From contig JAQGHR010000149.1 in assembly GCA_028291545.1 (NCBI GenBank), positions 1 through 64,000 of the forward strand: 64,000 nucleotides of DNA, in the 5' to 3' direction. Source of the DNA: Planctomycetota bacterium. Lineage in GTDB: Bacteria; Planctomycetota; Planctomycetia; Isosphaerales; Isosphaeraceae. The notes under the pieces are model-generated. The model had not been told where the DNA came from, made no database searches, and worked only from the letters and a program-made list of their open reading frames with translations. Both the position numbers and the translations under genes were made by a program. Positions 1 through 64,000 of this stretch are shown piece by piece; the first letter of the stretch is position 1, and each line of letters starts with the position of its first letter.

Positions 1-2342
1 TGCCGGTGTTCCAGCGCCCGGGCACCAACGCTCTGCAAATGGCCGCCGGCGTTCGCAAGACCATGGAATCCCTGAAGAAGGACTTCCCCGAGGGGTTCGA
101 GTACCACATCGTCTACGACACCACCGGCTTCGTGCACGAATCCATCGATGCGGTGGTGCATACCCTGATCGAGGCCCTGATCCTGGTGGTCCTGGTCGTC
201 GTGCTGTTCCTGCAGAACTGGCGCGCTTCGATCATCCCGCTGGTGGCGGTTCCTGTCAGCCTCGTGGGCTCCTTTGCGGTCATGCTGGCCATGGGCTTCG
301 GGCTGAACGCCCTGACGCTCTTCGGCCTGGTGCTGGCCATCGGCATCGTCGTCGACGACGCCATCGTCGTGGTCGAGAACGTGGAGCGATGGCTGGAGCA
401 AGGACTGGAACCGAGAGAGGCCGCCGGCAGGGCGATGGATGAAGTCACGGGTCCGGTGATCGCGGTGGCCCTGGTGCTGTGTGCGGTGTTTGTGCCGTGT
501 GCATTCCTCGGGGGAATCACGGGCGAGTTTTTCCGTCAGTTCGCCGTGACAATCGCCGTATCAACGGTGATCTCCGCCTTCAATTCTCTCACGCTAAGCC
601 CAGCCCTGGCGGCCATCCTGCTTCGACCGAAGGATGCTCCCCGCGACATTCTCACTCGACTCCTCGACACTCTGCTTGGCTGGTTTTTCAAGCTCTTCAA
701 CGCCGTATTTCAGGTCAGCACCGACCTGTACGTCCGCGGCGTCTCCGCACTGCTCCGAATGAGCATGGTCACGCTTTCGGTCTATTGCGGCCTGCTGTTT
801 CTCACGTACTGGGAATTCGACCGCGCTCCCACGGGATTCATCCCACAGCAGGACAAGGGATATTTACTACTCAACGTCCAACTGCCCGATTCCGCCTCGG
901 TCGAGCGCACCAGGAGCATGATGGCACGGGTTGAAGCCGTGGCGATGCAGACACCAGGGGTCGCTCACACGGTCGGAATTTCCGGCCTGTCGTTGGTCCT
1001 GGCCGCAGATGCGCCCAATCTCGGTTCCATGTATGTCCTGCTCGCAGACTTTGCCCATCGAAACGGCCGGGGGTTAACCGCCGACGCGATTGCCAGCACA
1101 CTGACCGAGCGATGTCGGCAAGAGGTGCGAGGGGCCAACGTTTCGGCGTTCAGCGCCCCCGCGATTGAGGGGCTGGGAACGACCGGCGGCTTCACGTTCT
1201 ACGTGGAGGATCGCGGCAATCTCGGGTCGGGCGAGCTTCAGAATGTCAGCGATCGGATCGTCGAGAGAGCCAACCGGACGGCGGGCTTGCAGGGTCTATT
1301 CAATACAGCACGCGTCAGCACCCCCTGGCTTTACCTGGATATCGACCGGACCAAGTGCATGGTGCTGGGCGTGCCGGTGAGCGAAGTCTTCAACACGCTT
1401 CAAGTTTTCCTTGGATCCTATTATGTCAACAATTTCAATGAATTCGGGCGCACCTGGCAAGTGAACGTACAGGCGGACCCTCGCTTCCGCGGTCGGGTCG
1501 ATAATATCAGGCAGCTCCAGGTCCGGAACCAACAGGGGCAGATGATCCGGCTGGGCACGGTCATGGATGTGCGCGATACGACCGGCCCGGTCAGTATCAT
1601 CCGATATAACATGTACTCCGCCGCCGCCCTGATCGGTAACACCGCGCCGGGGACCAGCTCCGGGCAGGCGATCGGTCTCATTCAAGAGATTGCCGACAGC
1701 GAGCTGCCACGGTCGATGGCGTCGGAATGGAGCGGGTTGACCTTCCTACAGCTTCAGGCCGGCAACACGGCCATGTCCGTCTTCGCGCTGGCGGTCGTGT
1801 TCGTATTCTTGGTGCTCGCCGCGCAGTATGAGAGCTGGACCTTGCCCCTGGCCGTAATTTTCGTGGTGCCGATGTGCCTGCTCTGCTCGATTATTGGCGT
1901 GAGGATGGCTGGGCTGGAAGTGAACGTCTTCACGCAAATCGGCTTCGTCGTCCTGGTTGGACTCTCCAGCAAGAACGCCATCCTGATTGTCGAGTTCGCA
2001 AAGCAACGGAAGGAGGCGGGCGTTGGAACGCGCGAGGCGGCGCTGGAGGCCTCCCGTCTGCGATTGCGACCGATCTTGATGACCTCCTTCGCATTCATCC
2101 TGGGGGTCGTTCCTCTGGTCATCGCGAAGGGTGCCGGCGCGGAGATGCGGCGTGCACTTGGGCTGGCCGTTTTCAGCGGGATGGTGGGAGTTACCTTCTT
2201 CGGCATCTTCTTGACCCCGGTGTTTTTCTACATTCTTGAGTGGCTGAGCGCGCTACGCGAGCCCGCTGCTGCACCAACGACCGCTCCACCGGATAGACAC
2301 GACCTCAAGGGCCACAGCGATGGCCTTCGGGCCGAGGGGTAG
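1..2342 (+). CDS. RND-family (HAE1/AcrB-type) efflux pump inner-membrane transporter, 5' truncated by window edge
   Basis: This is the C-terminal three quarters of a proton-driven RND multidrug exporter. About 778 residues are visible, while family members are usually 1,030-1,060, and the reading frame runs off the left edge; the GTG at 6 is internal. Near residues 50-190 is the TM2-TM6 block, including 'GIVVDDAIVVVENVER', whose adjacent Asp pair corresponds to the TM4 proton-relay aspartates of AcrB. The second porter/docking half spans roughly 275-570. TM8-TM12 follow, with 'GLSSKNAILIVEFAK' carrying the conserved TM10 Lys. The protein would act with a periplasmic adaptor and an outer-membrane channel, which would lie upstream, outside the window. 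The last 35 or so residues after the final TM segment are low-complexity. The gene ends just before the transposase remnant. Family assignment is firm; the substrate is unknown. Confidence 0.95.
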   Translation, partial: PVFQRPGTNALQMAAGVRKTMESLKKDFPEGFEYHIVYDTTGFVHESIDAVVHTLIEALILVVLVVVLFLQNWRASIIPLVAVPVSLVGSFAVMLAMGFGLNALTLFGLVLAIGIVVDDAIVVVENVERWLEQGLEPREAAGRAMDEVTGPVIAVALVLCAVFVPCAFLGGITGEFFRQFAVTIAVSTVISAFNSLTLSPALAAILLRPKDAPRDILTRLLDTLLGWFFKLFNAVFQVSTDLYVRGVSALLRMSMVTLSVYCGLLFLTYWEFDRAPTGFIPQQDKGYLLLNVQLPDSASVERTRSMMARVEAVAMQTPGVAHTVGISGLSLVLAADAPNLGSMYVLLADFAHRNGRGLTADAIASTLTERCRQEVRGANVSAFSAPAIEGLGTTGGFTFYVEDRGNLGSGELQNVSDRIVERANRTAGLQGLFNTARVSTPWLYLDIDRTKCMVLGVPVSEVFNTLQVFLGSYYVNNFNEFGRTWQVNVQADPRFRGRVDNIRQLQVRNQQGQMIRLGTVMDVRDTTGPVSIIRYNMYSAAALIGNTAPGTSSGQAIGLIQEIADSELPRSMASEWSGLTFLQLQAGNTAMSVFALAVVFVFLVLAAQYESWTLPLAVIFVVPMCLLCSIIGVRMAGLEVNVFTQIGFVVLVGLSSKNAILIVEFAKQRKEAGVGTREAALEASRLRLRPILMTSFAFILGVVPLVIAKGAGAEMRRALGLAVFSGMVGVTFFGIFLTPVFFYILEWLSALREPAAAPTTAPPDRHDLKGHSDGLRAEG

Positions 2343-2617
2343 CAGCTCGACGGGCCGGTCGGCCTTCGAGATTTCCCGTCTCTCCTGGTCGGGCTGCCAC
2401 CTGCGTCCGGCCGCCGCTTCGAGTCGCTCGGCGGTGGCCAGGTCAGGCTCCGGGCCAGGCGACCGCATCCCGAGCCAGGCGAGAACGGCGAGCGACACCG
2501 GGACGAGCAACCAGACGGACCGGCGTAGGCGTCTTGATACGATGGCCGAATCGTCGCGTCACCCGTCCGCCAAAGCAATCGCGAAGGCCTGCTTGCGGTC
2601 ACCCCGGAAGGCCCCCG

Positions 2618-3263
2618 ATGCCGTCGTTGCCCATCGCCGCCGTCTTCGACGGCCTGCCCGCCCCACGTGGCCAGACCAAGAACCAGCTCCATCGCCTTGC
2701 CGACATCCTCGTGATCGCTACCTGTGCGGTCATCGGCGGGGTCGAGTCGTGGGAGGCGACCGCCGAGTGCGGGCGGACCAGGGCCGAGTTCTTCCGCCGG
2801 TTCCTCCCGCTCGACGGCATCCTCAGGCCGGACACGTTCGAGCGGATGTTCGCCAGGCTCGACCGCGGAGCCTCGCCCAGGCGTTCGGTCGGTGGATAGC
2901 GGCCGCGTGCGAGGCGACCGGGCTAATGCCGATCGCCATTGACGGGAAGTCGGCTCGGCGGGCCAATACGACCTGACGGGCTATGCCGGGACGGCGGCGG
3001 AGATCGCGGGCTTCGTCCGGGGGTACTGGTGCATCGAGGACGGACTCCATCGGATTCTCGTCGTGGTCTTCCATGAGGACGCCAGCCGCGTCCATGCCGG
3101 TCATGCGGGTGAGAACCTCGCGCTGATCCGGCGGGCGGCCGTCGCCTTGCTCAAACAGGCGCCCGGGAAGGGAACGACCCCGACGAAGCGATTGAAGGCC
3201 TGTTGGGACGACGACTATCTACTTCAAGTATTGCAAGGGAGACCAGCAGATATAGTGCGGTAA
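2618..3263 (+). pseudogene. ISAs1-family transposase remnant (frameshift plus internal deletion)
   Basis: Three pieces of one transposase can be read in order. The N-terminal part, from the ATG at 2618 ('HRLADILVIATCAVIGG', 'ESWEATAECG'), matches the ISAs1 DDE_Tnp_1-associated domain. Near 2866 the frame slips, and the sequence continues in another frame as 'AFGRWIAAACEATGL' and 'IAIDGKSARRA', the start of the DDE catalytic domain. Most of the catalytic core is then missing, and the sequence resumes in a third frame with 'GFVRGYWCIEDGLHRIL', 'EDASRVHAGHAGENLALIRR' and 'WDDDYLLQVL', the typical ISAs1 C-terminus. Together about 200 codons remain of a protein usually near 370. No terminal inverted repeats were identified. 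It cannot encode an active transposase; it marks a past insertion between the RND gene and the secreted-protein cluster. Confidence 0.85.
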
Positions 3264-3393
3264 CGCTGCGGCCAAGGGTTGATGGTCAGGCAGCCGGTGC
3301 CTGTCTGCCGGCCTCAAGAGCGGAAGGACGGGTCGTCGCCGATCCGACCCGTCGATAATCGTGTTCGCACGCGTCGGAGCAAGATCGACGGTG

Positions 3394-4647
3394 CTACTTG
3401 AGAACCTGGACCGGGTCCATGGCATCGACTTGCCGGCCCTGGGGGTCGACGATCATGACGTGGGCGTGGAATGACCCGGGGGCGCTGTAGACGTGGGAGC
3501 CCGTGACACTGTACCGGCCGTTGCCCGTGCGGCGGATCCGGCCGTCGGTCATGGTCGAACCGTCGCCCCAGTCGATCATGGCGTGGAACTCGGCGGCCGT
3601 GGTGTGCGGGTCCCTGAAGTTGGCGACCGCCTTGTTGAGGTTCCGGTGCGCCTTGACCTTGAGCTTCACCCCGGTCGCGACGAAGAGCGGATTGGGGGGA
3701 ATAGTGACGGGCGCGGTCACGGTCAGGGCCGTTGAGGCGGAAAGGCCGGAGAGAGTGGCCGTGATTGTCGCGCTGCCGACTCCCGCGGCGCTGGCCACAC
3801 CGGACGGCGAGATGGCGGCGACGGAGGGGGCGGACGAGGTCCACGTAACCTGGCTGCTCAAGTCCTGGGTCGAGTTGTCGGAGAAGGTCCCGATCGCGGT
3901 GAACTTCTCGGTCTGGCCCTGGACGACGCCGGGATTCGCGGGCGTGATGGCGATCGATTGGAGCGTCGTGGCCTTCACCGTCACCGACGTGGACCCCGTG
4001 ATGCCGTTCAGGCTCGCGCTGATCGAGGATGTACCCACCGCCACGCCGGTAGCCGCGCCGGTCTTGGATATGGTGGCCACGGCGGGCGTCGCCGATGCCC
4101 AGGTGACCTGGTTCGTGAGATCCTGGGTCGAGTTGTCCGCCAGCGTACCGGTGGCGATGAACTGCTGGGTGGTCCCGATCGAGAGGCTCGGATTTGCCGG
4201 CGTGACGGCGATCGACTGGAGCGCCGGGGCGGCCGTCACGGCGACCGACCCGGACATGCCCCCGGCGGTTCCGTTGCCATTGTCAAAGCCGTGAATCGAG
4301 CAGTAGTACGGGAACGTGCCGATGTTCGTGAAGGTATGATCGAAGGTGAATCCCGGCGTGTGGACGCCGGAATCCCAGGTTTCGGCGATCCCCCCGACGG
4401 CCGTGGTGCTGTGCGTGCCCCCGTCGAAGACCCAGTGGACCGTGTCGCCGGTGTGGATCGACACGGCGTTCGGATTGAAGGCGATATCCAGGACGTGGAC
4501 GGTCACGGTCGTCAGGAGCGAGCGCCCCTCCAGGGGCTCCACGCCGGCGCGAAGGCGTGTCGCGGCCCGGCGCCTGGTGCGGGCGGCCTCGCGCGACGAG
4601 GTCGGTGCCGCCTGACTGGCTCGCTTCATGGAGAACAATTTCCACAT
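3394..4647 (-). CDS. Secreted cupredoxin-like protein with two BIG2 Ig-like domains and a PKD-like tail
   Basis: A 417-residue exported protein. After a basic N-terminus comes 'VEPLEGRSLLT' (about residues 36-46), a LEPR-XLL motif typical of planctomycete surface proteins. Residues about 47-140 look like a plastocyanin/azurin domain: 'GGTHSTT' supplies a His, and 'YYCSIHGFDNGNGTAGGM' supplies Cys, His and Met in type-1 copper order. Two BIG2-like repeats follow ('LQSIAVTPANP' and 'LQSIAITPANP' starts), then a tail with 'DWGDGSTMTDG' and 'TGNGRYSVTGSHVY' resembling a PKD fold. A GAGGAT Shine-Dalgarno sequence lies a few bases before the ATG. The tail is shared with the next two genes upstream on the same strand. 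A role in copper binding or electron transfer at the cell surface is inferred. Confidence 0.8.
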   Translation of the reverse strand: MWKLFSMKRASQAAPTSSREAARTRRRAATRLRAGVEPLEGRSLLTTVTVHVLDIAFNPNAVSIHTGDTVHWVFDGGTHSTTAVGGIAETWDSGVHTPGFTFDHTFTNIGTFPYYCSIHGFDNGNGTAGGMSGSVAVTAAPALQSIAVTPANPSLSIGTTQQFIATGTLADNSTQDLTNQVTWASATPAVATISKTGAATGVAVGTSSISASLNGITGSTSVTVKATTLQSIAITPANPGVVQGQTEKFTAIGTFSDNSTQDLSSQVTWTSSAPSVAAISPSGVASAAGVGSATITATLSGLSASTALTVTAPVTIPPNPLFVATGVKLKVKAHRNLNKAVANFRDPHTTAAEFHAMIDWGDGSTMTDGRIRRTGNGRYSVTGSHVYSAPGSFHAHVMIVDPQGRQVDAMDPVQVLK

Positions 4648-4732
4648 CGGCCTATCCTCAGCAATGATAAGTGTCTAGAAGCAAACGTACTCGACGCATC
4701 GACTGGAGAGTGTCTGGAAAGGTGGCTCATTT

Positions 4733-7700
4733 TCAGTGTCGGTGCCTGCCGGAAGCCGCCACCGACTTCAGCGCGATGTCGTGGACGGCGTGCTTCGACG
4801 AGACCGCTGTGAAGGTCGTCCCCTGGTTCACGCGTGTGCGATGACGGCTTCCGGACCCTCGAAGGGCGTGCGTTGTCTCGTGGGGAACGAAGCCCGTGAT
4901 CTCGACGTGGGAAAGCGAGGCGGCGAGCGCCTGTCGGGCGTGGAGGCCCTTCCTCTTGATCGTGGCCGTGCCGGCGCCCACCCCGCTCTCACCCTGGGCG
5001 TCGGAGACGGCGACCACCACGTGATAAGTCCCCCGCCTCCGATACCGGTGGCTGCCCGAAACGACGAACGAGCCGTCGCTGGCGGCGCTGACGGTCCCGG
5101 CCGTCGCGGTCCCGTCTCCCCAGGAGATCGCCACGGAGAAATCTTTCGCGGTCCGCCCCGGAACGGGGTCGACGAACGTGGCGACAGTTCCCCTGAAGTT
5201 ACGGCCGGGGGCCTGGCTGATCGAGGTCGCGGAGACCACCGACTGGGGGGCGGGCGTAGGTGTAGGCGTGGGCGTGGGGATCGGCGTCTGGGCCGTGCTC
5301 TTGATCATGTAGATCGCGCCGTTGGAGAGCGACACGACGTACAGGTTGCCGTCCGGGCCGGTCTCGATGTCCGTCGCGATGCCGAAGTTCTTGCCGATCA
5401 CGAGGCTGTCGCTCTCGCCGGAGCCGAACTTGTAGTTGTTGTTGTCGACCTTGTCGGCCAGCTTCGGGTCGCTGAAGGCGAACTGGTCGCGAGACGCGTT
5501 GAATTTGAAGTCGAACAGGTAGCCGTTATCGAGGAACGTGCGTGATTCGCCGACGAACATGTCGCCCGCGTACTGCGCCCCCAGGCCCTTGCCGACGAAC
5601 CCAATGCCGGCCGGTGCCACGGCCCAGACCCAGCTGAATTGGGGATCTTCGTAATGGGACCCGGGGATCGTGAACAGGCGGGCGAGGGCCTCTTGCGGTG
5701 TGTCGGCCGAGTTCGCCGGGTTCCAGCGCACCTGCTGGGTCGCAGGGATGAACGAGGCGGGATCGGTCCCGCTGAACCCGAGGTTGCCCTGCACGGGGGT
5801 GAACGTGCTCTCGATCGCCTTGAACAATTCGAGCTCGGCGAGCGGCCCCATGAACTGAGTCCAGCCGCCGTTGGAGCCGGCCGTGACGCGGTTCAGCTCG
5901 TCGAAGGTGTCGTCGCCGTTCTCCGACTCCCAGAGGGAGCCCGTGATCGGGTCGAAGGCGAGGCCGAAGCCGTTGCGGCGGCCGTAGGAAAAGATCTTGT
6001 GAATGTTCGCCGTGACCTCGGCGAGCTGCGCATCCGTGAGGGTGACGCCGAACGCCTGTTCGAGGGCCGCAACCTGCGCCACGGTCACGCTGGCGAACGG
6101 GTTGTCGGTCGGCGTTGTGCCGTCGGGGTTGAGCCGAAGGATGACCCCGGTGAGGTGATTGTTGTCGGGCGCGGGTCCTCCGAACTGGTCGTCGGACTGG
6201 CCGTTCCCCTTCCACCCGGCGGGCAGGTTTTGCAACTGGCCCCGGCGACCGTTGTCGCCGATCATGATGTAGAGCTTGCCGTCGGGTCCGAACCGGATCT
6301 CGCCCGAATTGTGGTTGCCGCGTAGGGGTTCGGTCGCGTCCACGGGGTCGATGTTGTCTTGCTGAAAGGCGTGCAACTCGATCAGGTTCTTGTCGAACGT
6401 CAGCGTGTTCGCCTGCTCGTTCAGGATGAAGCGATCGACGCGGTTGCCGAGCGGCTTGACGGTCCCCGGCGGGAACGCCGAGTTGGCGTTCCCGACCTCG
6501 GAGAGCACGCCGGAGACCGCGCCGGTGCTACTCTCGGTCCAGTAGAGGTAGACGGCGTGGTTCGTCGCGAAGTTGGGGTCCAGGGCGACGCCGAGCAGGC
6601 CCCGCTCGGAGGCGTTGTTGACCGGCAGGTTGGGGAGTGTCGCCCCGGCCGGCGTGACGAACTGAATAGGGGTCGCGAGAGTCCCGTTCACGACGTGCTG
6701 GATCTTCCCGGAGGCCTTCTCCAGCACGATGAGGTCGCCCGCGCCCAGGAACGTCAAGTTGGTCGGCTGGTCGAGGCCGGTGACGACCGTGGTGACCGAG
6801 AGGTTCGGGTCGGTCATCACGGGTTGGGGCAACGGGGTCGTCGTCGGATTGAGGTTCAGGCTACCGAAGAGGCCGTCGTGCTCGTCGTTGGGTCCGGAGG
6901 TGAAGTAAAGCGTGTTGGGCGACGTGGATTGCACGCCGTCTCCGAACGAGAGCGCCCAGAGCCCGTCGTTCGTGATGGCCTTGCCGGTCGAGTCGCTGAG
7001 CTTGCCGAGGAAGGCGCCGCTGTCGAAATCAAAGGCGTTGATCGTGCCGTCACCGAAGTTGCCGACGAGCAGGGCGTTGTTGAAGTCGCCGTAACCCTGG
7101 ATGGGCGCCCAGGCCATTCCCCAGGGCGAGTTGAGCTGGCCCTGACTCGTGAATCGCTTGAGCAGGTGACCCTCGGTATCGAACACATCGATGAAGCCGT
7201 GCCCCGCGCCGCGAATGTCATCGTGCTTGGCCGCGTCCTGCTGGGCATAGGTGACGTAGAGGTCGCCGTTGATCGCCTGGATGCCGAACGGGGCATAGCC
7301 GGCCGGGATGCCCGTGTCGGTGAACGCGCCGGGGATCTTCACCGGGGCGAAGTTCCGGTCGAAGACGTCAACCGTGCCGGCATGGAAGTTCGTGGCGTAG
7401 AGATACGCGCCCGTGGGGTTGAACCCCTGCGCCAGGCCCTTATAGACGGCGCCCGACGCGGAATTGTCGGCGGCGATGAACGCATGGGTCAGGTCGACCG
7501 CGGCGCTCCAGCCGGCGATCGTGCCGTCCTCGGTCGCGAACAGGAAGTTGCTCGCCCCGGTCTTGCCGTTGGACGAGACGGTGAAGCCCTGCGTCGCGTT
7601 GGATACCTCTCCGGTCGGGGCCGACGTGCCCGTCCCGCTCGGCGTCGGGATGGAGACGATCAGAGGCGTCGCGGCCGGGAGCGGCTTCCCGTTGCCGTCG

Positions 7701-7960
7701 TAGACGGTCGCGGTCCCACTCCTATTGTTCGCGACCCAGAAGCCGCTGCCCAGGCCCAGCGCGAGGCCCCAGGGATTGACCAGGTTCGGGTCGGTCGTCT
7801 TGGCCATCCCGGCGATGTCGGACACGAGGTTCGTCTGCGTGAAGCCGGTGGCGAGCAGGAGCCGCACTTCCAGGGTCTCGACGCACGGCCGGTTCCGGCA
7901 CGGTCGTCGAGCAGGGGCGTGGAGGGGCTGCTGCCGAGATAGGCGATCGAAGCGTTTCAT
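4733..7960 (-). CDS. LEPR-XLL exported protein: TIGR03118-type propeller fused to a PQQ sugar dehydrogenase-like (GSDH) propeller and PKD tail
   Basis: A 1,075-residue exported protein. 'VETLEVRLLLAT' (residues 27-38) is a LEPR-XLL variant. Residues about 40-375 ('NPWGLALGLGSGFWVANN', 'GFIDVFDTEGHLLKRF') match the TIGR03118 family of secreted NHL-like proteins. Residues about 385-880 start with 'VTTVVTGLDQPTNLTFLGAG' and contain 'ERGLLGVALDPNFA' and 'GPDGKLYIMIGDNG', the pattern of glucose/sorbosone dehydrogenase-like PQQ propellers. A Pro-Thr linker ('PIPTPTPTPTPAP') leads to a PKD-like domain ('ISWGDGTATAG', 'VSGSHRYRRRGTY') and a basic C-terminal extension. Whether the second propeller binds PQQ and oxidises sugars cannot be judged from the sequence alone. 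The start codon ATG at 7960 has only a weak Shine-Dalgarno sequence. It neighbours two proteins with the same tail module. Confidence 0.82.
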   Translation of the reverse strand: MKRFDRLSRQQPLHAPARRPCRNRPCVETLEVRLLLATGFTQTNLVSDIAGMAKTTDPNLVNPWGLALGLGSGFWVANNRSGTATVYDGNGKPLPAATPLIVSIPTPSGTGTSAPTGEVSNATQGFTVSSNGKTGASNFLFATEDGTIAGWSAAVDLTHAFIAADNSASGAVYKGLAQGFNPTGAYLYATNFHAGTVDVFDRNFAPVKIPGAFTDTGIPAGYAPFGIQAINGDLYVTYAQQDAAKHDDIRGAGHGFIDVFDTEGHLLKRFTSQGQLNSPWGMAWAPIQGYGDFNNALLVGNFGDGTINAFDFDSGAFLGKLSDSTGKAITNDGLWALSFGDGVQSTSPNTLYFTSGPNDEHDGLFGSLNLNPTTTPLPQPVMTDPNLSVTTVVTGLDQPTNLTFLGAGDLIVLEKASGKIQHVVNGTLATPIQFVTPAGATLPNLPVNNASERGLLGVALDPNFATNHAVYLYWTESSTGAVSGVLSEVGNANSAFPPGTVKPLGNRVDRFILNEQANTLTFDKNLIELHAFQQDNIDPVDATEPLRGNHNSGEIRFGPDGKLYIMIGDNGRRGQLQNLPAGWKGNGQSDDQFGGPAPDNNHLTGVILRLNPDGTTPTDNPFASVTVAQVAALEQAFGVTLTDAQLAEVTANIHKIFSYGRRNGFGLAFDPITGSLWESENGDDTFDELNRVTAGSNGGWTQFMGPLAELELFKAIESTFTPVQGNLGFSGTDPASFIPATQQVRWNPANSADTPQEALARLFTIPGSHYEDPQFSWVWAVAPAGIGFVGKGLGAQYAGDMFVGESRTFLDNGYLFDFKFNASRDQFAFSDPKLADKVDNNNYKFGSGESDSLVIGKNFGIATDIETGPDGNLYVVSLSNGAIYMIKSTAQTPIPTPTPTPTPAPQSVVSATSISQAPGRNFRGTVATFVDPVPGRTAKDFSVAISWGDGTATAGTVSAASDGSFVVSGSHRYRRRGTYHVVVAVSDAQGESGVGAGTATIKRKGLHARQALAASLSHVEITGFVPHETTHALRGSGSRHRTRVNQGTTFTAVSSKHAVHDIALKSVAASGRHRH

Positions 7961-8036
7961 GTTGAGTCCCCGTATCGTGGGATATTCTTTTCCGTGAACG
8001 GCAAACGACAGCTTTCAAGAGGCCGATGGCTCCGGC

Positions 8037-8519
8037 CTACTTGCCAACTTGCACCTGATCCTGGCCGGCGATCGCCCAGCCCTGAGCGTCGCGGACTGTG
8101 ATGACCGCGCGGAACCAACCGGCGGCACCGTACGCATGGCTCCCGGAAACCGTATAGCGGCCGTTGCCGGTGCGGCGGTCGTGGCCGTCGGTCGAAGTGG
8201 TTCCATCGCCCCAAACGATCGTGGCAACGGTGATCGTCCCGGACGTCCCGCCCGCCATCCCGTTGGCGCTGCCCTTCCCATGAAACGAGCAGAAATAGGA
8301 GAATACTCCTGGCTTGATGAACCTGTGATCAAACGCGCAATTGGAGGTGAGTACGCCCGAATTCCGGGGTTCCATGCTGCCGCATTGCCAGGATCTCACA
8401 TTCCGATTCATTCCCGACGGTTCCATCGTGAACCAGCTTCCGGACAACAGCATTCCGGAAGGCACCGCCGCGATACCGCCCGGAGAGATCCATGGGGAGG
8501 CGGGATCCCGAGGCGACAA
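8037..8519 (-). pseudogene. Degenerate short paralogue of the cupredoxin/PKD-tail protein
   Basis: The open frame (160 codons from a TTG) has no LEPR-XLL motif or signal peptide. It begins inside a cupredoxin-like domain. 'NSGVLTSNCAFDH' and 'KPGVFSYFCSFHGKGSANGM' align with the 417-residue protein at 3394-4647 and keep Cys, His and Met copper-ligand positions. The first His region ('GTHSTT' there) reads 'GMNRNV' here. A PKD-like end follows ('IVWGDGTTSTDG', 'TGNGRYTVSGSHAYG', 'DAQGWAIAGQDQVQVGK') that resembles the tails of both neighbours. No convincing start codon or ribosome site was found. I read it as a 5'-truncated, decaying duplicate; a short functional protein is possible but less likely. 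Confidence 0.55.
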
Positions 8520-8821
8520 AGTATCGAGGGGTCAGCAGCACAGAGCCGACACGCCGGGAGGCCGGTTTTCGCATGCACGCGGAGGAGCAAAGGGAGTCTC
8601 GGTCAAGTACAAGCTGCATGCAGAGGCCCGGTCGGTTGGAGAATTCCCCGGAATGGGGGTTTATTTCTCCAACCGTGAGACCGTCCCCGTCCCCGAGGTC
8701 ATCCCGCCAAGAACGCAATCACGCCGTCACGGGATGGAGCTCAGGGTGGTGTCGATCAGGAGCCGATCAGTGCGCCGGACGACCGCCCGGCCCGGGCCGG
8801 ACGGTCTGACCGGACTCAGCT
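8520..8821. other. Intergenic gap without a supported gene
   Basis: About 300 bases between the degenerate cupredoxin frame and the stop codon of the protease gene. Open frames here on either strand lack codon structure, homology-like motifs and ribosome sites. Part of it could be the decayed 5' end of the 8037-8519 paralogue, but no LEPR-XLL-like or cupredoxin start could be read. Confidence 0.5.
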
Positions 8822-10693
8822 CTACTTCCGCACCTTGATCTTGCACGGGTGAAGGACTTCGAGCCCGGCCGGATCGGTGATTGCCACCACGGCCGTGACG
8901 TCCCCCTCGGGGGAGGTTGGCGGAACGGTCCAGGTCAGCTCGCCGGATGGCCCTAAGGGATTGATCTGGATACCACCGTCGCGCAACCCGTACGCGATCC
9001 TTGAGCCGTCGGGCGAAAAGGCGACGGACATCGCACCGATCGCGCGATCGTATCCCATCGCGACCGTTTGAGCCCCCGACCTGAGGTCCCAGAGCCGTGC
9101 CGTGCCGTCGTCCGAAGCCGAGAGGACAAGCGCGCCATCGGGCGAGACCGCGGCGTCCTGGACAATGCCCGTGTGACCCTTGAACTTGCGGAACTCGCCG
9201 AGCGGCACGGGTTCGTCGGCCGAAGACAGGGCCTCACCCATGGCTAGCTCGGGCGGGCGGACCGATTCGCCCGCGCGGCGAGCCCCGATCCCCTTGGACC
9301 CGAGATCACCGCCGATGTTGAGCAACCGCTCTTCGGTCCCGGGACCGCGAGGCGGGGCGGCCACTTCGTTGTATACCTCGCCCTTGCCCTGAGGCACGCC
9401 CCCGGCGGCCGGCGACCCGCTAAAGGTATGTTGCAGCGTCTTGGTTCCCATCACGATCGTGCCCTTCTTGACCACGATGGTGGCCTCCAGCGACAGGACC
9501 ACCTCGCGAGGCCGGACCTGGACCGACGACGATCGGCCCAGGTCGACCATGTACGTGGCCTTGTCCGCCGTCAGGCGTGCCGGGGCGAGCCCCGTGATCG
9601 GCCCGGAGAGCACCTTCCCGTCGGCCAGGGTCACGCCGGGGGACGGGGCGCGGATGAGCGATCGCACATCGCCGAGCCGGATCTCCTTGCCGCCGACCTG
9701 GAACGCCTGGTCGGCCAGTTTCCCCTCGAACGCCTGGCCGCCGAGGCGGACGAGCGCGTTGAGCCGTTGATCCGGCTCGGCGGGGACCGGGACGACCGTC
9801 GCCGTGTAGGCCCCGCCTCCCTGCGATTTGGCCACAAAGCTGCGTTGCGGCCCGGTCCCGGCCGTCACCTTGATGGCGACTGCGAGATTGTCCGAGGTCC
9901 CGGCCACGCCCGGCCGGAGTACCGAGATCGTCCAGTCCACGGGCTTCGAGCGGTCGAGGTAGTCGATCGGCGGCGGGTCGAAGACGATGATCGGCCGCTT
10001 CAGATAATCGGCGAGCACGCCGACCGGGATGGCGAAGTTGATCCCCGCCGCCCCGTTCAGCTTGGCGACGATGACCCCGACCACGCGGCCCCCGGCGCCG
10101 AGCACCGGCCCTCCCGAGTTGCCGGGGTTCACGTCGCCGTCGAGCTGGATCAGGCCGAGCTTTCCCCCCACTTTGCGGAGCGATGTGATGTGCCCCCGAT
10201 TCACGCTGATGGACGGGTACTGGTCCGCCGGAGCCAGGACCCCGCCGAAGGGGAAGCCGAAGAACGCGACCTCCATCGTCAGCGAGAGATCCTTGTCCTG
10301 TCCCAGAGATAGCGGCGAGAGGCCGGGGATCGGGTCGATTTTGAGCAGCGCCAGATCGTTCTCCACATCCATATCGAGGATGCGGGCTTTCACGACCCGC
10401 TCCGTCTTCTCACCCCCGTCAAGAACCAACGTCACGACCTTGGCCCCGCTCGTGACGGCGGGCTCAACGACGTGGGCGTTGGTCACGAACAGGCCACCGA
10501 CATCCACGCAGAACGCCGAGCCGAACGCCCTGCCCCCCGGCAACGGGATCTCGATTAGCGCGGTCGCCTTCACGCCCCTGGCTACGGAATCCGCAACACC
10601 CGCACCCTTCTTCTGGGCAGAGGCCGACGGAGGGAAAGTCACCAAGACGACGAGCCCTATCAATAAACCGATACGGGAATGAATTTTTGACAA
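8822..10693 (-). CDS. Exported trypsin-like (S1C/DegP-type) serine protease with C-terminal WD40 repeats
   Basis: A 623-residue protein if translation starts at the TTG at 10693, which has GAGAAGGG upstream and gives a clear signal peptide ('RIGLLIGLVVLVTFPPSASA'). The ORF-track start 34 codons upstream gives an unlikely leader. The protease domain shows all three catalytic positions: His in 'LFVTNAHVV', Asp in 'DMDVENDLALLKI' and Ser in 'GDVNPGNSGGPVLG'. The middle region (about 250-470) is of unknown fold. The C-terminus has at least one WD40-like repeat pair ('GHTGIVQDAAVSPDGALVLS', 'DDGTARLWDLRSG', 'VAFSPDGSRIAYGLRDG'). No PDZ domain was recognised, which separates it from classical DegP. 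A periplasmic or surface quality-control or signalling role is inferred. Confidence 0.83.
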   Translation of the reverse strand: MSKIHSRIGLLIGLVVLVTFPPSASAQKKGAGVADSVARGVKATALIEIPLPGGRAFGSAFCVDVGGLFVTNAHVVEPAVTSGAKVVTLVLDGGEKTERVVKARILDMDVENDLALLKIDPIPGLSPLSLGQDKDLSLTMEVAFFGFPFGGVLAPADQYPSISVNRGHITSLRKVGGKLGLIQLDGDVNPGNSGGPVLGAGGRVVGVIVAKLNGAAGINFAIPVGVLADYLKRPIIVFDPPPIDYLDRSKPVDWTISVLRPGVAGTSDNLAVAIKVTAGTGPQRSFVAKSQGGGAYTATVVPVPAEPDQRLNALVRLGGQAFEGKLADQAFQVGGKEIRLGDVRSLIRAPSPGVTLADGKVLSGPITGLAPARLTADKATYMVDLGRSSSVQVRPREVVLSLEATIVVKKGTIVMGTKTLQHTFSGSPAAGGVPQGKGEVYNEVAAPPRGPGTEERLLNIGGDLGSKGIGARRAGESVRPPELAMGEALSSADEPVPLGEFRKFKGHTGIVQDAAVSPDGALVLSASDDGTARLWDLRSGAQTVAMGYDRAIGAMSVAFSPDGSRIAYGLRDGGIQINPLGPSGELTWTVPPTSPEGDVTAVVAITDPAGLEVLHPCKIKVRK

Positions 10694-11106
10694 GGAAGAG
10701 CCCTTCTCAGAATAAATCCTGGCGGTGCTTGGTCGAAAAACGCCGAAGCCCTCTGCGGGTGGTGACCCGAAAAAGGGACGAATTCGAGAGGGCACCCGAC
10801 GGGAGCATTTTTCACAATAAGAGACATTCCGCTCCCGGGTCGCGACCCGCCCGCAGAGCCAGTAAAACCTTGCGGGTGACGTAATTCAAATCAATTCCAG
10901 AATGGATCAATTTTTGAATCGGTAAATGGCTGCGCTGGGTTTCGGGCGAGATGACCCGCCTCGCCCACCTTGCTGGCGAGGCCATTCCGAGGTCCGGCTC
11001 GACTCTCGCAGCCGCTCGCGCGTTGACTTCACCGAGGAAGCGGTAGAATGTACGTCCTCATCCGTTTGAGAAGACGCGACACGCAAGGGACCGAGGGGTG
11101 CGATCG
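10694..11106. other. Divergent intergenic region between protease and SET-domain gene
   Basis: About 410 bases with no supported gene. It must hold the promoters for the minus-strand protease and the plus-strand SET-domain gene. It includes AT-richer stretches (around 10790-10830 and 10880-10925) that contrast with the GC-rich surroundings. A candidate promoter for the plus-strand gene is listed separately. Confidence 0.5.
11023..11049 (+). promoter_or_regulatory. Candidate sigma70-type promoter of the SET-domain gene
   Basis: TTGACT at 11023-11028 and TAGAAT at 11044-11049 resemble -35 and -10 elements, but the spacer is 15 bases, shorter than the ideal 17. They lie about 58 bases before the ATG at 11107. 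Only sequence resemblance supports this. Confidence 0.3.
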
Positions 11107-11508
11107 ATGGCACGACAGACCGGCAAGAACCACGCCCCGCATCTCGTCATCAAGCGGATCAAGGGGAAGGGGCGAGGCGTCTTCGCCGGACGCCCGATCG
11201 CGAAGGACGAGATCATCGAGCGGGTGCCCATGCTCGTCATTCCGAAGAAGGAGTTCGACGAACATCTCGGCTCGACGATCCTGTACAAGTATTGCTTCGA
11301 CTGGCGCAAGGACTCCGTGGCGCTGGCGCTCGGCTACGGGTCGCTCTATAACCACTCCTTCGGCCCGAACGCCCTTTATGAGGACGTGGGGCCGCAACTG
11401 AAGGTCTTCATCGCGCTGCGGGACATCCGGCCCGGCGAGGAGATCACGATCAATTACAACGGCCGGCCCAGGGGCCGGAAGTCCGTCGAATTCTCTGTCA
11501 TTCCATGA
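11107..11508 (+). CDS. Small SET-domain protein (putative protein-lysine methyltransferase)
   Basis: A 133-residue protein made almost entirely of a SET domain. Visible signatures are 'KGKGRGVFAGRPIAKDEII' near the N-terminus, 'GYGSLYNHSFGPNA' (the Asn-His-Ser motif that helps bind S-adenosylmethionine) and 'RPGEEITINYNG' near the C-terminus. The pre-SET and cysteine-rich post-SET regions of eukaryotic enzymes are absent, as in other small bacterial SET proteins. I chose the ATG at 11107 over the GTG at 11098 because GAGGGG sits at a good distance upstream. The target protein is unknown. The next gene starts 66 bases downstream on the same strand. Confidence 0.85.
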   Translation: MARQTGKNHAPHLVIKRIKGKGRGVFAGRPIAKDEIIERVPMLVIPKKEFDEHLGSTILYKYCFDWRKDSVALALGYGSLYNHSFGPNALYEDVGPQLKVFIALRDIRPGEEITINYNGRPRGRKSVEFSVIP

Positions 11509-11574
11509 GACTCGCGGCGATCGGCCCGCCGCCTTGTCGCGGGTCGCCGGGTTCGGGCGGTAAGGAGGACGAAC

Positions 11575-12399
11575 ATGGCGGAGACTCCGGGGGCAGTCTT
11601 GGGCCGGGTCATCTCGATCTGGCGTTATCCGGTCAAGTCCATGCTCGGCGAGGAGCTGGACGCGGTCGAAGTGACCGAACACGGCCTGCTCGGCGACCGG
11701 GCCTACGCGCTGATCGACGCGGAAACCGGCAAGGTGGCCAGCGCCAAGAACCCGCGACGATGGCCCACCCTCTTCGATTTCAAGGCGGTGCTTGCCGAGC
11801 CCGTCTCCCAGGGTTCTTCTCCGCCCCCGGCTCGGATCACGCTCCCGAGCGGTGAGGTGCTGACCACCGATGCCGAGGAGATCGAGTCGCGACTCTCCGA
11901 GGCGGTCGGACGCCCGGTCCGGCTGGCGCGATCCGCCTTCGAGGGGGCCACGGCCGAGGGGTACTGGCCCGACCACGAATGGCTCCCCCAACCGGACGAG
12001 CAGTTCGAATTCCCGCTCCCGGCCGGCGGGCTGTTCGACGGCGCCACGGTCCACCTGGTCACGACACGTTCGCTCGATCGTTTGCGCGCCGCCGCCCCCG
12101 AGAGCCGTTTCGATGTGCGTCGCTTCCGCCCGAACTTCGTGATCGACCCGACGGGCGCCGCCGACACGTTCGCGGAGGACGGCTGGATCGGCCAGACCCT
12201 CCAGGTCGGCGGCGTGCTGCTCAGGATTGACCGCCCGACTCCGCGTTGCGTCATGACGACGCTGGCGCAAGGGGATCTGCCGAAGGACTCGACAGTTCTC
12301 CGCACGGCCGTGCGAGAGAACGGCGGCAATGTCGGCGTGTATGCCACGGTCATCCGTCACGGCCTCGTGAAGATCGGAGACACGATCGGCGTGCCCTGA
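11575..12399 (+). CDS. MOSC-domain protein (MOSC N-terminal beta-barrel plus MOSC domain)
   Basis: A 274-residue protein of the molybdenum-cofactor sulfurase C-terminal (MOSC) superfamily. The N-terminal beta-barrel domain is recognised by 'WRYPVKSMLGEELDAV' and 'GLLGDRAYALID'. The MOSC domain has 'RRFRPNFVID', 'WIGQTLQVGGVLLRI' and 'TPRCVMTTLAQGDLPKD', in which the Cys is the conserved candidate for persulfide or Moco-ligand chemistry. A strong ribosome site (TAAGGAGG) precedes the ATG. Proteins of this class include amidoxime-reducing components and YcbX-like enzymes that act on N-hydroxylated compounds. No partner ferredoxin domain is fused here. The exact substrate is unknown. Confidence 0.88.
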   Translation: MAETPGAVLGRVISIWRYPVKSMLGEELDAVEVTEHGLLGDRAYALIDAETGKVASAKNPRRWPTLFDFKAVLAEPVSQGSSPPPARITLPSGEVLTTDAEEIESRLSEAVGRPVRLARSAFEGATAEGYWPDHEWLPQPDEQFEFPLPAGGLFDGATVHLVTTRSLDRLRAAAPESRFDVRRFRPNFVIDPTGAADTFAEDGWIGQTLQVGGVLLRIDRPTPRCVMTTLAQGDLPKDSTVLRTAVRENGGNVGVYATVIRHGLVKIGDTIGVP

Positions 12400-12552
12400 G
12401 GAGTCAGCCCTACGGGCGAGCACAACCTGCGTGAAACTAGCAACCCATTAGGCTCACGAGGTCCTTCCCGCGAGCCCGGCATCGCAGGAGATCGCTGACC
12501 GGTCGCGGCGTCGACCGCATTGACGACCGCCCCCCTTGGAGGCTCGCGACCC

Positions 12553-14010
12553 ATGAGGAATTTGTCTCGCCCAAGCCCCTTGCTCATCGCACTGGGGATG
12601 ATCCTCTTGCACGGCGACATTGCGGCCGTGCTCGGGGCAGCAGGACGCCCCAATATCATCGTGGTCATGGCGGATGACGTCGGATACGGCGATCTGGCCT
12701 GCCTGGGAAACCCGATTATCCAGACGCCCCACCTGGACGCTCTCCACAAGGAAAGCGTGCGATTCACGGATTTTCATGTCAGCCCGACGTGCGCCCCAAC
12801 CCGAGCGGCCCTCCTGACCGGTCGCCATGAATTCAAGTCCGGCGTCACGCATACGATTTACGAGAGGGAACGCCTGAGCCTCCGGGCGACGACCCTCGCG
12901 CAGTTGCTCAAGTCCCGCAGCTATGCCACCGGTATCTTCGGGAAATGGCATCTGGGGGACGAGGCCAGCTATCAGCCGGATCGTCGCGGTTTCGAGGAGG
13001 TGTACATCCACGGCGGAGGCGGCATCGGCCAGACGTTCCCGGGCAGTTGCGGCGACGCACCCGGCAATACCTATTTCGATCCCGCGCTCTTCCATAATGG
13101 AACGTTCGAGAAAACGAAGGGCTATTGCACCGACCTCTTCTTCCAGCGTGCGATGGGTTGGATGAGCGATCGTCGAGGCTCAGGCTCGCCCTTCTTCGCC
13201 CTCATCACGCCGAATGCCGCCCATGAGCCGCTCCAATGCCCGGAAAGCTACGCGAAGCGCCATGAGGGGAAGGTGCCGCGAGATGTCGCGAAATTCTACG
13301 GGATGATCGAGAACATCGACGACAACGTCGGCCTTCTCATGAAGAAACTGCAAGAATGGGGGATTGCGCAAGACACGCTCGTCATCTTCCTGACCGATAA
13401 CGGCGGCACCGTCGGTACCCGAATCTTCAACGCCGGGATGCGCGGGAGCAAGGTTACGCCCTATCAGGGAGGGACCCGGGTCCCGTCATTCTGGCGATGG
13501 CCCGCCGGCTTTCGGGGAGGGCGGGACGTCCCGGTCCTCACCGCGCATATCGACATCTTCCCGACACTCGCCGCGATCGCGGGCGTCGATCTCTCGGAGG
13601 AAGTACGATCCCAGGTCGAAGGTCGAACCCTCTGGCCGCTGTTGAAAGACCCGGCGGCCGATTGGCCGGATCGCGAGCTCGTCACCCACGTCGGCCGCTG
13701 GAATCGCGGCCAGGCGAACCGGTCAAAACACGCGAACGTCTCGATCCGGAACGCCCGATTCACCCTGGTCAACGACGTTGAACTCTACGACCTGAAGGCG
13801 GACCCGTCCGAGACTCGTAACGTCATCGCCACCCACCCGGATGTCGTGGCGCATCTGAGGTCGAGTTACGATCGCTGGTGGCAGAGCATCCTCCCCCGGC
13901 TCGAGAACGAAGACGCGATCGGGCCCAGGATCAACCCATTCAAGGCGCTATACTGGACGCAGTTCGGCGGTGGACCAGATGCCGCTCTTCTCGATCAGAT
14001 GAACCCCTAG
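12553..14010 (+). CDS. Exported sulfatase (formylglycine-dependent arylsulfatase family)
   Basis: A 485-residue type I sulfatase with a signal peptide (about residues 1-30). Metal-binding Asp residues are in 'VVMADDVGYGDL' (about 39-48). The active-site motif is C80 in 'CAPTRAALLTGR', which fits C-x-P-S/T-x-R and would be converted to formylglycine by a sulfatase-modifying enzyme that is not in this window. Further family motifs are 'GIFGKWHLG' and 'VIFLTDNGG'. Planctomycetes carry many such enzymes for sulfated polysaccharides, but the substrate here is not predictable. I chose the ATG at 12553 rather than the TTG at 12520 because it begins the signal peptide and has TTGGAGG upstream. Confidence 0.9.
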   Translation: MRNLSRPSPLLIALGMILLHGDIAAVLGAAGRPNIIVVMADDVGYGDLACLGNPIIQTPHLDALHKESVRFTDFHVSPTCAPTRAALLTGRHEFKSGVTHTIYERERLSLRATTLAQLLKSRSYATGIFGKWHLGDEASYQPDRRGFEEVYIHGGGGIGQTFPGSCGDAPGNTYFDPALFHNGTFEKTKGYCTDLFFQRAMGWMSDRRGSGSPFFALITPNAAHEPLQCPESYAKRHEGKVPRDVAKFYGMIENIDDNVGLLMKKLQEWGIAQDTLVIFLTDNGGTVGTRIFNAGMRGSKVTPYQGGTRVPSFWRWPAGFRGGRDVPVLTAHIDIFPTLAAIAGVDLSEEVRSQVEGRTLWPLLKDPAADWPDRELVTHVGRWNRGQANRSKHANVSIRNARFTLVNDVELYDLKADPSETRNVIATHPDVVAHLRSSYDRWWQSILPRLENEDAIGPRINPFKALYWTQFGGGPDAALLDQMNP

Positions 14011-14142
14011 CGCGCGAACAACAGGTCCGAGAAGCCCGCCGTCAAGAAGAGCGGCACGGCCAAGAACTGAGCCAGGCTGCTCGGACCGTCAGTCGACGCT
14101 TTTGCGGACAAATAGCCGCCATTCGGCGGCCGGCAACGGGAG

Positions 14143-14216
14143 TGCGCCCGGCAGGATTCGAACCTGCGGCCTACGGTTTAGGAAACCGTCGCTCTATCCA
14201 CCTGAGCTACGGGCGC
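14143..14216 (-). tRNA. tRNA-Arg (anticodon CCT)
   Basis: Read on the minus strand, the 74-nt sequence folds as a full cloverleaf. The acceptor stem GCGCCCG pairs with CGGGCGC, the D-arm is GCTC..GAGC, and the anticodon stem ACGGT/ACCGT encloses the loop TTCCTAA (anticodon CCT, reading AGG). The T-arm is GCAGG-TTCGAAT-CCTGC and the discriminator base is A. CCA is not encoded. It lies opposite the flanking plus-strand genes. Confidence 0.96.
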
Positions 14217-14376
14217 GAGACGATCTTCAAGCGGGTCAGTGGACGATTGTGGGCGGCGATTGAGGTTCCTGTCAACTAGCCGTTCCGTCGGGCGAGCCGC
14301 TCGGCGTAGAATGGGGTCGGGGCGTGGCGTGGTAAGGCGCTGGCGCCGGGGATCAGGGCCGCGATCGAGAATCCTC

Positions 14377-17300
14377 ATGGCCGACGACGCACCAAAGATC
14401 GAACCGGTGCCGCCGCCGATGATCGGGAGTTATCGCCTGGTCGAGCCCCTGGGCTCGGGCGGGATGAGCTCGGTCTTTCGCGCGCTGCATGCGGAGACCG
14501 GGCACGAGGTCGCGGTCAAGGTCTTGCCACGGTACCTGGCGAAGAACCCGACGTTGCTCCAGAGGTTCCTGCGCGAGGCCAAAAGCGCCGAATCGCTCGA
14601 AGACCCGAACATCGTGGCCATCTACGATCGCGGGTCGGAGGCGGGCCGGTATTACCTGGTCCTGGAATATGTGCCGGGCGGCGACCTCCACGACCGGGTG
14701 CGGGACGGCGGGCCGATGCCGGTCGGCGAGGCGGTGGACTCGATCCGGCAGGTCGCGCGGGGCCTGCGGCACGCGGCGGGCCGGGGGTTGATCCACCGCG
14801 ACATCAAGCCCGCCAACATCCTTCGCACCCCCGAGGGGCGGGTGAAGGTGACCGACCTGGGCCTGGCGCTGCACACCTCCGAGGAAGACGAGCGCGTGAC
14901 CCGCGACGGGACAACCGTCGGCACCGTCGATTACATGGCGCCCGAGCAGGCCCGGGACAGCCGGGCCGCCAGCGTCAAGAGTGACATCTACTCGCTGGGC
15001 TGCACCTTCTACTACCTCCTGACCGGCACGCCCCCCTTCGCAGGCGGGGACGTGCCCGAGAAGCTCAAGGCCCATGCCACCGAGCCTCCGCCCGATATCC
15101 GCAAGACGCGGCCCGAGGCGCCGGAGATCCTGGCCAGGCTGATCCAGAAGATGATGGCGAAACGGCCCGAGCGCCGGTTCGTGGATTACGATCAACTCCT
15201 GGAGACGCTCGACGCCGTGGCGGCGTCGCTGACCGCGACGACCGGGGCGTCCCAGGCCGCTCCGTTGATGGCGCTGATCGACGACGAGGACGACGAGCCC
15301 GAGCACGGACCGCTGCTCGCCTTGATTGACGAGGAGAGCGACGAGCGGACCGGGCCGCTGCTCGCCCTGATTGATGACGAGGACGACGACCAGGGATTCG
15401 CACTAGGGTCCGGGCCGACGCGCTCGCCCGGATCGACGGCGGCGTCCCCGTCGCTGGAGTCGTGGGGCGAAACGGGCACGAAACGAGGGAACCGCACCGG
15501 ATCGTCGCCCGGGGACCTGAACATCGCGGACCTGGCGGCGATTGATGAGGGGACTCCAAGCCGTCCCTCGGTCCGAAAGCCCCCGAAGTCCGCCACGACC
15601 GTGCCGGCCGGCTCGCGGGTCGAGCCCGTGTATACGCCTCCGCCGGAGGTGGCGTACGACCTGGAACCGGCCATCGCGTCTACCCCGCATCTCTATGAGT
15701 TGCCCCCGCGTTCCTCACCGGGGCTGCCGATCGAGACCTGGATCGTGCGGGTCGTGCTGGGCGCGGTGCTGCTGCTGTTGCTCTGGTTCGGCTGGTCGCA
15801 GGTCGTCGCACCGCGATTGTTCAATCCCGCCCCGGGTGTCGGCGGGGGGATGGCCGAGGAGGAGGGCGGCTCCAGCCCCAACAACGGCGGCACGATCGCG
15901 GAGGCAAGGCGGGCGAAATGGCGGGAACCGGCGGACCGCGTTGAGCCGCCCCCTGCAGAGCCTCCCGTGAAGCGGGACGTGCTGGCCCGGCTGGGAATGC
16001 CGCGGGCGGATCGCGAGGAGGCCGCCAGCGACGAAGGACCGTTCGTCACCGTGCGGCGGCTCAACGCGCGAGTCGACGACCTCACCCTCCCCGACCTGCC
16101 GAGGGCCTTCGACAAGCTCACGGGCGTGGTGGAAATCGCCGACGACGGCCCGTTCTTCGAGGACAATTTCCGGATCGCGGGCGAGTCCCGCGTCCTCCGC
16201 GCCAAGCCCAGGGACACCACCAGCACGAAGTCCGACTATCGGCCGATCCTGGTCATCACGAAGCCCACGGCCGCGTCGATCCAGGCCAGGCCGGCGGTCT
16301 TCGTGATGAACAGGCAGCGGCTCGTCGTCGAGGGGATCGATTTCGTGATCAACGGCGCGGACCTGACGCCCCGGCAAGAATCCATGTTCCTTTGCAAGGA
16401 TGCCGATCTGACCTTGCGGGACTGCACGATCACGGTCGTCGGGCCGATCAAGCACGAGTACGCCATCGTGCAGGTCGGCGAGCGTGGGGTCGCGGCCAAC
16501 GCGCCGGCGTCGACGGTGCGATTCGAGCGCACGCGGATCCGGGGCGAGGTCGCGGCGGTCCGGCTCGCCGGTCCGGCCGAGGTGACGTTCGCGAGGTCGG
16601 CCGTCGTTGTCGGGCGGTCGCCGATCGTGGTCGCGGGCGAGGTCAAGTCCGAACGCTCGGTGGCAATCTTCCGCACGGTCATGGCGAGTCGTGGCTCGAT
16701 GATCAGCCTGTCGGGGATGGCGGGATCGGCCGACGCGCTGCCGATGACCGTGAGGGCGATGGAGTCGACCTTTGCGGCGATCGGACCGGGCCAGGCAAGC
16801 GCGCCGTTCGTGGGCATGAGCGAGATCCCCGCCGGCCCGGCGCGATCGCGTCCCCTGGTGACCTGGCGAGGCGAGGCGAACCGGTTCGACGGCTGGGGCG
16901 GGTGGTCGAGTGCCTCTCCGCAAGGGGTGCTGGCGACGATCCAGGCCAAGATGCCCGACGCGGAGCGGCTGAGCAATGAGACCTCCTCACCCTGGCCCGA
17001 AGCCGCCGCCGATCGCTGGTCGACCCCGGCGGTGCCCGCGACCGTCGCGACCCGGCTGGCCTCGCCGACGGTGCTCGTGGCGAAGCCCGCGCCGTTGCTG
17101 AAGGAGAAGACGCTCGGTCGGTTCGACCGGCTGGCCATCGGCGGCCCGGACACGGGTGGCAAGGTTCTTGCGCTGAAGTTCAACGCGGAGGACCCCTCCT
17201 GGAACGGCGACATCGGCCGGTTCCTGGCGGAGCTGCCGAAACGCGGCGTGAAGCGCGTCCGGGTGGACGTGACCGGGACCGGACGGCACGACGCGTCGCC

Positions 17301-18351
17301 GATCCTGATGCCCCCCGGCGTTTCGCTGGAGATCGCGGTGACCCCGGCCTCGCCCGGGGCGCCGCCCTTGATCTGGACGACGCCGGAAGGATCCAACGGC
17401 GAGGCGATGTTCGGGGTCCAGGCGGCGGAACTGGCCCTCACCGGGGTCAGGCTCACCGCCACGCCGAAGTCGCTCTTGAGATTCCTCGCTTCGGCGGATC
17501 ACGGCAACCTGTTCCTGTCGCGCTGCATCCTGACGGGTCCGGGTGAGGTGGAGAACGAGAGCGCGGTTGGCGGCCTGGTCGTGTTCAAAACCGACGGGAC
17601 GCGGCCGTTCCCGGACGCCTCGGGCGCGGCTCGCCCCGTGGTCGACCGGCCGTCGTGCGTGCTGACGGACTCGGTGTTCATCACGGGCGGAGACGCGATC
17701 ACGGCGGATGTCGGCCGGGGCGTGGTGGCCCTGACCAACTGCGCGATCGCCGCCGAGGCCAGCGCCCTGGTGCTTCGCCCCCAGTCCGTCCGCCGCGATC
17801 GCTTCGAGGCCGACCTGGTGCTCGATCGCTGCACGATCGCGGCCGAGAAGAACGTGGTGATGCTCGGGCCATGGACGGGGCTGGACCCCGGACCAGATCG
17901 GCCCTGGGTGATCTGGTCGTCCTCATGCATGTTCACGGATTCCTATCAGCGCACCGGCGGCTTCTCGCGAGGCGTCGCGCTGCGTTCGGCCGTCGATGGG
18001 ATGGCCCGGGGTGCGCTGGCCTGGCAATCCGCGCGAGACACCTACGACCTGACCCAGTTCACGGCCGCCGCCGACCTGACGGCGCCCTCAGGCCGGGCGG
18101 ACTTGCGGCGCTCGTGGGTCGAGCTCTGGGGGCCGAGCCACATCGTCTCGCCCAGCGGGCCGACGTCCTCGGGCGGTGAGCCGAACGCGCGACTACTCGT
18201 CGATCGGCTCAAGCCCGGCGAGATCGCTCCCGGCGACCTGGCGCTGGACCCGACTTATCCCCGAGGTCGGACCTCTCTGGACGTCGGCGCGGACCTCGGT
18301 CGAATGGGCATCGCGCCGACCGTTACCAAATTCCGGCCGGCGGGGAAGTAG
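14377..18351 (+). CDS. Membrane Ser/Thr protein kinase (PknB-like) with a large exported C-terminal region
   Basis: A 1,324-residue protein from the ATG at 14377 (the ORF-track start lies 46 codons upstream). The cytoplasmic kinase domain (about 19-280) has the Gly-rich loop 'GSGGMSSVF', the ATP Lys K48 in 'EVAVKVL', the catalytic 'HRDIKPANI' (140-148), a 'TDLGLA' DFG equivalent at D160 and 'MAPEQ' at 187-191. A juxtamembrane stretch contains three copies of an acidic motif related to 'PLLALIDDEDD' (296-337). One TM helix (about 455-477) leads to some 850 outward-facing residues. The second half includes segments such as 'CVLTDSVFITGGDAITADVG' resembling the short strands of right-handed beta-helices; this is a weak reading. 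It probably senses an extracytoplasmic signal; ligand and targets are unknown. Confidence 0.9.
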   Translation: MADDAPKIEPVPPPMIGSYRLVEPLGSGGMSSVFRALHAETGHEVAVKVLPRYLAKNPTLLQRFLREAKSAESLEDPNIVAIYDRGSEAGRYYLVLEYVPGGDLHDRVRDGGPMPVGEAVDSIRQVARGLRHAAGRGLIHRDIKPANILRTPEGRVKVTDLGLALHTSEEDERVTRDGTTVGTVDYMAPEQARDSRAASVKSDIYSLGCTFYYLLTGTPPFAGGDVPEKLKAHATEPPPDIRKTRPEAPEILARLIQKMMAKRPERRFVDYDQLLETLDAVAASLTATTGASQAAPLMALIDDEDDEPEHGPLLALIDEESDERTGPLLALIDDEDDDQGFALGSGPTRSPGSTAASPSLESWGETGTKRGNRTGSSPGDLNIADLAAIDEGTPSRPSVRKPPKSATTVPAGSRVEPVYTPPPEVAYDLEPAIASTPHLYELPPRSSPGLPIETWIVRVVLGAVLLLLLWFGWSQVVAPRLFNPAPGVGGGMAEEEGGSSPNNGGTIAEARRAKWREPADRVEPPPAEPPVKRDVLARLGMPRADREEAASDEGPFVTVRRLNARVDDLTLPDLPRAFDKLTGVVEIADDGPFFEDNFRIAGESRVLRAKPRDTTSTKSDYRPILVITKPTAASIQARPAVFVMNRQRLVVEGIDFVINGADLTPRQESMFLCKDADLTLRDCTITVVGPIKHEYAIVQVGERGVAANAPASTVRFERTRIRGEVAAVRLAGPAEVTFARSAVVVGRSPIVVAGEVKSERSVAIFRTVMASRGSMISLSGMAGSADALPMTVRAMESTFAAIGPGQASAPFVGMSEIPAGPARSRPLVTWRGEANRFDGWGGWSSASPQGVLATIQAKMPDAERLSNETSSPWPEAAADRWSTPAVPATVATRLASPTVLVAKPAPLLKEKTLGRFDRLAIGGPDTGGKVLALKFNAEDPSWNGDIGRFLAELPKRGVKRVRVDVTGTGRHDASPILMPPGVSLEIAVTPASPGAPPLIWTTPEGSNGEAMFGVQAAELALTGVRLTATPKSLLRFLASADHGNLFLSRCILTGPGEVENESAVGGLVVFKTDGTRPFPDASGAARPVVDRPSCVLTDSVFITGGDAITADVGRGVVALTNCAIAAEASALVLRPQSVRRDRFEADLVLDRCTIAAEKNVVMLGPWTGLDPGPDRPWVIWSSSCMFTDSYQRTGGFSRGVALRSAVDGMARGALAWQSARDTYDLTQFTAAADLTAPSGRADLRRSWVELWGPSHIVSPSGPTSSGGEPNARLLVDRLKPGEIAPGDLALDPTYPRGRTSLDVGADLGRMGIAPTVTKFRPAGK

Positions 18352-18502
18352 GGGGACGACCGTTACCGCGGCGTTCGCCATGAGAGAAATGATGGTCGAC
18401 TTCTCGATGGGGACGGGTATCCCGATTGCCAATCTCCAGGTGTTCGCCAATAATGATAGACGTCACGGATGGATTCCCGGCGTTCGAGGAGTTTCGCCGA
18501 CG

Positions 18503-19342
18503 ATGACGCGATTGCGCGGGATCGCATTGGGCTTCGTGCCGCTGATCGCCCTGTCGTCGGCGAACGCGCAATCGCGCGGTCATTCGGGGCCTGAGAGATC
18601 CGGCTGGACGTCGCATCACGTCGGGCCCGGTCACAAATCGCACGGCCCCGGGCTCTCGCCGGTCACGATCAATCCGGGGTGCAGACCGATTGGCTCATAC
18701 CCGACGATCATCGGGTACACGCCGATCTATTATGGCTGGAGCCCCTACCTGCTCACGCCTCCCATGATGGCGACCGGGCCGGTGATGCCGCCGCTGACGT
18801 TCGGGGACCCCACCGTTTTCATCCCGCCCGTCATGGTCGCGACCCGGACGGCGAATCCCACACCGCGACCCATGGGTCGCAATGTCAACCGATCGAAAGA
18901 GTTGATGACGCTTGGCGATCGGCTGTTCCGCGCGGGGAACTACGTGCGTGCCGTCGATCGTTACGAGCAGGCCATCCGCGCCGATCCGGACCTGGCCGAA
19001 CCGAGAGCCCGCCTGGCCCAGGTCGCCCTGGTTCGCGGCAAGTACGGCGAGGCCGCGAACAAGTTCCGCGAGGCGCAGGCGGCCGAACCGGGCTGGCTGG
19101 CCACGGCGGGAAATGCCCAGGATCTCTACCCCGAGCCCGCGGATTTCGCCCGCCATGTCGCCCGCCTGGAGGCCCACTTGCAGGCCCATGTGGATGACCG
19201 AGACGGCTGGCTCGTGCTGGGTGCGCTCTGGTACCTCTCCGGCCGGACCCAGAAAGCGGCGGACGTCTTCCTCCGACTCTCCGACCGCAAGGAAGACCCC
19301 ACCCTGCGCGCCTTCCTCGCGGCGACCAAGACGGGCGAGTGA
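18503..19342 (+). CDS. Exported tetratricopeptide-repeat protein
   Basis: A 279-residue protein when started at the ATG at 18503, which has GAGGAG upstream and opens a signal peptide ('MTRLRGIALGFVPLIALSSANA'). The ORF-track start lies inside the kinase gene and is unlikely. A Pro/Gly-rich segment (about 25-120) with repeated 'YGWSP', 'TPPMM' and 'PPLTFGDP'-like phrases precedes TPR motifs beginning 'LGDRLFRAGNYVRAVDRYEQAIRADP' and 'VALVRGKYGEAANKFREA'. TPRs usually mediate protein contacts. It begins about 150 bases after the kinase stop on the same strand, so it may be co-expressed with it. Confidence 0.78.
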   Translation: MTRLRGIALGFVPLIALSSANAQSRGHSGPERSGWTSHHVGPGHKSHGPGLSPVTINPGCRPIGSYPTIIGYTPIYYGWSPYLLTPPMMATGPVMPPLTFGDPTVFIPPVMVATRTANPTPRPMGRNVNRSKELMTLGDRLFRAGNYVRAVDRYEQAIRADPDLAEPRARLAQVALVRGKYGEAANKFREAQAAEPGWLATAGNAQDLYPEPADFARHVARLEAHLQAHVDDRDGWLVLGALWYLSGRTQKAADVFLRLSDRKEDPTLRAFLAATKTGE

Positions 19343-19377
19343 GAGGTTTTACGGACAGCCGCTGACCGGGGCTGCTG

Positions 19378-19451
19378 AGTGGGGCGGGCCTCCCTGCCCG
19401 GCTACATAAGAGTCAAATGCCTGGTAGGTGGGCAGGGACGCCCGCCCCACT
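19378..19451. repeat. Palindromic intergenic element (family E)
   Basis: Two 28-base arms (19378-19405 and 19424-19451) are inverted copies with three mismatches. They begin AGTGGGGCGGGC and end in the reverse complement GCCCGCCCCACT, with an 18-base central loop. The element sits in the gap between the TPR gene stop and the convergent minus-strand gene at 19537. The transcript could form a very stable hairpin and could end transcription from both sides, but there is no T-tract. Confidence 0.8.
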
Positions 19452-19536
19452 GGAGATCCGCAGCCTGCCCGATCTCGATGACGGCTACGGTCAAGATTCC
19501 CCTCCCCCCTACCCTTGCGGCGCTCTCAGCCCGTAA

Positions 19537-19917
19537 TCAACCCGATTTCGATTTCCCGGCCATCGGCTTACGGGCCTTCTCCCTGCGGCTCCGGCGGATC
19601 GCGTCAATCCTATCTCGCCGGGCGAGGTAGGCGATCGCGGCGCGGAGCTTGATCGGCGTGTCACTGGGCTCGACGACCAGGCGGAACAGGAGATGTTCGC
19701 ACGCATCGATTCGCGATCCCTCGGCCATGTCGACGAACTCCGCGTACTCGCGGTCGGCGCGAACGTGGCGCAGGAAGCGGGTGTAGCTGATGCCAGCCTT
19801 GATGCAGGCCAGCTTCCGCCCGTACCCCGATCGGAGGAGGTCGAGAATTAAAATCCCCACGGAGGAATCGAAATCCTTTCTTGGCCGTCCCACGTTCCGC
19901 CTCGCGACTGTCGTCAT
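19537..19917 (-). CDS. Small basic helix-turn-helix-like protein of unknown function
   Basis: A 126-residue protein from the ATG at 19917; a GTG 11 codons upstream at 19950 is an alternative with GAAGGTG before it. After 'GRPRKDFDSSVGILILDLL' comes 'GRKLACIKAGISYTRFLRHVRAD', which reads like a helix-turn-helix similar to small-terminase or resolvase DNA-binding regions ('ACIKAGIS..TF..W' pattern). The C-terminus is rich in Arg and Lys ('IRRSRREKARKP'). No enzymatic motif is seen. Palindromic elements lie on both sides (19378-19451 and 20037-20211), and it is transcribed against its neighbours. It may be a mobile-element relic or a DNA-binding accessory protein. Confidence 0.6.
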   Translation of the reverse strand: MTTVARRNVGRPRKDFDSSVGILILDLLRSGYGRKLACIKAGISYTRFLRHVRADREYAEFVDMAEGSRIDACEHLLFRLVVEPSDTPIKLRAAIAYLARRDRIDAIRRSRREKARKPMAGKSKSG

Positions 19918-20036
19918 GGCCGTCCCGTCTCGAATCGGTGATCGCCGCACGGTCCCACCTTCGCAGATCGCGAGGGTCGAGCGAGCCCGTGCCCATCAGA
20001 GACCATCGCAACGACGCGGTGAAATGATCCGGCGAA

Positions 20037-20211
20037 ATCGGAGAGTTTCACGCAGAGGCGGGGAGGCGCAGAGAAGACACAGGGAAAAAAGCCCAGATTG
20101 CAAGTCGGGAGACATCCCAAGCACCCTGAATCCCTGACCCCTCAACCAAGATGTGATCAGCTCTTCTCCGTCTGCTCTGCGCCTCCCCGCCTCTGCGTGA
20201 AACTCTCCGAT
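20037..20211. repeat. Palindromic element with perfect 37-bp inverted repeats (family A, copy 1)
   Basis: The left arm (20037-20073) begins ATCGGAGAGTTTCACGCAGA. The right arm (20175-20211) is its exact reverse complement over 37 bases. The arms enclose 101 bases of unrelated sequence with no ORF of note. The core TTTCACGCAGAGGCGGGGAG recurs in the copy at 32716-32872 and, decayed, near 58425. No target-site duplication was established. It resembles a MITE-like or REP-like intergenic element. Confidence 0.9.
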
Positions 20212-20312
20212 CCCCACTCACCTTTCCTTCGGACCGCTCCCGCGACATCCCGCGCAAAACCTGGCACAATGGGCCGGTCCGCCAATGCCTAACACGGGAT
20301 GCCAGGAGTGCC

Positions 20313-21239
20313 ATGCGATACTACGCCGCGGCTTGCCAGACGGACCTCCCCTGCCCTCGTTCGCGGTCGGAGATCGCCGGGCGCGTGGGGGATTTGCTCG
20401 CCATGGTGGATCGGGCGGTCGTGGGGTATGAGCCGTTCTTCGATGTCAAACTGCTGGTCTTCCCGGAATTCGCGCACGCCGCGCCGATCTATGAGACGGC
20501 CGGGGAACTCCTGGACAAGCTCGCGGTCCCGGTGCCGAACGAGCATACGGATCGATACGCGAGGAAGGCCAAGGAACGGGGCGTTTACATCCAGACGGGG
20601 ACGTTCCTGGAGAGCGATCCACGCTGGCCGTGCGTGGTCTTCAACACGACGTGCCTGATCGGCCCGGACGGCGTGCTGTCGAAGTACCGCAAGGTCAATC
20701 CGTGGCTGCCGTGGGAGGTCCACGCCAGCCCGCACGACCTGGAAGGCTACGACGAGCCCCTGTTCCCCGTGGTCGAGACCGAGATCGGCAAGCTCGGGGT
20801 GGCGATCTGCTACGACTGGCTGTTTCCCGAGGCCATTCGCGCGCTGGCCTTGAACGGGGCCGAGGTCCTGATTCGCGTCTCGGCCTACATGGACCCCTGG
20901 GGGGCGACCCCGCCGATGGACTGGTGGACGCTGTTCAATCGCGCCCGGGCGGCCGAGAACATGGCTTTCGTGGTGGCGGCCAACCAGGGCGCCAGCGCGT
21001 CGAATTATCCGCCGTTCTCCTGGCCGGGCGGGAGCATGATCGTGGATTTCGACGGACGCATCCTGAGTCAGGCCGACCCCGGTCCCGGCGAGAAGATCGT
21101 CGTCGGGCCGATCGATATCGGGGCCCTGCGCGAGGAGCGCGGGCGTCGTCGCGGCCACAGCCTGCTTTCCCACATCCGCACCGAGGCTTACAATTCGCTC
21201 TACGCCCGGCCGATCTTCCGTCCCGGCGGTCGCGATTGA
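20313..21239 (+). CDS. Carbon-nitrogen hydrolase (nitrilase superfamily)
   Basis: A 308-residue cytoplasmic hydrolase carrying the nitrilase catalytic triad: Glu52 in 'VFPEFAH', Lys127 in 'SKYRKVNPW' and Cys166 in 'GVAICYDWLFPEAIR'. The overall length and the spacing of the triad fit amidase/carbamoylase branches of the superfamily. Such enzymes cleave C-N bonds of amides, N-carbamoyl compounds or nitriles; the substrate cannot be read from these motifs. The ATG at 20313 has CCAGGAG upstream at suitable spacing. Its downstream neighbour is an exported lipoprotein with its own ribosome site 76 bases later. Confidence 0.9.
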   Translation: MRYYAAACQTDLPCPRSRSEIAGRVGDLLAMVDRAVVGYEPFFDVKLLVFPEFAHAAPIYETAGELLDKLAVPVPNEHTDRYARKAKERGVYIQTGTFLESDPRWPCVVFNTTCLIGPDGVLSKYRKVNPWLPWEVHASPHDLEGYDEPLFPVVETEIGKLGVAICYDWLFPEAIRALALNGAEVLIRVSAYMDPWGATPPMDWWTLFNRARAAENMAFVVAANQGASASNYPPFSWPGGSMIVDFDGRILSQADPGPGEKIVVGPIDIGALREERGRRRGHSLLSHIRTEAYNSLYARPIFRPGGRD

Positions 21240-21315
21240 TCCGCGACCCCGCATCTTTCCGGCCGTGCGGTCGTCATTCATTCGATTTATCGTTTGCTTA
21301 CACAGGAGCCCGACG

Positions 21316-24300
21316 ATGCGAATTCGCATCCGTCACCGTGCGCTGGCCGCGCTGGCGATCTGCACGCTTGTTGTGGCCGGTTGTAACTGGGGCACCAAAC
21401 CCGCCGCCCCTCCCGCCACGACGAAGGCCGCGCCGCTCAAGGACGAGGTCCCTCCCGAGAACCTCGCCGCCTTCCTGAATGCACACCAGGAGGGCCTGGG
21501 ATACATGGAGCGTTATGATTATCCGAAGGCCGTCCGCGCCTTCAAGAAGGCCCACGAGCTGGCGCCGGGCCTGATCGCCGGTTCGATCAACCTGGCGATC
21601 GCGATGCTCAACGATACCGGCTCGCAGGAGGAGAAGAAGAAGGACAAGAAGGGGAAAAACATCGAGGCCGACCCCGACCAGCCCAAGGTCGACAAGTTTG
21701 CCGTACCGCTCGCGCTCCTCGACGAGGTTATCGCCCGCGATCCGATGAATCTCCACGCGCACTTCTGCCGGGGCATCATCCTGGAGTACCTGGGAGATAT
21801 GAAGGCGCAGGCGGACTTTGTGTTCGTGAGGGATCGCGATCCGTCCGATGGCTCCGCCTGGCTCAAGGTCGGCACCACGCTGTCCAACCCCGACCGGCCC
21901 GAGTTCCCCGCCGGCCCGAAGCAGGCCAAGGAGTTGATCCGCATTTACACGGAGTCGCTGAAGCGCAACCCGTATAACGCCCTTGCCGCTTACAGGCTCT
22001 CGCAGGCCTACTCCTGGGCCGGACGGATGGACGATTGGAAGACGTATAAGGAACTGCGAGAGGCTCTCAACCCGGATCAGAACGTGAAGGCGCCCGGCGA
22101 CTCCGGCCTGACCGTTTACGGCGAGATGGGGAAATACGCCTCGGTCATCAATCCCTTCCCCTCATCGAGGCCACCCGCCGCGGCTGGCCGCCCTCCCCGG
22201 TTCGAGACTCCCCGGCCGATCGTCGTGAAACTCGCCGAGGGGGATCGCTGGGTGAAAGAATCCGACTTCACGGGCAAGCTCGCCGTCCTCGGTCGGGCGC
22301 GCAAGCGGTTCGGCGCCGCGGTGGCGACGTTCGACGTCAACAGGGACGGCAAAATCGACCTCTATCTCGCCTCGGGCGTGATGGGATCGAAGGGGGTCCG
22401 CGACGTCCTGCTCGTCAACAAGGGGGACGGCAAGTTCGAGGACGCAACGCTCGCCTTCGGGCTTCCCCCCGACCGCGCCAGCCTGGGAGTGGCGACGGGC
22501 GATTTCGACGCCGATCGCAACATCGACCTCTTCCTCACGGGCGTTGGCGACAATCGTCTCTTCCGCAATCTCGGGGGCAAGTCATTCGAGGATCTGACCG
22601 GCGCACTCGGCCCTGCGAGCCCGGCCATTGGCCTGTGCGCGAGATGGGTCGACCTGGATCAGGATGGAGATCTGGACCTGTACGTCGTGAATCTCGCCTC
22701 GGCCGCCGACGCGGAATCCGTCTTGACCGATAAGCCCCCCAAGGGACATGCCAACCTCGCGTATCGCAACGACGGGCAGCCCGCGCCGGCGAGCGGCCCG
22801 CCCGATACCTGGGCACCGATCGCCGCCTCCGCTCCCGAGGAGAACGCGGGGGCCGGCCTGTCGATCAAGTTCACGCCATGGACCATAGACGAGGCGAAGG
22901 CCCTGGCCGCCGGCGATGGGGTACACACCGCGATCGCGATCCTCGACATCGACAATGACCGGGATATGGATATCCTGATCACCGCCGACGGCGAGCCGGC
23001 CTCGGTGATCCTGAATGACCGATTGGGCCGATTCCACCTCCAATCGATCGCGACCTTGAAGGCGGACCCGCCCGCCTCCAGCCTCGTCGTGCTCGATCTC
23101 GACAAGGACGGTCTGGCCGATCTCGTGCGGACCAGCGCCTCGGGCCCGGTCCTGGCACGCAGGAATGTCACGACGCGCGGCCCCGAGGGCGAGACCGACA
23201 TCAAGTTCGAGCCCTTCCCGATCGACGCCCGGTTCTGGCGATCGGCTCGCGTGGCCGACCTCGACCTCGACGGATCGCTCGACGTCCTCGGATTACCGAC
23301 GGCCGAGTCTTCGCCCATGCCGATGTTCGCCCGGGCCGAGGGTCCCCGGCTGGTCACCTCGGCGCTGGCCCTGGGTCCCGACGCGACGGCGCCTCTGGAG
23401 GGCCTGGCCTATGCCGACCTGATCGGCGATTCCCTGCCCGACGTCGTGCTGGTTCGCGACGGTGAGGGGCCTCGCACGGCCCGTAATCTCGGCAACGGCA
23501 ATCACTGGCTCGGCCTGGACCTCGGCGGCCAGTGGCACATCAAATTCAACCAGATGCGCACGAATTCCCAGGCGATCGGCGTCCGCGTGTCCATTGAAGG
23601 GGACGGTCTGCTCGTCCCCTACGATCACACCTCGCCGGAGGGCGGCCTCTCGCAATCCTCGGGGCCGGTTTTTCTGGGCCTGGGGACACATCAAAAGGCA
23701 CGCCTCGTCCGATTGAAGTGGCCCGATGGGGTGCTTCAGTGCGAGCTGGATGAAGATGCTGATAAGTTGATGCCGCTGGTCGAGAACAATCGCAAGCAAG
23801 GCTCCTGCCCCGTCCTGTTCACCTGGAACGGCGAGCGCATGGTCTGCCTGGGCGACTTCCTGGGAGGGGGCGGGCTCGGCTACCTCGTCGCGCCGGGCGT
23901 GTATGGTGAGCCGGACAGGGATGAGGCGGTCGCGATCGCGGGGGACCAGTTGACGCCGGTGAATGGGCGCTACCGGATCTCGATCACCGAACCGATGAGC
24001 GAGCTGGCGTATCTGGATAAGATCACGCTCGACGTCGTGGATCGACCGCCGGGCGTCTCGGCCGCGCCGGACGAGCGGTTCGCGCCGGGTGGGAATCGGC
24101 CGACGGGAAAACTCCTCGCCTGGACGGAGCCGATCGAGTTCGTCCGCGCCATGGACCTGAAGGGCAAGGACGTGGCCGACTCCTTGCGCAAGGCGGATCG
24201 CGTGTTCGCCGACGGTTTCAAGCGGCTTTCGGGCTGGATCGGCTACGCGGAGGATCACGGGATCATGCTCGACTTCGGCGATCGGCTGGCGAAGATGGGG

Positions 24301-25068
24301 CCGAACGATCGGGTGGCGCTGGTGCTCGTGGGCTACACCGAGTATCCCTACTCGCAGACGAATTACGCGGCGAGCACGGCGGGCGTGCCGCTGAAGCCGC
24401 CGGTGCTGGAGAGGCTCCAGGACGACGGCTCGTGGAAGGTCATCGACGCCGATCCCGGCTATCCGGCCGGGATGGAGCGGATGACCGTGCTGGAATTGAC
24501 CGGCAAGCTCAATGGTCCCAGGTGCGTGATTCGACTCCGTACGAATATGGAGATCGGGTGGGATCAGGCGTTCCTGGCCCCGATTGCCGGGGACGCGGGG
24601 CTTCGGGTCACGACGGTCCCGGTCGGAAATGCGGCGCTTTCCCACCGGGGCACCATGCGCGAGGTGTCCCCGGATGGGAAATTGCCTTTGACTTATGATT
24701 ATCTCTACGTCGATCCGGCACCGCTGGCGAACCTGGTCGGCAAGCTCACGCGGTTCGGCGACGTGACACCGCTCCTGACGGGCGACGACGACCGGCTCTG
24801 CATCCTCGGACCCGGCGACGAGGTGCGGGTGGAATTTCCCTCGGCAACGGTCCCGCAATTGCCTGAAGGTTGGACGCGATCGTTCGTGCTGCGGACCATC
24901 GGCTACTGCAAGGACGCCGACCCGTTCACCGCCGGGAGCGATACGGTTGGCCCCCTGCCCTGGCGCGGAATGCCCAGCTTCCCGTTCGGTCCCGAAGGGC
25001 ACAGGCCGCTCGACCCAGGCTACCGTGCTTACCTGGATTCGTATCAGACCCGATCCGTGGGCCGGTGA
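21316..25068 (+). CDS. Exported lipoprotein with TPR, FG-GAP/VCBS repeats and an ASPIC/UnbV domain
   Basis: A 1,250-residue lipoprotein from the ATG at 21316 (AGGAG upstream); the lipobox is 'LVVAGC'. A TPR-like region occupies roughly 50-260 ('AVRAFKKAHELAPGLI', 'YNALAAYRLSQAYSWAG'). FG-GAP/VCBS-type repeats follow with calcium-type loops such as 'DVNRDGKIDLYLA', 'DLDQDGDLDLYVV' and 'DIDNDRDMDILIT', which normally build a beta-propeller. 'NGNHWLGLDLGG' and 'NSQAIGVRVSIEGDG' mark an ASPIC/UnbV (CRTAC1-like) domain around 730-830. The last 400 residues are of unknown fold. This architecture is common in planctomycetes and related bacteria; the function is not known and adhesion or scaffolding is only a guess. 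Confidence 0.85.
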   Translation: MRIRIRHRALAALAICTLVVAGCNWGTKPAAPPATTKAAPLKDEVPPENLAAFLNAHQEGLGYMERYDYPKAVRAFKKAHELAPGLIAGSINLAIAMLNDTGSQEEKKKDKKGKNIEADPDQPKVDKFAVPLALLDEVIARDPMNLHAHFCRGIILEYLGDMKAQADFVFVRDRDPSDGSAWLKVGTTLSNPDRPEFPAGPKQAKELIRIYTESLKRNPYNALAAYRLSQAYSWAGRMDDWKTYKELREALNPDQNVKAPGDSGLTVYGEMGKYASVINPFPSSRPPAAAGRPPRFETPRPIVVKLAEGDRWVKESDFTGKLAVLGRARKRFGAAVATFDVNRDGKIDLYLASGVMGSKGVRDVLLVNKGDGKFEDATLAFGLPPDRASLGVATGDFDADRNIDLFLTGVGDNRLFRNLGGKSFEDLTGALGPASPAIGLCARWVDLDQDGDLDLYVVNLASAADAESVLTDKPPKGHANLAYRNDGQPAPASGPPDTWAPIAASAPEENAGAGLSIKFTPWTIDEAKALAAGDGVHTAIAILDIDNDRDMDILITADGEPASVILNDRLGRFHLQSIATLKADPPASSLVVLDLDKDGLADLVRTSASGPVLARRNVTTRGPEGETDIKFEPFPIDARFWRSARVADLDLDGSLDVLGLPTAESSPMPMFARAEGPRLVTSALALGPDATAPLEGLAYADLIGDSLPDVVLVRDGEGPRTARNLGNGNHWLGLDLGGQWHIKFNQMRTNSQAIGVRVSIEGDGLLVPYDHTSPEGGLSQSSGPVFLGLGTHQKARLVRLKWPDGVLQCELDEDADKLMPLVENNRKQGSCPVLFTWNGERMVCLGDFLGGGGLGYLVAPGVYGEPDRDEAVAIAGDQLTPVNGRYRISITEPMSELAYLDKITLDVVDRPPGVSAAPDERFAPGGNRPTGKLLAWTEPIEFVRAMDLKGKDVADSLRKADRVFADGFKRLSGWIGYAEDHGIMLDFGDRLAKMGPNDRVALVLVGYTEYPYSQTNYAASTAGVPLKPPVLERLQDDGSWKVIDADPGYPAGMERMTVLELTGKLNGPRCVIRLRTNMEIGWDQAFLAPIAGDAGLRVTTVPVGNAALSHRGTMREVSPDGKLPLTYDYLYVDPAPLANLVGKLTRFGDVTPLLTGDDDRLCILGPGDEVRVEFPSATVPQLPEGWTRSFVLRTIGYCKDADPFTAGSDTVGPLPWRGMPSFPFGPEGHRPLDPGYRAYLDSYQTRSVGR

Positions 25069-25270
25069 TGATCGCCGCTCCCGATGTTGCCAGAACTCAC
25101 CGTCAGATCACCCAATCTTGCAATTAACACGTCACACTGACCAAAATAACCCGTCTTTGCAGGGCGAACGAGACGGGACCGATCCTCGCATCCGGCCTCG
25201 GTGTTCAAGTCCAGGGAGGGGACGCGACGGAACGGCCGAGACCGTCCCCGACTCCTTGGAGGTACCGGGA

Positions 25271-25816
25271 ATGATGAGGTTGAATCGACCGACGATAGCC
25301 GCCGTGGCAATAACAATCGCGCTCATGGGATCGGTGTCGGCCGATGTCATCTCGTCTGCCCGCCCGCCCTCGTTGCCGGGCCTCGCACCTCCGCCGAGCC
25401 TGACGCCACCGTTGCCGGAGGGTGGCGATCCACTGGGGCTCACCGGCGCGGCCGCGGCGTTGAATCGCGAGAACTCTCCCCTGCTCCGAGAAGCCGAACG
25501 CGGCGCCCTCGCCGGTTCGTCGCTGGCCGATCACCCAATCCCATCCGCAGCGCCTTTTCCCCTGGCGCGGCCTGAGCTGCCCAGAGAGACGCTGCTGGGT
25601 GCCTCAACCCGCGAGGCCGTCCGCGATCGATCGGTCCGCAATCTCGAACGCGGTTCCGACCCCTTCTCCGGCCATAACATCCGCATTCCCGAGCCCGCCT
25701 CGTTGACGCTCCTCTTCGCCGGCTTGATCGGGCTGGTTGCGCGGAACCGCCTTCGCCGCGACCACCACCCGAAGAAGATCGTGCCGGTCAACCCCGATGT
25801 CGTCGCCCCCGGCTGA
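25271..25816 (+). CDS. PEP-CTERM sorting-signal protein
   Basis: A 181-residue secreted protein. It starts at the ATG at 25271 with TTGGAGGT upstream, and residues about 1-25 form a signal peptide ('AAVAITIALMGSVSA'). The middle is Pro/Leu-rich with no recognisable fold. The C-terminus is a textbook PEP-CTERM signal: 'PEPASLTLLFAGLIGLVARN' followed by an Arg cluster ('RLRR') and a polar tail, recognised by exosortase/archaeosortase-type transpeptidases. The tail is longer after the Arg cluster than in many PEP-CTERM proteins. No exosortase is in this window. The protein is likely released to or anchored at the cell envelope. Confidence 0.8.
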   Translation: MMRLNRPTIAAVAITIALMGSVSADVISSARPPSLPGLAPPPSLTPPLPEGGDPLGLTGAAAALNRENSPLLREAERGALAGSSLADHPIPSAAPFPLARPELPRETLLGASTREAVRDRSVRNLERGSDPFSGHNIRIPEPASLTLLFAGLIGLVARNRLRRDHHPKKIVPVNPDVVAPG

Positions 25817-25962
25817 GGCGCGACGACTGGCCGACGGCGGAACGCAACCTCAAGATCCCGCCTTGATCGCCGGCCGCGATGCGGTATAACACCGCGCAGG
25901 TCGGTGCGCGTCACGTCTCGGCGACGGCATCGGCGTGAACAGCCAGCCAGGGAAGGCTTGCC

Positions 25963-26889
25963 ATGCCGGTCGAACTTCGACCCGTTTCAACCGAGCTGGT
26001 CCTCTCGCGCCGGCGAGCCGTCGCAGCCCTGGCGATTGGCGGCGCGGCGATGGTGGCGGGATGCTCGCGGAACGCGGGCTCACGCGGCCACCAGGGCGGC
26101 TGGTATGCCCTGCTCTCCGATCCCCACATCGCGGCCGATCCCTCGGCGCAGTTGCGCGGCGAGACGATGGCCGACAACCTCCGCGCGGTTGTGTCCGACA
26201 TCCTTCATGCCGACGACCCGCCCCACGGGGTCTTGATCGACGGCGACCTCGCCTTCCACCATGGCGGTCCCGGCGACTATCAGACGCTGCTCGACGCGGT
26301 CCATCCACTGCGCCGCGAGAGCCTCCCCTTGCACCTGACCCTGGGCAACCACGACGACCGCGCGAACCTTCGCGCCGCCATCCTCGGCGAAGGCGACCCC
26401 TCCCGGAGGTTTGCGGAGGATAAGGCCGTCTCGACGGTCTCCGGCCCAAGCCTGCGGTTCGTCCTGCTGGATTCTCAGGATGGCGTGAACGTGACGGCCG
26501 GCCGTCTGGGCGATGATCAGCTGGTCTGGCTGGCAAGAGACCTCGATGCGCACGGGACGACCCCCACCGTCGTGCTCGTCCACCACAACATCAACGCCCG
26601 CAGCGAGTCGGCCCTGCGGGACACCGAGGCCCTGCTCAACGTGCTCCGGCCCAGGGGGCAGGCGAAGGCCGTGGTCTTCGGCCATACCCATGTCTGGAAT
26701 GTGCGCGAAATCGACGGCATCCACATGATCAACCTCCCCGCCGTCGGCTATCGGTTCCTGCCCAAACAGCCGCTCGGCTGGGTCGTGCTTCGCCCCGAGC
26801 CGGACGGCGCGGAGCTTGAACTGCGATGCATCGGCGGCGACCGTCGACAGGATCGAAGACGCGTGTCGTTGCGCTGGCGGACGGGCTGA
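25963..26889 (+). CDS. Tat/lipoprotein-type metallophosphoesterase
   Basis: A 308-residue calcineurin-like phosphoesterase. The N-terminus 'SRRRAVAALAIGGAAMVAGC' combines a twin-Arg signal with a lipobox-like Cys. Metal-ligand motifs appear in the expected order: 'LLSDPHIA' (Asp53, His55), 'LIDGDLAFHHG', 'LTLGNHDD', 'VLVHHNIN' and 'VVFGHTHVW'. The pattern is that of class III cyclic-nucleotide phosphodiesterase (CpdA)-like enzymes, although the exported location argues against a cytoplasmic cAMP role. The ribosome site GGAAGG precedes the ATG. The next gene starts 43 bases downstream on the same strand. Confidence 0.87.
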   Translation: MPVELRPVSTELVLSRRRAVAALAIGGAAMVAGCSRNAGSRGHQGGWYALLSDPHIAADPSAQLRGETMADNLRAVVSDILHADDPPHGVLIDGDLAFHHGGPGDYQTLLDAVHPLRRESLPLHLTLGNHDDRANLRAAILGEGDPSRRFAEDKAVSTVSGPSLRFVLLDSQDGVNVTAGRLGDDQLVWLARDLDAHGTTPTVVLVHHNINARSESALRDTEALLNVLRPRGQAKAVVFGHTHVWNVREIDGIHMINLPAVGYRFLPKQPLGWVVLRPEPDGAELELRCIGGDRRQDRRRVSLRWRTG

Positions 26890-26931
26890 GAGGGTGAGCA
26901 TGCGTCCGGACGCACGGAGGAATCACCCCCG

Positions 26932-28443
26932 ATGATCCCGGTTCTGGTCGCGGTCGGCGTGCTCGCTCTGGCCTGGCTCGGTCGTCGGATGGCGAGGGGC
27001 AGGGGTCGGAGCGTGCGCATCACGTCGGCGACCCTGCTGGCGGGTGCGGGCCTGATCGTCGCCCTGGTGGTCTCGGCGGGCCTGGCCGCGCCGTTCAGCC
27101 CGTGGGACACCGTCCGGATCGCCCCCGCGATGGCCTTGCTCAAGGGCCATCCGCTCTATGCGGGCACCGGATCGGGCGCGGTGCTGAGCACGATGTACGG
27201 GCCGATCGCGACCCTCGCCTTCGTGCCGGCGGCGATGGTCGGCGATCCCGCCCTCGCGGCCGTCCTCGGGCGATGGCTGGCGTTCTTGTTCACATTCGCA
27301 CCACTCGTCGCATGCTGCCGGCTCTCGGCCCCCGCGCCGGGGCGATCCTGGCGGATGACGGTGCTGGTGGTCGGGACCTTCGGCCTGCTCGTCGCGCCCT
27401 CGTTGCGGTATTCCACCACGTTTCTCCATGCGGATGCCCCCGCGCTCGGCTTGCTGGGCCTGGCTTGCTTGCTGGCGGCGCGACCGGGGGGACCGGGTCT
27501 CGGGGCGGCGATCGCCTGCGCACTGGCGATCCTCACCAAGCAGACCATGGCTACCCTGCCCCCGGCGCTGATCGTGGCGGGATGGCTCGTGGCAGGGCGC
27601 GCGGCGGCCCTCCGATTCGCGGCCGTCCTGTGCCTCACGGGGGCTGCATTCGTGGCCACGACATGGTGGCTCGTGGACAGGGACGACCTGCTCTTGAACC
27701 TCGTGAAGATCCCCGGAGGTGTACCATGGCGAGGACAGGCTCCCGGGAATCTCGCCGCGACCGTCGCCGAGATGCTCGTTCATGGCCTGCCGTTCCTGGC
27801 CGCCCTGGGCGTGTTCGGGTCGTGTCGAACGGACGACGAATCGGCCCGGCGCGCGAAGGTCTTCGCAATCGCCGCTCTGGCTCTCGCCCCGATGGCCGTG
27901 CTCGGACGGGTGAAACAGGCCGGTGATGTGAACAGCTTCAGCCCGGCGCTGTATCCCCTGCTCCTCGCCGTGGCAAGTCGCGCGGCCGCCGTCGGGCCAC
28001 CTCTCGCGATCCGTCGCGGCACCGTGGCGGCGATGGCCGTGCTGATCGTGTTCGGTTCCATGCGGCTGGCGGAAGAGATTCGGCTGTTGACGAAGGAGCG
28101 AGCGTTTGACACCGAATCCGCGTTCCTCAAGGCGCACCCCGGCGAGGTGTATTTTCCGTGGAACCCCGCCGCCCATGTGGCCGTCGAGGGTCGGCCGACG
28201 CACCACCTGTTCTCGGCCTGGGAACGCGGCGAGGCCGGGTTCCCGGTGCGGGAGGCCCATCTGCGATCGGGCCTGCCTCGCGGGTGTCGCTACGTCGCGT
28301 TCCCGCTCAAGAGGCTGGGCCCGATGGTCGGGTTCGGCTCGTGCGTGCAGATGCTGGAGCGGTACGACCTGCTCGCCAAACCGGCCACGCCGGTCCGGCT
28401 CGCGGGGCTGCCGGATTACGAATGCTACGCGTTGACGCGGTGA
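26932..28443 (+). CDS. Polytopic membrane protein, GT-C glycosyltransferase-like
   Basis: A 503-residue protein with about ten predicted hydrophobic helices. The early loop 'WDTVRIAPAMALLKGHPLYA' with 'MYGPIATLAFVPA' resembles the first extracytoplasmic loop of polyprenyl-phosphate-dependent mannosyltransferase (GT-C) proteins, where a short acidic motif is catalytic. Here the acidic position is less clear, so activity is uncertain. The C-terminal 150 residues are soluble-looking ('GEVYFPWNPAAHVAVEGRPT'), which fits a periplasmic domain. CACGGAGG precedes the ATG. The stop codon overlaps the next gene, another large membrane protein, so the two are probably translationally coupled and work together on the envelope. 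Confidence 0.7.
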   Translation: MIPVLVAVGVLALAWLGRRMARGRGRSVRITSATLLAGAGLIVALVVSAGLAAPFSPWDTVRIAPAMALLKGHPLYAGTGSGAVLSTMYGPIATLAFVPAAMVGDPALAAVLGRWLAFLFTFAPLVACCRLSAPAPGRSWRMTVLVVGTFGLLVAPSLRYSTTFLHADAPALGLLGLACLLAARPGGPGLGAAIACALAILTKQTMATLPPALIVAGWLVAGRAAALRFAAVLCLTGAAFVATTWWLVDRDDLLLNLVKIPGGVPWRGQAPGNLAATVAEMLVHGLPFLAALGVFGSCRTDDESARRAKVFAIAALALAPMAVLGRVKQAGDVNSFSPALYPLLLAVASRAAAVGPPLAIRRGTVAAMAVLIVFGSMRLAEEIRLLTKERAFDTESAFLKAHPGEVYFPWNPAAHVAVEGRPTHHLFSAWERGEAGFPVREAHLRSGLPRGCRYVAFPLKRLGPMVGFGSCVQMLERYDLLAKPATPVRLAGLPDYECYALTR

Positions 28444-30680
28444 ATCCGAGCGATCGGGGCGAGCGTATCGGTGCCGTGGCAGCGTGCGCGGCGGCTCTCG
28501 CGCTATTCCTCCCCTTCGTGTGGCCGCTCGCGTCCGGGCGGGTCTTTCAAGGCGACGACCTGGGCCGGTTCCACCTGCCGACACGCCATTTCTACGCGCA
28601 ATGCCTCGCGAACGGCGACGACTACCGCTGGCATCCCGGCCTGTTCTGCGGCGTGTATCTCCACGGAGAAGGCCAGGCGGGCATGGATCATCCCCTGCAC
28701 CGCCTGCTATTCGCGACCCTGCCGCTGGCCGCCGCATTTCAGATCGAGCTCGCGATCGGCTATCCGCTGATGTTTGCCGGCATGGGGCTGTGGCTGCGAC
28801 GCCTGGGGCTGAGGAGCGATGCCTCGTTCTTCGGGGCGATGGTATTCACGTTCTCGGCATTCATGTTCCTACGATACGTTCACATGAACGCGATCGAGGT
28901 AACCGCGCATCTGCCCTGGTTGCTGCTCGGGATCGAGATCCTTGCTCGACCCCGATCCGATCGCGAGGCCGCCTGGGCCGGATGCGGGATCGCGATCCTG
29001 ACGGCCTCGCAGGGGTTGCTGGGATATCCGCAGTACCTCGGTTTCTGCGTCGTCGTTGAAGTCCTGTACGCCACGCTCCGGTTTCGATGGTCCGCCGGAA
29101 CCTGGCTCCGCTGGGCGATCGCCAAGGGGCTTGGCCTGCTCGCGGCCGGGGCGCAGATCCTGCCGCACGCCGATGCGCTGGCCGGGTCGATGAGGGCGAC
29201 GCCAACGCGTGCGTTCCTGGGGATGAATTCTCTCCAACCGATGAACCTCGCGCGGATCGTCGTGCCGTTCGCGTTCCGACAGGGCCATTACCGGGCCGAC
29301 GCGGTGGCAGCATGGCCGTTTCACGAGAACGTCGCGTACCTGGGCGCCGTCGTCCCCGCCTCGCTCGCGTGGCTCTGGATTCGTCGCCGGGACCTGGGGC
29401 GATGGCGGCCCATGACGATCGGGGCGGCCGGGTTGCTCGCTGCGTCGCTCGCTCTGGCGATGGGGAGCTACAGCCCCCTGTTCCGCTTCTATGCGGCGAT
29501 TCCCGCCGCTCGCATCGTGCGCGCGCCGTCGAGGTATGTGGTCGTCGCGCAGATGGCGGCGGCCGTCCTCTGCGCCGTGGCGTTCGCCGACCTCGCGAAC
29601 ATGGCCTCGCGACGGATTCGCCTGCCTCGTCGCTCGCTGCGGCCGCTGCTCGCCCCGATCGCGGCGAGCGTCGCCGTCGGGGCTGCACTTCTGCTCGCCC
29701 GCGACCTTCGGCCGGCGGGGTTCCGCGCGGATCAGATCGGGGTGGCTCGTGACATGGCGGCATCCGCAATCTGGCTGGCGCTGCCTTGTCTGGTCATGGC
29801 CCTGTCGGCCCGAGGCTGGCGGGCCGCGCCCTTGGCCCTGATCCTCCTGGCCGCGGCCGATTCCGCCGTGGTGGCCGTCGCCCCGATCCTCCGCCATGAA
29901 CGAACCGTCGACCCGGCCGATCCCGCGATCACGGGGCCGGCCGCACCCTCGTCGTCGCGTGTGATCTCGCGAGTGAATGAGGCCGCGATCGGCGGCACGC
30001 GTCTCGTGGAAGGGTACGTGGCTATGACCCCCCGGCGGCATCTGGATTACACGAAGCCTCGGGTCCTCCAGGTCGCGAGTGCGGGCTGGGATCGCGCGGA
30101 CGGTGGCGCGTGGAGGGCGTTATCCCTCGCTCCCCTGCCTCGCGCACGGCTAGTCGCTCACGCAGCGGTCAGCCGCGATCCCGGATCCGACCTGGAGCGG
30201 ATTGATGTCGGGACGACCGCGCTGGTGGACGCGCCGCTCGATCTGCCAGCCGGACCGGCGGGCGAGGCGACGATCGTGCGAGATCGGCCGGGTGACCTCG
30301 TGATTCAGACCAAAGCGGGCGCGCGCAGATTGCTCGCGGTTTCGGAATCGTTCCATCCCGGCTGGGGCGTCGAGATCGACGGCCAGCCGGCAATTCCTCT
30401 GCGAGTGAACGGGGACTTTCTGGGCTGCGTGATCGAGGCCGGCCGGCATGACGTCAGGTTGCGATTCGACCCGTCGAGCAGCCGTGTCGGTCGCCGTCTC
30501 ACGATGATCGGGCTGGCCGCGATCGGGCTCCAGCTCATTGGGGGGCTCTGGCGTTCGAGGCGGCCAGCACGGGAGCACGAACGGTCCGGGCGTTGGGGGT
30601 CCTTGACTTCGGGGCGCCGTTGCGATGAGATAAGGCCGTTCCCCCCGGATCGCGGTGATGAACGACAGGGTTCCACGTGA
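28422..30680 (+). CDS. YfhO-like large membrane protein
   Basis: A 752-residue polytopic membrane protein. The N-terminal loop 'GRVFQGDDLGRFHLPTRHFY' and the C-terminal soluble segment 'SFHPGWGVEIDGQPAIPLRV' with 'IEAGRHDVRLRFDPS' are characteristic of the YfhO family, which is linked to lipid-linked sugar transfer onto teichoic acids or glycolipids in other bacteria. I place the start at the ATG at 28422, overlapping the preceding gene by 22 bases. A GTG at 28440 that overlaps the upstream TGA is an equally good coupled start. The ORF-track start at 28158 is antecedent readthrough. The stop codon TGA lies inside a parS-like sequence (30670-30683). Confidence 0.75.
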   Translation: MLRVDAVNPSDRGERIGAVAACAAALALFLPFVWPLASGRVFQGDDLGRFHLPTRHFYAQCLANGDDYRWHPGLFCGVYLHGEGQAGMDHPLHRLLFATLPLAAAFQIELAIGYPLMFAGMGLWLRRLGLRSDASFFGAMVFTFSAFMFLRYVHMNAIEVTAHLPWLLLGIEILARPRSDREAAWAGCGIAILTASQGLLGYPQYLGFCVVVEVLYATLRFRWSAGTWLRWAIAKGLGLLAAGAQILPHADALAGSMRATPTRAFLGMNSLQPMNLARIVVPFAFRQGHYRADAVAAWPFHENVAYLGAVVPASLAWLWIRRRDLGRWRPMTIGAAGLLAASLALAMGSYSPLFRFYAAIPAARIVRAPSRYVVVAQMAAAVLCAVAFADLANMASRRIRLPRRSLRPLLAPIAASVAVGAALLLARDLRPAGFRADQIGVARDMAASAIWLALPCLVMALSARGWRAAPLALILLAAADSAVVAVAPILRHERTVDPADPAITGPAAPSSSRVISRVNEAAIGGTRLVEGYVAMTPRRHLDYTKPRVLQVASAGWDRADGGAWRALSLAPLPRARLVAHAAVSRDPGSDLERIDVGTTALVDAPLDLPAGPAGEATIVRDRPGDLVIQTKAGARRLLAVSESFHPGWGVEIDGQPAIPLRVNGDFLGCVIEAGRHDVRLRFDPSSSRVGRRLTMIGLAAIGLQLIGGLWRSRRPAREHERSGRWGSLTSGRRCDEIRPFPPDRGDERQGST

Positions 30681-30683
30681 AAC
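30670..30683 (+). other. parS-like ParB-binding site 1
   Basis: GTTCCACGTGAAAC differs from the classical parS core GTTTCACGTGAAAC by one base. It overlaps the 3' end of the YfhO-like gene and contains that gene's TGA stop. The identical 14-mer in the same orientation occurs at 35394 and 41466, on both sides of parAB. Confidence 0.85.
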
Positions 30684-30755
30684 GTCTCGACATGAGGGTG
30701 CGTCGGAATCCTGATCCGTCGTGAGGTCCGGTGGAGACTCAGGCCAGGCGGTGTC

Positions 30756-31499
30756 ATGGAACGCGACGACGACCTTGAGATCACTCCGATGGCCGGCGAT
30801 CGGCTGACCACGCTCGACACGGAGTGGACGACGATCCGCGCCGCGCACACGCTGGGTCCCGCCGGCAAGGCGGCGATGGGCGCGATGATCAGCCGCTATC
30901 ACGACGCGGTCGAGCGCTACCTGAGACTCAAGCTCCGCGACCGCAACCTGGCGGACGAGGTGATCCAGGAATTCTGGACGAAGTTGCTCGAGCACAAGCT
31001 CGCTGGCGCGGACAACAGCAAGGGGCGGTTCCGCGACTATCTTCGGACCGTCCTTCACCGCCTGATCGTGGACCACTTCCGGGGCCGGAAGATTCAATCG
31101 CTCCCGCCCGGCGACCTGATGGACCCGGCCGTGCCGGACGTGGAATATGACCGCGTCTGGCGCGAGGCGATGATCCGCCGGGTCTGGTCCAGGTTGGAGA
31201 CGTACGAGGCCAGCACCCCCAAGAATCGTTACGCCAGCGTCCTCCACCTCCGCGTCGGCGACCCCGACGCACCGATCGACGAGCTGGCGGAGAGCCTGGG
31301 CAAGCAGGTCGGCTCGAAAGTCACCGCCGAGGCGTTTCGCAAGACGCTCCAGCGCGCCCGCGGAAAATTCCTCGAACTCTTGATCGAGGAACTCCGCGTC
31401 ACAATCCACCCCGCCACGCCCGAGGATATCGAGTCGGAAATCTACGATCTCGGACTCGGCAATCTCTACCGGCGCTACTCGGCCGAGATCGCGGATTGA
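30756..31499 (+). CDS. RNA polymerase ECF-like sigma factor
   Basis: A 247-residue sigma-70-family protein. 'MISRYHDAVERYLRLKLRD' and 'LADEVIQEFWTKLLEHKL' form region 2 (core binding and -10 recognition). 'GRFRDYLRTVLHRLIVDHFR' follows, in line with ECF sigma factors of the type common in planctomycetes. The C-terminal part (about 140-247) contains 'AFRKTLQRARGKFLELLIEEL', which stands where region 4 would be, but the HTH is not typical. No anti-sigma factor is adjacent, and the protein is longer than typical ECFs (about 180-200). The ATG at 30756 is preceded by a weak purine stretch. It lies between parS site 1 and csrA. Confidence 0.82.
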   Translation: MERDDDLEITPMAGDRLTTLDTEWTTIRAAHTLGPAGKAAMGAMISRYHDAVERYLRLKLRDRNLADEVIQEFWTKLLEHKLAGADNSKGRFRDYLRTVLHRLIVDHFRGRKIQSLPPGDLMDPAVPDVEYDRVWREAMIRRVWSRLETYEASTPKNRYASVLHLRVGDPDAPIDELAESLGKQVGSKVTAEAFRKTLQRARGKFLELLIEELRVTIHPATPEDIESEIYDLGLGNLYRRYSAEIAD

Positions 31500-31635
31500 C
31501 TCGGGCCGGAGGCGCCGTCCAAGGCGCGAACCGGATCGATACGCCGGCTCGGCGCCGGGCTGATCCACATCTCAAGACCCCGGCAATCCCGAAATTTGGG
31601 TCATCTCATTTTATCGGGAAATTTCCCGCAACCAC

Positions 31636-31666
31636 TTGACCCCTCACGGTTGTCGGGGAATGATAG
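31636..31666 (+). promoter_or_regulatory. Candidate promoter upstream of csrA
   Basis: TTGACC (31636-31641) and a TGATAG-like -10 (31661-31666, spacer about 19) lie in an AT-richer patch some 115 bases before the csrA ATG. Spacing is longer than ideal, so this is only a candidate. Confidence 0.35.
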
Positions 31667-31780
31667 TCTTGGTTAACCGGGGCAAGGGCGCAGGCCTGGA
31701 CCGAACGGGCGATGAACGTTAGGACACGTCCGACCGGGCGGGAAGGTCTGCGAGGCTTCCGGTTCCAGAGGGGAACGTCG

Positions 31781-31999
31781 ATGCTGGTTCTCTCGCGCAA
31801 GAAGAACGAAAGCATCATCATCAACGATCACATCACGGTGACCGTGGTGGAGATCCGGGGCGATAAGGTCCGTCTGGGGATCGACGCTCCCAAAGATGTT
31901 ACGGTGCATCGCCGCGAGGTGTACGAGGCGATCCAAAACCAGTCGAAACTGCATGAGGAGAGCATCCCGTCGGCTTCGCCGGAGCCGGGGCTGAGTTGA
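31781..31999 (+). CDS. csrA: Carbon storage regulator CsrA
   Basis: A 72-residue RNA-binding global regulator. The sequence 'MLVLSRKKNESIIINDHITV' and 'VRLGIDAPKDVTVHRREVYE' is the canonical CsrA/RsmA core, with Leu4 and the Arg of 'VHRREV' at the RNA-contact positions. CsrA dimers bind GGA motifs in mRNA leaders and change translation or stability; in flagellated bacteria it links to FliW, which is not seen here. The ORF-track frame starts upstream, but the ATG at 31781 with GAGGGGA before it begins the conserved protein. About 20 residues of polar tail follow the conserved core. Confidence 0.96.
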   Translation: MLVLSRKKNESIIINDHITVTVVEIRGDKVRLGIDAPKDVTVHRREVYEAIQNQSKLHEESIPSASPEPGLS

Positions 32000-32065
32000 G
32001 CGTTGCTGGCGTGCGGTCCTGAGTGGTCCTGCCTGAGATTGCTCCCGCCGGCCCGGCCGCGGCCG

Positions 32066-32629
32066 TTACCCCTTGGCGGCGCGTGATTTCACCAGCTTCA
32101 CAAACTCCCGCATCCAGGGCCCGTTATCCGGCCAGCCCCGCACGGTCACGAGCGTCCCGTCGACCACCACGTCGCGGTTGACGAACTCGGCCCCGGCCGC
32201 GCGCATCTCCGGCTCCAGTTCCGGGAACGCCGTCAGCGTCTTGCCCCTGGCTCCGCCGGCCGCGATCACGAGCAGCTGCCCGTGGCAATTCGCCGCAATC
32301 GGCTTCCCGCTCTCGACGAAATGGCGAACGATCTCCACGGCCTTTGGGCGATTGCGGAGATATTCCGGTGCGCGCCCGCCGGGCAAGACCAGCCCGTCGT
32401 AGGACGCGGCATCGACCTCGTCCAGCCCAAGGTCGGCATGGACGAGGTAGCCGGGCTTCTCCGTGTAGGCGTCCGAAGTCGGGTCGAAATCGTGAACGAC
32501 CGACAGGAACGTCTTCCTGGTCGTCGTCGCGATATCGACCGTCCAGCCCTCTTCTTCCAGCCGGTACTTGGCGTAGAAGATCTCCTGGGCCTCGCCCGCA
32601 TCGCCGGTCAGGATCAGGAAGCGGAGCAT
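32066..32629 (-). CDS. DJ-1/PfpI family protein
   Basis: A 187-residue class I glutamine-amidotransferase-like protein. 'DGLVLPGGRAPEYLRNRP' and the nucleophile elbow 'PIAANCHGQLLVIAAGG' (candidate catalytic Cys followed by His) are typical of the PfpI/YhbO protease-chaperone-deglycase group. I start it at the ATG at 32629, which has GAGGAGGG upstream and opens directly with 'MLRFLILTGDAGEAQE'; the ORF-track start is 17 codons longer. Whether it acts as a protease, glyoxalase III-like enzyme or stress protein cannot be decided from sequence. It faces csrA tail-to-tail. Confidence 0.88.
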   Translation of the reverse strand: MLRFLILTGDAGEAQEIFYAKYRLEEEGWTVDIATTTRKTFLSVVHDFDPTSDAYTEKPGYLVHADLGLDEVDAASYDGLVLPGGRAPEYLRNRPKAVEIVRHFVESGKPIAANCHGQLLVIAAGGARGKTLTAFPELEPEMRAAGAEFVNRDVVVDGTLVTVRGWPDNGPWMREFVKLVKSRAAKG

Positions 32630-32715
32630 GACGGTCGGCCCTCCTCGGCGCTTTTCCCGGTTGAGCGACGAGGCTATCAATCCGCCCCGACCGAATCAAG
32701 CCCTCGATCACGAAG

Positions 32716-32872
32716 ATTGAAGAGGTTTCACGCAGAGGCGGGGAGACGCGGAGAAGAGGAAGCACGGGTTTCGAGACGGGACGGCAGGGGCTCAGCACGT
32801 CCAGGTCTGTCGCTGGCCACCCTGCCTTCCTCTCCTCCGCAGTCTCCCCGCCTCTGCGTGAAACTCTTCGAT
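32716..32872. repeat. Palindromic element, family A copy 2
   Basis: Arms 32716-32753 and 32835-32872 are near-exact inverted copies, differing only at a few positions. They carry the same TTTCACGCAGAGGCGGGGAG core as the 37-bp arms at 20037-20211. About 80 bases of unrelated sequence lie between them. It fills the gap between the DJ-1/PfpI gene start and tRNA-Glu. Confidence 0.88.
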
Positions 32873-32950
32873 TTGCATCCTCCCTCCTCACGCTCGCTTG
32901 ACCCCCGACCATGTCTCCGCGTACATTAGGGCGGTCGCACACGCGACTGC

Positions 32951-33025
32951 GGCCCCGTCGTCTAGCCTGGTCTAGGACACGTGCCTTTCACGCACGCAAC
33001 ACGGGTTCAAATCCCGTCGGGGTCA
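32951..33025 (+). tRNA. tRNA-Glu (anticodon TTC)
   Basis: A 75-nt cloverleaf. The acceptor GGCCCCG pairs with CGGGGTC (one G-T pair). The anticodon stem CGTGC/GCACG encloses the loop CTTTCAC (anticodon TTC). The T-arm is CGGG-TTCAAAT-CCCG and the discriminator is A. CCA is not encoded. Its last three bases are also the complement of the stop codon of the convergent SDF transporter gene. Confidence 0.97.
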
Positions 33026-34303
33026 TGAAGCGACAAGTTCCGGGTCGGGGATGTCTTCGTCGTCCTCGACCGACCGGAACCGATCGAGAAGTACGGCGAC
33101 CACCATATCGCTGGTGACGTTGGTCACGGCCCGACAGCGACCGAGCAGCCAGTCCACGGTCAGGAGCACCGGCAGGATGGTGACCGGCAGCTTGACGGTG
33201 GCGAGCACGATCGTCAGCGAGATGAAGCCCGCGTCGGGAACGCCCGAGATGCCGATCCCCGCGATCATGCACGCCGCCGCCGCGACAAGTTGCTCCGAGA
33301 GCGACAGGTTCATCCCGTAGGCCTGGGCCACGAAGAGCACGGCCATGGCCTCGTAGAGCAGGATTCCATCGTTGTTCAGATTCGTGCCGACGCAGGCCGC
33401 CAGCCGCGCCGATTGGGGCGAGACCTTCAACCTGGCCAGGCACTTGAGCGTGACGGGCAGCGTCGCCATGCTGCTGGCCGCGCCCATTGCGTAGACGACT
33501 GCATCCTTCGCGCCCGACCAGAACGTCCGTAACGGCATCCGCGCGACGAGGACGATCCACAGTTGATAGACCACCAGGACCTGGATCGCCAACCCCAGCA
33601 CCGCCACGCCGACGTAGGCCGCCAGGCCCCGGATCACGCCGAATCCGTACGTCCCGATGGAGGTGGCGACGGCCGCGAACACGGCCAGCGGGATCAGGAC
33701 GATGACCCACCCCAGCATGACCTCGACGGCGCGGAACGCGGTGATGATGAAGCTCTCGACCGCCTCATAGTCACGCTCGCCTCGCCTCTGCTGTTCGGTC
33801 TTGACCCGCCTCAATGCCGCGCCGCCGAGCACCGCCAGGATGATGATGGTGATGATCGCATTGTCCACGAACGGGCGGACCACGTTCGTGGGCAGATACC
33901 CCACCAGCTCGCGGAGGAAGTCGATCTTCTGGGCATGATCCTGAAAGTCCTTCAGGGCCTTCGCATCGCCGGTGCGCGACATCGCGGAGAACCGATCTCC
34001 CGGCCGCAGGACGTTGGACAGTGTCAGCCCCACGACGATGGCGATCACCGCATTGATCAACGAAATCGCCACCATGATCGCCCCGCTCCGCGCCCGGACC
34101 CGTGTGCGCAGGAACGCGTCGAGGATCGCGAACAGGAGCAACGGCGCGGCCAGCGCCTTCACCATGTCGATGATCACCCGGCCGACGACGCCCAGCGGCG
34201 CGGCGTCCTTCCCGAGCCACAGGCCGACGATCGCCCCCAGGACCATCGCCAGCAGGATGCGGGCGACCAAGGGGATGCGGAGCGAGCGAGGGAGTTCGGA
34301 CAT
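33023..34303 (-). CDS. Dicarboxylate/amino acid:cation symporter (SDF family)
   Basis: A 426-residue sodium- or proton-coupled symporter of the DAACS/SDF family (GltP/DctA-like), with 8 or more TM helices. Family landmarks are the serine-rich re-entrant loop 'GAASSMATLPVTLKCLARL' and 'GTNLNNDGILLYEAMAVLF' in TM7, where Asn and Asp residues form substrate and cation contacts. Start chosen at the ATG at 34303 (protein begins 'MSELPRSLRIPLVARILLAM'); the ORF-track start adds 13 codons. It lies 43 bases downstream of the HDAC-like gene and is probably co-transcribed with it. Its stop codon overlaps the 3' end of tRNA-Glu by three bases on the opposite strand. Confidence 0.9.
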   Translation of the reverse strand: MSELPRSLRIPLVARILLAMVLGAIVGLWLGKDAAPLGVVGRVIIDMVKALAAPLLLFAILDAFLRTRVRARSGAIMVAISLINAVIAIVVGLTLSNVLRPGDRFSAMSRTGDAKALKDFQDHAQKIDFLRELVGYLPTNVVRPFVDNAIITIIILAVLGGAALRRVKTEQQRRGERDYEAVESFIITAFRAVEVMLGWVIVLIPLAVFAAVATSIGTYGFGVIRGLAAYVGVAVLGLAIQVLVVYQLWIVLVARMPLRTFWSGAKDAVVYAMGAASSMATLPVTLKCLARLKVSPQSARLAACVGTNLNNDGILLYEAMAVLFVAQAYGMNLSLSEQLVAAAACMIAGIGISGVPDAGFISLTIVLATVKLPVTILPVLLTVDWLLGRCRAVTNVTSDMVVAVLLDRFRSVEDDEDIPDPELVAS

Positions 34304-34346
34304 GGGGCGTCTCACGCTCCGCGGATTGAAGGAAGGCGACACCCTC

Positions 34347-35279
34347 TCAAGATCGCAGGGCTTCCAGATGCGCCGTCACGCACCCCACCAGCCGTGACAC
34401 GTTGTACCCGCCTTCCAGCACGCTCACAAGACGGCCGGAGGCGTGTGTCTGGGCGACGTCCAGCACGTCCTTCGTCATCGCCACGAAATCCTCCTCCTCC
34501 AGGCCGAGGCTCCCGACGGGGTCCTCGGCATGGGCGTCGAACCCGGCCGAGACGATCACCAGCTCGGGCTTCGTCCGGTCCGCCATGTCGTGAAGCGCCG
34601 ATCGGAACGCGGCGAGATACTCGGGCCGCGAGATGCCGAACGGCAAGGGGACGTTCCGCTTGGTCCCGAGCGCGGCACCAGCCCCCGTCTCGTCCTTCGC
34701 GCCCGAGCCGGGATAGAACGGGTAGCGGTGGATCGAGAGGAAGCCGACGCGAGGCTCCTCGTAGAAAATCTCCTGCGTGCCGTTGCCGTGATGCACGTCC
34801 CAATCGACGATCAGCACGCGATTCAACCGGAGCCGTTCGAGCGCGTCGGCGGCGGCGACGGCGACGGTCGCGAACAGGCAGAACCCCATCGGCTCGGCGG
34901 GACGCGCATGGTGGCCGGGAGGGCGGACCAGACACAGCGCGCGGCGGTTCGGCCCGTGGACGACGGCGTCCACGGCCTCGATCGCCGCGCCGGCCGCCAG
35001 ACGCGCGGCGGTCTCCGATCCGGGCGACATCCAGGTGTCGGCCTCGACGTGGGCGAGCGGCTGCGGCTTCGTCTGCCGGTAGGTTGCGAGCAGGGCCGGC
35101 GAATGGACCCGGAGTAGCTCGGCGTCCGTCGCGATCCGAACGGTGCCCGAGGGGCAGGCCGTATCGAGCCCCGTTCGCTTGAGGTGCCTCAGGATCGCGG
35201 CGAGCCGCTCGGGCTTCTCGGGATGCGATCGGGGCGGCTCGTGGTCGAGCATTCGCGGGTCGGTGAAGAGGGTGACCAT
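34347..35279 (-). CDS. Histone-deacetylase-family protein (AcuC/HDAC-like amidohydrolase)
   Basis: A 310-residue zinc-dependent deacetylase-fold protein. Metal and catalytic motifs appear in order: 'LVRPPGHHARP' (His-His charge relay), 'LIVDWDVHHGNGTQEIF' (Asp and His zinc ligands), 'LSIHRYPFYPG', 'IVSAGFDAHAEDP' (Asp zinc ligand) and 'VLEGGYNVSRL' (Tyr-containing loop). Bacterial members act on acetylated proteins, polyamines or acetoin-related substrates; the substrate here is unknown. The ATG at 35279 with AGGAG upstream begins the conserved 'TDPRMLDHEPPRSHPEKPERL' start; the ORF-track start adds 48 residues that read through a palindrome and a parS site. It is probably the first gene of an operon with the SDF transporter. 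Confidence 0.92.
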   Translation of the reverse strand: MVTLFTDPRMLDHEPPRSHPEKPERLAAILRHLKRTGLDTACPSGTVRIATDAELLRVHSPALLATYRQTKPQPLAHVEADTWMSPGSETAARLAAGAAIEAVDAVVHGPNRRALCLVRPPGHHARPAEPMGFCLFATVAVAAADALERLRLNRVLIVDWDVHHGNGTQEIFYEEPRVGFLSIHRYPFYPGSGAKDETGAGAALGTKRNVPLPFGISRPEYLAAFRSALHDMADRTKPELVIVSAGFDAHAEDPVGSLGLEEEDFVAMTKDVLDVAQTHASGRLVSVLEGGYNVSRLVGCVTAHLEALRS

Positions 35280-35293
35280 GAGGGGCGGCTCCT

Positions 35294-35378
35294 GGGTGGC
35301 GCTGGCAACCTGCCTGCCAGTGTCCCCGATTTTGGATCGAAATCGAAGCCACTGGCAGGCAAGCTGCCAGCGCCACCC
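35294..35378. repeat. Palindromic intergenic element (family D)
   Basis: Two 29-base arms (35294-35322 and 35350-35378) are inverted copies with two mismatches. They start GGGTGGCGCTGGCA and end TGCCAGCGCCACCC, with a 27-base centre. It lies between the divergent HDAC-like and GT39-like genes, 16 bases from parS site 2. Confidence 0.85.
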
Positions 35379-35393
35379 GACTCCCGGAACGAG

Positions 35394-35407
35394 GTTCCAC
35401 GTGAAAC
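35394..35407 (+). other. parS-like ParB-binding site 2
   Basis: GTTCCACGTGAAAC, identical to the sites at 30670 and 41466, lies in the divergent intergenic region 3.3 kb upstream of parA. It sits directly after palindrome family D and 40 bases before the GT39-like gene start. Confidence 0.88.
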
Positions 35408-35447
35408 CCCGTGAGATCGTCAAGCCGATCGGATAGACTCGTCCCCC

Positions 35448-37172
35448 ATGTCCGCTCCCTCAACCACACGTCGCCGGGAATCGGCCCTGATCGCCGGATT
35501 CACCTTCGTGGGTGCCGTGCTTCGGTTCTGGATGCCCGCGCGGATGGGGCTGAATCATTTCGACGAGGGCGTCTACGCCGCGTTCGGGCAATGGACGTGG
35601 CAAGGCAAGGGGCTGGCATTCGCTCCGCCGGAATTGAGATTCTACGCGCCGCCGTTGTATCCGTACCTGGTCGGTCTCGTGTCGCTGTTCCTCCCCATCG
35701 GCACGGACATGGCGGCGATCTTCCTCTCGCAGATCTGCGGCGTCTTGACGATCCCGGCGGTGGCCTGGCTCGCCCGCAGATCGTTCGGACCCGGCGCTGG
35801 CGCAGCGGCGGCGGCCTTGGCCGCGATCTCAGGGCCGCACGTCGCATTCTCGCGAATGGCGCTGACGGACTCGACGTTGCTTCTGGTGTGGATTCTGGCG
35901 CTGGGATCGGGAGCCCGCTTCCTCGAACGCCCCGGCCTGCTACGCGCGATCCCGTTCGGCGTCCTCGTCGGCCTCGCGATGAACACGAAATACAACGGGA
36001 ACCTTCCCGGCGTGATCATCGCCCTGACGGTCCTCTGGGGACTGATCCTGCCGGGCGAGGGGGGGCGAACCGCGGCGCTGAAGGCGATCGGTTTCGGACT
36101 GATCTCGGCGGCGATCGCGGGGCTGATGTACTGGCCCTGGTATCGCTTCGTCGAGGCGCAGCCCGAAGGCTACGCGGGCTTGCTCCGCCATCACCGAGGC
36201 TACCTCTCCGGCCCTTCGGCCTGGCCCGCGCATCTGCGGCTCCAGCTGGGGCAGGCGTACGCGCTCTCGGGTGAACTGACCGGACGCCTTTCGTGGGGTC
36301 TCGTCGCCTGGCCGCTTGCGTGGGTCGGAGCCTGGATCGCCGATCGGGGCTGGTGGTTCCAGTACCGCGCGGATCGCTGGGAAGGCATGCGGTTTCGCGT
36401 CGGTTTGCTTGTCGGTGCGATCGCGCTCGGCGCAGCTCCGTCGATCGTCTTCTGGCTCGGGCTGGCAAGACTGCCCCGGCTTCTGTGCGACCGCCGCGCC
36501 GGGCCTCGCATGATCGGGATGCTCTGGGTCGTGATGGCCATTCTCACGCCGCTCTATCATCCGTATGCGCGGCTCTGGCTCCCGCTGCATGCGGCGGGCT
36601 GGTTGATCGTCTCGGACCTGATCGTGAGGCTGGGGCCGTCCTACGAAATTGCTCCTTCCCCCGTCGGCGGTCGCCGATTCGCGATGGTCCTGGTTTGCCT
36701 CGCGATCGTGCTTGGTTCGTATCAGGATTTCCTGAGCGACCCCCATCCGCAGTTCCTCGGTTCGCCGGTCGAGCGAACGGACGATGTTCGTAACCATGCG
36801 GCCAGGCTCATCATCATGTTCGAAGGACTCACGGTGCGACCGACCCGCGTTCATGTGCTCGCGCGCCCGGCCTTGCTGTATTACCTGACCAGGGATGCGA
36901 CGTTCCCCATCGCGCGGGAAGCCTACTGGGAGGCGATGGAGAAATCGGCAGCGCCCGGGAGGTGGGCTGTCGTCGATGGTGTCCTTCTGGAAAAACCGGC
37001 GCACAGACCCGAGTCGTTCGACCGGTTCATCCTGCGACCATCTACCGCGACGCGAATCTGGAAAAGGCACACGATAATGACCCCCACGACCGCCCTCGAC
37101 GTCGATCCCGGGCTGGCGTTCCCGCTCGATAGTCGCGTGCGGACCATTATCGGGATGCCGCTGGAACCCTGA
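35448..37172 (+). CDS. GT39-type (ArnT/PMT-like) membrane glycosyltransferase
   Basis: A 574-residue polytopic protein. The first extracytoplasmic loop contains 'GLNHFDEGVYAAFGQWTWQG', whose 'DEG' matches the catalytic acidic motif of polyprenyl-phosphate-sugar transferases. 'LRFYAPPLYPYLVGLVSLF' and 'SGPHVAFSRMALTDSTLLL' are further GT39 landmarks. About ten TM helices are followed by a C-terminal soluble domain. Such enzymes move a sugar from a lipid carrier to protein or lipid on the outer face of the membrane; donor and acceptor are unknown. The ATG at 35448 lies 40 bases after parS site 2. The pncB-like gene starts 12 bases after its stop. Confidence 0.83.
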   Translation: MSAPSTTRRRESALIAGFTFVGAVLRFWMPARMGLNHFDEGVYAAFGQWTWQGKGLAFAPPELRFYAPPLYPYLVGLVSLFLPIGTDMAAIFLSQICGVLTIPAVAWLARRSFGPGAGAAAAALAAISGPHVAFSRMALTDSTLLLVWILALGSGARFLERPGLLRAIPFGVLVGLAMNTKYNGNLPGVIIALTVLWGLILPGEGGRTAALKAIGFGLISAAIAGLMYWPWYRFVEAQPEGYAGLLRHHRGYLSGPSAWPAHLRLQLGQAYALSGELTGRLSWGLVAWPLAWVGAWIADRGWWFQYRADRWEGMRFRVGLLVGAIALGAAPSIVFWLGLARLPRLLCDRRAGPRMIGMLWVVMAILTPLYHPYARLWLPLHAAGWLIVSDLIVRLGPSYEIAPSPVGGRRFAMVLVCLAIVLGSYQDFLSDPHPQFLGSPVERTDDVRNHAARLIIMFEGLTVRPTRVHVLARPALLYYLTRDATFPIAREAYWEAMEKSAAPGRWAVVDGVLLEKPAHRPESFDRFILRPSTATRIWKRHTIMTPTTALDVDPGLAFPLDSRVRTIIGMPLEP

Positions 37173-37184
37173 GAGAGCCATCCC

Positions 37185-38525
37185 ATGCCGCCCGTTTCCC
37201 TCTGGCCCGATCCCGACGCGCTCGGTCCCATCACGGACCTCTACGAGCTCACGATGATGGCCGGTTACGCCGCCTCGGGCATGGCCGAGAAGCGGGCGAC
37301 GTTCGAGCTGTTCGTGAGGCGGCTGCCCCCCGGACGGGCCTACCTCGTCTTCGCGGGGCTGGAGCAGGCTGTCGGCGACCTGCTGCGGTTGAAGTTCACC
37401 GAGGAACAGGCCGGCTATCTCGCGTCCCTGCCCGCGTTCGCTCACGTCGATCCCACCTGGTTCGAGGCCCTGCCTTACCTCCGATTTCAAGGCGACATCT
37501 GGTCCGTCCCCGAGGGCACCGTCGTCTTCCCCGGCGAGACGCTCTTGAGAGTGGAGGCCCCGCTCGCCCAGGCCCAGTGGGTCGAGACGTTCCTGATCGC
37601 GTCGCTGAATTACCCCACGTTGGTCGCGAGCAAGGCGGCTCGCATCGTCGAGGCCGCCCACGGCCGATCGTGCGTCGATTTCGGCACGCGTCGCGGGCAC
37701 GGGCCTCATGCGGGATTCCTCGCGGCGCGGGCCGCCTATCTCGCCGGGTTCGACGGCACGAGCCACGTCGAGGCGTCGCGCCTGCTCGGCATCCCTCCCG
37801 TAGGCACGATGGCCCATGCCTGGGTCCAGTCGTTCGAGACGGAGCGTGCCGCCTTCGCCGCGTTCGCTCGCGTGTTCCCGGAGAATACAACGTTGCTCGT
37901 GGACACGTACGACACGCTCGAAGGTGTTCGCCACGCGGCGGAGATCGAGCCTCCCGTCAAGGGCGTGCGCCTGGATAGCGGCGAGGTGGGCGCGCTCTCG
38001 AAGGCGGCCCGCGCCATCCTCGACGCGGCCGGACGCCGCGCTACGAAGATCTTCGCGAGCGGAGATCTCGACGAGTGGAAGATTGGTGAACTGGTACGAG
38101 TCGGCGCACCCGTGGACGCCTTCGGTGTCGGGACCGAATTGATCACGAGTCGAGACGCTCCCGCGTTGTCGATGGTTTACAAGCTTGTGGCCATCGACGG
38201 CCACGGTCGTGTGAAGCTCAGTCCCGGCAAGCGAACCTTTCCGCTGGCCAAGCAGGTGTATCGCCGGCGCGACGGGCAGGGGAGATTCGCGGGCGATCAC
38301 GTCACGCGATGGGATGAAAAGGCGGAGGGGGAAGCGCTCCTGTCGCAGGTTGTGAGCGAGGGGCAACTCGTCGGAGAATTGCTGACGCTTGCGGCGATCC
38401 GGGAGCGGTGTAGGTCGCAAGTGTCTGCTCTGCCCGGCGTGCTGCGAGGACCGGATCCGACGGGCGTCTACCCGATCTCGTACAGCGACGTGCTCGAATC
38501 CGCCGCCAAGACACTGGGGCTGTAG
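37185..38525 (+). CDS. pncB: Nicotinate phosphoribosyltransferase
   Basis: A 446-residue enzyme that makes nicotinate mononucleotide from nicotinate, PRPP and ATP in NAD salvage. Landmarks are 'TDLYELTMMAGYAASGM' at the N-terminus, 'DFGTRRGHGPHAGFLAARAAY' (with the autophosphorylated-His region), 'GTMAHAWVQSF', 'LVDTYDTLEGVRHA', 'GVRLDSGEVGAL' and 'IFASGDLDEWKI' lining the phosphoribosyl pocket, and 'DAFGVGTELITS'. Length and motif order fit the bacterial NAPRTase family. The ATG at 37185 follows the preceding GT39-type gene by only 12 bases, so read-through transcription is likely. Confidence 0.95.
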   Translation: MPPVSLWPDPDALGPITDLYELTMMAGYAASGMAEKRATFELFVRRLPPGRAYLVFAGLEQAVGDLLRLKFTEEQAGYLASLPAFAHVDPTWFEALPYLRFQGDIWSVPEGTVVFPGETLLRVEAPLAQAQWVETFLIASLNYPTLVASKAARIVEAAHGRSCVDFGTRRGHGPHAGFLAARAAYLAGFDGTSHVEASRLLGIPPVGTMAHAWVQSFETERAAFAAFARVFPENTTLLVDTYDTLEGVRHAAEIEPPVKGVRLDSGEVGALSKAARAILDAAGRRATKIFASGDLDEWKIGELVRVGAPVDAFGVGTELITSRDAPALSMVYKLVAIDGHGRVKLSPGKRTFPLAKQVYRRRDGQGRFAGDHVTRWDEKAEGEALLSQVVSEGQLVGELLTLAAIRERCRSQVSALPGVLRGPDPTGVYPISYSDVLESAAKTLGL

Positions 38526-38548
38526 GGCGGCAACCAGGAGAATTGTCT

Positions 38549-38580
38549 GGTCCCCTGTCCCCACCGGGGGAGAGGGGACC
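38549..38580. repeat. GC-rich hairpin between pncB and parA
   Basis: GGTCCCCTGTCCCC pairs with GGGGGAGAGGGGACC around a short loop. It lies 24 bases after the pncB stop and about 95 bases before the parA start. It could work as a terminator, although no T-run follows, or be a member of a widely dispersed hairpin repeat. Confidence 0.6.
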
Positions 38581-38673
38581 GGAAGAGGACTGAGCTTTAC
38601 ACCAACACGCCTCCCGATTACCATCCCGCCGCTTCGTGCCGTCAAGGATCGAGCGAATCGGAGGCCGCAAGAC

Positions 38674-39420
38674 GTGGCCAAGATCATCAGCGTAGCCAAT
38701 CAGAAAGGCGGCGTGGGCAAAACCACCACCGCCATCAATATTGCCGCCGGGCTGGCCAAGGCCGGCAGGACGGCGCTGGTGCTCGACGTCGATCCCCAGT
38801 GCAACGCCACGAGCGGGCTGGGCGTCGAGCCCGCGCAGAGGCATCCTCTGCTCGCGGGGAAACCGCTCGTCGAATCGATCGTCGAGACAAGCCAGCCCAG
38901 GCTCAGCGTCCTGCCCGGGTCGCAGAGCCTGGCGGATGCCGATGCATTGTCGGCCGCGAACCGGCAACGGGCCTCGGCGCTGCGGCAGCAACTGAATAAC
39001 GAGCTGTCCCACTTCGATTTCGTCTTCATCGATTGCCCGCCGTCGCTCGGCCAGTTGACGCGGGCGGCGCTGGGGGCCTCGGCCGAGATCTACATCCCGA
39101 TCCAGTGCGAGTACTTCGCGATGGAGGGGCTGTCGCAGATCATCGAACTCGCGCGGCAGACGAAGGCGCGCGACAACAACCGGCTGGAGATCGGCGGGAT
39201 CGTGCTGACGATGTACGACCCGGCGCTGGAGCTGGCGAACGAGGTCGCGGGCGAGGTGCGGGAATACTTCGACGAGGCCGTCTTCGAGAGCATGATCCCG
39301 CGCGACGTCGCCATCAGTGAGTCGCCCAGCCATGGGCTGAGCGTCCTGGAATACGCGCCCCGAGCCCGGGGCGCTCGGGCCTATGCCGAACTCGTCATGG
39401 AGGTCATCGACCGTGAATAA
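38674..39420 (+). CDS. parA: Chromosome partitioning ATPase ParA (Soj-like)
   Basis: A 248-residue ParA from the GTG at 38674, which has CGGAGG upstream and begins 'AKIISVANQKGGVGKTTTAI' with the deviant Walker A motif. The ORF-track start is 95 codons upstream in non-homologous sequence. Other motifs: 'ALVLDVDPQCNATSGLG' (Walker A'), 'FDFVFIDCPPSLGQL' (Walker B), and 'IPIQCEYFAMEGLSQI'. The protein has no N-terminal HTH, so it is the chromosomal type. ParA binds DNA non-specifically as an ATP dimer and is stimulated by ParB-parS complexes. The stop overlaps the parB start region. Confidence 0.96.
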   Translation: MAKIISVANQKGGVGKTTTAINIAAGLAKAGRTALVLDVDPQCNATSGLGVEPAQRHPLLAGKPLVESIVETSQPRLSVLPGSQSLADADALSAANRQRASALRQQLNNELSHFDFVFIDCPPSLGQLTRAALGASAEIYIPIQCEYFAMEGLSQIIELARQTKARDNNRLEIGGIVLTMYDPALELANEVAGEVREYFDEAVFESMIPRDVAISESPSHGLSVLEYAPRARGARAYAELVMEVIDRE

Positions 39421-40309
39421 GAAGCGCCTGGGACGCGGCCTGTCTTCGCTGCTGGGTTCCGAGCTGGGCGGGTTCGAGCCGTCCGCGCTGGACTCGGCCG
39501 ACCTGCTCCACATCGCCGTCGATCAGATCGATCCCAATCCCTTCCAGCCTCGTCGCGAGTTCGATCCCGCCGAGCTGGCCGCCCTCGCCGACTCGCTCCG
39601 CCAGCACGGGATGCTCCAGCCCGTCCTCGTCCGGACCCACGGCGAGCGCTACCAGCTCATCGCCGGGGAACGCCGATTACGCGCCGCAGTCGAAGCGCGC
39701 CTGCACGACATCCCCGCGAGGGTGATGGAGCTGGACGATCAGAGGATCAGCGAGCTGGCGATGGTGGAGAACCTCCAGCGCGAGGATCTGAACGCGCTGG
39801 ACAAGGCGACCGCCTTCCGCGGCTACCTCGACGCCTACGGCGGCACCCAGGAAGAGCTTGCCGGACGCCTCGGGCTGGATCGCTCGACCGTGACCAACCT
39901 GATGCGGCTCCTCGACCTCCCCGCCGAGGTTCAGGAGGCCGTCCGCAACAAGAAGATCACCCAGGGGCACGCCCGCGCCTTGCTCGGCCTGGACGATTCC
40001 GCCGCACAGCTCGCCGCGTGCGGGCGGATCATCGCCGAGAACCTGTCCGTCCGCCAGACCGAGGCCCTGGTCCAGACCGGCGAGCCGACCCCGTCGAAAA
40101 CCCGGATTCGCAAGGACCCCGCCCACACCGACGCGACCCCGTCCGGCGGCAAGGCCCCTCACGTCCTCGAGCTCGAAGGCTCGCTCCGCCAACGTTTCGG
40201 CACGCCCGTTTTGATCCGCGTCAAGGCCCGGGATCGCGGCCAGATCGTGATCGACTTCAACACCCGTGAAGAGTTTGAACGGGTCTCGCATATGATTCAA
40301 GGGCTTTAA
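39413..40309 (+). CDS. parB: Chromosome partitioning protein ParB (Spo0J-like, parS-binding CTPase)
   Basis: A 298-residue ParB. It starts at the GTG at 39413 (GGAGGT eight bases upstream), overlapping the last codons of parA. 'KKRLGRGLSSLLG' is the N-terminal ParA-stimulating motif. 'IDPNPFQPRREFDPAELAAL' and 'LIAGERRLRAAVEA' (GERR, the CTP-binding box) form the ParB/Srx domain. 'ISELAMVENLQREDLN' and the HTH 'GTQEELAGRLGLDRSTVTNL' bind parS. The C-terminal dimer domain ends 'EEFERVSHMIQGL'. Three matching parS-like sites are in the window, within about 9 kb on either side. Confidence 0.96.
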   Translation: MNKKRLGRGLSSLLGSELGGFEPSALDSADLLHIAVDQIDPNPFQPRREFDPAELAALADSLRQHGMLQPVLVRTHGERYQLIAGERRLRAAVEARLHDIPARVMELDDQRISELAMVENLQREDLNALDKATAFRGYLDAYGGTQEELAGRLGLDRSTVTNLMRLLDLPAEVQEAVRNKKITQGHARALLGLDDSAAQLAACGRIIAENLSVRQTEALVQTGEPTPSKTRIRKDPAHTDATPSGGKAPHVLELEGSLRQRFGTPVLIRVKARDRGQIVIDFNTREEFERVSHMIQGL

Positions 40310-40327
40310 ATTAGTCAGATGGAATTG

Positions 40328-40390
40328 ATGGATTCGAGATCTGAGATTCGAGAGTGCGCCCCGATCTCGAATCTCGCATCTCGAATCCAT
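40328..40390. repeat. Palindromic element of the GATTCGAGAT family (family C, copy 1)
   Basis: Two 26-base arms (40328-40353 and 40365-40390) are inverted copies with two mismatches, built from repeated ATTCGAGA/TCTCGAAT units. It starts 19 bases after the parB stop, so it may end parAB transcription. Related copies occur near 45358, 61749 and 63447. Confidence 0.85.
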
Positions 40391-40418
40391 GAGTCTAAGC
40401 GCTTCCCATTTTTGGCAC

Positions 40419-40534
40419 GGGTTCTTGGCGAACGAGAACCCAGCTTCCTCGCGCCTCCGAGGCGTGTCGGAAGCACGGCGTCGCAAGTCGAGCGTGTCAG
40501 TCCCGTAGCGATGCGGGACCCGGTTCTTCCGGGT
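40419..40534. other. Structured intergenic stretch with consecutive hairpins downstream of parB
   Basis: At least four short perfect hairpins follow each other: GGGTTCT/AGAACCC (40419-40441), CTTCC..GGAAG enclosing CGCCT-CCG-AGGCG (40444-40473), GTCCCG/CGGGAC (40500-40519) and ACCCGG-TTCTT-CCGGGT (40518-40534). No ORF is supported. It could be a structured RNA, a REP-like cluster or an untranslated leader of the next gene. Confidence 0.45.
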
Positions 40535-40602
40535 GACGGCACCGCGATTGCCTTGAGCGATCTGGTCTGGCTCGCTCGCGATCCGCCCTGAAGTCTACCT
40601 CG

Positions 40603-41307
40603 ATGATGAGATCTCGAATGCGACACACCTCGGCGGTCTCCGCCGGTCCCGCGACCACGGCTTTATGGCAGGTTGCCTCCGACCCATCGCGGGCGGCGGC
40701 ACTTCACGGGTTGGTCGGCGAGTTCTGCCACTTGCTCAGGAACCGTCTCAACAGCCTTCAGATGGGGCTGTACCTGGCCCGCCACGGTTGTGATTCGGCG
40801 ACGCGGGACGCGGGAGTCTGGGACGAGCTGGACGGTCACTATCGGGCGGCCGAGAAGGTCGTGGACCTCTTTCAGATCATCTGCCGGCCGATGACGTTGA
40901 CTCGAATCCCGGTCGGGCTCGGGCTGGTCCTGAACGAGTTCTCCTCTCGATGGGCGCCGAGATTCGCCGGTCGCAACACGGCCCTCGTCGTGGATCTCGC
41001 CGACGCGGACGGGCCGTCGTGCCTCGATCCCAGCCGCCTGGCGATCGGGCTGGACGCGCTGGCGTCGTGGAGGATCGATCGCGCCCAGCCGGGCAGGACG
41101 ATCCATCTGCGAGGCTGGGTGGAGCAGGGGAGATCTCGCCTCGAATGGAGCGAGGCCGACTCCCTCCCCGACGATGGCGGCGCGTTGCCGCTCGCGGCCC
41201 TGGCTCGCGTGGCGTCGGCTCATGGCGGGTCGATCAGCGAGGAGACCCGCGACGGCTGGAGCGTACGCCTGGACTGGCCCCATGGCGTCTCGCTCGTCTC
41301 GGCTTGA
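40603..41307 (+). CDS. Hypothetical protein with a degenerate histidine-kinase DHp-like helix
   Basis: A 234-residue cytoplasmic protein. 'LVGEFCHLLRNRLNSLQMGLYLARHG' resembles the dimerisation/His-phosphotransfer helix of sensor kinases, with His and the 'LRNRLN' box. The C-terminal half ('AIGLDALASWRIDR' to 'ALARVASAHGGSISEETRDGWSVRLDWP') has the outline of a GHKL ATPase fold, including the 'AHGGSI' phrase typical near the G2 box. The N-box Asn and G1 residues are not recognisable, so catalytic activity is doubtful. It could be a phosphotransfer or inactive kinase-like regulator. The start is uncertain because ATGATG at 40603 has no clear ribosome site. It follows parAB and precedes tRNA-Pro on the same strand. 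Confidence 0.55.
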   Translation: MMRSRMRHTSAVSAGPATTALWQVASDPSRAAALHGLVGEFCHLLRNRLNSLQMGLYLARHGCDSATRDAGVWDELDGHYRAAEKVVDLFQIICRPMTLTRIPVGLGLVLNEFSSRWAPRFAGRNTALVVDLADADGPSCLDPSRLAIGLDALASWRIDRAQPGRTIHLRGWVEQGRSRLEWSEADSLPDDGGALPLAALARVASAHGGSISEETRDGWSVRLDWPHGVSLVSA

Positions 41308-41357
41308 CCCGAGGCCCCGGTCCCCCTTAGGATGCATCGGCCTGATCGTCATCGGTT

Positions 41358-41431
41358 CGGGGCGTAGCGCAGCCTGGTAGCGCGCCTGCCTTGGGAGCAG
41401 GAGGTCGTGGGTTCGAATCCCGCCGCCCCGA
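41358..41431 (+). tRNA. tRNA-Pro (anticodon TGG)
   Basis: A 74-nt cloverleaf. The acceptor CGGGGCG pairs with CGCCCCG, the D-arm is GCGC..GCGC, and the anticodon stem CCTGC/GCAGG encloses the loop CTTGGGA (anticodon TGG). The T-arm is GTGGG-TTCGAAT-CCCGC and the discriminator is A. CCA is not encoded. Confidence 0.97.
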
Positions 41432-41449
41432 TTTGATCCGACAAGTGGC

Positions 41450-42181
41450 TCAGTACGAATCCCGCGTTCCACGTGAAACCTGGCCCGCTGAAATCGGCTT
41501 GTTTCCCAGTCGGACGTTCAACTCGTCAAGGATCTCGGCCGTCTTGCTGGCGCCGATGCGATCGCAGCCCAGCCCGGCGACCGCGAGGGCCGCGTTCAGC
41601 GTGCGGATGCCTCCGGCGGCCTTGAGCTTGACGTGAGGAGGCGCGACGTCGCGCATCAGCTTCAGGTCCTCGTGGATGGCGCCGCCGGTGCCGTAACCGG
41701 TGGAGGTCTTGGCGTAATCGGCGCTGACTTCGCCGCAGATCTTGCAGAGGCGGGAGATCGCCGCGGGGCTGAGGAAGCAATTCTCGAAGATGACCTTCAC
41801 GATCGCCTTGCGGGCGTGCGCCGCCTCCACGATGGCCCCGATCTCCTCACGGACGGGCTGCCAGGTCTCGCCCAGCACCCAGCCGATGTTGACGACCATG
41901 TCGAGTTCGGTCGCCCCGTCATCCATCGCCCGTTCGGCCTCGAATAGCTTGACCACCGTGGCATTGGCGCCGTGCGGAAAGCCCACGGTCGTGCCGACGG
42001 CCACGCCCGTCCCGTCGAGGATCGTCGCGGCGAGCTTCACGGCGTGTGGCTTGACGCAGACGCTCGCGACGCGGTAGGTCGCGGCAAGCCGGCAGCCTTC
42101 CTCCAGCTCGGCGTCGGTCAGGGTCGGGCCCAGCAGCGAGTGGTCTATGCGTTTGGCGAGGAATTCGTACGTCAACTGCAT
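41450..42181 (-). CDS. deoC: Deoxyribose-phosphate aldolase
   Basis: A 243-residue class I aldolase that splits 2-deoxyribose-5-phosphate into glyceraldehyde-3-phosphate and acetaldehyde. Lys158 in 'DYAKTSTGYG' is the Schiff-base lysine. Asp94 in 'TELDMVVNIG' and Lys187 in 'HVKLKAAGGIRT' are the other catalytic positions. 'VIFENCFL' and 'TTVGFPHGAN' are family signatures. The C-terminal tail 'SAGQVSRGTRDSY' is extra to the usual DeoC core, and its codons contain parS site 3. The gene is convergent with tRNA-Pro, whose end lies 18 bases from the deoC stop. Confidence 0.95.
   Translation of the reverse strand: MQLTYEFLAKRIDHSLLGPTLTDAELEEGCRLAATYRVASVCVKPHAVKLAATILDGTGVAVGTTVGFPHGANATVVKLFEAERAMDDGATELDMVVNIGWVLGETWQPVREEIGAIVEAAHARKAIVKVIFENCFLSPAAISRLCKICGEVSADYAKTSTGYGTGGAIHEDLKLMRDVAPPHVKLKAAGGIRTLNAALAVAGLGCDRIGASKTAEILDELNVRLGNKPISAGQVSRGTRDSY
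41466..41479 (+). other. parS-like ParB-binding site 3, inside the deoC 3' end
   Basis: GTTCCACGTGAAAC, identical to the sites at 30670 and 35394, is read on the other strand as codons for 'QVSRGT' near the DeoC C-terminus. It lies 1.2 kb downstream of parB. Confidence 0.88.
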
Positions 42182-42322
42182 CAGCGTGACCTCGGCATGA
42201 ATCGCATGATGGGATGAACGAGACTGGCAACCGATTGTGACGAACGTCTATCGCCCCGGCAAGATCAGCCCGCGACCGGCTCTCCCGGCCGCGATCGGGC
42301 GAGCCGGTCGCATTCGAATCAG

Positions 42323-43609
42323 TCAATGGTTGATATTGAGCAGTTGCGGATGGGAGACCCGAGGCGCGATCACCGGCGGCCGTTTCGCCGACAGGTTCGG
42401 GCGGAATACCATGAGGAGGACGAGCGGGAGATACATGAGGACGAGCGTGCCCCCCTCGACCAGGTACCAGAACTGGCTGGCGACGAGCAGGGCTGCCGAG
42501 AGCGCGATCAGCTCGCCGAGGTTCTTGTCGCCCGGCCAGGCCGCCGTGGCCAGCGAGAGCGCGAGATAGGCGATCAGGACCGGCAGGCGATAGCTCGGGT
42601 CGATCCGGGTCCAGAACGAGCCGGTGGAGGGTGCCTCGACTCCCGGGTGGAGCCCGACCTCCGCGAGGCTCCTGGCCCCGAGCTCTCGCCCCCAGACGGT
42701 GAGCTCCGGGAGATTCCACGCCACCGCGCCGCAGATCGCCAGGGTGAGGATCGCCGCCGCCGAGAACCGGCCGATCCCTCGTCCCCAGAAGAAGCCGGCC
42801 CACAGCGGCAGGAGCCCGATTGCGGCGGGCATCCAGCCGACGGCCAGGCCCAGGCACAAGCCCGCCAGCGCGGGGCGTCGATACGCCAGGACCGCCGCCA
42901 CAATCAAGGCCGCCGGCACGAGCTGGCCACCGTCGACCAGCGCGATCCGGGTATAGGGCAAGATGAGGTAACACGTCGCGACGGCCATCCCCGCGATCGG
43001 CCTCTCGAAATGTTTCCAGCCGACGGCCATGAGCCCGAAGACCAGCCCCAGGTGCGCCAGGCCGGCGACGACCCGGGCGACGATCACCTGCGGGGGCTTC
43101 CGTTTCAGCGCGGTGGGCAGGGGGGTCTGGTCGAGCACCTGCTTGACGGTCGCCGCGCCGGCGGCGGCTTCCGGGGACTTCGGTTCGCCCGCTTCATTCG
43201 GCTTGGCCCGAGGATCGGCCGGGTTCCGGGCCGAGCCCTGATCGGTCGGCAGGCTCACGGTCTCCATCAGCAACAAACCCAGCATCCCGACCGACAGGCA
43301 CGCCAGCCCCGAGAAGGTGAGGTTCGGCTCCAGGTGCGGTCTGCGCGTCAGGCCCAGGTCCACCAGGCAGCGGATCAGCCAGAGGCCCGACCCGATGAAC
43401 AGCCAGGCGAAGGCCCCCCACGGCTGCGACGTCCCCCCGCCCACCAGGCGCATCAACCCGGGCACCGGCGCGAACAGCAAGACCAGATCCAGGTTCCGGA
43501 TACTCCAGAACCGGCTGAACTTGAAGAACAGCGTCAGGCAACCCAGCACCGCCAAGAACAACCAGACCTCCGGCCCGATGCCAAGGTCGGCGACCAGCGA
43601 TCCACTCAC
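42323..43609 (-). CDS. Polytopic membrane protein of unknown function
   Basis: A 428-residue protein with about ten hydrophobic helices. I start it at the GTG at 43609 ('SGSLVADLGIGPEVWLFL'), which has AGGAAG upstream; the ORF-track start is 24 codons longer and begins in low-complexity sequence. A soluble loop of about 60 residues rich in Pro and Ala sits around 125-190. 'YLILPYTRIALVDGGQLVPA' may form an extracytoplasmic loop, reminiscent of GT-C-like or mannosyltransferase-like proteins, but no catalytic acidic motif could be assigned. It is upstream of deoC on the same strand with a 141-base gap. Confidence 0.65.
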   Translation of the reverse strand: MSGSLVADLGIGPEVWLFLAVLGCLTLFFKFSRFWSIRNLDLVLLFAPVPGLMRLVGGGTSQPWGAFAWLFIGSGLWLIRCLVDLGLTRRPHLEPNLTFSGLACLSVGMLGLLLMETVSLPTDQGSARNPADPRAKPNEAGEPKSPEAAAGAATVKQVLDQTPLPTALKRKPPQVIVARVVAGLAHLGLVFGLMAVGWKHFERPIAGMAVATCYLILPYTRIALVDGGQLVPAALIVAAVLAYRRPALAGLCLGLAVGWMPAAIGLLPLWAGFFWGRGIGRFSAAAILTLAICGAVAWNLPELTVWGRELGARSLAEVGLHPGVEAPSTGSFWTRIDPSYRLPVLIAYLALSLATAAWPGDKNLGELIALSAALLVASQFWYLVEGGTLVLMYLPLVLLMVFRPNLSAKRPPVIAPRVSHPQLLNINH

Positions 43610-43847
43610 GATGCACTTCCTACCCGCGGAATTGGTCGGATCGGCAAGACGAGGGGACGGGGAAAACGTGAATCTCCGCACCGAACACGCATCTTACGAC
43701 GGGGCCGCGCGGAATCGCAAGCGCAGTGTGGCCCAGCGGAGGGTGATCCCAGGCTGCGTCAGGGCCATTGTGACTGAGGTCCGTACGCGCGGTGACCTGA
43801 GGGGGATGGGTCGCAAGAGAGGGTGCCCCTATCCGGAGAAAACCGCG

Positions 43848-44576
43848 TTAGTCCGTCTCGAACGGTGGCGGCTCGCCGTCGATCTGGGCCAGGGCATTCC
43901 GGGCGGCGCGTTGCTCGGCATCCTTCTTGTTCGGGCCCCAAGCGGCGGCGAAGCGGCGTCCGGCGATCGAGGCGGCGATCTTGAAGCACTTGGAGTGATC
44001 GGGCCCTTTCTCGTCGAGCATGAGGTACGACGGCGTGGCCCCGAACTTCCTCTGGGCGGCTTGCTGGAGCGTGCTCTTGAAATTCACGCCCGAATGGCCG
44101 CCGGCCGTATCGTCGATCTCCGGCCCGATGTGCTCAAGGATGAACCGGCGGGCCGCCGCCATCCCGCCGTCGAGATAGATCGCGCCGACGAGGCTCTCGA
44201 ACAGGTTGGCCAGCACCGAATCGGGCGTCTTCTCCTGACCGCCCATCCCCTTGCCGGTGATCAGGAACTCCTCGAACCCGAGCATCCGGGAGATCTTGGC
44301 GCAGGTGCGACGGGAGACGACGACGGACTTGATCCGTGTCATGTCGCCTTCCTGATACTCGGGGAATTCCAGGTAGAGCGTCTCGCAGACGACCGCGCCC
44401 AGGATCGCGTCCCCGAGGAATTCCAGCCGTTCGTTCGACTCTCCCCGGCTGTCCGCGCCGGAGGAGTGCGTGAGGGCCTCGCGCAGCTGGTTCAGGTCCC
44501 GGAATTCGTAGCCGAGCACGCGCTGGCAGTGGTCCAGCAGGTCGAGATCGTCGCGGGTCAGACGGGGATCGGGCAT
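43848..44576 (-). CDS. rnc: Ribonuclease III
   Basis: A 242-residue double-strand-specific endoribonuclease. The signature 'ERLEFLGDAILG' (about 49-60) holds the catalytic Glu/Asp residues, and 'NLFESLVGAIYLDGG' supplies the second acidic set. The C-terminal dsRNA-binding domain runs from 'NFKSTLQQAAQRKFG' to 'KKDAEQRAARNALAQI'. The usual roles are rRNA and mRNA processing. The ATG at 44576 is chosen by the conserved 'MPDPRLTRDDLDLL' start; the ORF-track start adds 95 unsupported residues. It is divergent from the EF-P-like gene across a 175-base gap. Confidence 0.95.
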   Translation of the reverse strand: MPDPRLTRDDLDLLDHCQRVLGYEFRDLNQLREALTHSSGADSRGESNERLEFLGDAILGAVVCETLYLEFPEYQEGDMTRIKSVVVSRRTCAKISRMLGFEEFLITGKGMGGQEKTPDSVLANLFESLVGAIYLDGGMAAARRFILEHIGPEIDDTAGGHSGVNFKSTLQQAAQRKFGATPSYLMLDEKGPDHSKCFKIAASIAGRRFAAAWGPNKKDAEQRAARNALAQIDGEPPPFETD

Positions 44577-44751
44577 GGTCGCGCCGGAAGGTCGAAATGA
44601 GTGTGAAGCTCGCCTTTCGAGGCTATCGCTCTCACCCTGATATGTCAACCAACGTTGCTTGTCGCGGTTTGACCTGATACCCGGTTCCGAGGTACGATGA
44701 TCGTTCCGGAATCCTCTGAATCTCCGCCCTATCGGCACGAGGGTCGCCGCC

Positions 44752-45321
44752 GTGGTCCCCGCCAAAGATTTCAAGCGGAGGATGGTCGTCGAGATCGACG
44801 GCGCCCCGCACATGATCGAACACATCCAGGTGCAGACCCCGTCGGCTCGGGGGGCGGCCACGCTCTACAAGATCAAGGCCCGGAACCTGAAGACCCGCAA
44901 CCGGGTCGAGAAGACCTACAAGGGCACCGATAGCCTCTCGGAGTCCAGCTTCGAGCGCCGTCCGATCCAGTTCCTCTATCGCGATTCGGACGGCTACCAT
45001 TTCATGGATTCGGCCGACTTCAACCAGTTCTCGCTCGTGCCGGAGGATCTGGAAGATCAGGCTCCGTACATGACCGAGAACATGGAAGGCCTCGACGCGC
45101 TGGTGGTGAACGACGAGGTGATCGGCATCGAGATCCCGGACACCGTCGACCTGCCCATCACCGAGACCGCGCCCGGTGTCCGCGGCAACTCCGCCACCGG
45201 CCGCACCAAGCCAGCCACGCTCGCTACCGGCGTGATCGTCCAGGTGCCCGAGCACCTTGATCAGGGCGTCGTCGTGAGGGTCGATACGAGGACGGGAGAA
45301 TACCTGGGACGGGCGAATTGA
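44752..45321 (+). CDS. Elongation factor P-like protein (YeiP type)
   Basis: A 189-residue three-domain EF-P homologue. Domain I contains 'HIQVQTPSARGAATLYKIKA', where 'TPSARGA' is the tip loop typical of the YeiP/EFPL subgroup and differs from the 'PGKGQA' tip of classical EF-P. Domains II-III include 'FLYRDSDGYHFMDSADFNQF' and end 'GVVVRVDTRTGEYLGRAN', close to the conserved EF-P C-terminus. The protein would bind stalled ribosomes and ease peptide-bond formation at proline-type stalls. The GTG start at 44752 has GAGGGT upstream; no better ATG keeps domain I. No modification enzyme is nearby. Confidence 0.9.
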   Translation: MVPAKDFKRRMVVEIDGAPHMIEHIQVQTPSARGAATLYKIKARNLKTRNRVEKTYKGTDSLSESSFERRPIQFLYRDSDGYHFMDSADFNQFSLVPEDLEDQAPYMTENMEGLDALVVNDEVIGIEIPDTVDLPITETAPGVRGNSATGRTKPATLATGVIVQVPEHLDQGVVVRVDTRTGEYLGRAN

Positions 45322-45357
45322 GGGGAATGTTGGGATTCGGGAGGAATGTCCTCGGTT

Positions 45358-45394
45358 CTCTCGAATTTCGAATCGCGAGTCTCGAATAGTGGGA
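45358..45394. repeat. Degenerate GATTCGAGAT-family dyad (family C, copy 2)
   Basis: TCTCTCGAATTTCGAATCGCGAGTCTCGAATA is built from the same TCTCGAAT units as the palindrome at 40328-40390, but its symmetry is poor. It lies in the gap between the EF-P-like gene and the YbjQ gene. Confidence 0.4.
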
Positions 45395-45442
45395 TGGATC
45401 GCGTGCGAAACCGCTCCCATTCTCCCGTCGAGAGCCCGACCC

Positions 45443-45787
45443 ATGGACCACAACTTCGTCACGACCACCTTCGAATTGCCCGGCGTCCGCGTGGCGAAAA
45501 CGCTGGGTGTGGTCCGGGGGATCATCGTCCGGTCGCGAGGTGCGGTCGGCAACATCGGCGCGGCGTTCCAGCAGTTCTTCGGCGGTAACATCTCGATCTA
45601 CACGAGCATGTGCGAACGCGCCCGCGCCGATGCCTATGACCTGATGATCCAGCACGCCGAGGAGCAGGGGGCCAACGCCATCGTCGGCGTCCGGTTCGAT
45701 GCCACCGAGATCGCCCCGGGCGTGACCGAAGTGCTCTGTTACGGCACGGCCGTGCAGATCGTCCCCGGCGGCCGCGAGTCGTATTGA
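45443..45787 (+). CDS. YbjQ/DUF74 family protein
   Basis: A 114-residue protein of the YbjQ (heavy-metal-binding-domain) family. Landmarks are 'VAKTLGVVRGIIVRSRGAVGNIGA', 'CERARADAYDLMIQHAEEQGANAIVGVRFDATE' and 'VLCYGTAVQIV'. The family forms small pentamers; its function is unclear. The ATG at 45443 (GAGAG upstream) starts the conserved region, and the ORF-track frame is 18 codons longer. It lies between the EF-P-like and DUF1800 genes on the same strand with short gaps. Confidence 0.9.
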   Translation: MDHNFVTTTFELPGVRVAKTLGVVRGIIVRSRGAVGNIGAAFQQFFGGNISIYTSMCERARADAYDLMIQHAEEQGANAIVGVRFDATEIAPGVTEVLCYGTAVQIVPGGRESY

Positions 45788-45845
45788 ACGCCGGGACCGC
45801 GTATCCTGTCGCTGGAGTCGTCGACCGGTACGCGGGGGTCCTGCC

Positions 45846-47225
45846 ATGTCCGCCAGCCACTTCGCGCCGTTTAAAAGCAGTCCGTCGCGCCCCTTCGATC
45901 GCAAACGCGCCGCGCACCTGCTCCGGCGCGCGGGTTTCGGCGCCGCGCCCGAGGCGGTGGAGGAGGCCGTCAAACGCGGGTTGGAGGAGACGGTCGGGCG
46001 GCTCTTTGAGATCTCGGCCGAGGAAGAAACCGAGTACCAGCGCACGTTTCGAGCCATCAACGGCCACCTCGCGAACTTCGGCGATCGGGAGGTGCTCCAG
46101 TCGTGGTGGGCCTATCGGATGGCCACCACGCGTACTCCGCTGCGAGAGAAGCTCACGCTGTTCTGGCACGGGCATTTCGCCACGAGCGATGAAAAGGTTG
46201 AGAACACCGAGCTGATGCACGCGCAGATCGAGACCCTGCGCTTGCTGGCCTGGGGCAACTTCCGCGACCTGGTGATGGCCATCGCCCGCGACCCGGCGAT
46301 GCTGGTCTGGCTCGACGGCGAATCGAACACGCGGGAGCACCCGAACGAGAACTTTGCCCGGGAGCTGATGGAACTGTTCACGTGCGGGATCGGCCATTAC
46401 TCGGAGAAGGACGTGCAAGCGGCCGCGCGGGCGTTCACCGGCTGGGGCCGCGACGGGACCAGGTTCGCATTCCGGCGCGACCAGCACGACGACGGGCCGA
46501 AATCCTTCCTTGGCAAGTCCGGCCGGTTCGACGGGACGGACATCATCGACCTCCTGATGCACCAGCCCGCCACGTCCCGGTTCCTCGCCCGGAAACTGCT
46601 CCGATTCTTCGCCCACCCCGAACCGGCCGACGACGTTGTGGAGGAAGCCGCGGGGCTATTCGATCGCACGCGCCTGGATGTGAAATGGTTCTTGCGCGAT
46701 CTCTTCCTCTCCGAATACTTCCACTCCGAAACCTGCTTTCGCGCCCGCATCTCCAGCCCGGCGGAACTGGTTGTCGGCACGGTCCGGACGCTCGGCGCCC
46801 GGTGGCCGGGGGCGGAGATCGTCGGGCGGATGAACGCCATGGGGCAGGAGCTTTTTGCCCCGCCGAACGTCAAGGGATGGGACGGCGAGACGCGGTGGAT
46901 CAACTCCAGTACCTGGTCCGAGCGCACCCAGTTCGCCGACACGATCTCCACCCTCGAATGCGGCACCGGCCTCTTGCCCGGCTTCGACCTTTCCAGGATC
47001 GTCCCCTCGGACATGAAGGATACCGTCGCGATCGTCGGCCGTCTCGTGAGCGTGCTCATGCAGGACGATCTCCCCGCGGAGACGACCACCAAGATCGCCG
47101 CCTTTCTGATCGATGGCGATGGCTCGGCCGCCGAACGGTTCCGCGACGACGAGGCGTTTCGCGAGGAGAAGACGCGGGCCGCCCTGGCGATGATCCTGAG
47201 TTTGCCCGAGTCGCAGGCGTATTGA
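45846..47225 (+). CDS. DUF1800 family protein
   Basis: A 459-residue protein that matches the DUF1800 family along its length. Landmarks are 'RKRAAHLLRRAGFGAAPEAV', 'RTPLREKLTLFWHGHFATS', 'LDGESNTREHPNENFARELME', 'YSEKDVQAAARAFTGW' and 'LFAPPNVKGWDGETRWINSS'. There is no obvious signal peptide. In planctomycetes and proteobacteria these genes usually sit beside a DUF1501 gene. Here the DUF1501 gene is 2.4 kb away on the other strand and is paired with DUF1549/1553 instead. The biochemical role is unknown. The ATG at 45846 has a GGGGG ribosome-site-like run upstream. Confidence 0.9.
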   Translation: MSASHFAPFKSSPSRPFDRKRAAHLLRRAGFGAAPEAVEEAVKRGLEETVGRLFEISAEEETEYQRTFRAINGHLANFGDREVLQSWWAYRMATTRTPLREKLTLFWHGHFATSDEKVENTELMHAQIETLRLLAWGNFRDLVMAIARDPAMLVWLDGESNTREHPNENFARELMELFTCGIGHYSEKDVQAAARAFTGWGRDGTRFAFRRDQHDDGPKSFLGKSGRFDGTDIIDLLMHQPATSRFLARKLLRFFAHPEPADDVVEEAAGLFDRTRLDVKWFLRDLFLSEYFHSETCFRARISSPAELVVGTVRTLGARWPGAEIVGRMNAMGQELFAPPNVKGWDGETRWINSSTWSERTQFADTISTLECGTGLLPGFDLSRIVPSDMKDTVAIVGRLVSVLMQDDLPAETTTKIAAFLIDGDGSAAERFRDDEAFREEKTRAALAMILSLPESQAY

Positions 47226-47227
47226 GC

Positions 47228-47248
47228 GGTTTCCGTGCGCGGAAAACC
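47228..47248. terminator. Possible bidirectional terminator hairpin between convergent genes
   Basis: GGTTTCCG and CGGAAAACC form a stem with one bulge and a TGCG loop just after the DUF1800 stop and about 65 bases from the lipase stop. The stem is short and has no strong T-run, so the call is tentative. Confidence 0.3.
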
Positions 47249-47312
47249 ACGCGACCCACAGCCAAAGCCGTGGCCGACGAGCTGCCCGTGGCACACGGAA
47301 GAGGAGACCACC

Positions 47313-49307
47313 CTACTTCCGAGGGCGATCGTGATCCCCGTCTTTCGGGGATGTGGAAATTCCTACAGCCGCCGGATGACCCTCCGCATCGCGCTTTCGT
47401 TCGAGGATCGGGTCGGATTCGCGAATATGGAGGGTAAGAATTCGGCGGATTTCCCCGATCGTCGCGGGACTGCCCAGGCAGGCGTGGTTGCCGTCCACCA
47501 CAAGTTCGGAGGCCGCGCCGTCGAGGTGGGAACTGCTGTAGGGAACGATCAGGTCCGAGCTGGATTCCAGCGGCCCGGGGGCGGCCTTGGCGACGATCGA
47601 GTGATAAGTCACGCCGGGCGCGATCGGCCGGGCATTCACGGCCGCGAGGGTGCCGCTCCTGGGCGAGAGCTGGGTGATGCTGGTTGCCGGGGCGGCCGGA
47701 TGGCTGTTCTTGAAGAAGTTGGCACCGTTCTGCGACAGCAGGTCATGCTGGGTCGCCTCGAACAGGCCGGGCAGGCGGATCAGAGAATTCCCGAGTCGTC
47801 CGATGAACTGGCCGCTCATGGTGCTGCCTCGGTGGGGCGTGGCGATGAAGATCACGCGACGGATCGACGGATTCGCCTCGAAGAAGAGTGCTTTCGAGAG
47901 CAAGTCTCGCTGGCCCGGCCCGGCCTGAAGCTCCGAGAACGGGCGGTTGGCGATCGTATCCCAGAACGTGGTCTCGCTGTCCACCACCATCAGGCGCGAG
48001 AGCAGCCCGCCCATGCTGTGCCCGACCAGAACCATCTGATCGAAGGCCGGGTCCGCAAGCTCCGGGTCGAGGGTCTGGCGGACCTCGGCCAACGACTGCC
48101 GTAACTTCGTCGCCGAGTACAGGAACGGGTCGCCCGTGGGATAGAAATACACCCAGAATTGGTAGCGCTCGCGAAGTGCGGGATCGCCTCGAAGCTCGTT
48201 GAGCGCCCGATGCCAGGTGTCGGGCGAGGACCAGAGTCCGTGAACCAGTACCACGGGGATCTTTCCCCGTTCGTAGGGATGGAGCAGGTAAAGCCCTGTC
48301 TGCTTCTCCAGCACGGCCGGTCGCAAGAGGCCGATCTGGGTGATCTGGGGCAACGGCAAGCGGGTGAAGTAGAAGGACAGGGGGGTCGTCAGGTCGTTCG
48401 CCAGCCGTCTCGCGCCGCCGTCGAAGGGGACCTGATCGGTCCGCATCGGATCGAGCAATTCGAGCGTCACGACCCGGCTCCGGCCGTCCTCGCCGCGACC
48501 GGCGCGAAGGATCGCGGTCGCCGGATACGCCTGGAGCCGCCGGGGATAGAACCGTTCCTCCCCCGCGGGCTCGCGCACCATCGCGAACGGCGGTGTCCTC
48601 CGCTCGGCGATCAGCGGCACGCCCAGCCCATCGGCGTGCTTGGGGTCGTGGATGCCGATGACTTTATAGTCGTTCGCGAAGTAGAAGTGATCGAAGTGGT
48701 CGGGGTCCCATGCACCGGGATCGCCGCTCATCCGGACCTGAATCCCCTGAGCCTCCATCTTGGCCCGCCAATCCTGATCGAACCGCATCCAGGTCCCGGC
48801 CGCGGCGCGAAGGAAGCCGGCGACCGCGGTGTTGTAAACCATCCGCCCCTCCTGCTCCCGGGGATCGAGGAGCGGGTCCCGCATGGCCGAGACGGGGATG
48901 CCCGCCAGGTAGAGCGAGGCGGCCTCGATCGCGTCGAGGTACAGGGCCGGAGCGTCTCGCCTGGCGTAGACCTCGGATCGCCTCGCCTGCTTCGCGCGCA
49001 GGTCGGCCAGCGCGAGCAGGCCATCGGGATCGGAGAACGCCGCGCCGCTATCTTCGAGGGCGTCGGCGGCCCGTCCCGGCCAGACCAATCCCGTGATCGA
49101 GGCGAGGTCCTGGCGATCGAGGACCGCGGACGTCATCGGACCTGGAACGCGCGAGGTGGCGAGCGAATGGGTTCGGTCGACGGCCATTCTCAGATGGCTG
49201 CGATGCACCCGTGCCGTACCACAACCGGCGAGCGCGACGAGAGCGATCAGGACGCCTCGCCGCCAGCCTGTGGTCGCGTCTCGTGGTTCGAAATGGACGG
49301 GTTCCAT
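47313..49307 (-). CDS. Exported alpha/beta-hydrolase (lipase/esterase) lipoprotein
   Basis: A 664-residue lipoprotein with lipobox 'LVALAGC'. Residues about 60-320 are an N-terminal domain of unknown fold. The hydrolase domain begins 'RGKIPVVLVHGLWSSPDTW' and has the nucleophile elbow 'MVLVGHSMGGLLSRLMV' (Ser in GHSMG), then 'IFIATPHRGSTMSGQFIGRL', typical of triacylglycerol-lipase-like proteins; the late 'DGNHACLGSP' may carry the catalytic His. The ATG at 49307 has GAGG right before it. A GTG seven codons upstream (49328) has AAGGAAG and is an alternative start. It is convergent with DUF1800. Confidence 0.82.
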   Translation of the reverse strand: MEPVHFEPRDATTGWRRGVLIALVALAGCGTARVHRSHLRMAVDRTHSLATSRVPGPMTSAVLDRQDLASITGLVWPGRAADALEDSGAAFSDPDGLLALADLRAKQARRSEVYARRDAPALYLDAIEAASLYLAGIPVSAMRDPLLDPREQEGRMVYNTAVAGFLRAAAGTWMRFDQDWRAKMEAQGIQVRMSGDPGAWDPDHFDHFYFANDYKVIGIHDPKHADGLGVPLIAERRTPPFAMVREPAGEERFYPRRLQAYPATAILRAGRGEDGRSRVVTLELLDPMRTDQVPFDGGARRLANDLTTPLSFYFTRLPLPQITQIGLLRPAVLEKQTGLYLLHPYERGKIPVVLVHGLWSSPDTWHRALNELRGDPALRERYQFWVYFYPTGDPFLYSATKLRQSLAEVRQTLDPELADPAFDQMVLVGHSMGGLLSRLMVVDSETTFWDTIANRPFSELQAGPGQRDLLSKALFFEANPSIRRVIFIATPHRGSTMSGQFIGRLGNSLIRLPGLFEATQHDLLSQNGANFFKNSHPAAPATSITQLSPRSGTLAAVNARPIAPGVTYHSIVAKAAPGPLESSSDLIVPYSSSHLDGAASELVVDGNHACLGSPATIGEIRRILTLHIRESDPILERKRDAEGHPAAVGISTSPKDGDHDRPRK

Positions 49308-49472
49308 CCTCGATCTCGTCGGCCGCACCCCGTCTTCCTTTGGGGTCGAGCAGGCGAACGCGTGAACGTATCACGTTTCGCCAGTCTCAATACAGCCGCG
49401 ATACTGCTCTTTTTCGTCGAATGCGGCAACCCGAAGTCGCATCGATGGGGGCGATTTGGACACAGAAAATGC

Positions 49473-49589
49473 AACCGCCAAGGCGCCAGGAGCGCAAAGT
49501 TCAGAGGAGACGAGGAAGAGAATCTAGGGAATTCGATGCCTTTCTCAATTTTTCTCCTCTTCCTTGGCGCTCATGGCGCCTTGGCGGTT
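49473..49589. repeat. Palindromic element (family B, AACCGCCAAGGCGCC)
   Basis: Arms of 27 bases (49473-49499 and 49563-49589) are inverted copies with about two mismatches, starting AACCGCCAAGGCGCCA. The interior also pairs partly (GAGGAAGAG with CTCCTCTTCC). It lies in the 308-base gap between the lipase start and the DUF1501 stop; nothing else was recognised in that gap. Confidence 0.82.
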
Positions 49590-49615
49590 GGTTTTTCTTC
49601 CGCGACGATCGGTTC

Positions 49616-51037
49616 TCAGCCCAGCAACCCCTTGACCACCTTGCCCCCATTGACGGTGAGTCGCTCGTCTCGCCCGTCGCGGGGGAAGGTGAGCTTGAGG
49701 TGATCCATGCCCATCAGATGCAGGATCGTGGCGTGCAAATCGTGGACGTGGACCTTGTCCTCGACGGCGCGGAGGCCGAACTCGTCGGTCGTGCCGATGG
49801 TCTGGCCGGCTTTCACGCCGCCGCCTGCCATGAACATGCTGAAGCCGTAGGGGTTGTGGTCCCGGCCGTCGGACCCTTCGTTCATCGGAGTCCGGCCGAA
49901 CTCCCCGCCCCAAAGCACGAGCGTGTCGTTGAGCAACCCGCGCCGTTTCAGGTCGGTGATCAGGGCCGCAACGGGCTTGTCGCTCCGGGGGCAGAGCCGT
50001 CCGTGGTTGCCTTCCATGTCCCGGTGCGCATCCCACTGACTGCCCGATCCGCAATACAGTTGCACGAACCGCACCCCGCGCTCGACCAGGCGACGGGCTC
50101 GCAGGCACATCGCGCCGAACTCCTTGCATTTCGGGTCATCCAGGCCATAAAGCGTCTTCGTCTCGGCCGATTCGGTCACGAGATCCACGGCTTCCGGCGC
50201 GGTGGACTGCATCCGATACGCCAGTTCGTACGACGCGATCCGCGCGGACAGTCGCGTATCGTCCGATCGGGATTCCGCATGCTTTCGGTCGAGATCGGCG
50301 ATCAGGTCGAGCTTGGCGCGCTGCCTCTTATCGGAGACGGACTTCGGCGGCGCCAGGTGCAAGATCGGAGCCCCGTCCGGCCGAAAGGGGGTGCCCTGAA
50401 AGGTCGCGGGCAGCCAGGCATTGCCCCAGTTCTTCGGGCCTCCGACGGGTTCGGCGGCGTCGGCCATGACCACGAACGCGGGCAGATCCTGGTTCTCGGT
50501 GCCCAGCCCGTACGTGACCCACGCCCCCAGGCTCGGCCGGCCCGCGAGGATGCTGCCCGTGTTCATCTGGCAGACACTTCCCACGTGATTCACGCCGTCC
50601 GCCCAGCATGAGCGGATCAGGGCGATGTCGTCGGCCACCTTGGCGAGATGCGGATACCAGTCCGAGACCCACAGGCCGCTCTCGCCATGCTGAGCGAACT
50701 TCCTCTTGCTCGCCATCAGCGTGTTTCCGCCCACGCCCATCGGCGTGAACACCTTCCCGAAGCTCGGCGGCAGCGGCTTCCCCGCGTTCTTCGTCAGTTC
50801 CGGCTTCGGGTCGAACAGGTCGATATGACTCGGCCCGCCCTCCATGAACAGGAAGATGACGCTCTTCGCCCTCGCCTTGAAATGCGTCGTCCTCGGCGCC
50901 AGCGGCCTCCCCGCCTCGATCTCGGGGATGTCGGCTGTGGCGCTCTCGTTCAGCAATGACGAGAGGGCGAGCGACCCGAAGCCGAGGCCGGCGCGGAGGA
51001 AGAATTCGCGGCGGGAAGAGGTCCATTCGGTGTGCAT
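49616..51037 (-). CDS. DUF1501 protein (Tat-exported)
   Basis: A 473-residue protein of the DUF1501 family, related to the alkaline-phosphatase/sulfatase fold. The N-terminal 'SRREFFLRAGLGFGSLALSS' is a Tat signal. Landmarks include 'SVIFLFMEGGPSHIDLFDPKP', 'HVGSVCQMNTGSILAGRPS', 'FGAMCLRARRLVERGVRFVQ', 'DTLVLWGGEFGRTPMN' and 'GRDHNPYGFSMFMAGGGVKAG'. In planctomycetes it almost always follows a DUF1549/DUF1553 gene as a pair. Here the partner lies upstream (51934-54111) with two small genes between. I chose the ATG at 51037 over the adjacent GTG. The function is unknown; a periplasmic or surface degradation role is often proposed. Confidence 0.92.
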   Translation of the reverse strand: MHTEWTSSRREFFLRAGLGFGSLALSSLLNESATADIPEIEAGRPLAPRTTHFKARAKSVIFLFMEGGPSHIDLFDPKPELTKNAGKPLPPSFGKVFTPMGVGGNTLMASKRKFAQHGESGLWVSDWYPHLAKVADDIALIRSCWADGVNHVGSVCQMNTGSILAGRPSLGAWVTYGLGTENQDLPAFVVMADAAEPVGGPKNWGNAWLPATFQGTPFRPDGAPILHLAPPKSVSDKRQRAKLDLIADLDRKHAESRSDDTRLSARIASYELAYRMQSTAPEAVDLVTESAETKTLYGLDDPKCKEFGAMCLRARRLVERGVRFVQLYCGSGSQWDAHRDMEGNHGRLCPRSDKPVAALITDLKRRGLLNDTLVLWGGEFGRTPMNEGSDGRDHNPYGFSMFMAGGGVKAGQTIGTTDEFGLRAVEDKVHVHDLHATILHLMGMDHLKLTFPRDGRDERLTVNGGKVVKGLLG

Positions 51038-51092
51038 CACTGAGATTGTCTCACCTTGTCTGGACGTCTGCCCTATTGGCCGTCGGACGTCC

Positions 51093-51425
51093 TCAACGTC
51101 TCGGACTTACATCCAAAATCACTTGGTCAATGACTTCGTCGATCTTGTAAGCATCTCTCCGAGCCAACGAGTATAGCCGGTCGACAGGGGCATAATGTTC
51201 CTTGTTCTCCGTCGATGAAAACGTTTCGAGTTCCAGCACCTTACCGGTGCCGTCGTAAAGTGTGACGTAATAGTCACCGTCTCTACCTTGTGAGATACGG
51301 ACCATCGCCCGAGTGAGACGCGCGAGAAAGGTGTCGTCGTCATCCTCGCCCCATGCCAATCGTCCCTGCTCAGTCGCGGTGGCGAGGTGTTCGATCATCT
51401 GGATGAATTTGGGACTTGTCGCCAT
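51093..51425 (-). CDS. Small hypothetical protein (accessory gene 2 of the intervening cassette)
   Basis: A 110-residue soluble protein not recognised as a known family. It is acidic in the middle ('LAWGEDDDDTFLARL'), with 'DGDYYVTLYDGTGKVLELETF' suggesting beta-strands and 'LYSLARRDAYKIDEVIDQVI' a C-terminal helix. GGAGG lies seven bases before the ATG at 51425 and overlaps the 3' end of the preceding gene, whose TGA is one base from this ATG. The two genes are therefore one translational unit. By eye the composition is less GC-rich than the flanking genes, hinting at acquisition. Confidence 0.65.
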   Translation of the reverse strand: MATSPKFIQMIEHLATATEQGRLAWGEDDDDTFLARLTRAMVRISQGRDGDYYVTLYDGTGKVLELETFSSTENKEHYAPVDRLYSLARRDAYKIDEVIDQVILDVSPRR

Positions 51426-51426
51426 T

Positions 51427-51912
51427 TCAAACCTCCAATGTCTCGGATCTCCGCCCCTCTTGTGCCTTCCCAAGCATGGCAATTACGTTATGAAGGCGGC
51501 GAGAGAATCTCGGCGGGACCGACTTCTCTGCGCTTGCTTTTCTCAATTTCTGTACATGCGCAAGTAGGTCGCCGAGATCATTTAGGGTAGCGCGAACCAA
51601 CGTCACTTCATCCGCTAATAGCCTTTGATTTGCTCCCAGTTGTGATAGAGCGACTCGAGCGTCATCACAACGGTCTTGTACGTCATCCCAACGGAAGGAT
51701 CGGCAGGCTGAATCAATCTGTCGAACGGTCTGAAGGGCAACTGAGACATTTTCGGCGAATAGCTGGGCCTTTATCCGGGCTAAGGCTTCTTCAGCTACGC
51801 GTCGGGCTCTGCGTACACCATGAATTGTAACAGCAAACCCCACGAAAGTAACCACGAGGCCGAGGACGCTCGCGATGTCTCCGTAATGCTCTCGGAAGTA
51901 GGGAAGCAGCAT
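51427..51912 (-). CDS. Small membrane-anchored hypothetical protein (accessory gene 1 of the intervening cassette)
   Basis: A 161-residue protein. One N-terminal TM helix ('IASVLGLVVTFVGFAVTIHGV') is followed by a cytoplasmic Arg/Ala-rich helix ('RRARRVAEEALARIKAQLF') and a long, mostly helical region ('VALQTVRQIDSACRSF', 'LRKASAEKSVPPRFSRRL') that may form a coiled coil. No family was recognised. It ends one base before the start of the 110-residue gene and begins 21 bases after the DUF1549/1553 stop. Its codons look less GC-rich than those of its neighbours. Confidence 0.65.
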   Translation of the reverse strand: MLLPYFREHYGDIASVLGLVVTFVGFAVTIHGVRRARRVAEEALARIKAQLFAENVSVALQTVRQIDSACRSFRWDDVQDRCDDARVALSQLGANQRLLADEVTLVRATLNDLGDLLAHVQKLRKASAEKSVPPRFSRRLHNVIAMLGKAQEGRRSETLEV

Positions 51913-51933
51913 CGCTTCTCCGAAAGTGAAGAA

Positions 51934-54111
51934 TCAATCCACGAACACAAACTCATTCACATTCAGCATCGCATGGCAGAAATCCGCCAGCGTCTCGGTC
52001 ATCTTCCCCCCACTTTTCGCCACAAACGCCACTCCCTTCTCCCTCTCCATCGTATCCGGCTCTCGTCCCAGCGCGAGCCGATACACCCGCGTCACCAGCG
52101 CGGCCGGATCGTCGGTTCCAACCTCTTTGCGAACCCTGGACGCGAACGCCCTGGCCGAATCCAGGATCAACTCGGAATTCAGCAGCATGAGGGCCTGGGG
52201 CGCATTCACGGAGACGTTGCGCTCGGGGCACGTCACGTTGGGGTCGGGGGCGTCGAAGGCATCGAAGAGGGGATACTTCAAGTTGCGGCGGGAAAATACG
52301 TAAATGCTCCGCCGGTTGCGATCGGAGGCCTTCTCCGATCGTGTCCAGCCGCCTCGGGTTTGAACGCCGGGGGGTAGGTCGGGGAAGACGCTGGGGCCGC
52401 CGATCGTGGGGTTCAACTGGCCGGAAACGGCGAGCATGGCGTCGCGGACGGCTTCGCCTTCCAACCGATGGCGGGGCATGCGGCCGAAGAGGGTGTTCTC
52501 GGGATCGTCGTCCAGGGTCTTGGCCGGGGGAGTGCTGGATTGGCGGTAGGTGGACGAGGTGACCATCAGCCGGTGCATGGCCTTCATGCTCCAGCCGCGG
52601 GCGATGAACTCGGTGGCCAGCCAGTCCAGAAGCGGGGCGTTCGAAGGCCCAGAACCCTGGGTGCCGAAGTCGCTGGGCGTGGCCACGATGCCGCGGCCGA
52701 AATGACCCTGCCAGAGGCGGTTGACCATCACGCGAGACGTCAGGGGATGGTCGGCACGGGTGAGCCACGATGCCAGGGCGAGACGGCGCTTCGTGGATCG
52801 ATCATCCGGAGCTGAAGACGAGGCAGACGGAAGGCCCGATGAGTTCAAGACCGAGAGGAACCCCGGCGCAACCTCCTCGACGGGCTGGCCAAACGTGCCC
52901 TTGCGGAGCAGGAACACGGGCGGGGCCTTGGGGCCGCGATCGGTCATGCCGCTGGCGGACGGAAGCTCGGCGGGGGACTGCTTGGCGAGCAATTGCATCC
53001 GGCTCGTCATCGTCTCCCAGCGCTTGAGCTCGGCCGGGGACATCGCGGCTTTCATGAGCCTGGGATCGACGGTCATCAGCTTGGCGTTCTTGGCGAGCAG
53101 GTCTTCCTGGAAGGCGGATCGCTTGGCGGGCTCGGTCTCGATGGCCTTGCGCACGTCGGGCGGAAGTTTGCCGAGCTTGTCCTTCAAGAGACGGACCAGA
53201 TGCGGTTGTTCGACGCCGTTCAACGCCTTCTTCACCGCGTCCACCTTCTCGCCGTGCGCCGCCGACACGAACCGATGCACGGCCGCGTCGAATGGGTTGG
53301 CCAGAGTGCGGTCGTCCTTCGGCGCCGTGGCGGCGAACAGGGCTTCGATGCGGTAATAATCCTTCTGGCTGATCGGATCGTACTTGTGGTCGTGGCAGCG
53401 GGCGCAGCCGACCGTGAGGCCGAGGAAGACCGACGAACTCGTGTCGGTCATGTCGTCGAGCATGAGCTGCTGGTTCAGCCCCGGCACCATGTTGTTGTCT
53501 TCGAACGGATAGTTGCGGTTGAAACCGGTGGCGATGAAGCTGTCGGGATCTTCGGGCGCCACCTCGTCTCCGGCGAGCTGGAGCGAGACGAACCGATCGT
53601 AGGGAAGATCGGCGTTCAGCGCCTTGATCACCCAGTCCCGGTAGCGCCAGGCGTTGGGGCGTGTCTTGTCGCTCTTGAAGCCGTCGCTCTCGGAGTAGCG
53701 GGCCAGGTCGAGCCACGGCCTCGCCCAGCGCTCGCCGTATTCGGGCGAGGTGAGCAGGCGATCGACGAGATGCTCGTAGGCGTCGGGCCGCACGTCGGCG
53801 AGGAACGTGTCGACCTCGCGAGGCGAGGGGGGCAAGCCGGTGAGATCGAACCGCACGCGGCGAATCAGGGCCAGCTTGTCGGCCTCGGCCGCCGGGGAGA
53901 GGCCGACGTCTTCCAGGTCCTTGAGGATGAAGCGATCGATCGGGTTGCGGGACCAGTCGCTTCGCGTCGTCGCCGGAACCGCCGGCCGTTTCGGGGGGAG
54001 GAACGCCCAGTGCGTCTTCTGGGCCTCGCTCCAGGAGGGTTCGGGAACCCCTGCCGAGGCTGCTGCGAGACTCAGCGAGACAAGCACCAGGGCCAGGCCG
54101 ATTCCTCGCAT
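51934..54111 (-). CDS. DUF1549/DUF1553 domain protein
   Basis: A 725-residue exported protein with signal peptide 'GIGLALVLVSLSLAAASAG'. The DUF1549 domain (about 55-260) has 'NPIDRFILKDLEDVGLSPA', 'LIRRVRFDLTGLPPSPREV' and 'SSSVFLGLTVGCARCHDHKYDP', whose CxxCH could bind haem. The DUF1553 domain (about 400-690) includes 'LASWLTRADHPLTSRVMVNRLWQGHFGRGIV', 'DWLATEFIARGWSMK' and 'NVSVNAPQALMLLNSELI'. It lacks the N-terminal PSCyt1 cytochrome domain found in many relatives. GGGAGAG precedes the ATG. It normally works or is co-transcribed with DUF1501, found 0.9 kb downstream. Confidence 0.93.
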   Translation of the reverse strand: MRGIGLALVLVSLSLAAASAGVPEPSWSEAQKTHWAFLPPKRPAVPATTRSDWSRNPIDRFILKDLEDVGLSPAAEADKLALIRRVRFDLTGLPPSPREVDTFLADVRPDAYEHLVDRLLTSPEYGERWARPWLDLARYSESDGFKSDKTRPNAWRYRDWVIKALNADLPYDRFVSLQLAGDEVAPEDPDSFIATGFNRNYPFEDNNMVPGLNQQLMLDDMTDTSSSVFLGLTVGCARCHDHKYDPISQKDYYRIEALFAATAPKDDRTLANPFDAAVHRFVSAAHGEKVDAVKKALNGVEQPHLVRLLKDKLGKLPPDVRKAIETEPAKRSAFQEDLLAKNAKLMTVDPRLMKAAMSPAELKRWETMTSRMQLLAKQSPAELPSASGMTDRGPKAPPVFLLRKGTFGQPVEEVAPGFLSVLNSSGLPSASSSAPDDRSTKRRLALASWLTRADHPLTSRVMVNRLWQGHFGRGIVATPSDFGTQGSGPSNAPLLDWLATEFIARGWSMKAMHRLMVTSSTYRQSSTPPAKTLDDDPENTLFGRMPRHRLEGEAVRDAMLAVSGQLNPTIGGPSVFPDLPPGVQTRGGWTRSEKASDRNRRSIYVFSRRNLKYPLFDAFDAPDPNVTCPERNVSVNAPQALMLLNSELILDSARAFASRVRKEVGTDDPAALVTRVYRLALGREPDTMEREKGVAFVAKSGGKMTETLADFCHAMLNVNEFVFVD

Positions 54112-54194
54112 GAGGCACTCTCCCGCAACAGGTCGCGACGGATCCTACGTTTCCCTTAACCGTCATCATAAAAGGGGATCGATCATCACGCACC

Positions 54195-54243
54195 AAAAAA
54201 ACGCGGCCCCGGAGACCGAATGGGATCGGTCTCCGGGGCCGCG
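54195..54243 (-). terminator. Intrinsic terminator after DUF1559 gene 1
   Basis: A perfect 18-bp stem (arms 54202-54219 and 54226-54243, CGCGGCCCCGGAGACCGA, six-base loop) is followed on the minus-strand transcript by seven T residues (54195-54201). It lies 24 bases after the DUF1559 stop codon. Confidence 0.92.
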
Positions 54244-54267
54244 TAGTCATCAGGAACGTGCCGTCGC

Positions 54268-55350
54268 TCAATAATCGCTGGCCGAGACGATCTCATTGCC
54301 GGCCGCGGAGATCAGCTTACGGAGCACGAGGAGGTCGAGCGATTCCTTGAGGAATTTGACGGAACCGTCACCGAACAGGGCGTTTGCGCCACCGGGGTGG
54401 TACGAGAACGCTTCCTGGTTTGCGCCCGCCTGGTTGGTGGTGCCGAAGGCCGGGTCGCCGGGCTGGGGGTACGGGGTGTTGGCGTGCATGGGGCGCGACT
54501 GATTGTTGATCCGGCCGGAGATGCCCAGGCCGGTCCCGTTGGGCTCGCCCCAGCGCCAGGCCCGGCGCTGGCCGGGAGGGACGGGACGGGTGACGTTCGG
54601 CAGGGTCGGCGAGACGTAGGACTCGGGCCGCTCGCTGACGTAGCTGGCGTCGCGGCCGGCATCTTCGATCACCATGATCGTGCCGCTGAGCCCGTCGAGA
54701 ACGTCCGCGATCCGGGTCACGGGGTGGTGCAGAAGTCCATCGACGCGGGACGCCCGGTTGCGGTAGGGGGTGATCGCCGTGGCGCCGGTCTGGCCGGTTC
54801 GCAACTGGGGGTCGATATCCACGTAGGTCGTCGCCGCATAATCGTTGACGCCGTATCCCGGCCCGGCCAGCTCGAACGGGGCGCCGTTCGGATCGCCGGT
54901 GGCGTCACGGCCGCCGCCCGGGTTGCGTACCGCACTGGGGCAGAGGAAGGCGCTGACGACCGACGAGTAGCCCGTGTAATTCACGCCCGAGATGTGGTTG
55001 TAGTCCTCGAAGCTGAAGTTGATCGCGTTGTAGACGTTCGTCTGCTCCAGGAACGGCAGGATGCGGGCATGGATGCCGGTGCCATCGACGTACATCGTGT
55101 CGGGGACCGGGATGTTGTACAGCGAGCCCTGGCCGGGGATGGGGAAGCTACCGTAGGCCGACTCGTAATTGTGCAGTGCCAGGCCGATCTGCTTCAGGTT
55201 ATTGGTGCACTGGGCGCGGCGGGCGGCCTCGCGGGCGGCCTGGACGGCCGGCAACAGCAGGGCGATCAGCACGCCGATGATCGCGATCACGACCAGCAGC
55301 TCGATCAGGGTAAATCCGCGTCGTCGCGTACGAACCGGGAACGAAACCAT
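54268..55350 (-). CDS. DUF1559 prepilin-like protein 1
   Basis: A 360-residue planctomycete surface protein. It opens with a type IV prepilin-like signal '[20 protein letters not shown]' (cleavage after Gly12, Glu at +5) and the conserved '[20 protein letters not shown]'. The C-terminus has the family's H-X9-DG motif in '[18 protein letters not shown]' and ends 'NEIVSASDY'. The middle region is variable and probably surface-exposed. GAGGAG precedes the ATG. The gene is downstream of a small lipoprotein gene and is followed by a strong terminator. Its first 110 or so bases are nearly all identical to those of the paralogue at 56326-57432. Confidence 0.95.
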   Translation of the reverse strand: MVSFPVRTRRRGFTLIELLVVIAIIGVLIALLLPAVQAAREAARRAQCTNNLKQIGLALHNYESAYGSFPIPGQGSLYNIPVPDTMYVDGTGIHARILPFLEQTNVYNAINFSFEDYNHISGVNYTGYSSVVSAFLCPSAVRNPGGGRDATGDPNGAPFELAGPGYGVNDYAATTYVDIDPQLRTGQTGATAITPYRNRASRVDGLLHHPVTRIADVLDGLSGTIMVIEDAGRDASYVSERPESYVSPTLPNVTRPVPPGQRRAWRWGEPNGTGLGISGRINNQSRPMHANTPYPQPGDPAFGTTNQAGANQEAFSYHPGGANALFGDGSVKFLKESLDLLVLRKLISAAGNEIVSASDY

Positions 55351-55462
55351 CGGAAAGACTCCTCTTCATCCTGAAAACATCCAGACTTGACCGTCCCTCC
55401 GGGCACGATCCGGGCGGGGAAAATGTCGGTCGGCACGAAGCGCTTTTCATCCCTCGGGGCGA

Positions 55463-55906
55463 TCACTTCAGCCGGATCGGCTCCAGCCGATTCGGCTCGG
55501 CCCGGACGGTGATGACCAGCGTCGAGCTATCCTCGTCGATGTACTTGATGGGGTAGGGGGGCTTCTTCGCCTTCTTGGGATCGACGCCAAGCGCCGCGGG
55601 CTCAATACGGACCTTGTATTCGCCCGGCAGTGCGCCATCGTCGGGGGTCTTGGTCGTGAGCGAGAACTGGCCGTCCGGCCCGATCTCCCCGGAGGCGGGG
55701 ACGGTCGCCGGGTCGGTCGGCACGAAGGCGACCCGACCCTGCTTCAGCGGCGACCCATCGGCCAGCAACACCTGGCCCTTGACCTCGTAGGTCGTCCCGA
55801 TCGACCCGCTCCCGGCCTTCGAGCAACCGGCCAGCCCGAGCAATCCCAGAGCCGCTCCCGCGCCGAGGACGGTGCGCCACGATGCCTTCTTGGTTTCTCG
55901 TCTCAT
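55463..55906 (-). CDS. Small lipoprotein with carboxypeptidase-regulatory-like (Ig-type) domain 1
   Basis: A 147-residue lipoprotein ('GLLGLAGC' lipobox) followed by an Ig-like domain: 'YEVKGQVLLADGSPLKQGRVAFVP', 'GEIGPDGQFSLTTKTPDDGALPGEYKVRIEP' and 'STLVITVRAEPN'. The pattern resembles transthyretin-like/CarboxypepD_reg domains that often accompany DUF1559 proteins in planctomycetes. The ATG at 55906 begins the signal peptide; the ORF-track frame is 51 codons longer. It is 112 bases upstream of DUF1559 gene 1 on the same strand and is probably its partner. Confidence 0.85.
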   Translation of the reverse strand: MRRETKKASWRTVLGAGAALGLLGLAGCSKAGSGSIGTTYEVKGQVLLADGSPLKQGRVAFVPTDPATVPASGEIGPDGQFSLTTKTPDDGALPGEYKVRIEPAALGVDPKKAKKPPYPIKYIDEDSSTLVITVRAEPNRLEPIRLK

Positions 55907-56220
55907 GGTCGTTGCCTGCCTCTCCGTGTAACAGCCCCGGACGATTGCCGCGGGACCTCGCCGCTCTGGGACACCATCGCGACGGACTGGATTCCCTATT
56001 CGGCCCCCGAGCTGCCTGATGACTTGGGGAATCTTCTTCAACTTGACCGTGTTAGTCAAGTATAATCTAGATTGAAAAAGTCGAGTATGGGGTAAAAGGT
56101 TTGCAACAGAGCAGATAGAGCGAGAATTAGAGTGTTATCTGGTTGGCATCGCATCCGCCATCACAAGGCGGACACCTAAGCGACGTGTCGCCTCAGGGGG
56201 TGACTTCGCTTGCCGTTCCG
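55907..56220. other. Inter-module gap with an AT-rich patch and possible promoter
   Basis: About 310 bases between the terminator of module 2 and the lipoprotein of module 1. The stretch near 56030-56110 is clearly less GC-rich and contains TATAAT/TATACT- and TTGAC-like strings on both strands. No pair has proper promoter spacing, so I mark only a likely promoter region for the minus-strand module. Confidence 0.4.
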
Positions 56221-56228
56221 AGGCGATG

Positions 56229-56276
56229 AAAAAACGAAACGGCCCGAGGTCGATAGGAATATCGACCTCGGGCCGT
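56229..56276 (-). terminator. Intrinsic terminator after DUF1559 gene 2
   Basis: A 17-bp perfect stem (56239-56255 and 56260-56276, ACGGCCCGAGGTCGATA) with GGAA as the plus-strand loop is followed on the minus-strand transcript by a short spacer and six T residues (56229-56234). It lies about 50 bases after the DUF1559 stop codon. Confidence 0.9.
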
Positions 56277-56325
56277 GTGAAAATCGCAAAATTCTTGACA
56301 AAGTCGATCAAGAATCCCTGAGCGA

Positions 56326-57432
56326 TCAGAAGTCGCTCGCGGAGACGATTTCGTTGCCGCTCATCGAGACGCACTTGCGGATGATGACGACGTTGGTGGA
56401 ATCCTTGAGGAACTTCACCGAGCCGTCGCCGAACAGGGCGTTGGCGCCACCGGGATGGAAGGAGAAGATCTCGTCATTGGCCCCGGCGTTGTTGCCCTTC
56501 AGGGCCAGGCCATTCTGGTCGACGGTGGCGGGGTCGGGGTACTGGCTCAGGCCGCACATGGGGCGATACTTGTTGTTGATCCCGCCGGAGACGCCGAAGG
56601 CGCTATCGGCCTCGGCCCAGCGCCAGTAACGGCGGTTGCCGGCGGGGTAACCGGCCGGGTCCTGGGTCGGTCGCGTGTTCACGCCATCGTAGTAGCCTTC
56701 CGCGTAGGGGCTGAGGAAGCGGGCGTCGCGGCCGGCGTCCTCGGCGATGGCGATGGTGTTGGAGAGCCCGTCGGTGCATTCGGAGAGTCGCGTGTAACCC
56801 TGCTTCAGAAGGCCATTCACGCGGGAGAGCTTGTTGCGGTAGGGGACGACGATGTTCGAGCCTGAACCACCGCTCTGACCGAGGGGGTCGATATCGGTGT
56901 AGCAGGTCGGGCCGTAGTCCTGAACGCCGTAGCCGACGGCCTCGAAGGCCGAGGCATTGGGGTCACCCGCCACGGTGTCGCGACCGCTGGTCGGCTGGCG
57001 GACCGAGCTGGGGCAGATGAACGAGGAGATCGTCGAGCTGTACGCGGTGATGTTGGCCCCGGAGAGGCTGTTGTACTCGAGGCTGAAGTTGATGGCGCTG
57101 TAGACCGTGCCGCCCTCGATGTACTGGAGCAGGCGGGGGAACACACCGACGCCGTCAACGAACTGGGTCGAGGGCGGGGCGGTGTTGAAGTTGGTCGACT
57201 CGCCGGCCGGGGGGAAGCAGCTGTACGTGCTCTCGTAATTGTGCAGCGCCAGGCCCATCTGCTTGAGATTGTTGGTGCACTGGGCGCGGCGGGCGGCCTC
57301 GCGGGCGGCCTGGACGGCCGGCAACAGCAGGGCGATCAGCACGCCGATGATCGCGATCACGACCAGCAGCTCGATCAGGGTAAAGCCCCTGGGGATCGAG
57401 CGATTCAGTGTCGCCTTGCGGGGAGCGGACAT
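56326..57432 (-). CDS. DUF1559 prepilin-like protein 2
   Basis: A 368-residue paralogue of the protein at 54268-55350. It has the same prepilin-type start '[19 protein letters not shown]', '[20 protein letters not shown]' and the H-X9-DG C-terminus '[18 protein letters not shown]', ending 'NEIVSASDF'. The central 250 residues differ. I chose the ATG at 57432 (begins '[13 protein letters not shown]'); the ORF-track start adds 13 codons. A lipoprotein gene precedes it by 70 bases on the same strand and an intrinsic terminator follows. Confidence 0.95.
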
Positions 57433-57502
57433 CGTCGGGAGGCCTTTCTCAAAGGGAGGATCTGCATACAAGAACGTGTGGGGACATCCGAGGTCGCTCG
57501 GA

Positions 57503-58057
57503 TCAATCGACGTCGCCGGTGACGGGACGGGTCGTCGCTTTTCTCGCCGATTTGGGGACGGGGACCAGCTTGAACGGCGCGAGGTCGTTGGAACCCGACT
57601 TGATCGTGACGGTCAGGTTCGAGGACTGCTCGTCGAGGTATTCCACCGGCACGAGGGCCTTGGTGGCGCCCGCCTTGGCGCCGGGGACGGTCAGATCGGA
57701 CTCGATCTTGACCTTGTATTCGCCCTCGGCCAGGCCCTCACCGCGATCGCCCGTCTTGGCGGTGAACGAGCCGTCGGACTCGATCTTGGCGGTGCCCCCG
57801 GTGATGTCCGGTTTGTTGGGGACGAAGGTGACGAGCCCCTCGGAAACGGGCTTGCCGTCCGCGGTGAGAACCTTCCCCTTCACCGGGTTGAGCGCGAGCT
57901 TCGGCAAGGCCACCGGCGAAGGCTCGGACGAGCATCCGGCCAGGACCAACGCCGAGATCAGCGAGAAGACGGCCCACATGGACAAGACGCCAATCGATCG
58001 GGCCGCGGCCTGGAAGGACTCTTGTTCGGCGAACGCGTTGTTCATTCTTCGTGTCAT
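57503..58057 (-). CDS. Small lipoprotein with carboxypeptidase-regulatory-like domain 2
   Basis: A 184-residue lipoprotein with lipobox 'ALVLAGC' after a longer N-terminus (about 41 residues). The Ig-like domain has '[26 protein letters not shown]', '[29 protein letters not shown]' and '[14 protein letters not shown]', parallel to the lipoprotein at 55463-55906. An internal ATG at 58045 gives a slightly shorter signal peptide. It pairs with DUF1559 gene 2. An 8-bp perfect hairpin (58088-58109) sits in its presumed leader. Confidence 0.82.
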
Positions 58058-58741
58058 GGGATCGCGTGTCTCGGGTTCTTGGGCGAGCCTCTCGGTATGG
58101 GCCGAGAGGAGTGGTGATGATCCGCTTGCGATTCGTGCTGGCTGCGTCGCCGATCTGACGGGTTACAGAGTCGCGGGGTGCAGATCGTCGGCAGTCGGGT
58201 CGAGCGGAGGCCGGGTTCCGGTCATCACCGTTCGAGGGTTGCCTCTCCCCCGAACGCGTTCCGGCGGGACTATGATAGGGGCCAAGTATGAAGGACTGAT
58301 GAACGTGACGAGAGTTGCGTATTAATTCCGGGAATATCTGACGATCTCAATACGGGGAAATGGTTTGCGATGGAGTCGGTGGGTCGAAGGGCTGCCCCTG
58401 ATCTCCACGGTAAAAGGCGAGAATCGAAGAGTTTCACGCTCGCGACGCGCACAGGAAGAGAGTTTTAGGCGGGAGGAATCGAGCGCAGCCTGAGGATACG
58501 GGGTCGTGGGACGACCAAACCCTGGAGACCCCAGATCCGCGGCCTCCTGACCAAACCCATCCTCTATCTCTGCGTCCTCTGCATGAACTCTTCGCTTCCG
58601 GCTTGGCCCTCATTTCTCTGTCGCTTGACCGGACCGTCAACGCGTACTTAGAATCGACGACACATCCCGGCGGTATCCGCTCATCCTCCTTGATTTTTCG
58701 TCGCGAGAACCACGGGAATCGTCCTCCGGAGGAGTCCCGCC
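58058..58741. other. Divergent intergenic region between lipoprotein 2 and DUF1573 gene
   Basis: About 680 bases without a supported gene. It holds the perfect hairpin CCTCTCGG/CCGAGAGG (58088-58109) upstream of the lipoprotein start, a less GC-rich patch (58290-58370) and a decayed copy of palindrome family A (58425-58595). Promoters for both flanking genes should lie here, but I could not place them with confidence. Confidence 0.5.
58425..58595. repeat. Decayed copy of palindromic family A
   Basis: The left end CGAAGAGTTTCACGC and the right end, whose reverse complement reads GCGAAGAGTTCATGCAGAGG, match the arm ends of the elements at 20037 and 32716. The rest of the arms no longer pair. 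Confidence 0.5.
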
Positions 58742-59935
58742 ATGTCGAGTCCGGATCGTCCGCATCAACCCGACGACGCGGCCCGGCCCGCCGAGTCGTC
58801 CTCGTTGATGCGCTGGCTGATCGCGTCGGCGATCATTGTCCTGCTGGCCGTCGGCGTCGGTATCGGCGTGACGATGCTGCCCACGGAGGAAGGCAACAGC
58901 CTCACGTACAAGATTCCCACCAAGCCCAAAGGTCCGCCGGGCAAGGTGGTGCTGTCGGAAGACGCGACTTACAAGTTTGACGTCATGCCCCAGAACACCA
59001 AGGGGAGCCACCCCTGGAAGTTCACCAACGGCGGCGTTGGCGACCTGGAGCTGAGCCTGGGCCCTCATGACTGTTCCTGCACGATCGCGAATCTGCCCGA
59101 TGAGAAATCGCACTACACGCTGAAGCCCAACGAGACGATCGAGGTCAAGCTGACCTGGGATACCAAGGTCTTCGACGGGAAATTCCGCAAGACGGCCACG
59201 ATCAACGTCCTGGGTGACCCCGAGCGCGAACAGGTGGTCTTCGCCGTCGACGGCACGATCAAGCCGGCCGTGACGGTCGCCCCGCCGGAGCGCATCATCG
59301 CGTTTGGCTCGTTCCCGAACGACCAGTCGGTGAAGGGGGAGTTCGCGATCGGTTCGGCCGACAAGCCCGACCTCAAGATCCTCTCGCTGACGTCGAGCCG
59401 GCCCGAGGAGATCGTCTTGACGCTCAGCCCCCTGTCCGAACAGCAACGCCAGTCGGCCGGGTGGACGTCGATGAAGGGCGGCCATCTCATCCAGGTCGAG
59501 GTCAAGCCCTCCAAGAGCCTCGGCCCGTTCGGCGAGGAGGTCATCGCGACGACCGATCACCCGCTGGTGAAGGAGATTCGGCTCAGCGTGAGCGGCAAGC
59601 GTGTCGGCCCGATCGCCGTCGTGCCCGAGACCGCGCGCATGCATCAAGTGAACTCCGCCGAAGGTGCCGCCACCACCGTGATGATCACCGTCCGCAATGC
59701 GCCGGAAACGAAGTTTGAAGTGCTCGAAGTCCCCGATTACTTGAAGGTGGAGATCACGCCGGCCGATGTTAAAGTCGGGTCCGCCGCCAAGATCCGCCAA
59801 TACCGGATGACCGTCACCGTGCCCCCCGAGACCCCCGCGGGGAAGATCGAGGGGGCGATCGTCCTGAAGTCGGACCATCCCCTGGCGGACCGGGTCAAGA
59901 TTCCGGTGGAGATCACCGTGCTCAGCGGGCAATAA
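58742..59935 (+). CDS. Membrane-anchored DUF1573 protein
   Basis: A 397-residue protein with one N-terminal TM helix ('LIASAIIVLLAVGVGIGVTML') and an extracytoplasmic region of Ig-like modules. The first is a DUF1573 domain ('HPWKFTNGGVGDLELSLG', 'CSCTIANLPDEKSHYTLKPNETIEVKLTWDTK'), with its paired cysteines in 'HDCSCT'. Later modules contain 'SVKGEFAIGSADKPDLKI' and 'FGEEVIATTDHPLVKEIRLSVSG', ending 'KSDHPLADRVKIPVEITVL'. GGAGGAG lies before the ATG. The multihaem cytochrome lipoprotein gene follows 188 bases downstream on the same strand. A structural or redox-adaptor role is a guess. Confidence 0.88.
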   Translation: MSSPDRPHQPDDAARPAESSSLMRWLIASAIIVLLAVGVGIGVTMLPTEEGNSLTYKIPTKPKGPPGKVVLSEDATYKFDVMPQNTKGSHPWKFTNGGVGDLELSLGPHDCSCTIANLPDEKSHYTLKPNETIEVKLTWDTKVFDGKFRKTATINVLGDPEREQVVFAVDGTIKPAVTVAPPERIIAFGSFPNDQSVKGEFAIGSADKPDLKILSLTSSRPEEIVLTLSPLSEQQRQSAGWTSMKGGHLIQVEVKPSKSLGPFGEEVIATTDHPLVKEIRLSVSGKRVGPIAVVPETARMHQVNSAEGAATTVMITVRNAPETKFEVLEVPDYLKVEITPADVKVGSAAKIRQYRMTVTVPPETPAGKIEGAIVLKSDHPLADRVKIPVEITVLSGQ

Positions 59936-60123
59936 GGACGAGCGGGCGGGCGGACACCAGAATCGGTCGGATTTGAGGGCCTCGGTTCGAGATCGTGAAG
60001 ACGGGTTAGGTCAAGACGGGCCTGAGTCACCCGATCTCCAATCGCGGACGTCGGATTTCGAAAAGGCCCGGGATCGAAGTCTGGCCTGCCAGAGTTCGAC
60101 CCCGGGTGGCTCGAAGGAACGAG

Positions 60124-61743
60124 ATGACGATGATCATGCGCCGAACCTCGAACTGGCCTGCCGCGGTCGCCGTGGGCCTGTCGCTGGCGACCCTCATCGT
60201 CGTCGGCTGCACAGGGAAGACCCCGCCGGCCGCCGCCGTGCCCGGCGGCGGTGCCGAGGCAGATACCACGGGGAGCCGGCCGGCCGAGGCCGACGCCAAG
60301 CCGCTGGCGAATTTCCCCGACGACCTCGCCGGAGTCCTGCTCATCTCCGGTGAGATGGTGGGCTATACCGAGCCTTGCGGTTGCACGGCCGGGCAGAAGG
60401 GCGGCCTGATCCGTCGCCTGGCCTTCACCGACCTCCTGCGCACCGAGCGCAAGTGGCCGCTCGCGCTGATCGACCTGGGCAGCCTCATCAACGACCCGCA
60501 TAAGCACGGCGGGCCGGAGCAAACGAAGATCAAGTTCGACACGTCCTTGAAAGCCCTCACGAAGCTCCAGTATTCGGCCATCGCCCTCAGCGCCGAGGAT
60601 CTCAAGCTCGGCGTGGACGAGACCCTCATGCGGTTCTTGAACACCCTGCCCGACGGCCCGGACGCCCCCAAGGTGGTCGTGGCCAACGTCACGCCGGTGG
60701 ACGGGTTTGGCTTCGAGAAGCGTATCCGGCCGAGCATTCGCACCGCCGTCGGACCCCTCAAGATCGGCGTGACGGCCGTGCTCGACCCCGAGGCGTTCGC
60801 CAGGATCAAGGACGACGCCAAGGACAACCTGCTGACCGTTCAAGCCCCGGAGAAGGCTGCCGAATTGGCGCTTGCCGACCTGGAAAAGGACACCGATCTT
60901 CAAATCCTGATGGTCCAGGGCCCCGTGGAAATGGCCCGGCGGCTGGGCCTGGCGAATCCGGGGTTCGACATCGTGGTCGCGACCTCCGATTTCGTCGATC
61001 CCAAGGACAAGCCCGAGACCCTCAACGGCGGGCGAACCTGGCTCGTCAGCGTCGGCCGCAAGGGCCAATACATCGGCGCCGTCGGCCTGCCCAGGGACCT
61101 GAAGAAGCCGAAACTGTATCAGCGCATCACCCTCGCCCCTCGGTTCGACCGCTACAAGGGCCGCGCGGAGGAGATGCGCAAGCTGATCGACGAGGAGTTC
61201 GTCGCCGACCTGAAGTCGGCCGACGTCCTGGCGAAATACATCAAGATCCCCTATTCCCACGGCACCGTGACAAGCAACGCCACCTACGTGGGCGCGGAGA
61301 CCTGCAAGGGCTGCCATCCCAACACGTACAATAAATGGCAATCCACCCAGCACGCCCACGCGTACGAATCGCTCACGAAGGACCCCAAGCGGAATCGCGA
61401 GGCCGACGCCGATTGCGTCCGCTGCCACACCACGGGGTTCGAGTTCATCGGCGGGTTCACGACCGCGGAAACCACTCCGTTCCTCAAGGGCAACCAGTGC
61501 GAGAACTGTCACGGCCCCGGCTCGGCTCACGCCGCCTCGCCCGACGATCCGGCCATTCGCAAGAGCATCGCCCGTACCGCCGAGGAGTTCCGCAAGAGCG
61601 ACACCGGCTGCATCAATTGCCACGACGAGGATAACTCCCCGCACGGATTCGATTTCCCCGTGATGTGGAGCAAGATCATGCACAGGGGTCTCGACGATAT
61701 GAAGGACCCCAAGGTGCATCAGGGCGTCAAGGTCGCCCGGTGA
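60124..61743 (+). CDS. Lipoprotein fusing a UshA/5'-nucleotidase-like domain to a multihaem cytochrome c domain
   Basis: A 539-residue lipoprotein from the ATG at 60124 (GAAGGAACGAG upstream), with lipobox 'LIVVGC'. Residues about 75-370 resemble the UshA-like metallophosphatase family that begins with 'GYTEPCGCTAGQKGGLIRR', with 'ALIDLGSLINDPHKHG' next. The C-terminal 150 residues carry four CxxCH haem sites: 'CKGCH', 'CVRCH', 'CENCH' and 'CINCH', a cytochrome c554-like arrangement with distal His candidates ('TQHAHAYESL', 'GPGSAHAA', 'KIMHRG'). It would be an envelope electron-transfer protein. The GTG at 60106 is an alternative start. It follows the DUF1573 gene on the same strand. Confidence 0.87.
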   Translation: MTMIMRRTSNWPAAVAVGLSLATLIVVGCTGKTPPAAAVPGGGAEADTTGSRPAEADAKPLANFPDDLAGVLLISGEMVGYTEPCGCTAGQKGGLIRRLAFTDLLRTERKWPLALIDLGSLINDPHKHGGPEQTKIKFDTSLKALTKLQYSAIALSAEDLKLGVDETLMRFLNTLPDGPDAPKVVVANVTPVDGFGFEKRIRPSIRTAVGPLKIGVTAVLDPEAFARIKDDAKDNLLTVQAPEKAAELALADLEKDTDLQILMVQGPVEMARRLGLANPGFDIVVATSDFVDPKDKPETLNGGRTWLVSVGRKGQYIGAVGLPRDLKKPKLYQRITLAPRFDRYKGRAEEMRKLIDEEFVADLKSADVLAKYIKIPYSHGTVTSNATYVGAETCKGCHPNTYNKWQSTQHAHAYESLTKDPKRNREADADCVRCHTTGFEFIGGFTTAETTPFLKGNQCENCHGPGSAHAASPDDPAIRKSIARTAEEFRKSDTGCINCHDEDNSPHGFDFPVMWSKIMHRGLDDMKDPKVHQGVKVAR

Positions 61744-61748
61744 GAGCA

Positions 61749-61837
61749 ATTCGAGAACGCAGATTCGAGAGGCGAGACCAGGGAATAACGAGGTCGCACG
61801 GTCTCGAACCTTCACTCTCGAATCTCCGATCTCGAAT
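61749..61837. repeat. Palindromic element of the GATTCGAGAT family (family C, copy 3)
   Basis: ATTCGAGAACGCAGATTCGA (61749 on) pairs with TCGAATCTCCGATCTCGAAT (ending 61837) with a few mismatches, around an interior that ends in the GGCGAGACC/GGTCTCGAACC pair. It is directly downstream of the cytochrome gene stop and may act as a terminator. Confidence 0.7.
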
Positions 61838-61923
61838 CCGCACGGATCTCCCCTTGGCCCTCGCTTCCATCGCGGCTACTCTGTGGCGAAATCCGCATTT
61901 CCCCGCCGGAAAGGAGTCCCGCG

Positions 61924-62253
61924 ATGGCCACCGCCGCGCCCGCATCCAAGTTTGAGGCGCTCGTCGCCAAGTATCGGGTCGATCACACCCATCCGGTCAA
62001 CCACGTGATGCATATCGGCGTCGGCTGGCCGATGGTCGCCGCGGCGCTGTTGCTCCTGCCGTTCAAGCCGCTCTGGTCGGTCGCCCTCATCCTCGGCGGC
62101 TATGCGGTCATGTTCACCGGTCACTTCGTGTTCGAGAAGAACACCCCCACGATTCTCAAGCATCCGAGCACCCCGTTCGTGATGGCCTGGTCGGTGATCC
62201 GCGGGCTTTGCGGCGGCCTCGCGCGCCTGGCAACAGGCGGTCGGGGGCGGTAA
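61924..62253 (+). CDS. DUF962/Mpo1-like membrane protein
   Basis: A 109-residue protein. 'YRVDHTHPVNHVMHIGVGWPMVAAALLLL' and 'GHFVFEKNTPTILKHPSTPF' match the DUF962 (Mpo1/YGL010w-like) family, whose conserved His residues may bind iron; yeast Mpo1 is a dioxygenase acting on 2-hydroxy fatty acids. Two or three hydrophobic helices are present. GGAG precedes the ATG. It is followed 52 bases later by the Uma2 gene. Confidence 0.88.
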   Translation: MATAAPASKFEALVAKYRVDHTHPVNHVMHIGVGWPMVAAALLLLPFKPLWSVALILGGYAVMFTGHFVFEKNTPTILKHPSTPFVMAWSVIRGLCGGLARLATGGRGR

Positions 62254-62305
62254 ACTCCAGGCAGGAATGACCCAATCGCGCCTGAATCCGCCGGGAGTCT
62301 TTGCG

Positions 62306-62995
62306 ATGGCGACCGTCACGGAAACCCCGACGATTCCCCCGACGAACCCGATCGCCACCACCCCTCACCCGATCGCCCCGGCCGATCTCCCGGCCCTCGA
62401 CGGCCCGAGACGACTCGTCCCGAGCGATCATGGCCGGAGGATGGCGTTCGAAGACTTCATTCGCTGCGATTTCGAAGATGGATGCCTCTACGAACTCGCG
62501 CGAGGAGTCATCGTCGTGACCGAAGTTCCGGGGATTCACCACGGGCGGATTGTCAACCGTACGTCCGATCTGTTCTCCCAGTACAACCGCGAGCACCCAG
62601 GCATCATCAACTATCGGGCAGGCGGCGGCGAATGCCGCCTTCGACTCCCAGGCATGCGGTGCGATCGCCATCCCGATCAAGCCGTCTACCTCTCCCCTCC
62701 GCCCGACACCGGCCCCAAACTCTGGACCCGCTGGGCTCCCGACCTCGTCGTGGAAATCGTCTCCGAGGGCGGCGAGGAGCGGGATTATGGCGAAAAACGC
62801 GAGGAATATCTCCGCGCGGGCGTCCGCGAATACTGGATCTTGAACCCCAGGACGCGCGTCCTCCACGCCCTCCAGCGCGCCGGCGACGTCTGGGAGGAGG
62901 AGACGGTCAATGCGGATCAACTCTACCGCTGCCCGCTACTCCCCGGTCTCGAAGTTCGCCCCGACGACCTCTTCGGCCCCGGCGTCGTCGAGTAG
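62306..62995 (+). CDS. Uma2 family (DUF820) putative restriction-endonuclease-like protein
   Basis: A 229-residue protein of the Uma2/DUF820 family with a PD-(D/E)XK fold. The catalytic signature is 'HPDQAVYLS' (Asp), 'APDLVVEIVSEGGEERD' (Glu) and 'KREEYLRAGVREYWILNP' (the family's K..EY...GV.EYW motif). Uma2 proteins are numerous in planctomycetes and cyanobacteria, and their targets are unknown. I prefer the ATG at 62306 (GGGAG at good spacing); the ATG at 62267 (CAGGA just upstream) is an alternative 13 codons longer. Confidence 0.88.
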   Translation: MATVTETPTIPPTNPIATTPHPIAPADLPALDGPRRLVPSDHGRRMAFEDFIRCDFEDGCLYELARGVIVVTEVPGIHHGRIVNRTSDLFSQYNREHPGIINYRAGGGECRLRLPGMRCDRHPDQAVYLSPPPDTGPKLWTRWAPDLVVEIVSEGGEERDYGEKREEYLRAGVREYWILNPRTRVLHALQRAGDVWEEETVNADQLYRCPLLPGLEVRPDDLFGPGVVE

Positions 62996-63107
62996 AGGGT
63001 AGACGCCCGTTCAGAGTCTGGCTTGACAGGGCCGGCTTGGCGCAGCTAGGATGCCGTGGTCCCGTCCTCACGACCGATCCGCCGACCACGACCGAGGCTT
63101 GCGTCTG

Positions 63108-63440
63108 ATGGCCGACCCGATCACGTATGACGACTTCGCCAAGCTGGAACTCCGGGTCGCCAAGGTGCTGGACGCCCGCCCGCATCCGAATGCGGATAAG
63201 CTCTTGCTGCTCCAGATCGACGTCGGCGGCGAGACCAAACAGATCGTCGCCGGGATTCGCGCCCATTACACGCCCGAGCAGCTCGTGGGCAAGCTCATCG
63301 TCGTCGTGAATAACCTCGCCCCCGCGATGCTGCGCGGCGAGACGTCCAACGGAATGCTCCTGGCCGCCACCTCGGGCGAGAAGGTCGTCCTCCTCATGCC
63401 CGATGACCCGGAGTGCGTCCCGGGGGCGAAGATCAAGTAG
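63108..63440 (+). CDS. Stand-alone tRNA-binding-domain protein (EMAP-II/MetRS C-terminal-like)
   Basis: A 110-residue OB-fold protein. 'YDDFAKLELRVAKVLDARPHPNADKLLLLQIDVGG', 'RQIVAGI'-like 'KQIVAGIRAHYTPEQLVGK' and 'SNGMLLAAT' match the tRNA-binding domain appended to bacterial methionyl-tRNA synthetase and to Arc1p/EMAP-II. Here it is free-standing, like CsaA or split MetRS beta subunits. I start at the ATG at 63108, which begins the conserved region; the ORF-track start is 19 codons longer. No metG is in this window. Confidence 0.88.
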   Translation: MADPITYDDFAKLELRVAKVLDARPHPNADKLLLLQIDVGGETKQIVAGIRAHYTPEQLVGKLIVVVNNLAPAMLRGETSNGMLLAATSGEKVVLLMPDDPECVPGAKIK

Positions 63441-63446
63441 CTGAAT

Positions 63447-63508
63447 TGGATTCGAGATATGACGGCTCTCTGCCCTCGAATCTCCGATCGCGAATCCCCT
63501 ATCTCGAC
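63447..63508. repeat. Degenerate GATTCGAGAT-family dyad (family C, copy 4)
   Basis: GGATTCGAGAT near 63448 and ATCGCGAATCCC near 63488 are imperfect inverted copies, with TCGAATCTCC units between them that recall the copy at 61749-61837. It lies right after the tRNA-binding gene stop. Confidence 0.4.
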
Positions 63509-63528
63509 GCGGGAATGACGAGGCCCAG

Positions 63529-64000
63529 ATGGCGTTCGCCACGATCAACTATCACAGCCGATCGCTCCAGAAGGCCTCGTCGTTCAACGTGGTCTTCCCC
63601 GATGACCCCAACATTCCGAAGCCGTGGTCCGTGTTCTACCTCCTCCACGGCCTGTCGGACGACCACACGATCTGGATGCGCAGGACCAGCATCGAGCGTT
63701 ATGTCGCCGGCCTGCCGCTGGTGGTCGTCATGCCCGACGGGGGCCGCGGATGGTACTCGAACGCGGTCGAAGGCTACGCGCATGAAGATGATCTGATCAA
63801 AGACGTCGTGGGCCTGGTCGATCACACCTTTCCCGTGAAGGCCGAACGCGCGGGACGGTGCATCGGCGGCCTCTCGATGGGGGGCTACGGCGCGGTCAAG
63901 CTGGGGATCAAGCATCACGACAGGTTCGCCAGCGTGACGTCCCACTCCGGCGCGACCGGCATCATGCACGACCCGGACCGCATCAAGGGGCTCGGCACCG
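63529..64000 (+). CDS. Esterase (esterase D/tributyrin-esterase-like), 3' truncated by window edge
   Basis: The first 157 residues are visible, and the frame runs off the right edge; it is absent from the ORF track on this strand for that reason. 'NYHSRSLQKASSFNVVFPDD' starts the fold. 'SVFYLLHGLSDDHTIWMRRT' holds the oxyanion-hole HG, and 'RCIGGLSMGGYGAVKLGIKH' has the nucleophile Ser116 in G-x-S-x-G. The pattern is that of the alpha/beta-hydrolase esterase family that includes S-formylglutathione hydrolase and EstA. There is no signal peptide. GAGG lies seven bases before the ATG at 63529. Confidence 0.9.
   Translation, partial: MAFATINYHSRSLQKASSFNVVFPDDPNIPKPWSVFYLLHGLSDDHTIWMRRTSIERYVAGLPLVVVMPDGGRGWYSNAVEGYAHEDDLIKDVVGLVDHTFPVKAERAGRCIGGLSMGGYGAVKLGIKHHDRFASVTSHSGATGIMHDPDRIKGLGT

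Follow-up and report, generated by a model that had tools for sequence, protein, structure and literature searches.

Two small genes, here called A and B, lie between a DUF1549/DUF1553 gene and a DUF1501 gene in the window, by which we mean the whole 64,000-nt stretch of DNA analysed. All four genes are on the minus strand, in the order DUF1553, A, B, DUF1501. The upstream neighbour (51934..54111, minus strand; 725 aa) matched the Pfam families PSCyt2 and PSD1 with E-values of 6e-84 and 1e-92, and the downstream neighbour (49616..51040, minus strand; 474 aa) matched DUF1501 at 2e-158; both belong to the host operon and lie outside the module. Gene A (51427..51912, minus strand) encodes a 161-aa single-pass membrane protein, assigned from its ORF and from homologues found by sequence and profile, while gene B (51093..51425, minus strand) encodes a 110-aa soluble protein, assigned from its ORF, an AlphaFold model and 32 homologous loci found by profile. 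A preliminary description had proposed that two genes split a DUF1549/1553-DUF1501 pair, and the ORFs, their order and the TGA-A-ATG junction between them, together with the Pfam assignments of the neighbours, bear this out.

The spacers are short: 21 bp from the DUF1553 stop to the start of A, 1 bp from the stop of A to the start of B, and 52 bp from the stop of B to the start of DUF1501. The coupling junction (51423..51436, minus strand) consists of a GGAGG in the end of A, the TGA stop, a single A and the ATG start of B. This GGAGG (51432-51436), a ribosome-binding motif, falls within the final codons of A, 6 nt ahead of the ATG. A second possible start for B, an in-frame upstream TTG, would yield a 129-aa ORF; the 110-aa ATG start is favoured because of the ribosome-binding motif and the homologues, in which the ATG of B lies either 4-14 nt inside the end of A or 1-8 nt beyond it, one lineage having longer overlaps of 98-113 nt. 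The region scanned contained no Rfam RNA and no promoter-like or terminator-like sites, and because no such site intervenes, DUF1553, A, B and DUF1501 look like a single transcription unit.

Protein features and base composition

Protein A has a short N-terminus followed by one membrane helix (residues 10-34; 51811..51885, minus strand; Kyte-Doolittle maximum 2.14), with a net charge of -1 before the helix and +2 after it. Positive charges follow the helix in nearly all homologues, the helical region beyond carries a conserved tryptophan, and extra hydrophobic segments occur in the homologues of G181 and G336. The orientation of membrane proteins is governed by the positive-inside rule, from which we predict that the N-terminus of A is outside and that its long helical arm is cytosolic. 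The structure model of A, built from sequence alone, was all-helix and of low confidence (pLDDT 51), which made it too poor for a structure search and left no A-B interface predictable.

Protein B contains an invariant tryptophan and a near-invariant threonine within the motif T..G.L.W. Its middle is beta-rich, and (L/F)..ARRSA lies in its C-terminal helix. The AlphaFold model of B, computed from two sequences, consists of a helix, five strands and two helices (pLDDT 76, pTM 0.70) and was the single good one out of five. A fold search with this model against the PDB gave no significant match (best E 0.18, TM 0.34), and a viral fold match (best E 1e-3, TM about 0.5 or lower) was taken as chance. 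In G282, which has two more copies of B, one B (L030:5059-5700, plus strand) carries a fused C-terminal addition of about 90 aa.

Scans of A and B against Pfam, NCBIfam, PADLOC and PHROGs assigned neither to a family, and PDB profile searches returned only coiled-coil or chance matches, in agreement with the earlier statement that neither protein could be recognised. When homologues were scanned with Pfam, PADLOC and PHROGs, scattered sub-threshold matches appeared (TSCPD, DHC_N2 and holin families), each in at most two members, and were rejected. A weak match to LeoBC (PADLOC, E 5e-4) occurred in one of ten A proteins and was not repeated in others. No known toxin, antitoxin or defence protein in the databases searched matched A or B, and no paper on the pair was found in open-access text.

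The pair was also described as less GC-rich than its flanks, and its GC content is indeed 0.529 (52.9%), compared with 0.657 (65.7%) for the window. It is the GC-poorest stretch of its length there, with fewer than 0.1% of 820-bp segments as low and no other stretch of equal length at or below 55%. However, low GC proved a poor sign of recent import. Relative to the mean of the flanks, GC was lower in A at 19 of 19 loci and in B at 23 of 24, and it was also low in the G208 lineage, where related species have the insertion slot in common. Since the module is low in GC across loci, its composition is no clock for recent import and is largely a property of the module itself.

Probable gain at the operon gap and distribution of the pair

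Orthologues of the DUF1501 gene in genomes of the same family are 73-81% identical and lack A-B in front. The orthologous junction is empty in nine of these genomes, where the distance from the DUF1553 stop to the DUF1501 start is 37-140 bp; in the source genome it is 896 bp. Neither A nor B was found in 44 other same-family genomes searched, indicating that the pair is not a constant member of this operon across the family. Because the junction is empty in nine relatives, we conclude that the source genome probably acquired A-B at this DUF1553|DUF1501 gap. The ends of the insert carry no terminal repeats or target duplication, only short, chance-like repeats, and no recombinases were present among the immediate neighbours.

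The source genome (6 Mb, 78% complete) contains 52 DUF1501 and 39 DUF1549 matches, which represent a very large family of paralogues. Among 26 DUF1553-to-DUF1501 neighbour pairs checked in this genome, the gap was at most 255 bp in 24, and the sole real insertion was A-B, so the split is as unusual as had been supposed. A long gap at L058 was rejected as an insertion, the DUF1553 protein there being merely longer: this protein (L058:2967-4232, minus strand; near C60:152376) ends in a long extension at its C-terminus, similar by eye to a LamG-like carbohydrate-binding domain. Across relatives, the gap ahead of DUF1501 takes unrelated inserts. In G018, G031 and G024 a different gene precedes the orthologous DUF1501 (L102:582-1436, L103:465-1397 and L099:341-1417, respectively), encoding a protein of 284-358 aa that has a zinc ribbon, low-complexity sequence and a membrane helix and stands beside DUF1553 in G018 and G031.

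An initial single-protein search of relatives gave two credible A homologues, each followed by a B-like gene overlapping its end. Profile searches of class Planctomycetia then found B in 16 of 398 genomes (including a weak match in G374, later dropped) and A in 23 of 398 (including a spurious one in G028); matches in G374, G028 and G048 were rejected as weak or as lying within long ORFs. After removal, A was present in 22 genomes of the class, with B directly downstream every time and no A locus without B. A wider B profile matched 19 of 95 genomes of family f3 and 8 of 170 of family f2; in the source family, 1 of 45 genomes has B. In all, 32 B loci were read in Planctomycetia, mostly with A just upstream and overlapping, and some genomes carry multiple diverged B copies (three in G282, two in G285). 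The survey was made within the phylum Planctomycetota on mostly draft genomes, one per species, and in a 392-genome sample of the phylum no match fell outside the class. Searches of plasmids and phages by tblastn and one scan of viral contigs also found nothing, and a separate scan of genome contigs gave only the record of G219 itself.

Across 17 loci, distances among A proteins correlate with those among B proteins (Mantel r=0.78, a value that none of 2000 permutations reached). We are highly confident that A-B is a real, co-inherited unit present at many places. Identity between loci is low, about 20-30%, as would be expected if A and B were fast-evolving housekeeping genes, or random ORFs, that share no conserved function. 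That explanation is already contradicted by the strong profile matches, by the strict co-occurrence and order of the genes, by dN/dS far below 1 and by the correlated distances, which leave it highly improbable. The suggestion that an interacting pair was inserted as a unit can be divided accordingly: B follows every A and the distances are correlated, upholding the unit, and empty sites support the insertion, while a physical interaction between A and B is something we infer. Of the two outcomes named in advance as refuting, neither occurred: the operon lacks the pair in the other genomes of the family, and the GC of the pair lies well under that of the window.

The pair does move together elsewhere, as the 32 B loci lie behind varied host genes. 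Flanks were listed at 21 loci, and ten flank proteins were identified by Pfam. The gene ahead is usually on the same strand, 13-75 bp away, and may be an acyl-CoA dehydrogenase (f3 lineage), GltD-like (in the order GltD-A-B-RpiB-like), a 3-keto-disaccharide hydrolase, MoxR (at about 200 bp) or another gene; in G305 it is presumably serine hydroxymethyltransferase-like, as recognised by eye from its start. In the G208 lineage, DUF1501 is ahead of the pair and DUF1549/DUF1553 behind. At four loci (G214, G219, G228 and G256) the neighbour in front is on the opposite strand, so that host transcription is often but not always borrowed. The slot can be filled in one relative and empty in another: among 30 acyl-CoA dehydrogenase loci, 6 had A-B or B. 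Genes starting with MTEAEW (for example L022:5113-5892, plus strand) follow several of the acyl-CoA dehydrogenase genes, whether A-B is present or not; these look like one repeated planctomycete family, and the slot seems generally permissive.

The pair stands beside DUF1501/DUF1549 genes of different paralogue groups in the window, G327, the G208 lineage, G314 and G118. The DUF1501 genes adjoining it in G118, G208, G314 and G327 are nearest to paralogues of the source genome other than that of the window itself, indicating that the association arose more than once; placement beside such genes occurred independently at least four times. This is above chance (four of 17 at 3.5%, P about 0.003, a rough and post hoc estimate) and could mean that A-B is an accessory of the DUF1549/DUF1553-DUF1501 operon that regulates or assists its proteins. 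However, most other contexts lack DUF1501/DUF1549 genes (GltD, MoxR, 3-keto-disaccharide hydrolase, acyl-CoA dehydrogenase and the opposite-strand neighbours), and the source genome has a single A-B pair against 51 further DUF1501 copies. We regard such a role, already weakened by these observations, as quite unlikely.

Selection, divergence and asymmetric loss

Values of dN/dS in close pairs were 0.12-0.16 for A and 0-0.07 for B, showing that both genes are under purifying selection; the values of about 0.12 (A) and 0.07 (B) in close homologues indicate that both are real genes. They nevertheless evolve far faster than the host gene ahead of them. Between G118 and G238 the host gene in front is 90% identical, compared with 31% for A and B; between G208 and G073 the host gene is 84% identical, compared with 57% for each of A and B; and in further pairs A/B identities of 39-69% stand against 75-87% for the host gene. 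Fast divergence fits an arms race and, together with the patchy distribution, fits a role in conflict, which falls short of proof.

The same features would suit a two-gene anti-phage defence system, in which A would be a membrane effector harming the cell once it is infected and B a sensor or inhibitor. Patchiness (16 of 398 genomes by B, and 23 of 398 by A before spurious matches were removed), fast divergence, the combination of a membrane protein with a soluble partner, and the frequent inactivation of A are all in keeping with this possibility. However, no PADLOC match held across members, no defence-island genes were seen beside the pair at the 21 loci with listed flanks, which are metabolic or DUF1501/DUF1549, and viral or plasmid copies were not found. 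These results lend no positive support to the earlier suggestion of a defence-like module, and we consider anti-phage defence unlikely.

B is intact at all 32 loci, while nine of them have an A that is disrupted or truncated, or no A at all. Five of these nine have lesions in place: a nonsense mutation in G093, frameshifts in G219, G070 and G073, and multiple lesions in G314. What is left of A in G327 is an intact 44-aa ORF (L028:5416-5550, minus strand) that retains only the membrane helix and ends 1 nt before B; as in the window, this remnant of the pair lies between DUF1549/DUF1553 and DUF1501 genes. A is absent and B stands alone in G055, G247 and G282c. If damage were equal per codon, the sparing of B in eight cases of damage to A would have P=0.016, and the same formula gives about 0.01 for nine cases, although the count is small, the loci are not all independent and some lesions are possibly sequencing errors in draft genomes. 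This asymmetry, in which B remains intact, A decays and A is never alone, is the main ground for proposing that A depends on B. An antitoxin-like or inhibitor-like B would fit, but so would a B that works alone with A as its anchor.

On the latter explanation, the work would be done by B, as a small sensor or adaptor domain, and A would mainly serve as a membrane anchor or receptor that is dropped where tethering is not needed, with B continuing in the cytosol. The constancy of B (32/32), its stronger purifying selection in the tested pair (0.07 vs 0.12), its presence by itself at three loci, the retention in G327 of the membrane helix of A alone, 1 nt before B, and the added C-terminal region of one B in G282 are consistent with this. 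However, the cytosolic arm of A is conserved and selected at most loci, beyond the needs of an anchor, and the helix in G327 could not tether B if the arm were its binding site. We judge B as the working part to be a credible explanation, but not a likely one.

A candidate accessory module and its relation to known systems

Our preferred reading, offered tentatively and drawn from sequence comparison, is that A-B is an undescribed two-protein accessory module in which B may control or stabilise the membrane protein A. A would sit in the inner membrane, N-out and C-in, with its cytosolic helical arm as the active or signalling part. B would be translated from the message of A by translational coupling and would bind the arm, holding it inactive or stable. 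A without B would be harmful or useless, and hence never kept alone, while B without A would be harmless and hence could persist. Toxin-antitoxin and effector-inhibitor pairs follow such a logic; the role of A-B would probably be in stress or conflict, and its expression would often be borrowed from the host operon. Against this reading of A-B as a B-controlled module are the absence of plasmid or phage copies, unlike many toxin-antitoxin pairs, the lack of any recognised toxin, antitoxin or defence protein among the matches, and the small, partly non-independent count of asymmetric losses, some of which may reflect sequencing errors. A bolder proposal, that A-B represents a new class of chromosomal selfish or conflict module that slips into gaps of host operons, borrows their expression and combines a membrane effector with a new-fold soluble partner to which it is addicted, is conceivable, though we think it rather improbable.

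What began as two unrecognised ORFs is now a defined family of protein pairs, read at 32 loci, that occupies an unusual habitat in the short gaps of host operons. Should A turn out to be toxic or protective, it would be a new type of membrane effector in planctomycetes, a group about whose conflict systems little has been learned. Should B be the active part, it would be a small domain for which the PDB fold search found no structural relative.

Comparison with known systems places A-B close to several of them. With the DUF1549/DUF1553-DUF1501 (PSCyt/PSD) operons of planctomycetes it shares a location, as the window copy and at least three more lie inside or beside them, but unlike the parts of these operons it is missing from nearly all of them and is present behind many other genes. 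Like type II toxin-antitoxin operons, A-B comprises two small, translationally coupled genes that are co-inherited and patchy, and the putative antitoxin B outlasts the putative toxin A. Unlike in those operons, the putative toxin is a membrane protein that carries a long helical arm, no known toxin or antitoxin fold or family was recognised, B has no match to a DNA-binding family, and the pair has no plasmid copies and often no promoter of its own. Membrane effectors paired with a regulator or immunity protein in bacterial conflict systems differ in other respects, since A-B has no PADLOC match, no recognised nuclease, NTPase or nucleotide-sensing part, and no defence island. Nevertheless, A-B resembles such pairs in combining a single-pass protein that has a cytosolic helical part with a small soluble partner, in its fast divergence, and in the frequent loss of its membrane component.

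Follow-up and report, generated by a model that had tools for sequence, protein, structure and literature searches.

Lists of prokaryotic selenoproteins include a UshA-like family with a CxU motif and DUF1573 with a UGC or UxC motif, and give no function for either (PMC2398784, PMC9312934, PMC13188914). In the window, by which we mean the whole 64,000-nucleotide stretch of planctomycete DNA that was analyzed, relatives of these two families are encoded side by side: on one strand, a DUF1573 gene is followed after 188 bp by a gene for a predicted lipoprotein with a UshA-like head and a tetraheme tail (Table 1). The lipoprotein matches the NCBIfam model NF041198, "UshA-like (seleno)protein," across head and tail (E = 6.3e-56, 190 bits; the curated cutoff of 275 is not reached), and it has the traits of that family: a PCG(U/C) motif, a UshA-fold head, and a C-terminal multiheme region (profile positions 397 to 518). 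Relatives from Scalindua (L124, 282.3 bits) and from genome G083 (358.5 bits) bridge the distance to the model. The window protein, whose head falls in or next to this known but uncharacterized family, represents a divergent, Cys-containing clade.

The open literature that we searched, in which DUF1573 itself is scarcely mentioned, yielded no description of a DUF1573/UshA-like pairing. As far as that literature shows, the family is already known, and the pairing, the fusion, and the loss of the metal site are undescribed. The newer points are the strong linkage and fusion to DUF1573, the selenocysteine (Sec) forms within Planctomycetota, and the Cys pair that replaces the metal site. Both families have stood in lists without a function for well over a decade; the linkage and a natural fusion indicate that they work together.

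Architecture, metal site, and cysteine pair

A preliminary description of this DNA, made from the sequence, proposed that an exported lipoprotein joins a 5'-nucleotidase-like head to a c554-like tail with four CxxCH motifs, next to a DUF1573 gene. The open reading frame, the Pfam matches, and the structure model bear this out. Searched as a single sequence, the head has no match to a Pfam nucleotidase domain. However, combining 39 homologues into a profile brings out matches to 5'-nucleotidases of solved structure (E = 1e-17 to 1e-15), and 5'-nucleotidases are the top Foldseek matches (2z1a, E = 8.9e-16; 1ush, E = 5.9e-14) of an AlphaFold model built on 86 homologues (pLDDT 94.7, pTM 0.93). 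The C-terminal substrate-binding domain of UshA is missing, and the cytochrome tail is in its place. This architecture is not due to chance, since there is a homologue in 58 of 59 related genomes and since a pattern built solely on the cytochrome part fetched 80 homologues, every one of which has PCGC. We set aside an antisense reading frame of 692 amino acids (59737 to 61815), which resembles a high-GC shadow of the two genes.

Table 1. Features of the DUF1573-lipoprotein gene pair, in window coordinates
Feature	Position	Strand	Basis
DUF1573 gene, 397 aa; one membrane helix at the N terminus followed by Ig-like domains; proposed partner with a Cys pair	58742..59935	+	PF07610, 40.9 bits (gathering score 26.1); AlphaFold
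CxC motif of DUF1573 protein, Cys111-Ser-Cys113	59072..59080	+	Both Cys unchanged in an alignment of 43 partners
Lipoprotein gene, UshA-like head and tetraheme tail, 539 aa	60124..61743	+	ORF from ATG; profile matches; AlphaFold model
Signal peptide and lipobox VVGC, lipidated Cys29 predicted	60124..60210	+	Sequence; GC consensus here in homologues
5'-Nucleotidase-fold head without metal ligands, about residues 66-365	60319..61218	+	Profile and structure matches; ligand alignment
PCGC motif, residues 84-87	60373..60384	+	CGC invariant (86/86); relatives L193-L196 have Sec (TGA) for the second Cys
Cytochrome c554-like tail	61276..61743	+	PF13435 (Cytochrome_C554), 62.6 bits (gathering score 20.8); 39-homologue profile to PDB 1bvb (c554), E 2.5e-24
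Heme site 1, CKGCH, 394-398	61303..61317	+	Invariant in homologues
His410, candidate distal heme ligand	61351..61353	+	86/86 homologues
Heme site 2, CVRCH, 431-435; candidate open-coordination heme	61414..61428	+	Invariant; no assigned partner His; inferred from c554
Heme site 3, CENCH, 459-463	61498..61512	+	Invariant in homologues
His469, candidate distal heme ligand	61528..61530	+	86/86 homologues
Heme site 4, CINCH, 496-500	61609..61623	+	Invariant in homologues
His520, candidate distal heme ligand	61681..61683	+	85/86 homologues

As a reference for the two-metal site (D-x-H, D, N-H, H, and H-x-H), we took L202, L203, and L206, canonical nucleotidases that also come from Planctomycetota. 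When aligned to these, the window lipoprotein keeps none of the seven ligands: it has Glu77 and Val79 at D-x-H, Ser120 in place of the motif II Asp, Ala157-Glu158 at Asn-His, Gln265 where motif IV has its His, and a motif V devoid of His. Nor is any of the seven positions conserved over the 86 homologues. By contrast, Cys85, Gly86, and Cys87 are invariant in all 86, which are 24 to 54% identical. These residues lie in the segment EPCGCTAGQKGG (residues 83 to 94, including EPCGC), and alignments with 2z1a and with the canonical nucleotidases place PCGC directly behind the old metal loop. Across the 86 homologues, no conserved His or Met accompanies it within the head. Part of the metal set survives in some relatives: Scalindua proteins retain Asp in motif II, His in motif IV, and one of the His in motif V, and a Sec form (L193) retains Asp in motif II together with His in motifs III to V. 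Judging from these alignments, erosion of the metal site runs through the family but spares the Cys pair.

In three relatives (L197, at 492 to 1916, L198, and L201), CDC or CAC takes the place of CGC. One of them exceeds the NF041198 cutoff, with 358.5 bits, so the glycine of PCGC is not obligatory. In a tree of the heads, which leaves out these three, the fusion and Sec lineages fall on the side of the canonical nucleotidases; this split has weak support (83/86) and the rooting is by midpoint, so the tree is only suggestive as to the order in which metal ligands might have been lost.

In four planctomycete genomes (G105, G143, G078, and G160), a tandem copy of the gene has an in-frame TGA at the second Cys (EPCG-U-PKRKIKLGSLSRR), and SelB is above its cutoff in all four. 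We assign the TGA to Sec because it lies at the homologous codon, because it recurs in four genomes, and because of SelB. A search for a SECIS element after the TGA found a short recurring stem (CGGCA-GTY-TGTCG) whose energy is not clearly below that of shuffled sequences (z = -1.3 to +1.5). The replacement of Cys by Sec usually signals a redox-active residue. The Sec relatives thus strengthen the redox reading of the preliminary description; its novelty is lower than it seemed, as it had missed that the head already belongs to a named family, NF041198.

The tandem Sec and Cys copies (L193, at 6401 to 9316, and likewise L194, L195, and L196) adjoin a short ECF-sigma-factor-like gene and an anti-sigma-zinc-finger-like gene, and a TraT-like lipoprotein gene lies downstream of the pair at L193. 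SelB is also matched at full length, and above the cutoff, in the genome from which the window comes (338.9 bits; G000:C23:173653-175536), which suggests that this organism can make selenoproteins; the codon in its lipoprotein gene, however, is TGC (Cys).

Linkage and fusion to DUF1573

We surveyed 127 nonredundant loci, of which 124 could be assessed (they had either enough flanking sequence or a match). DUF1573 is adjacent or fused in 97 of the 124: it lies directly upstream in 94, directly downstream in 1, and is fused in 2. It lies within 2.5 kb at another 2 loci and was not found at 25. Adjacency by chance is negligible, since the four genomes that we counted have just 2 to 11 DUF1573 matches each. 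The linked loci are spread across planctomycete classes, including Scalindua and similar genomes and one Phycisphaerae genome, and there is also one from Armatimonadota. The fusions are two reading frames from G083 (L199, 5441 to 8170, and L200, 5440 to 8511) that hold DUF1573 domains, the head, and Cytochrome_C554 in a single frame; L199 scores 109.7 on OS_HP2 (cutoff 100) and 262.6 on UshA_like_PCGU. The partner is not obligatory, as none lies within reach at those 25 loci and it was not found at the Sec-form loci (L193 to L196).

The AlphaFold model of the window's DUF1573 protein (pLDDT 91.7) matches Ig-like folds. Its Cys pair is invariant across the aligned partners, and several other partners, including those of the Gemmatales type, have CxxC. 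More broadly, 82 of the 97 partner reading frames that we checked have a CxC pattern; the remainder include CxxC forms, truncated reading frames, and a few without a recognizable Cys pair (L108, L148, and L152). The evidence from promoter-like and terminator-like matches is weak: one of the former precedes the DUF1573 gene, none separates the two genes, and none of the latter turned up.

Family members are also found in Armatimonadota. Across the phylum Planctomycetota, 70 of the 109 genomes sampled have a family match at 1e-15, though some of these matches are canonical nucleotidases, such as the three used as references. The PCGC-heme protein is present in nearly every planctomycete of the class Planctomycetia, nearly always paired or fused with DUF1573.

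The neighborhoods did not reveal a shared pathway: genes beyond DUF1573 vary between families, so DUF1573 is the only informative neighbor. Several planctomycete families (L043, L046, L066, L051, and similar loci) keep the order Glycos_transf_4, Wzy_C (O-antigen ligase), DUF1573, and PCGC-cytochrome. Glycogen-type genes are close to the members from Scalindua and similar genomes. In the window, an Mpo1-like gene and a tRNA-binding gene (61924 to 62253 and 63051 to 63440) follow the pair; among the other 40 loci, 17 have a homologue of the former nearby and 13 one of the latter, and this synteny seems to be specific to the window's family. The window also encodes two related proteins with prepilin-like N termini (54268 to 55350 and 56326 to 57471), and close to each of them is a small gene for a predicted lipoprotein. 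A paralogous set has DUF4159 and VWA-type genes as neighbors. Finally, a subfamily of shorter PCGC-cytochromes (L151, L154, and L155, including Blastopirellula marina) lacks DUF1573; at L155, a DUF4159 gene lies ahead of the PCGC-cytochrome and behind VWA-type- or membrane-protein-like genes. This subfamily probably uses a different set of partners.

The tetraheme tail and the proposed redox chemistry

Seven His residues in the tail are invariant or nearly so: the four of the CxxCH motifs and the three candidate distal ligands. By analogy with cytochrome c554, this fits three bis-His hemes and one open heme. In c554, one of the hemes is five-coordinate.

The preliminary description had read the Cys-rich motif and the hemes as a hint of redox chemistry rather than simple phosphatase action. 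The conserved DUF1573 neighbor and the loss of the phosphatase site now support this reading. We think it somewhat probable that the two proteins form an exported redox pair, in which a head that carries a Cys or Sec pair and is joined to a tetraheme relay works with DUF1573, whose own Cys pair is its counterpart. A 5'-nucleotidase would have had its active-site loop rebuilt, with the metal ligands gone and Cys-Gly-Cys (Cys-Gly-Sec in some relatives) in the old metal-binding loop. The Cys pair of the head would then exchange electrons, or Cys-bound sulfur or selenium cargo, with the CxC or CxxC pair of the Ig-fold DUF1573 protein, and the c554-like tail would relay electrons one at a time to or from the periplasmic respiratory chain. 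Dithiol chemistry involves two electrons and hemes carry one, so an intermediate needs to be stabilized. The analysis establishes the domain layout, the missing metal ligands, the invariant Cys pairs, the Sec forms, and the linkage and fusion; that the two Cys pairs meet, that the hemes serve them, and the direction and substrate are what we infer.

For the direction, we prefer thiol oxidation, with electrons passing from thiols into the hemes. We lean this way because, of the 23 genomes tested that carry the protein or its family, all 23 lack DsbB and 16 lack VKOR. However, VKOR is matched in the genome that the window comes from, so a role as the sole oxidase is unsupported in this organism and the argument for thiol oxidation is weak. 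If the proposal is true, a major phylum would have in this pair a core redox system of its envelope, nearly universal in Planctomycetia, where most of the sampled genomes lack DsbB and VKOR. It also suggests a testable chemistry: a Cys or Sec pair that took shape in a defunct phosphatase site and is connected to hemes.

Alternatively, the Cys pairs could be metal sites (for Cu(I), Hg, or Zn, for example), and the module would handle or reduce a metal or metalloid instead of protein thiols. CxC and CxxC pairs are common ligands for soft metals, and the partner's CxC sits on an Ig-like fold, which is able to carry copper. Several of the other listed families of prokaryotic selenoproteins are related to mercury or other metals (PMC9312934). 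On the other hand, the surveyed neighborhoods have no recurring genes for metal resistance or transport, the PCGC motif lacks an accompanying conserved His or Met in the head, and near-universal presence in a class favors a core function over resistance. We consider a metal site unlikely.

Returning to the redox pair, its broadest version is that DUF1573 and the PCGC/PCGU cytochrome make up one thiol/selenol-to-heme oxidoreductase system, which would unite two orphan selenoprotein families and stand in for DsbB and VKOR in oxidizing exported protein thiols in many Planctomycetota. We regard this full claim as rather unlikely.

A sulfur module like Sox is also a candidate: the DUF1573 Cys would carry sulfur as SoxYZ does, the head would act as SoxB, and the hemes would accept electrons. 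SoxYZ is Ig-like with a Cys-borne substrate and SoxB is of the UshA family. Also, the SoxB model (TIGR04486) is matched by 29 of the 86 members (best E = 3.5e-23) and by the fusion L199 (E = 9.9e-27), but the matches listed are far under the curated cutoff of 550, and the window protein has no match listed at E up to 1. SoxB requires the dimetal site that is lost here, and no sulfur-oxidation genes recur in the surveyed neighborhoods, which makes this reading quite unlikely.

The Cys pairs might instead be static disulfides in a protein with a structural role or a role in heme-protein assembly, with the tail as an ordinary electron carrier. Structural disulfides are frequent in exported proteins and a CxC disulfide is possible, but Sec would not be expected to replace a Cys in a purely structural disulfide, and both CxC motifs come from families with Sec members (PMC13188914). 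This seems improbable. Least probable by our estimate is that the protein still works as a hydrolase, whether 5'-nucleotidase or phosphoesterase, through a degenerate site, and that the hemes are incidental: the fold and the long-range sequence similarity agree with 5'-nucleotidases and some relatives have a partial metal set (four of the motifs in one Sec form), but the window protein has no first-shell metal ligand, the positions are unconserved in its relatives, and a cytochrome replaces the C-terminal domain of UshA.

Comparison with known systems

The head shares the metallophosphatase fold of 5'-nucleotidase/UshA and SoxB, and differs from them in lacking both the metal ligands and the C-terminal nucleotidase domain and in having PCGC behind the old metal loop. 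The tail resembles cytochrome c554 of Nitrosomonas (1bvb, PF13435) in sequence, in its four heme motifs, and in three extra conserved His. Whereas that protein is free-standing and takes part in hydroxylamine oxidation, the window's tail is fused to the head, and we saw no hydroxylamine oxidoreductase context around the PCGC-cytochrome gene. The Sox system (SoxYZ, SoxB, and cytochromes) is an analogy for how the parts might work, with its Ig-fold Cys carrier, UshA-fold partner, and c-type hemes; the window protein, which is missing the dimetal site of SoxB, is not a member of it.

The closest systems are the two selenoprotein families. Compared to the "PCGU" proteins of NF041198, the window protein has Cys for Sec, has lost the metal ligands entirely, and scores below the cutoff, but it shares the head fold, the position of the motif, and the fused c554-like tail. 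Similarly, its DUF1573 partner has Cys rather than Sec and scores 24.4 bits against OS_HP2 (NF041425), under the cutoff of 100, but it shares with DUF1573/OS_HP2 (PF07610, NF041425) the Ig-like domains and a CxC motif like the UGC or UxC that is listed for that family.
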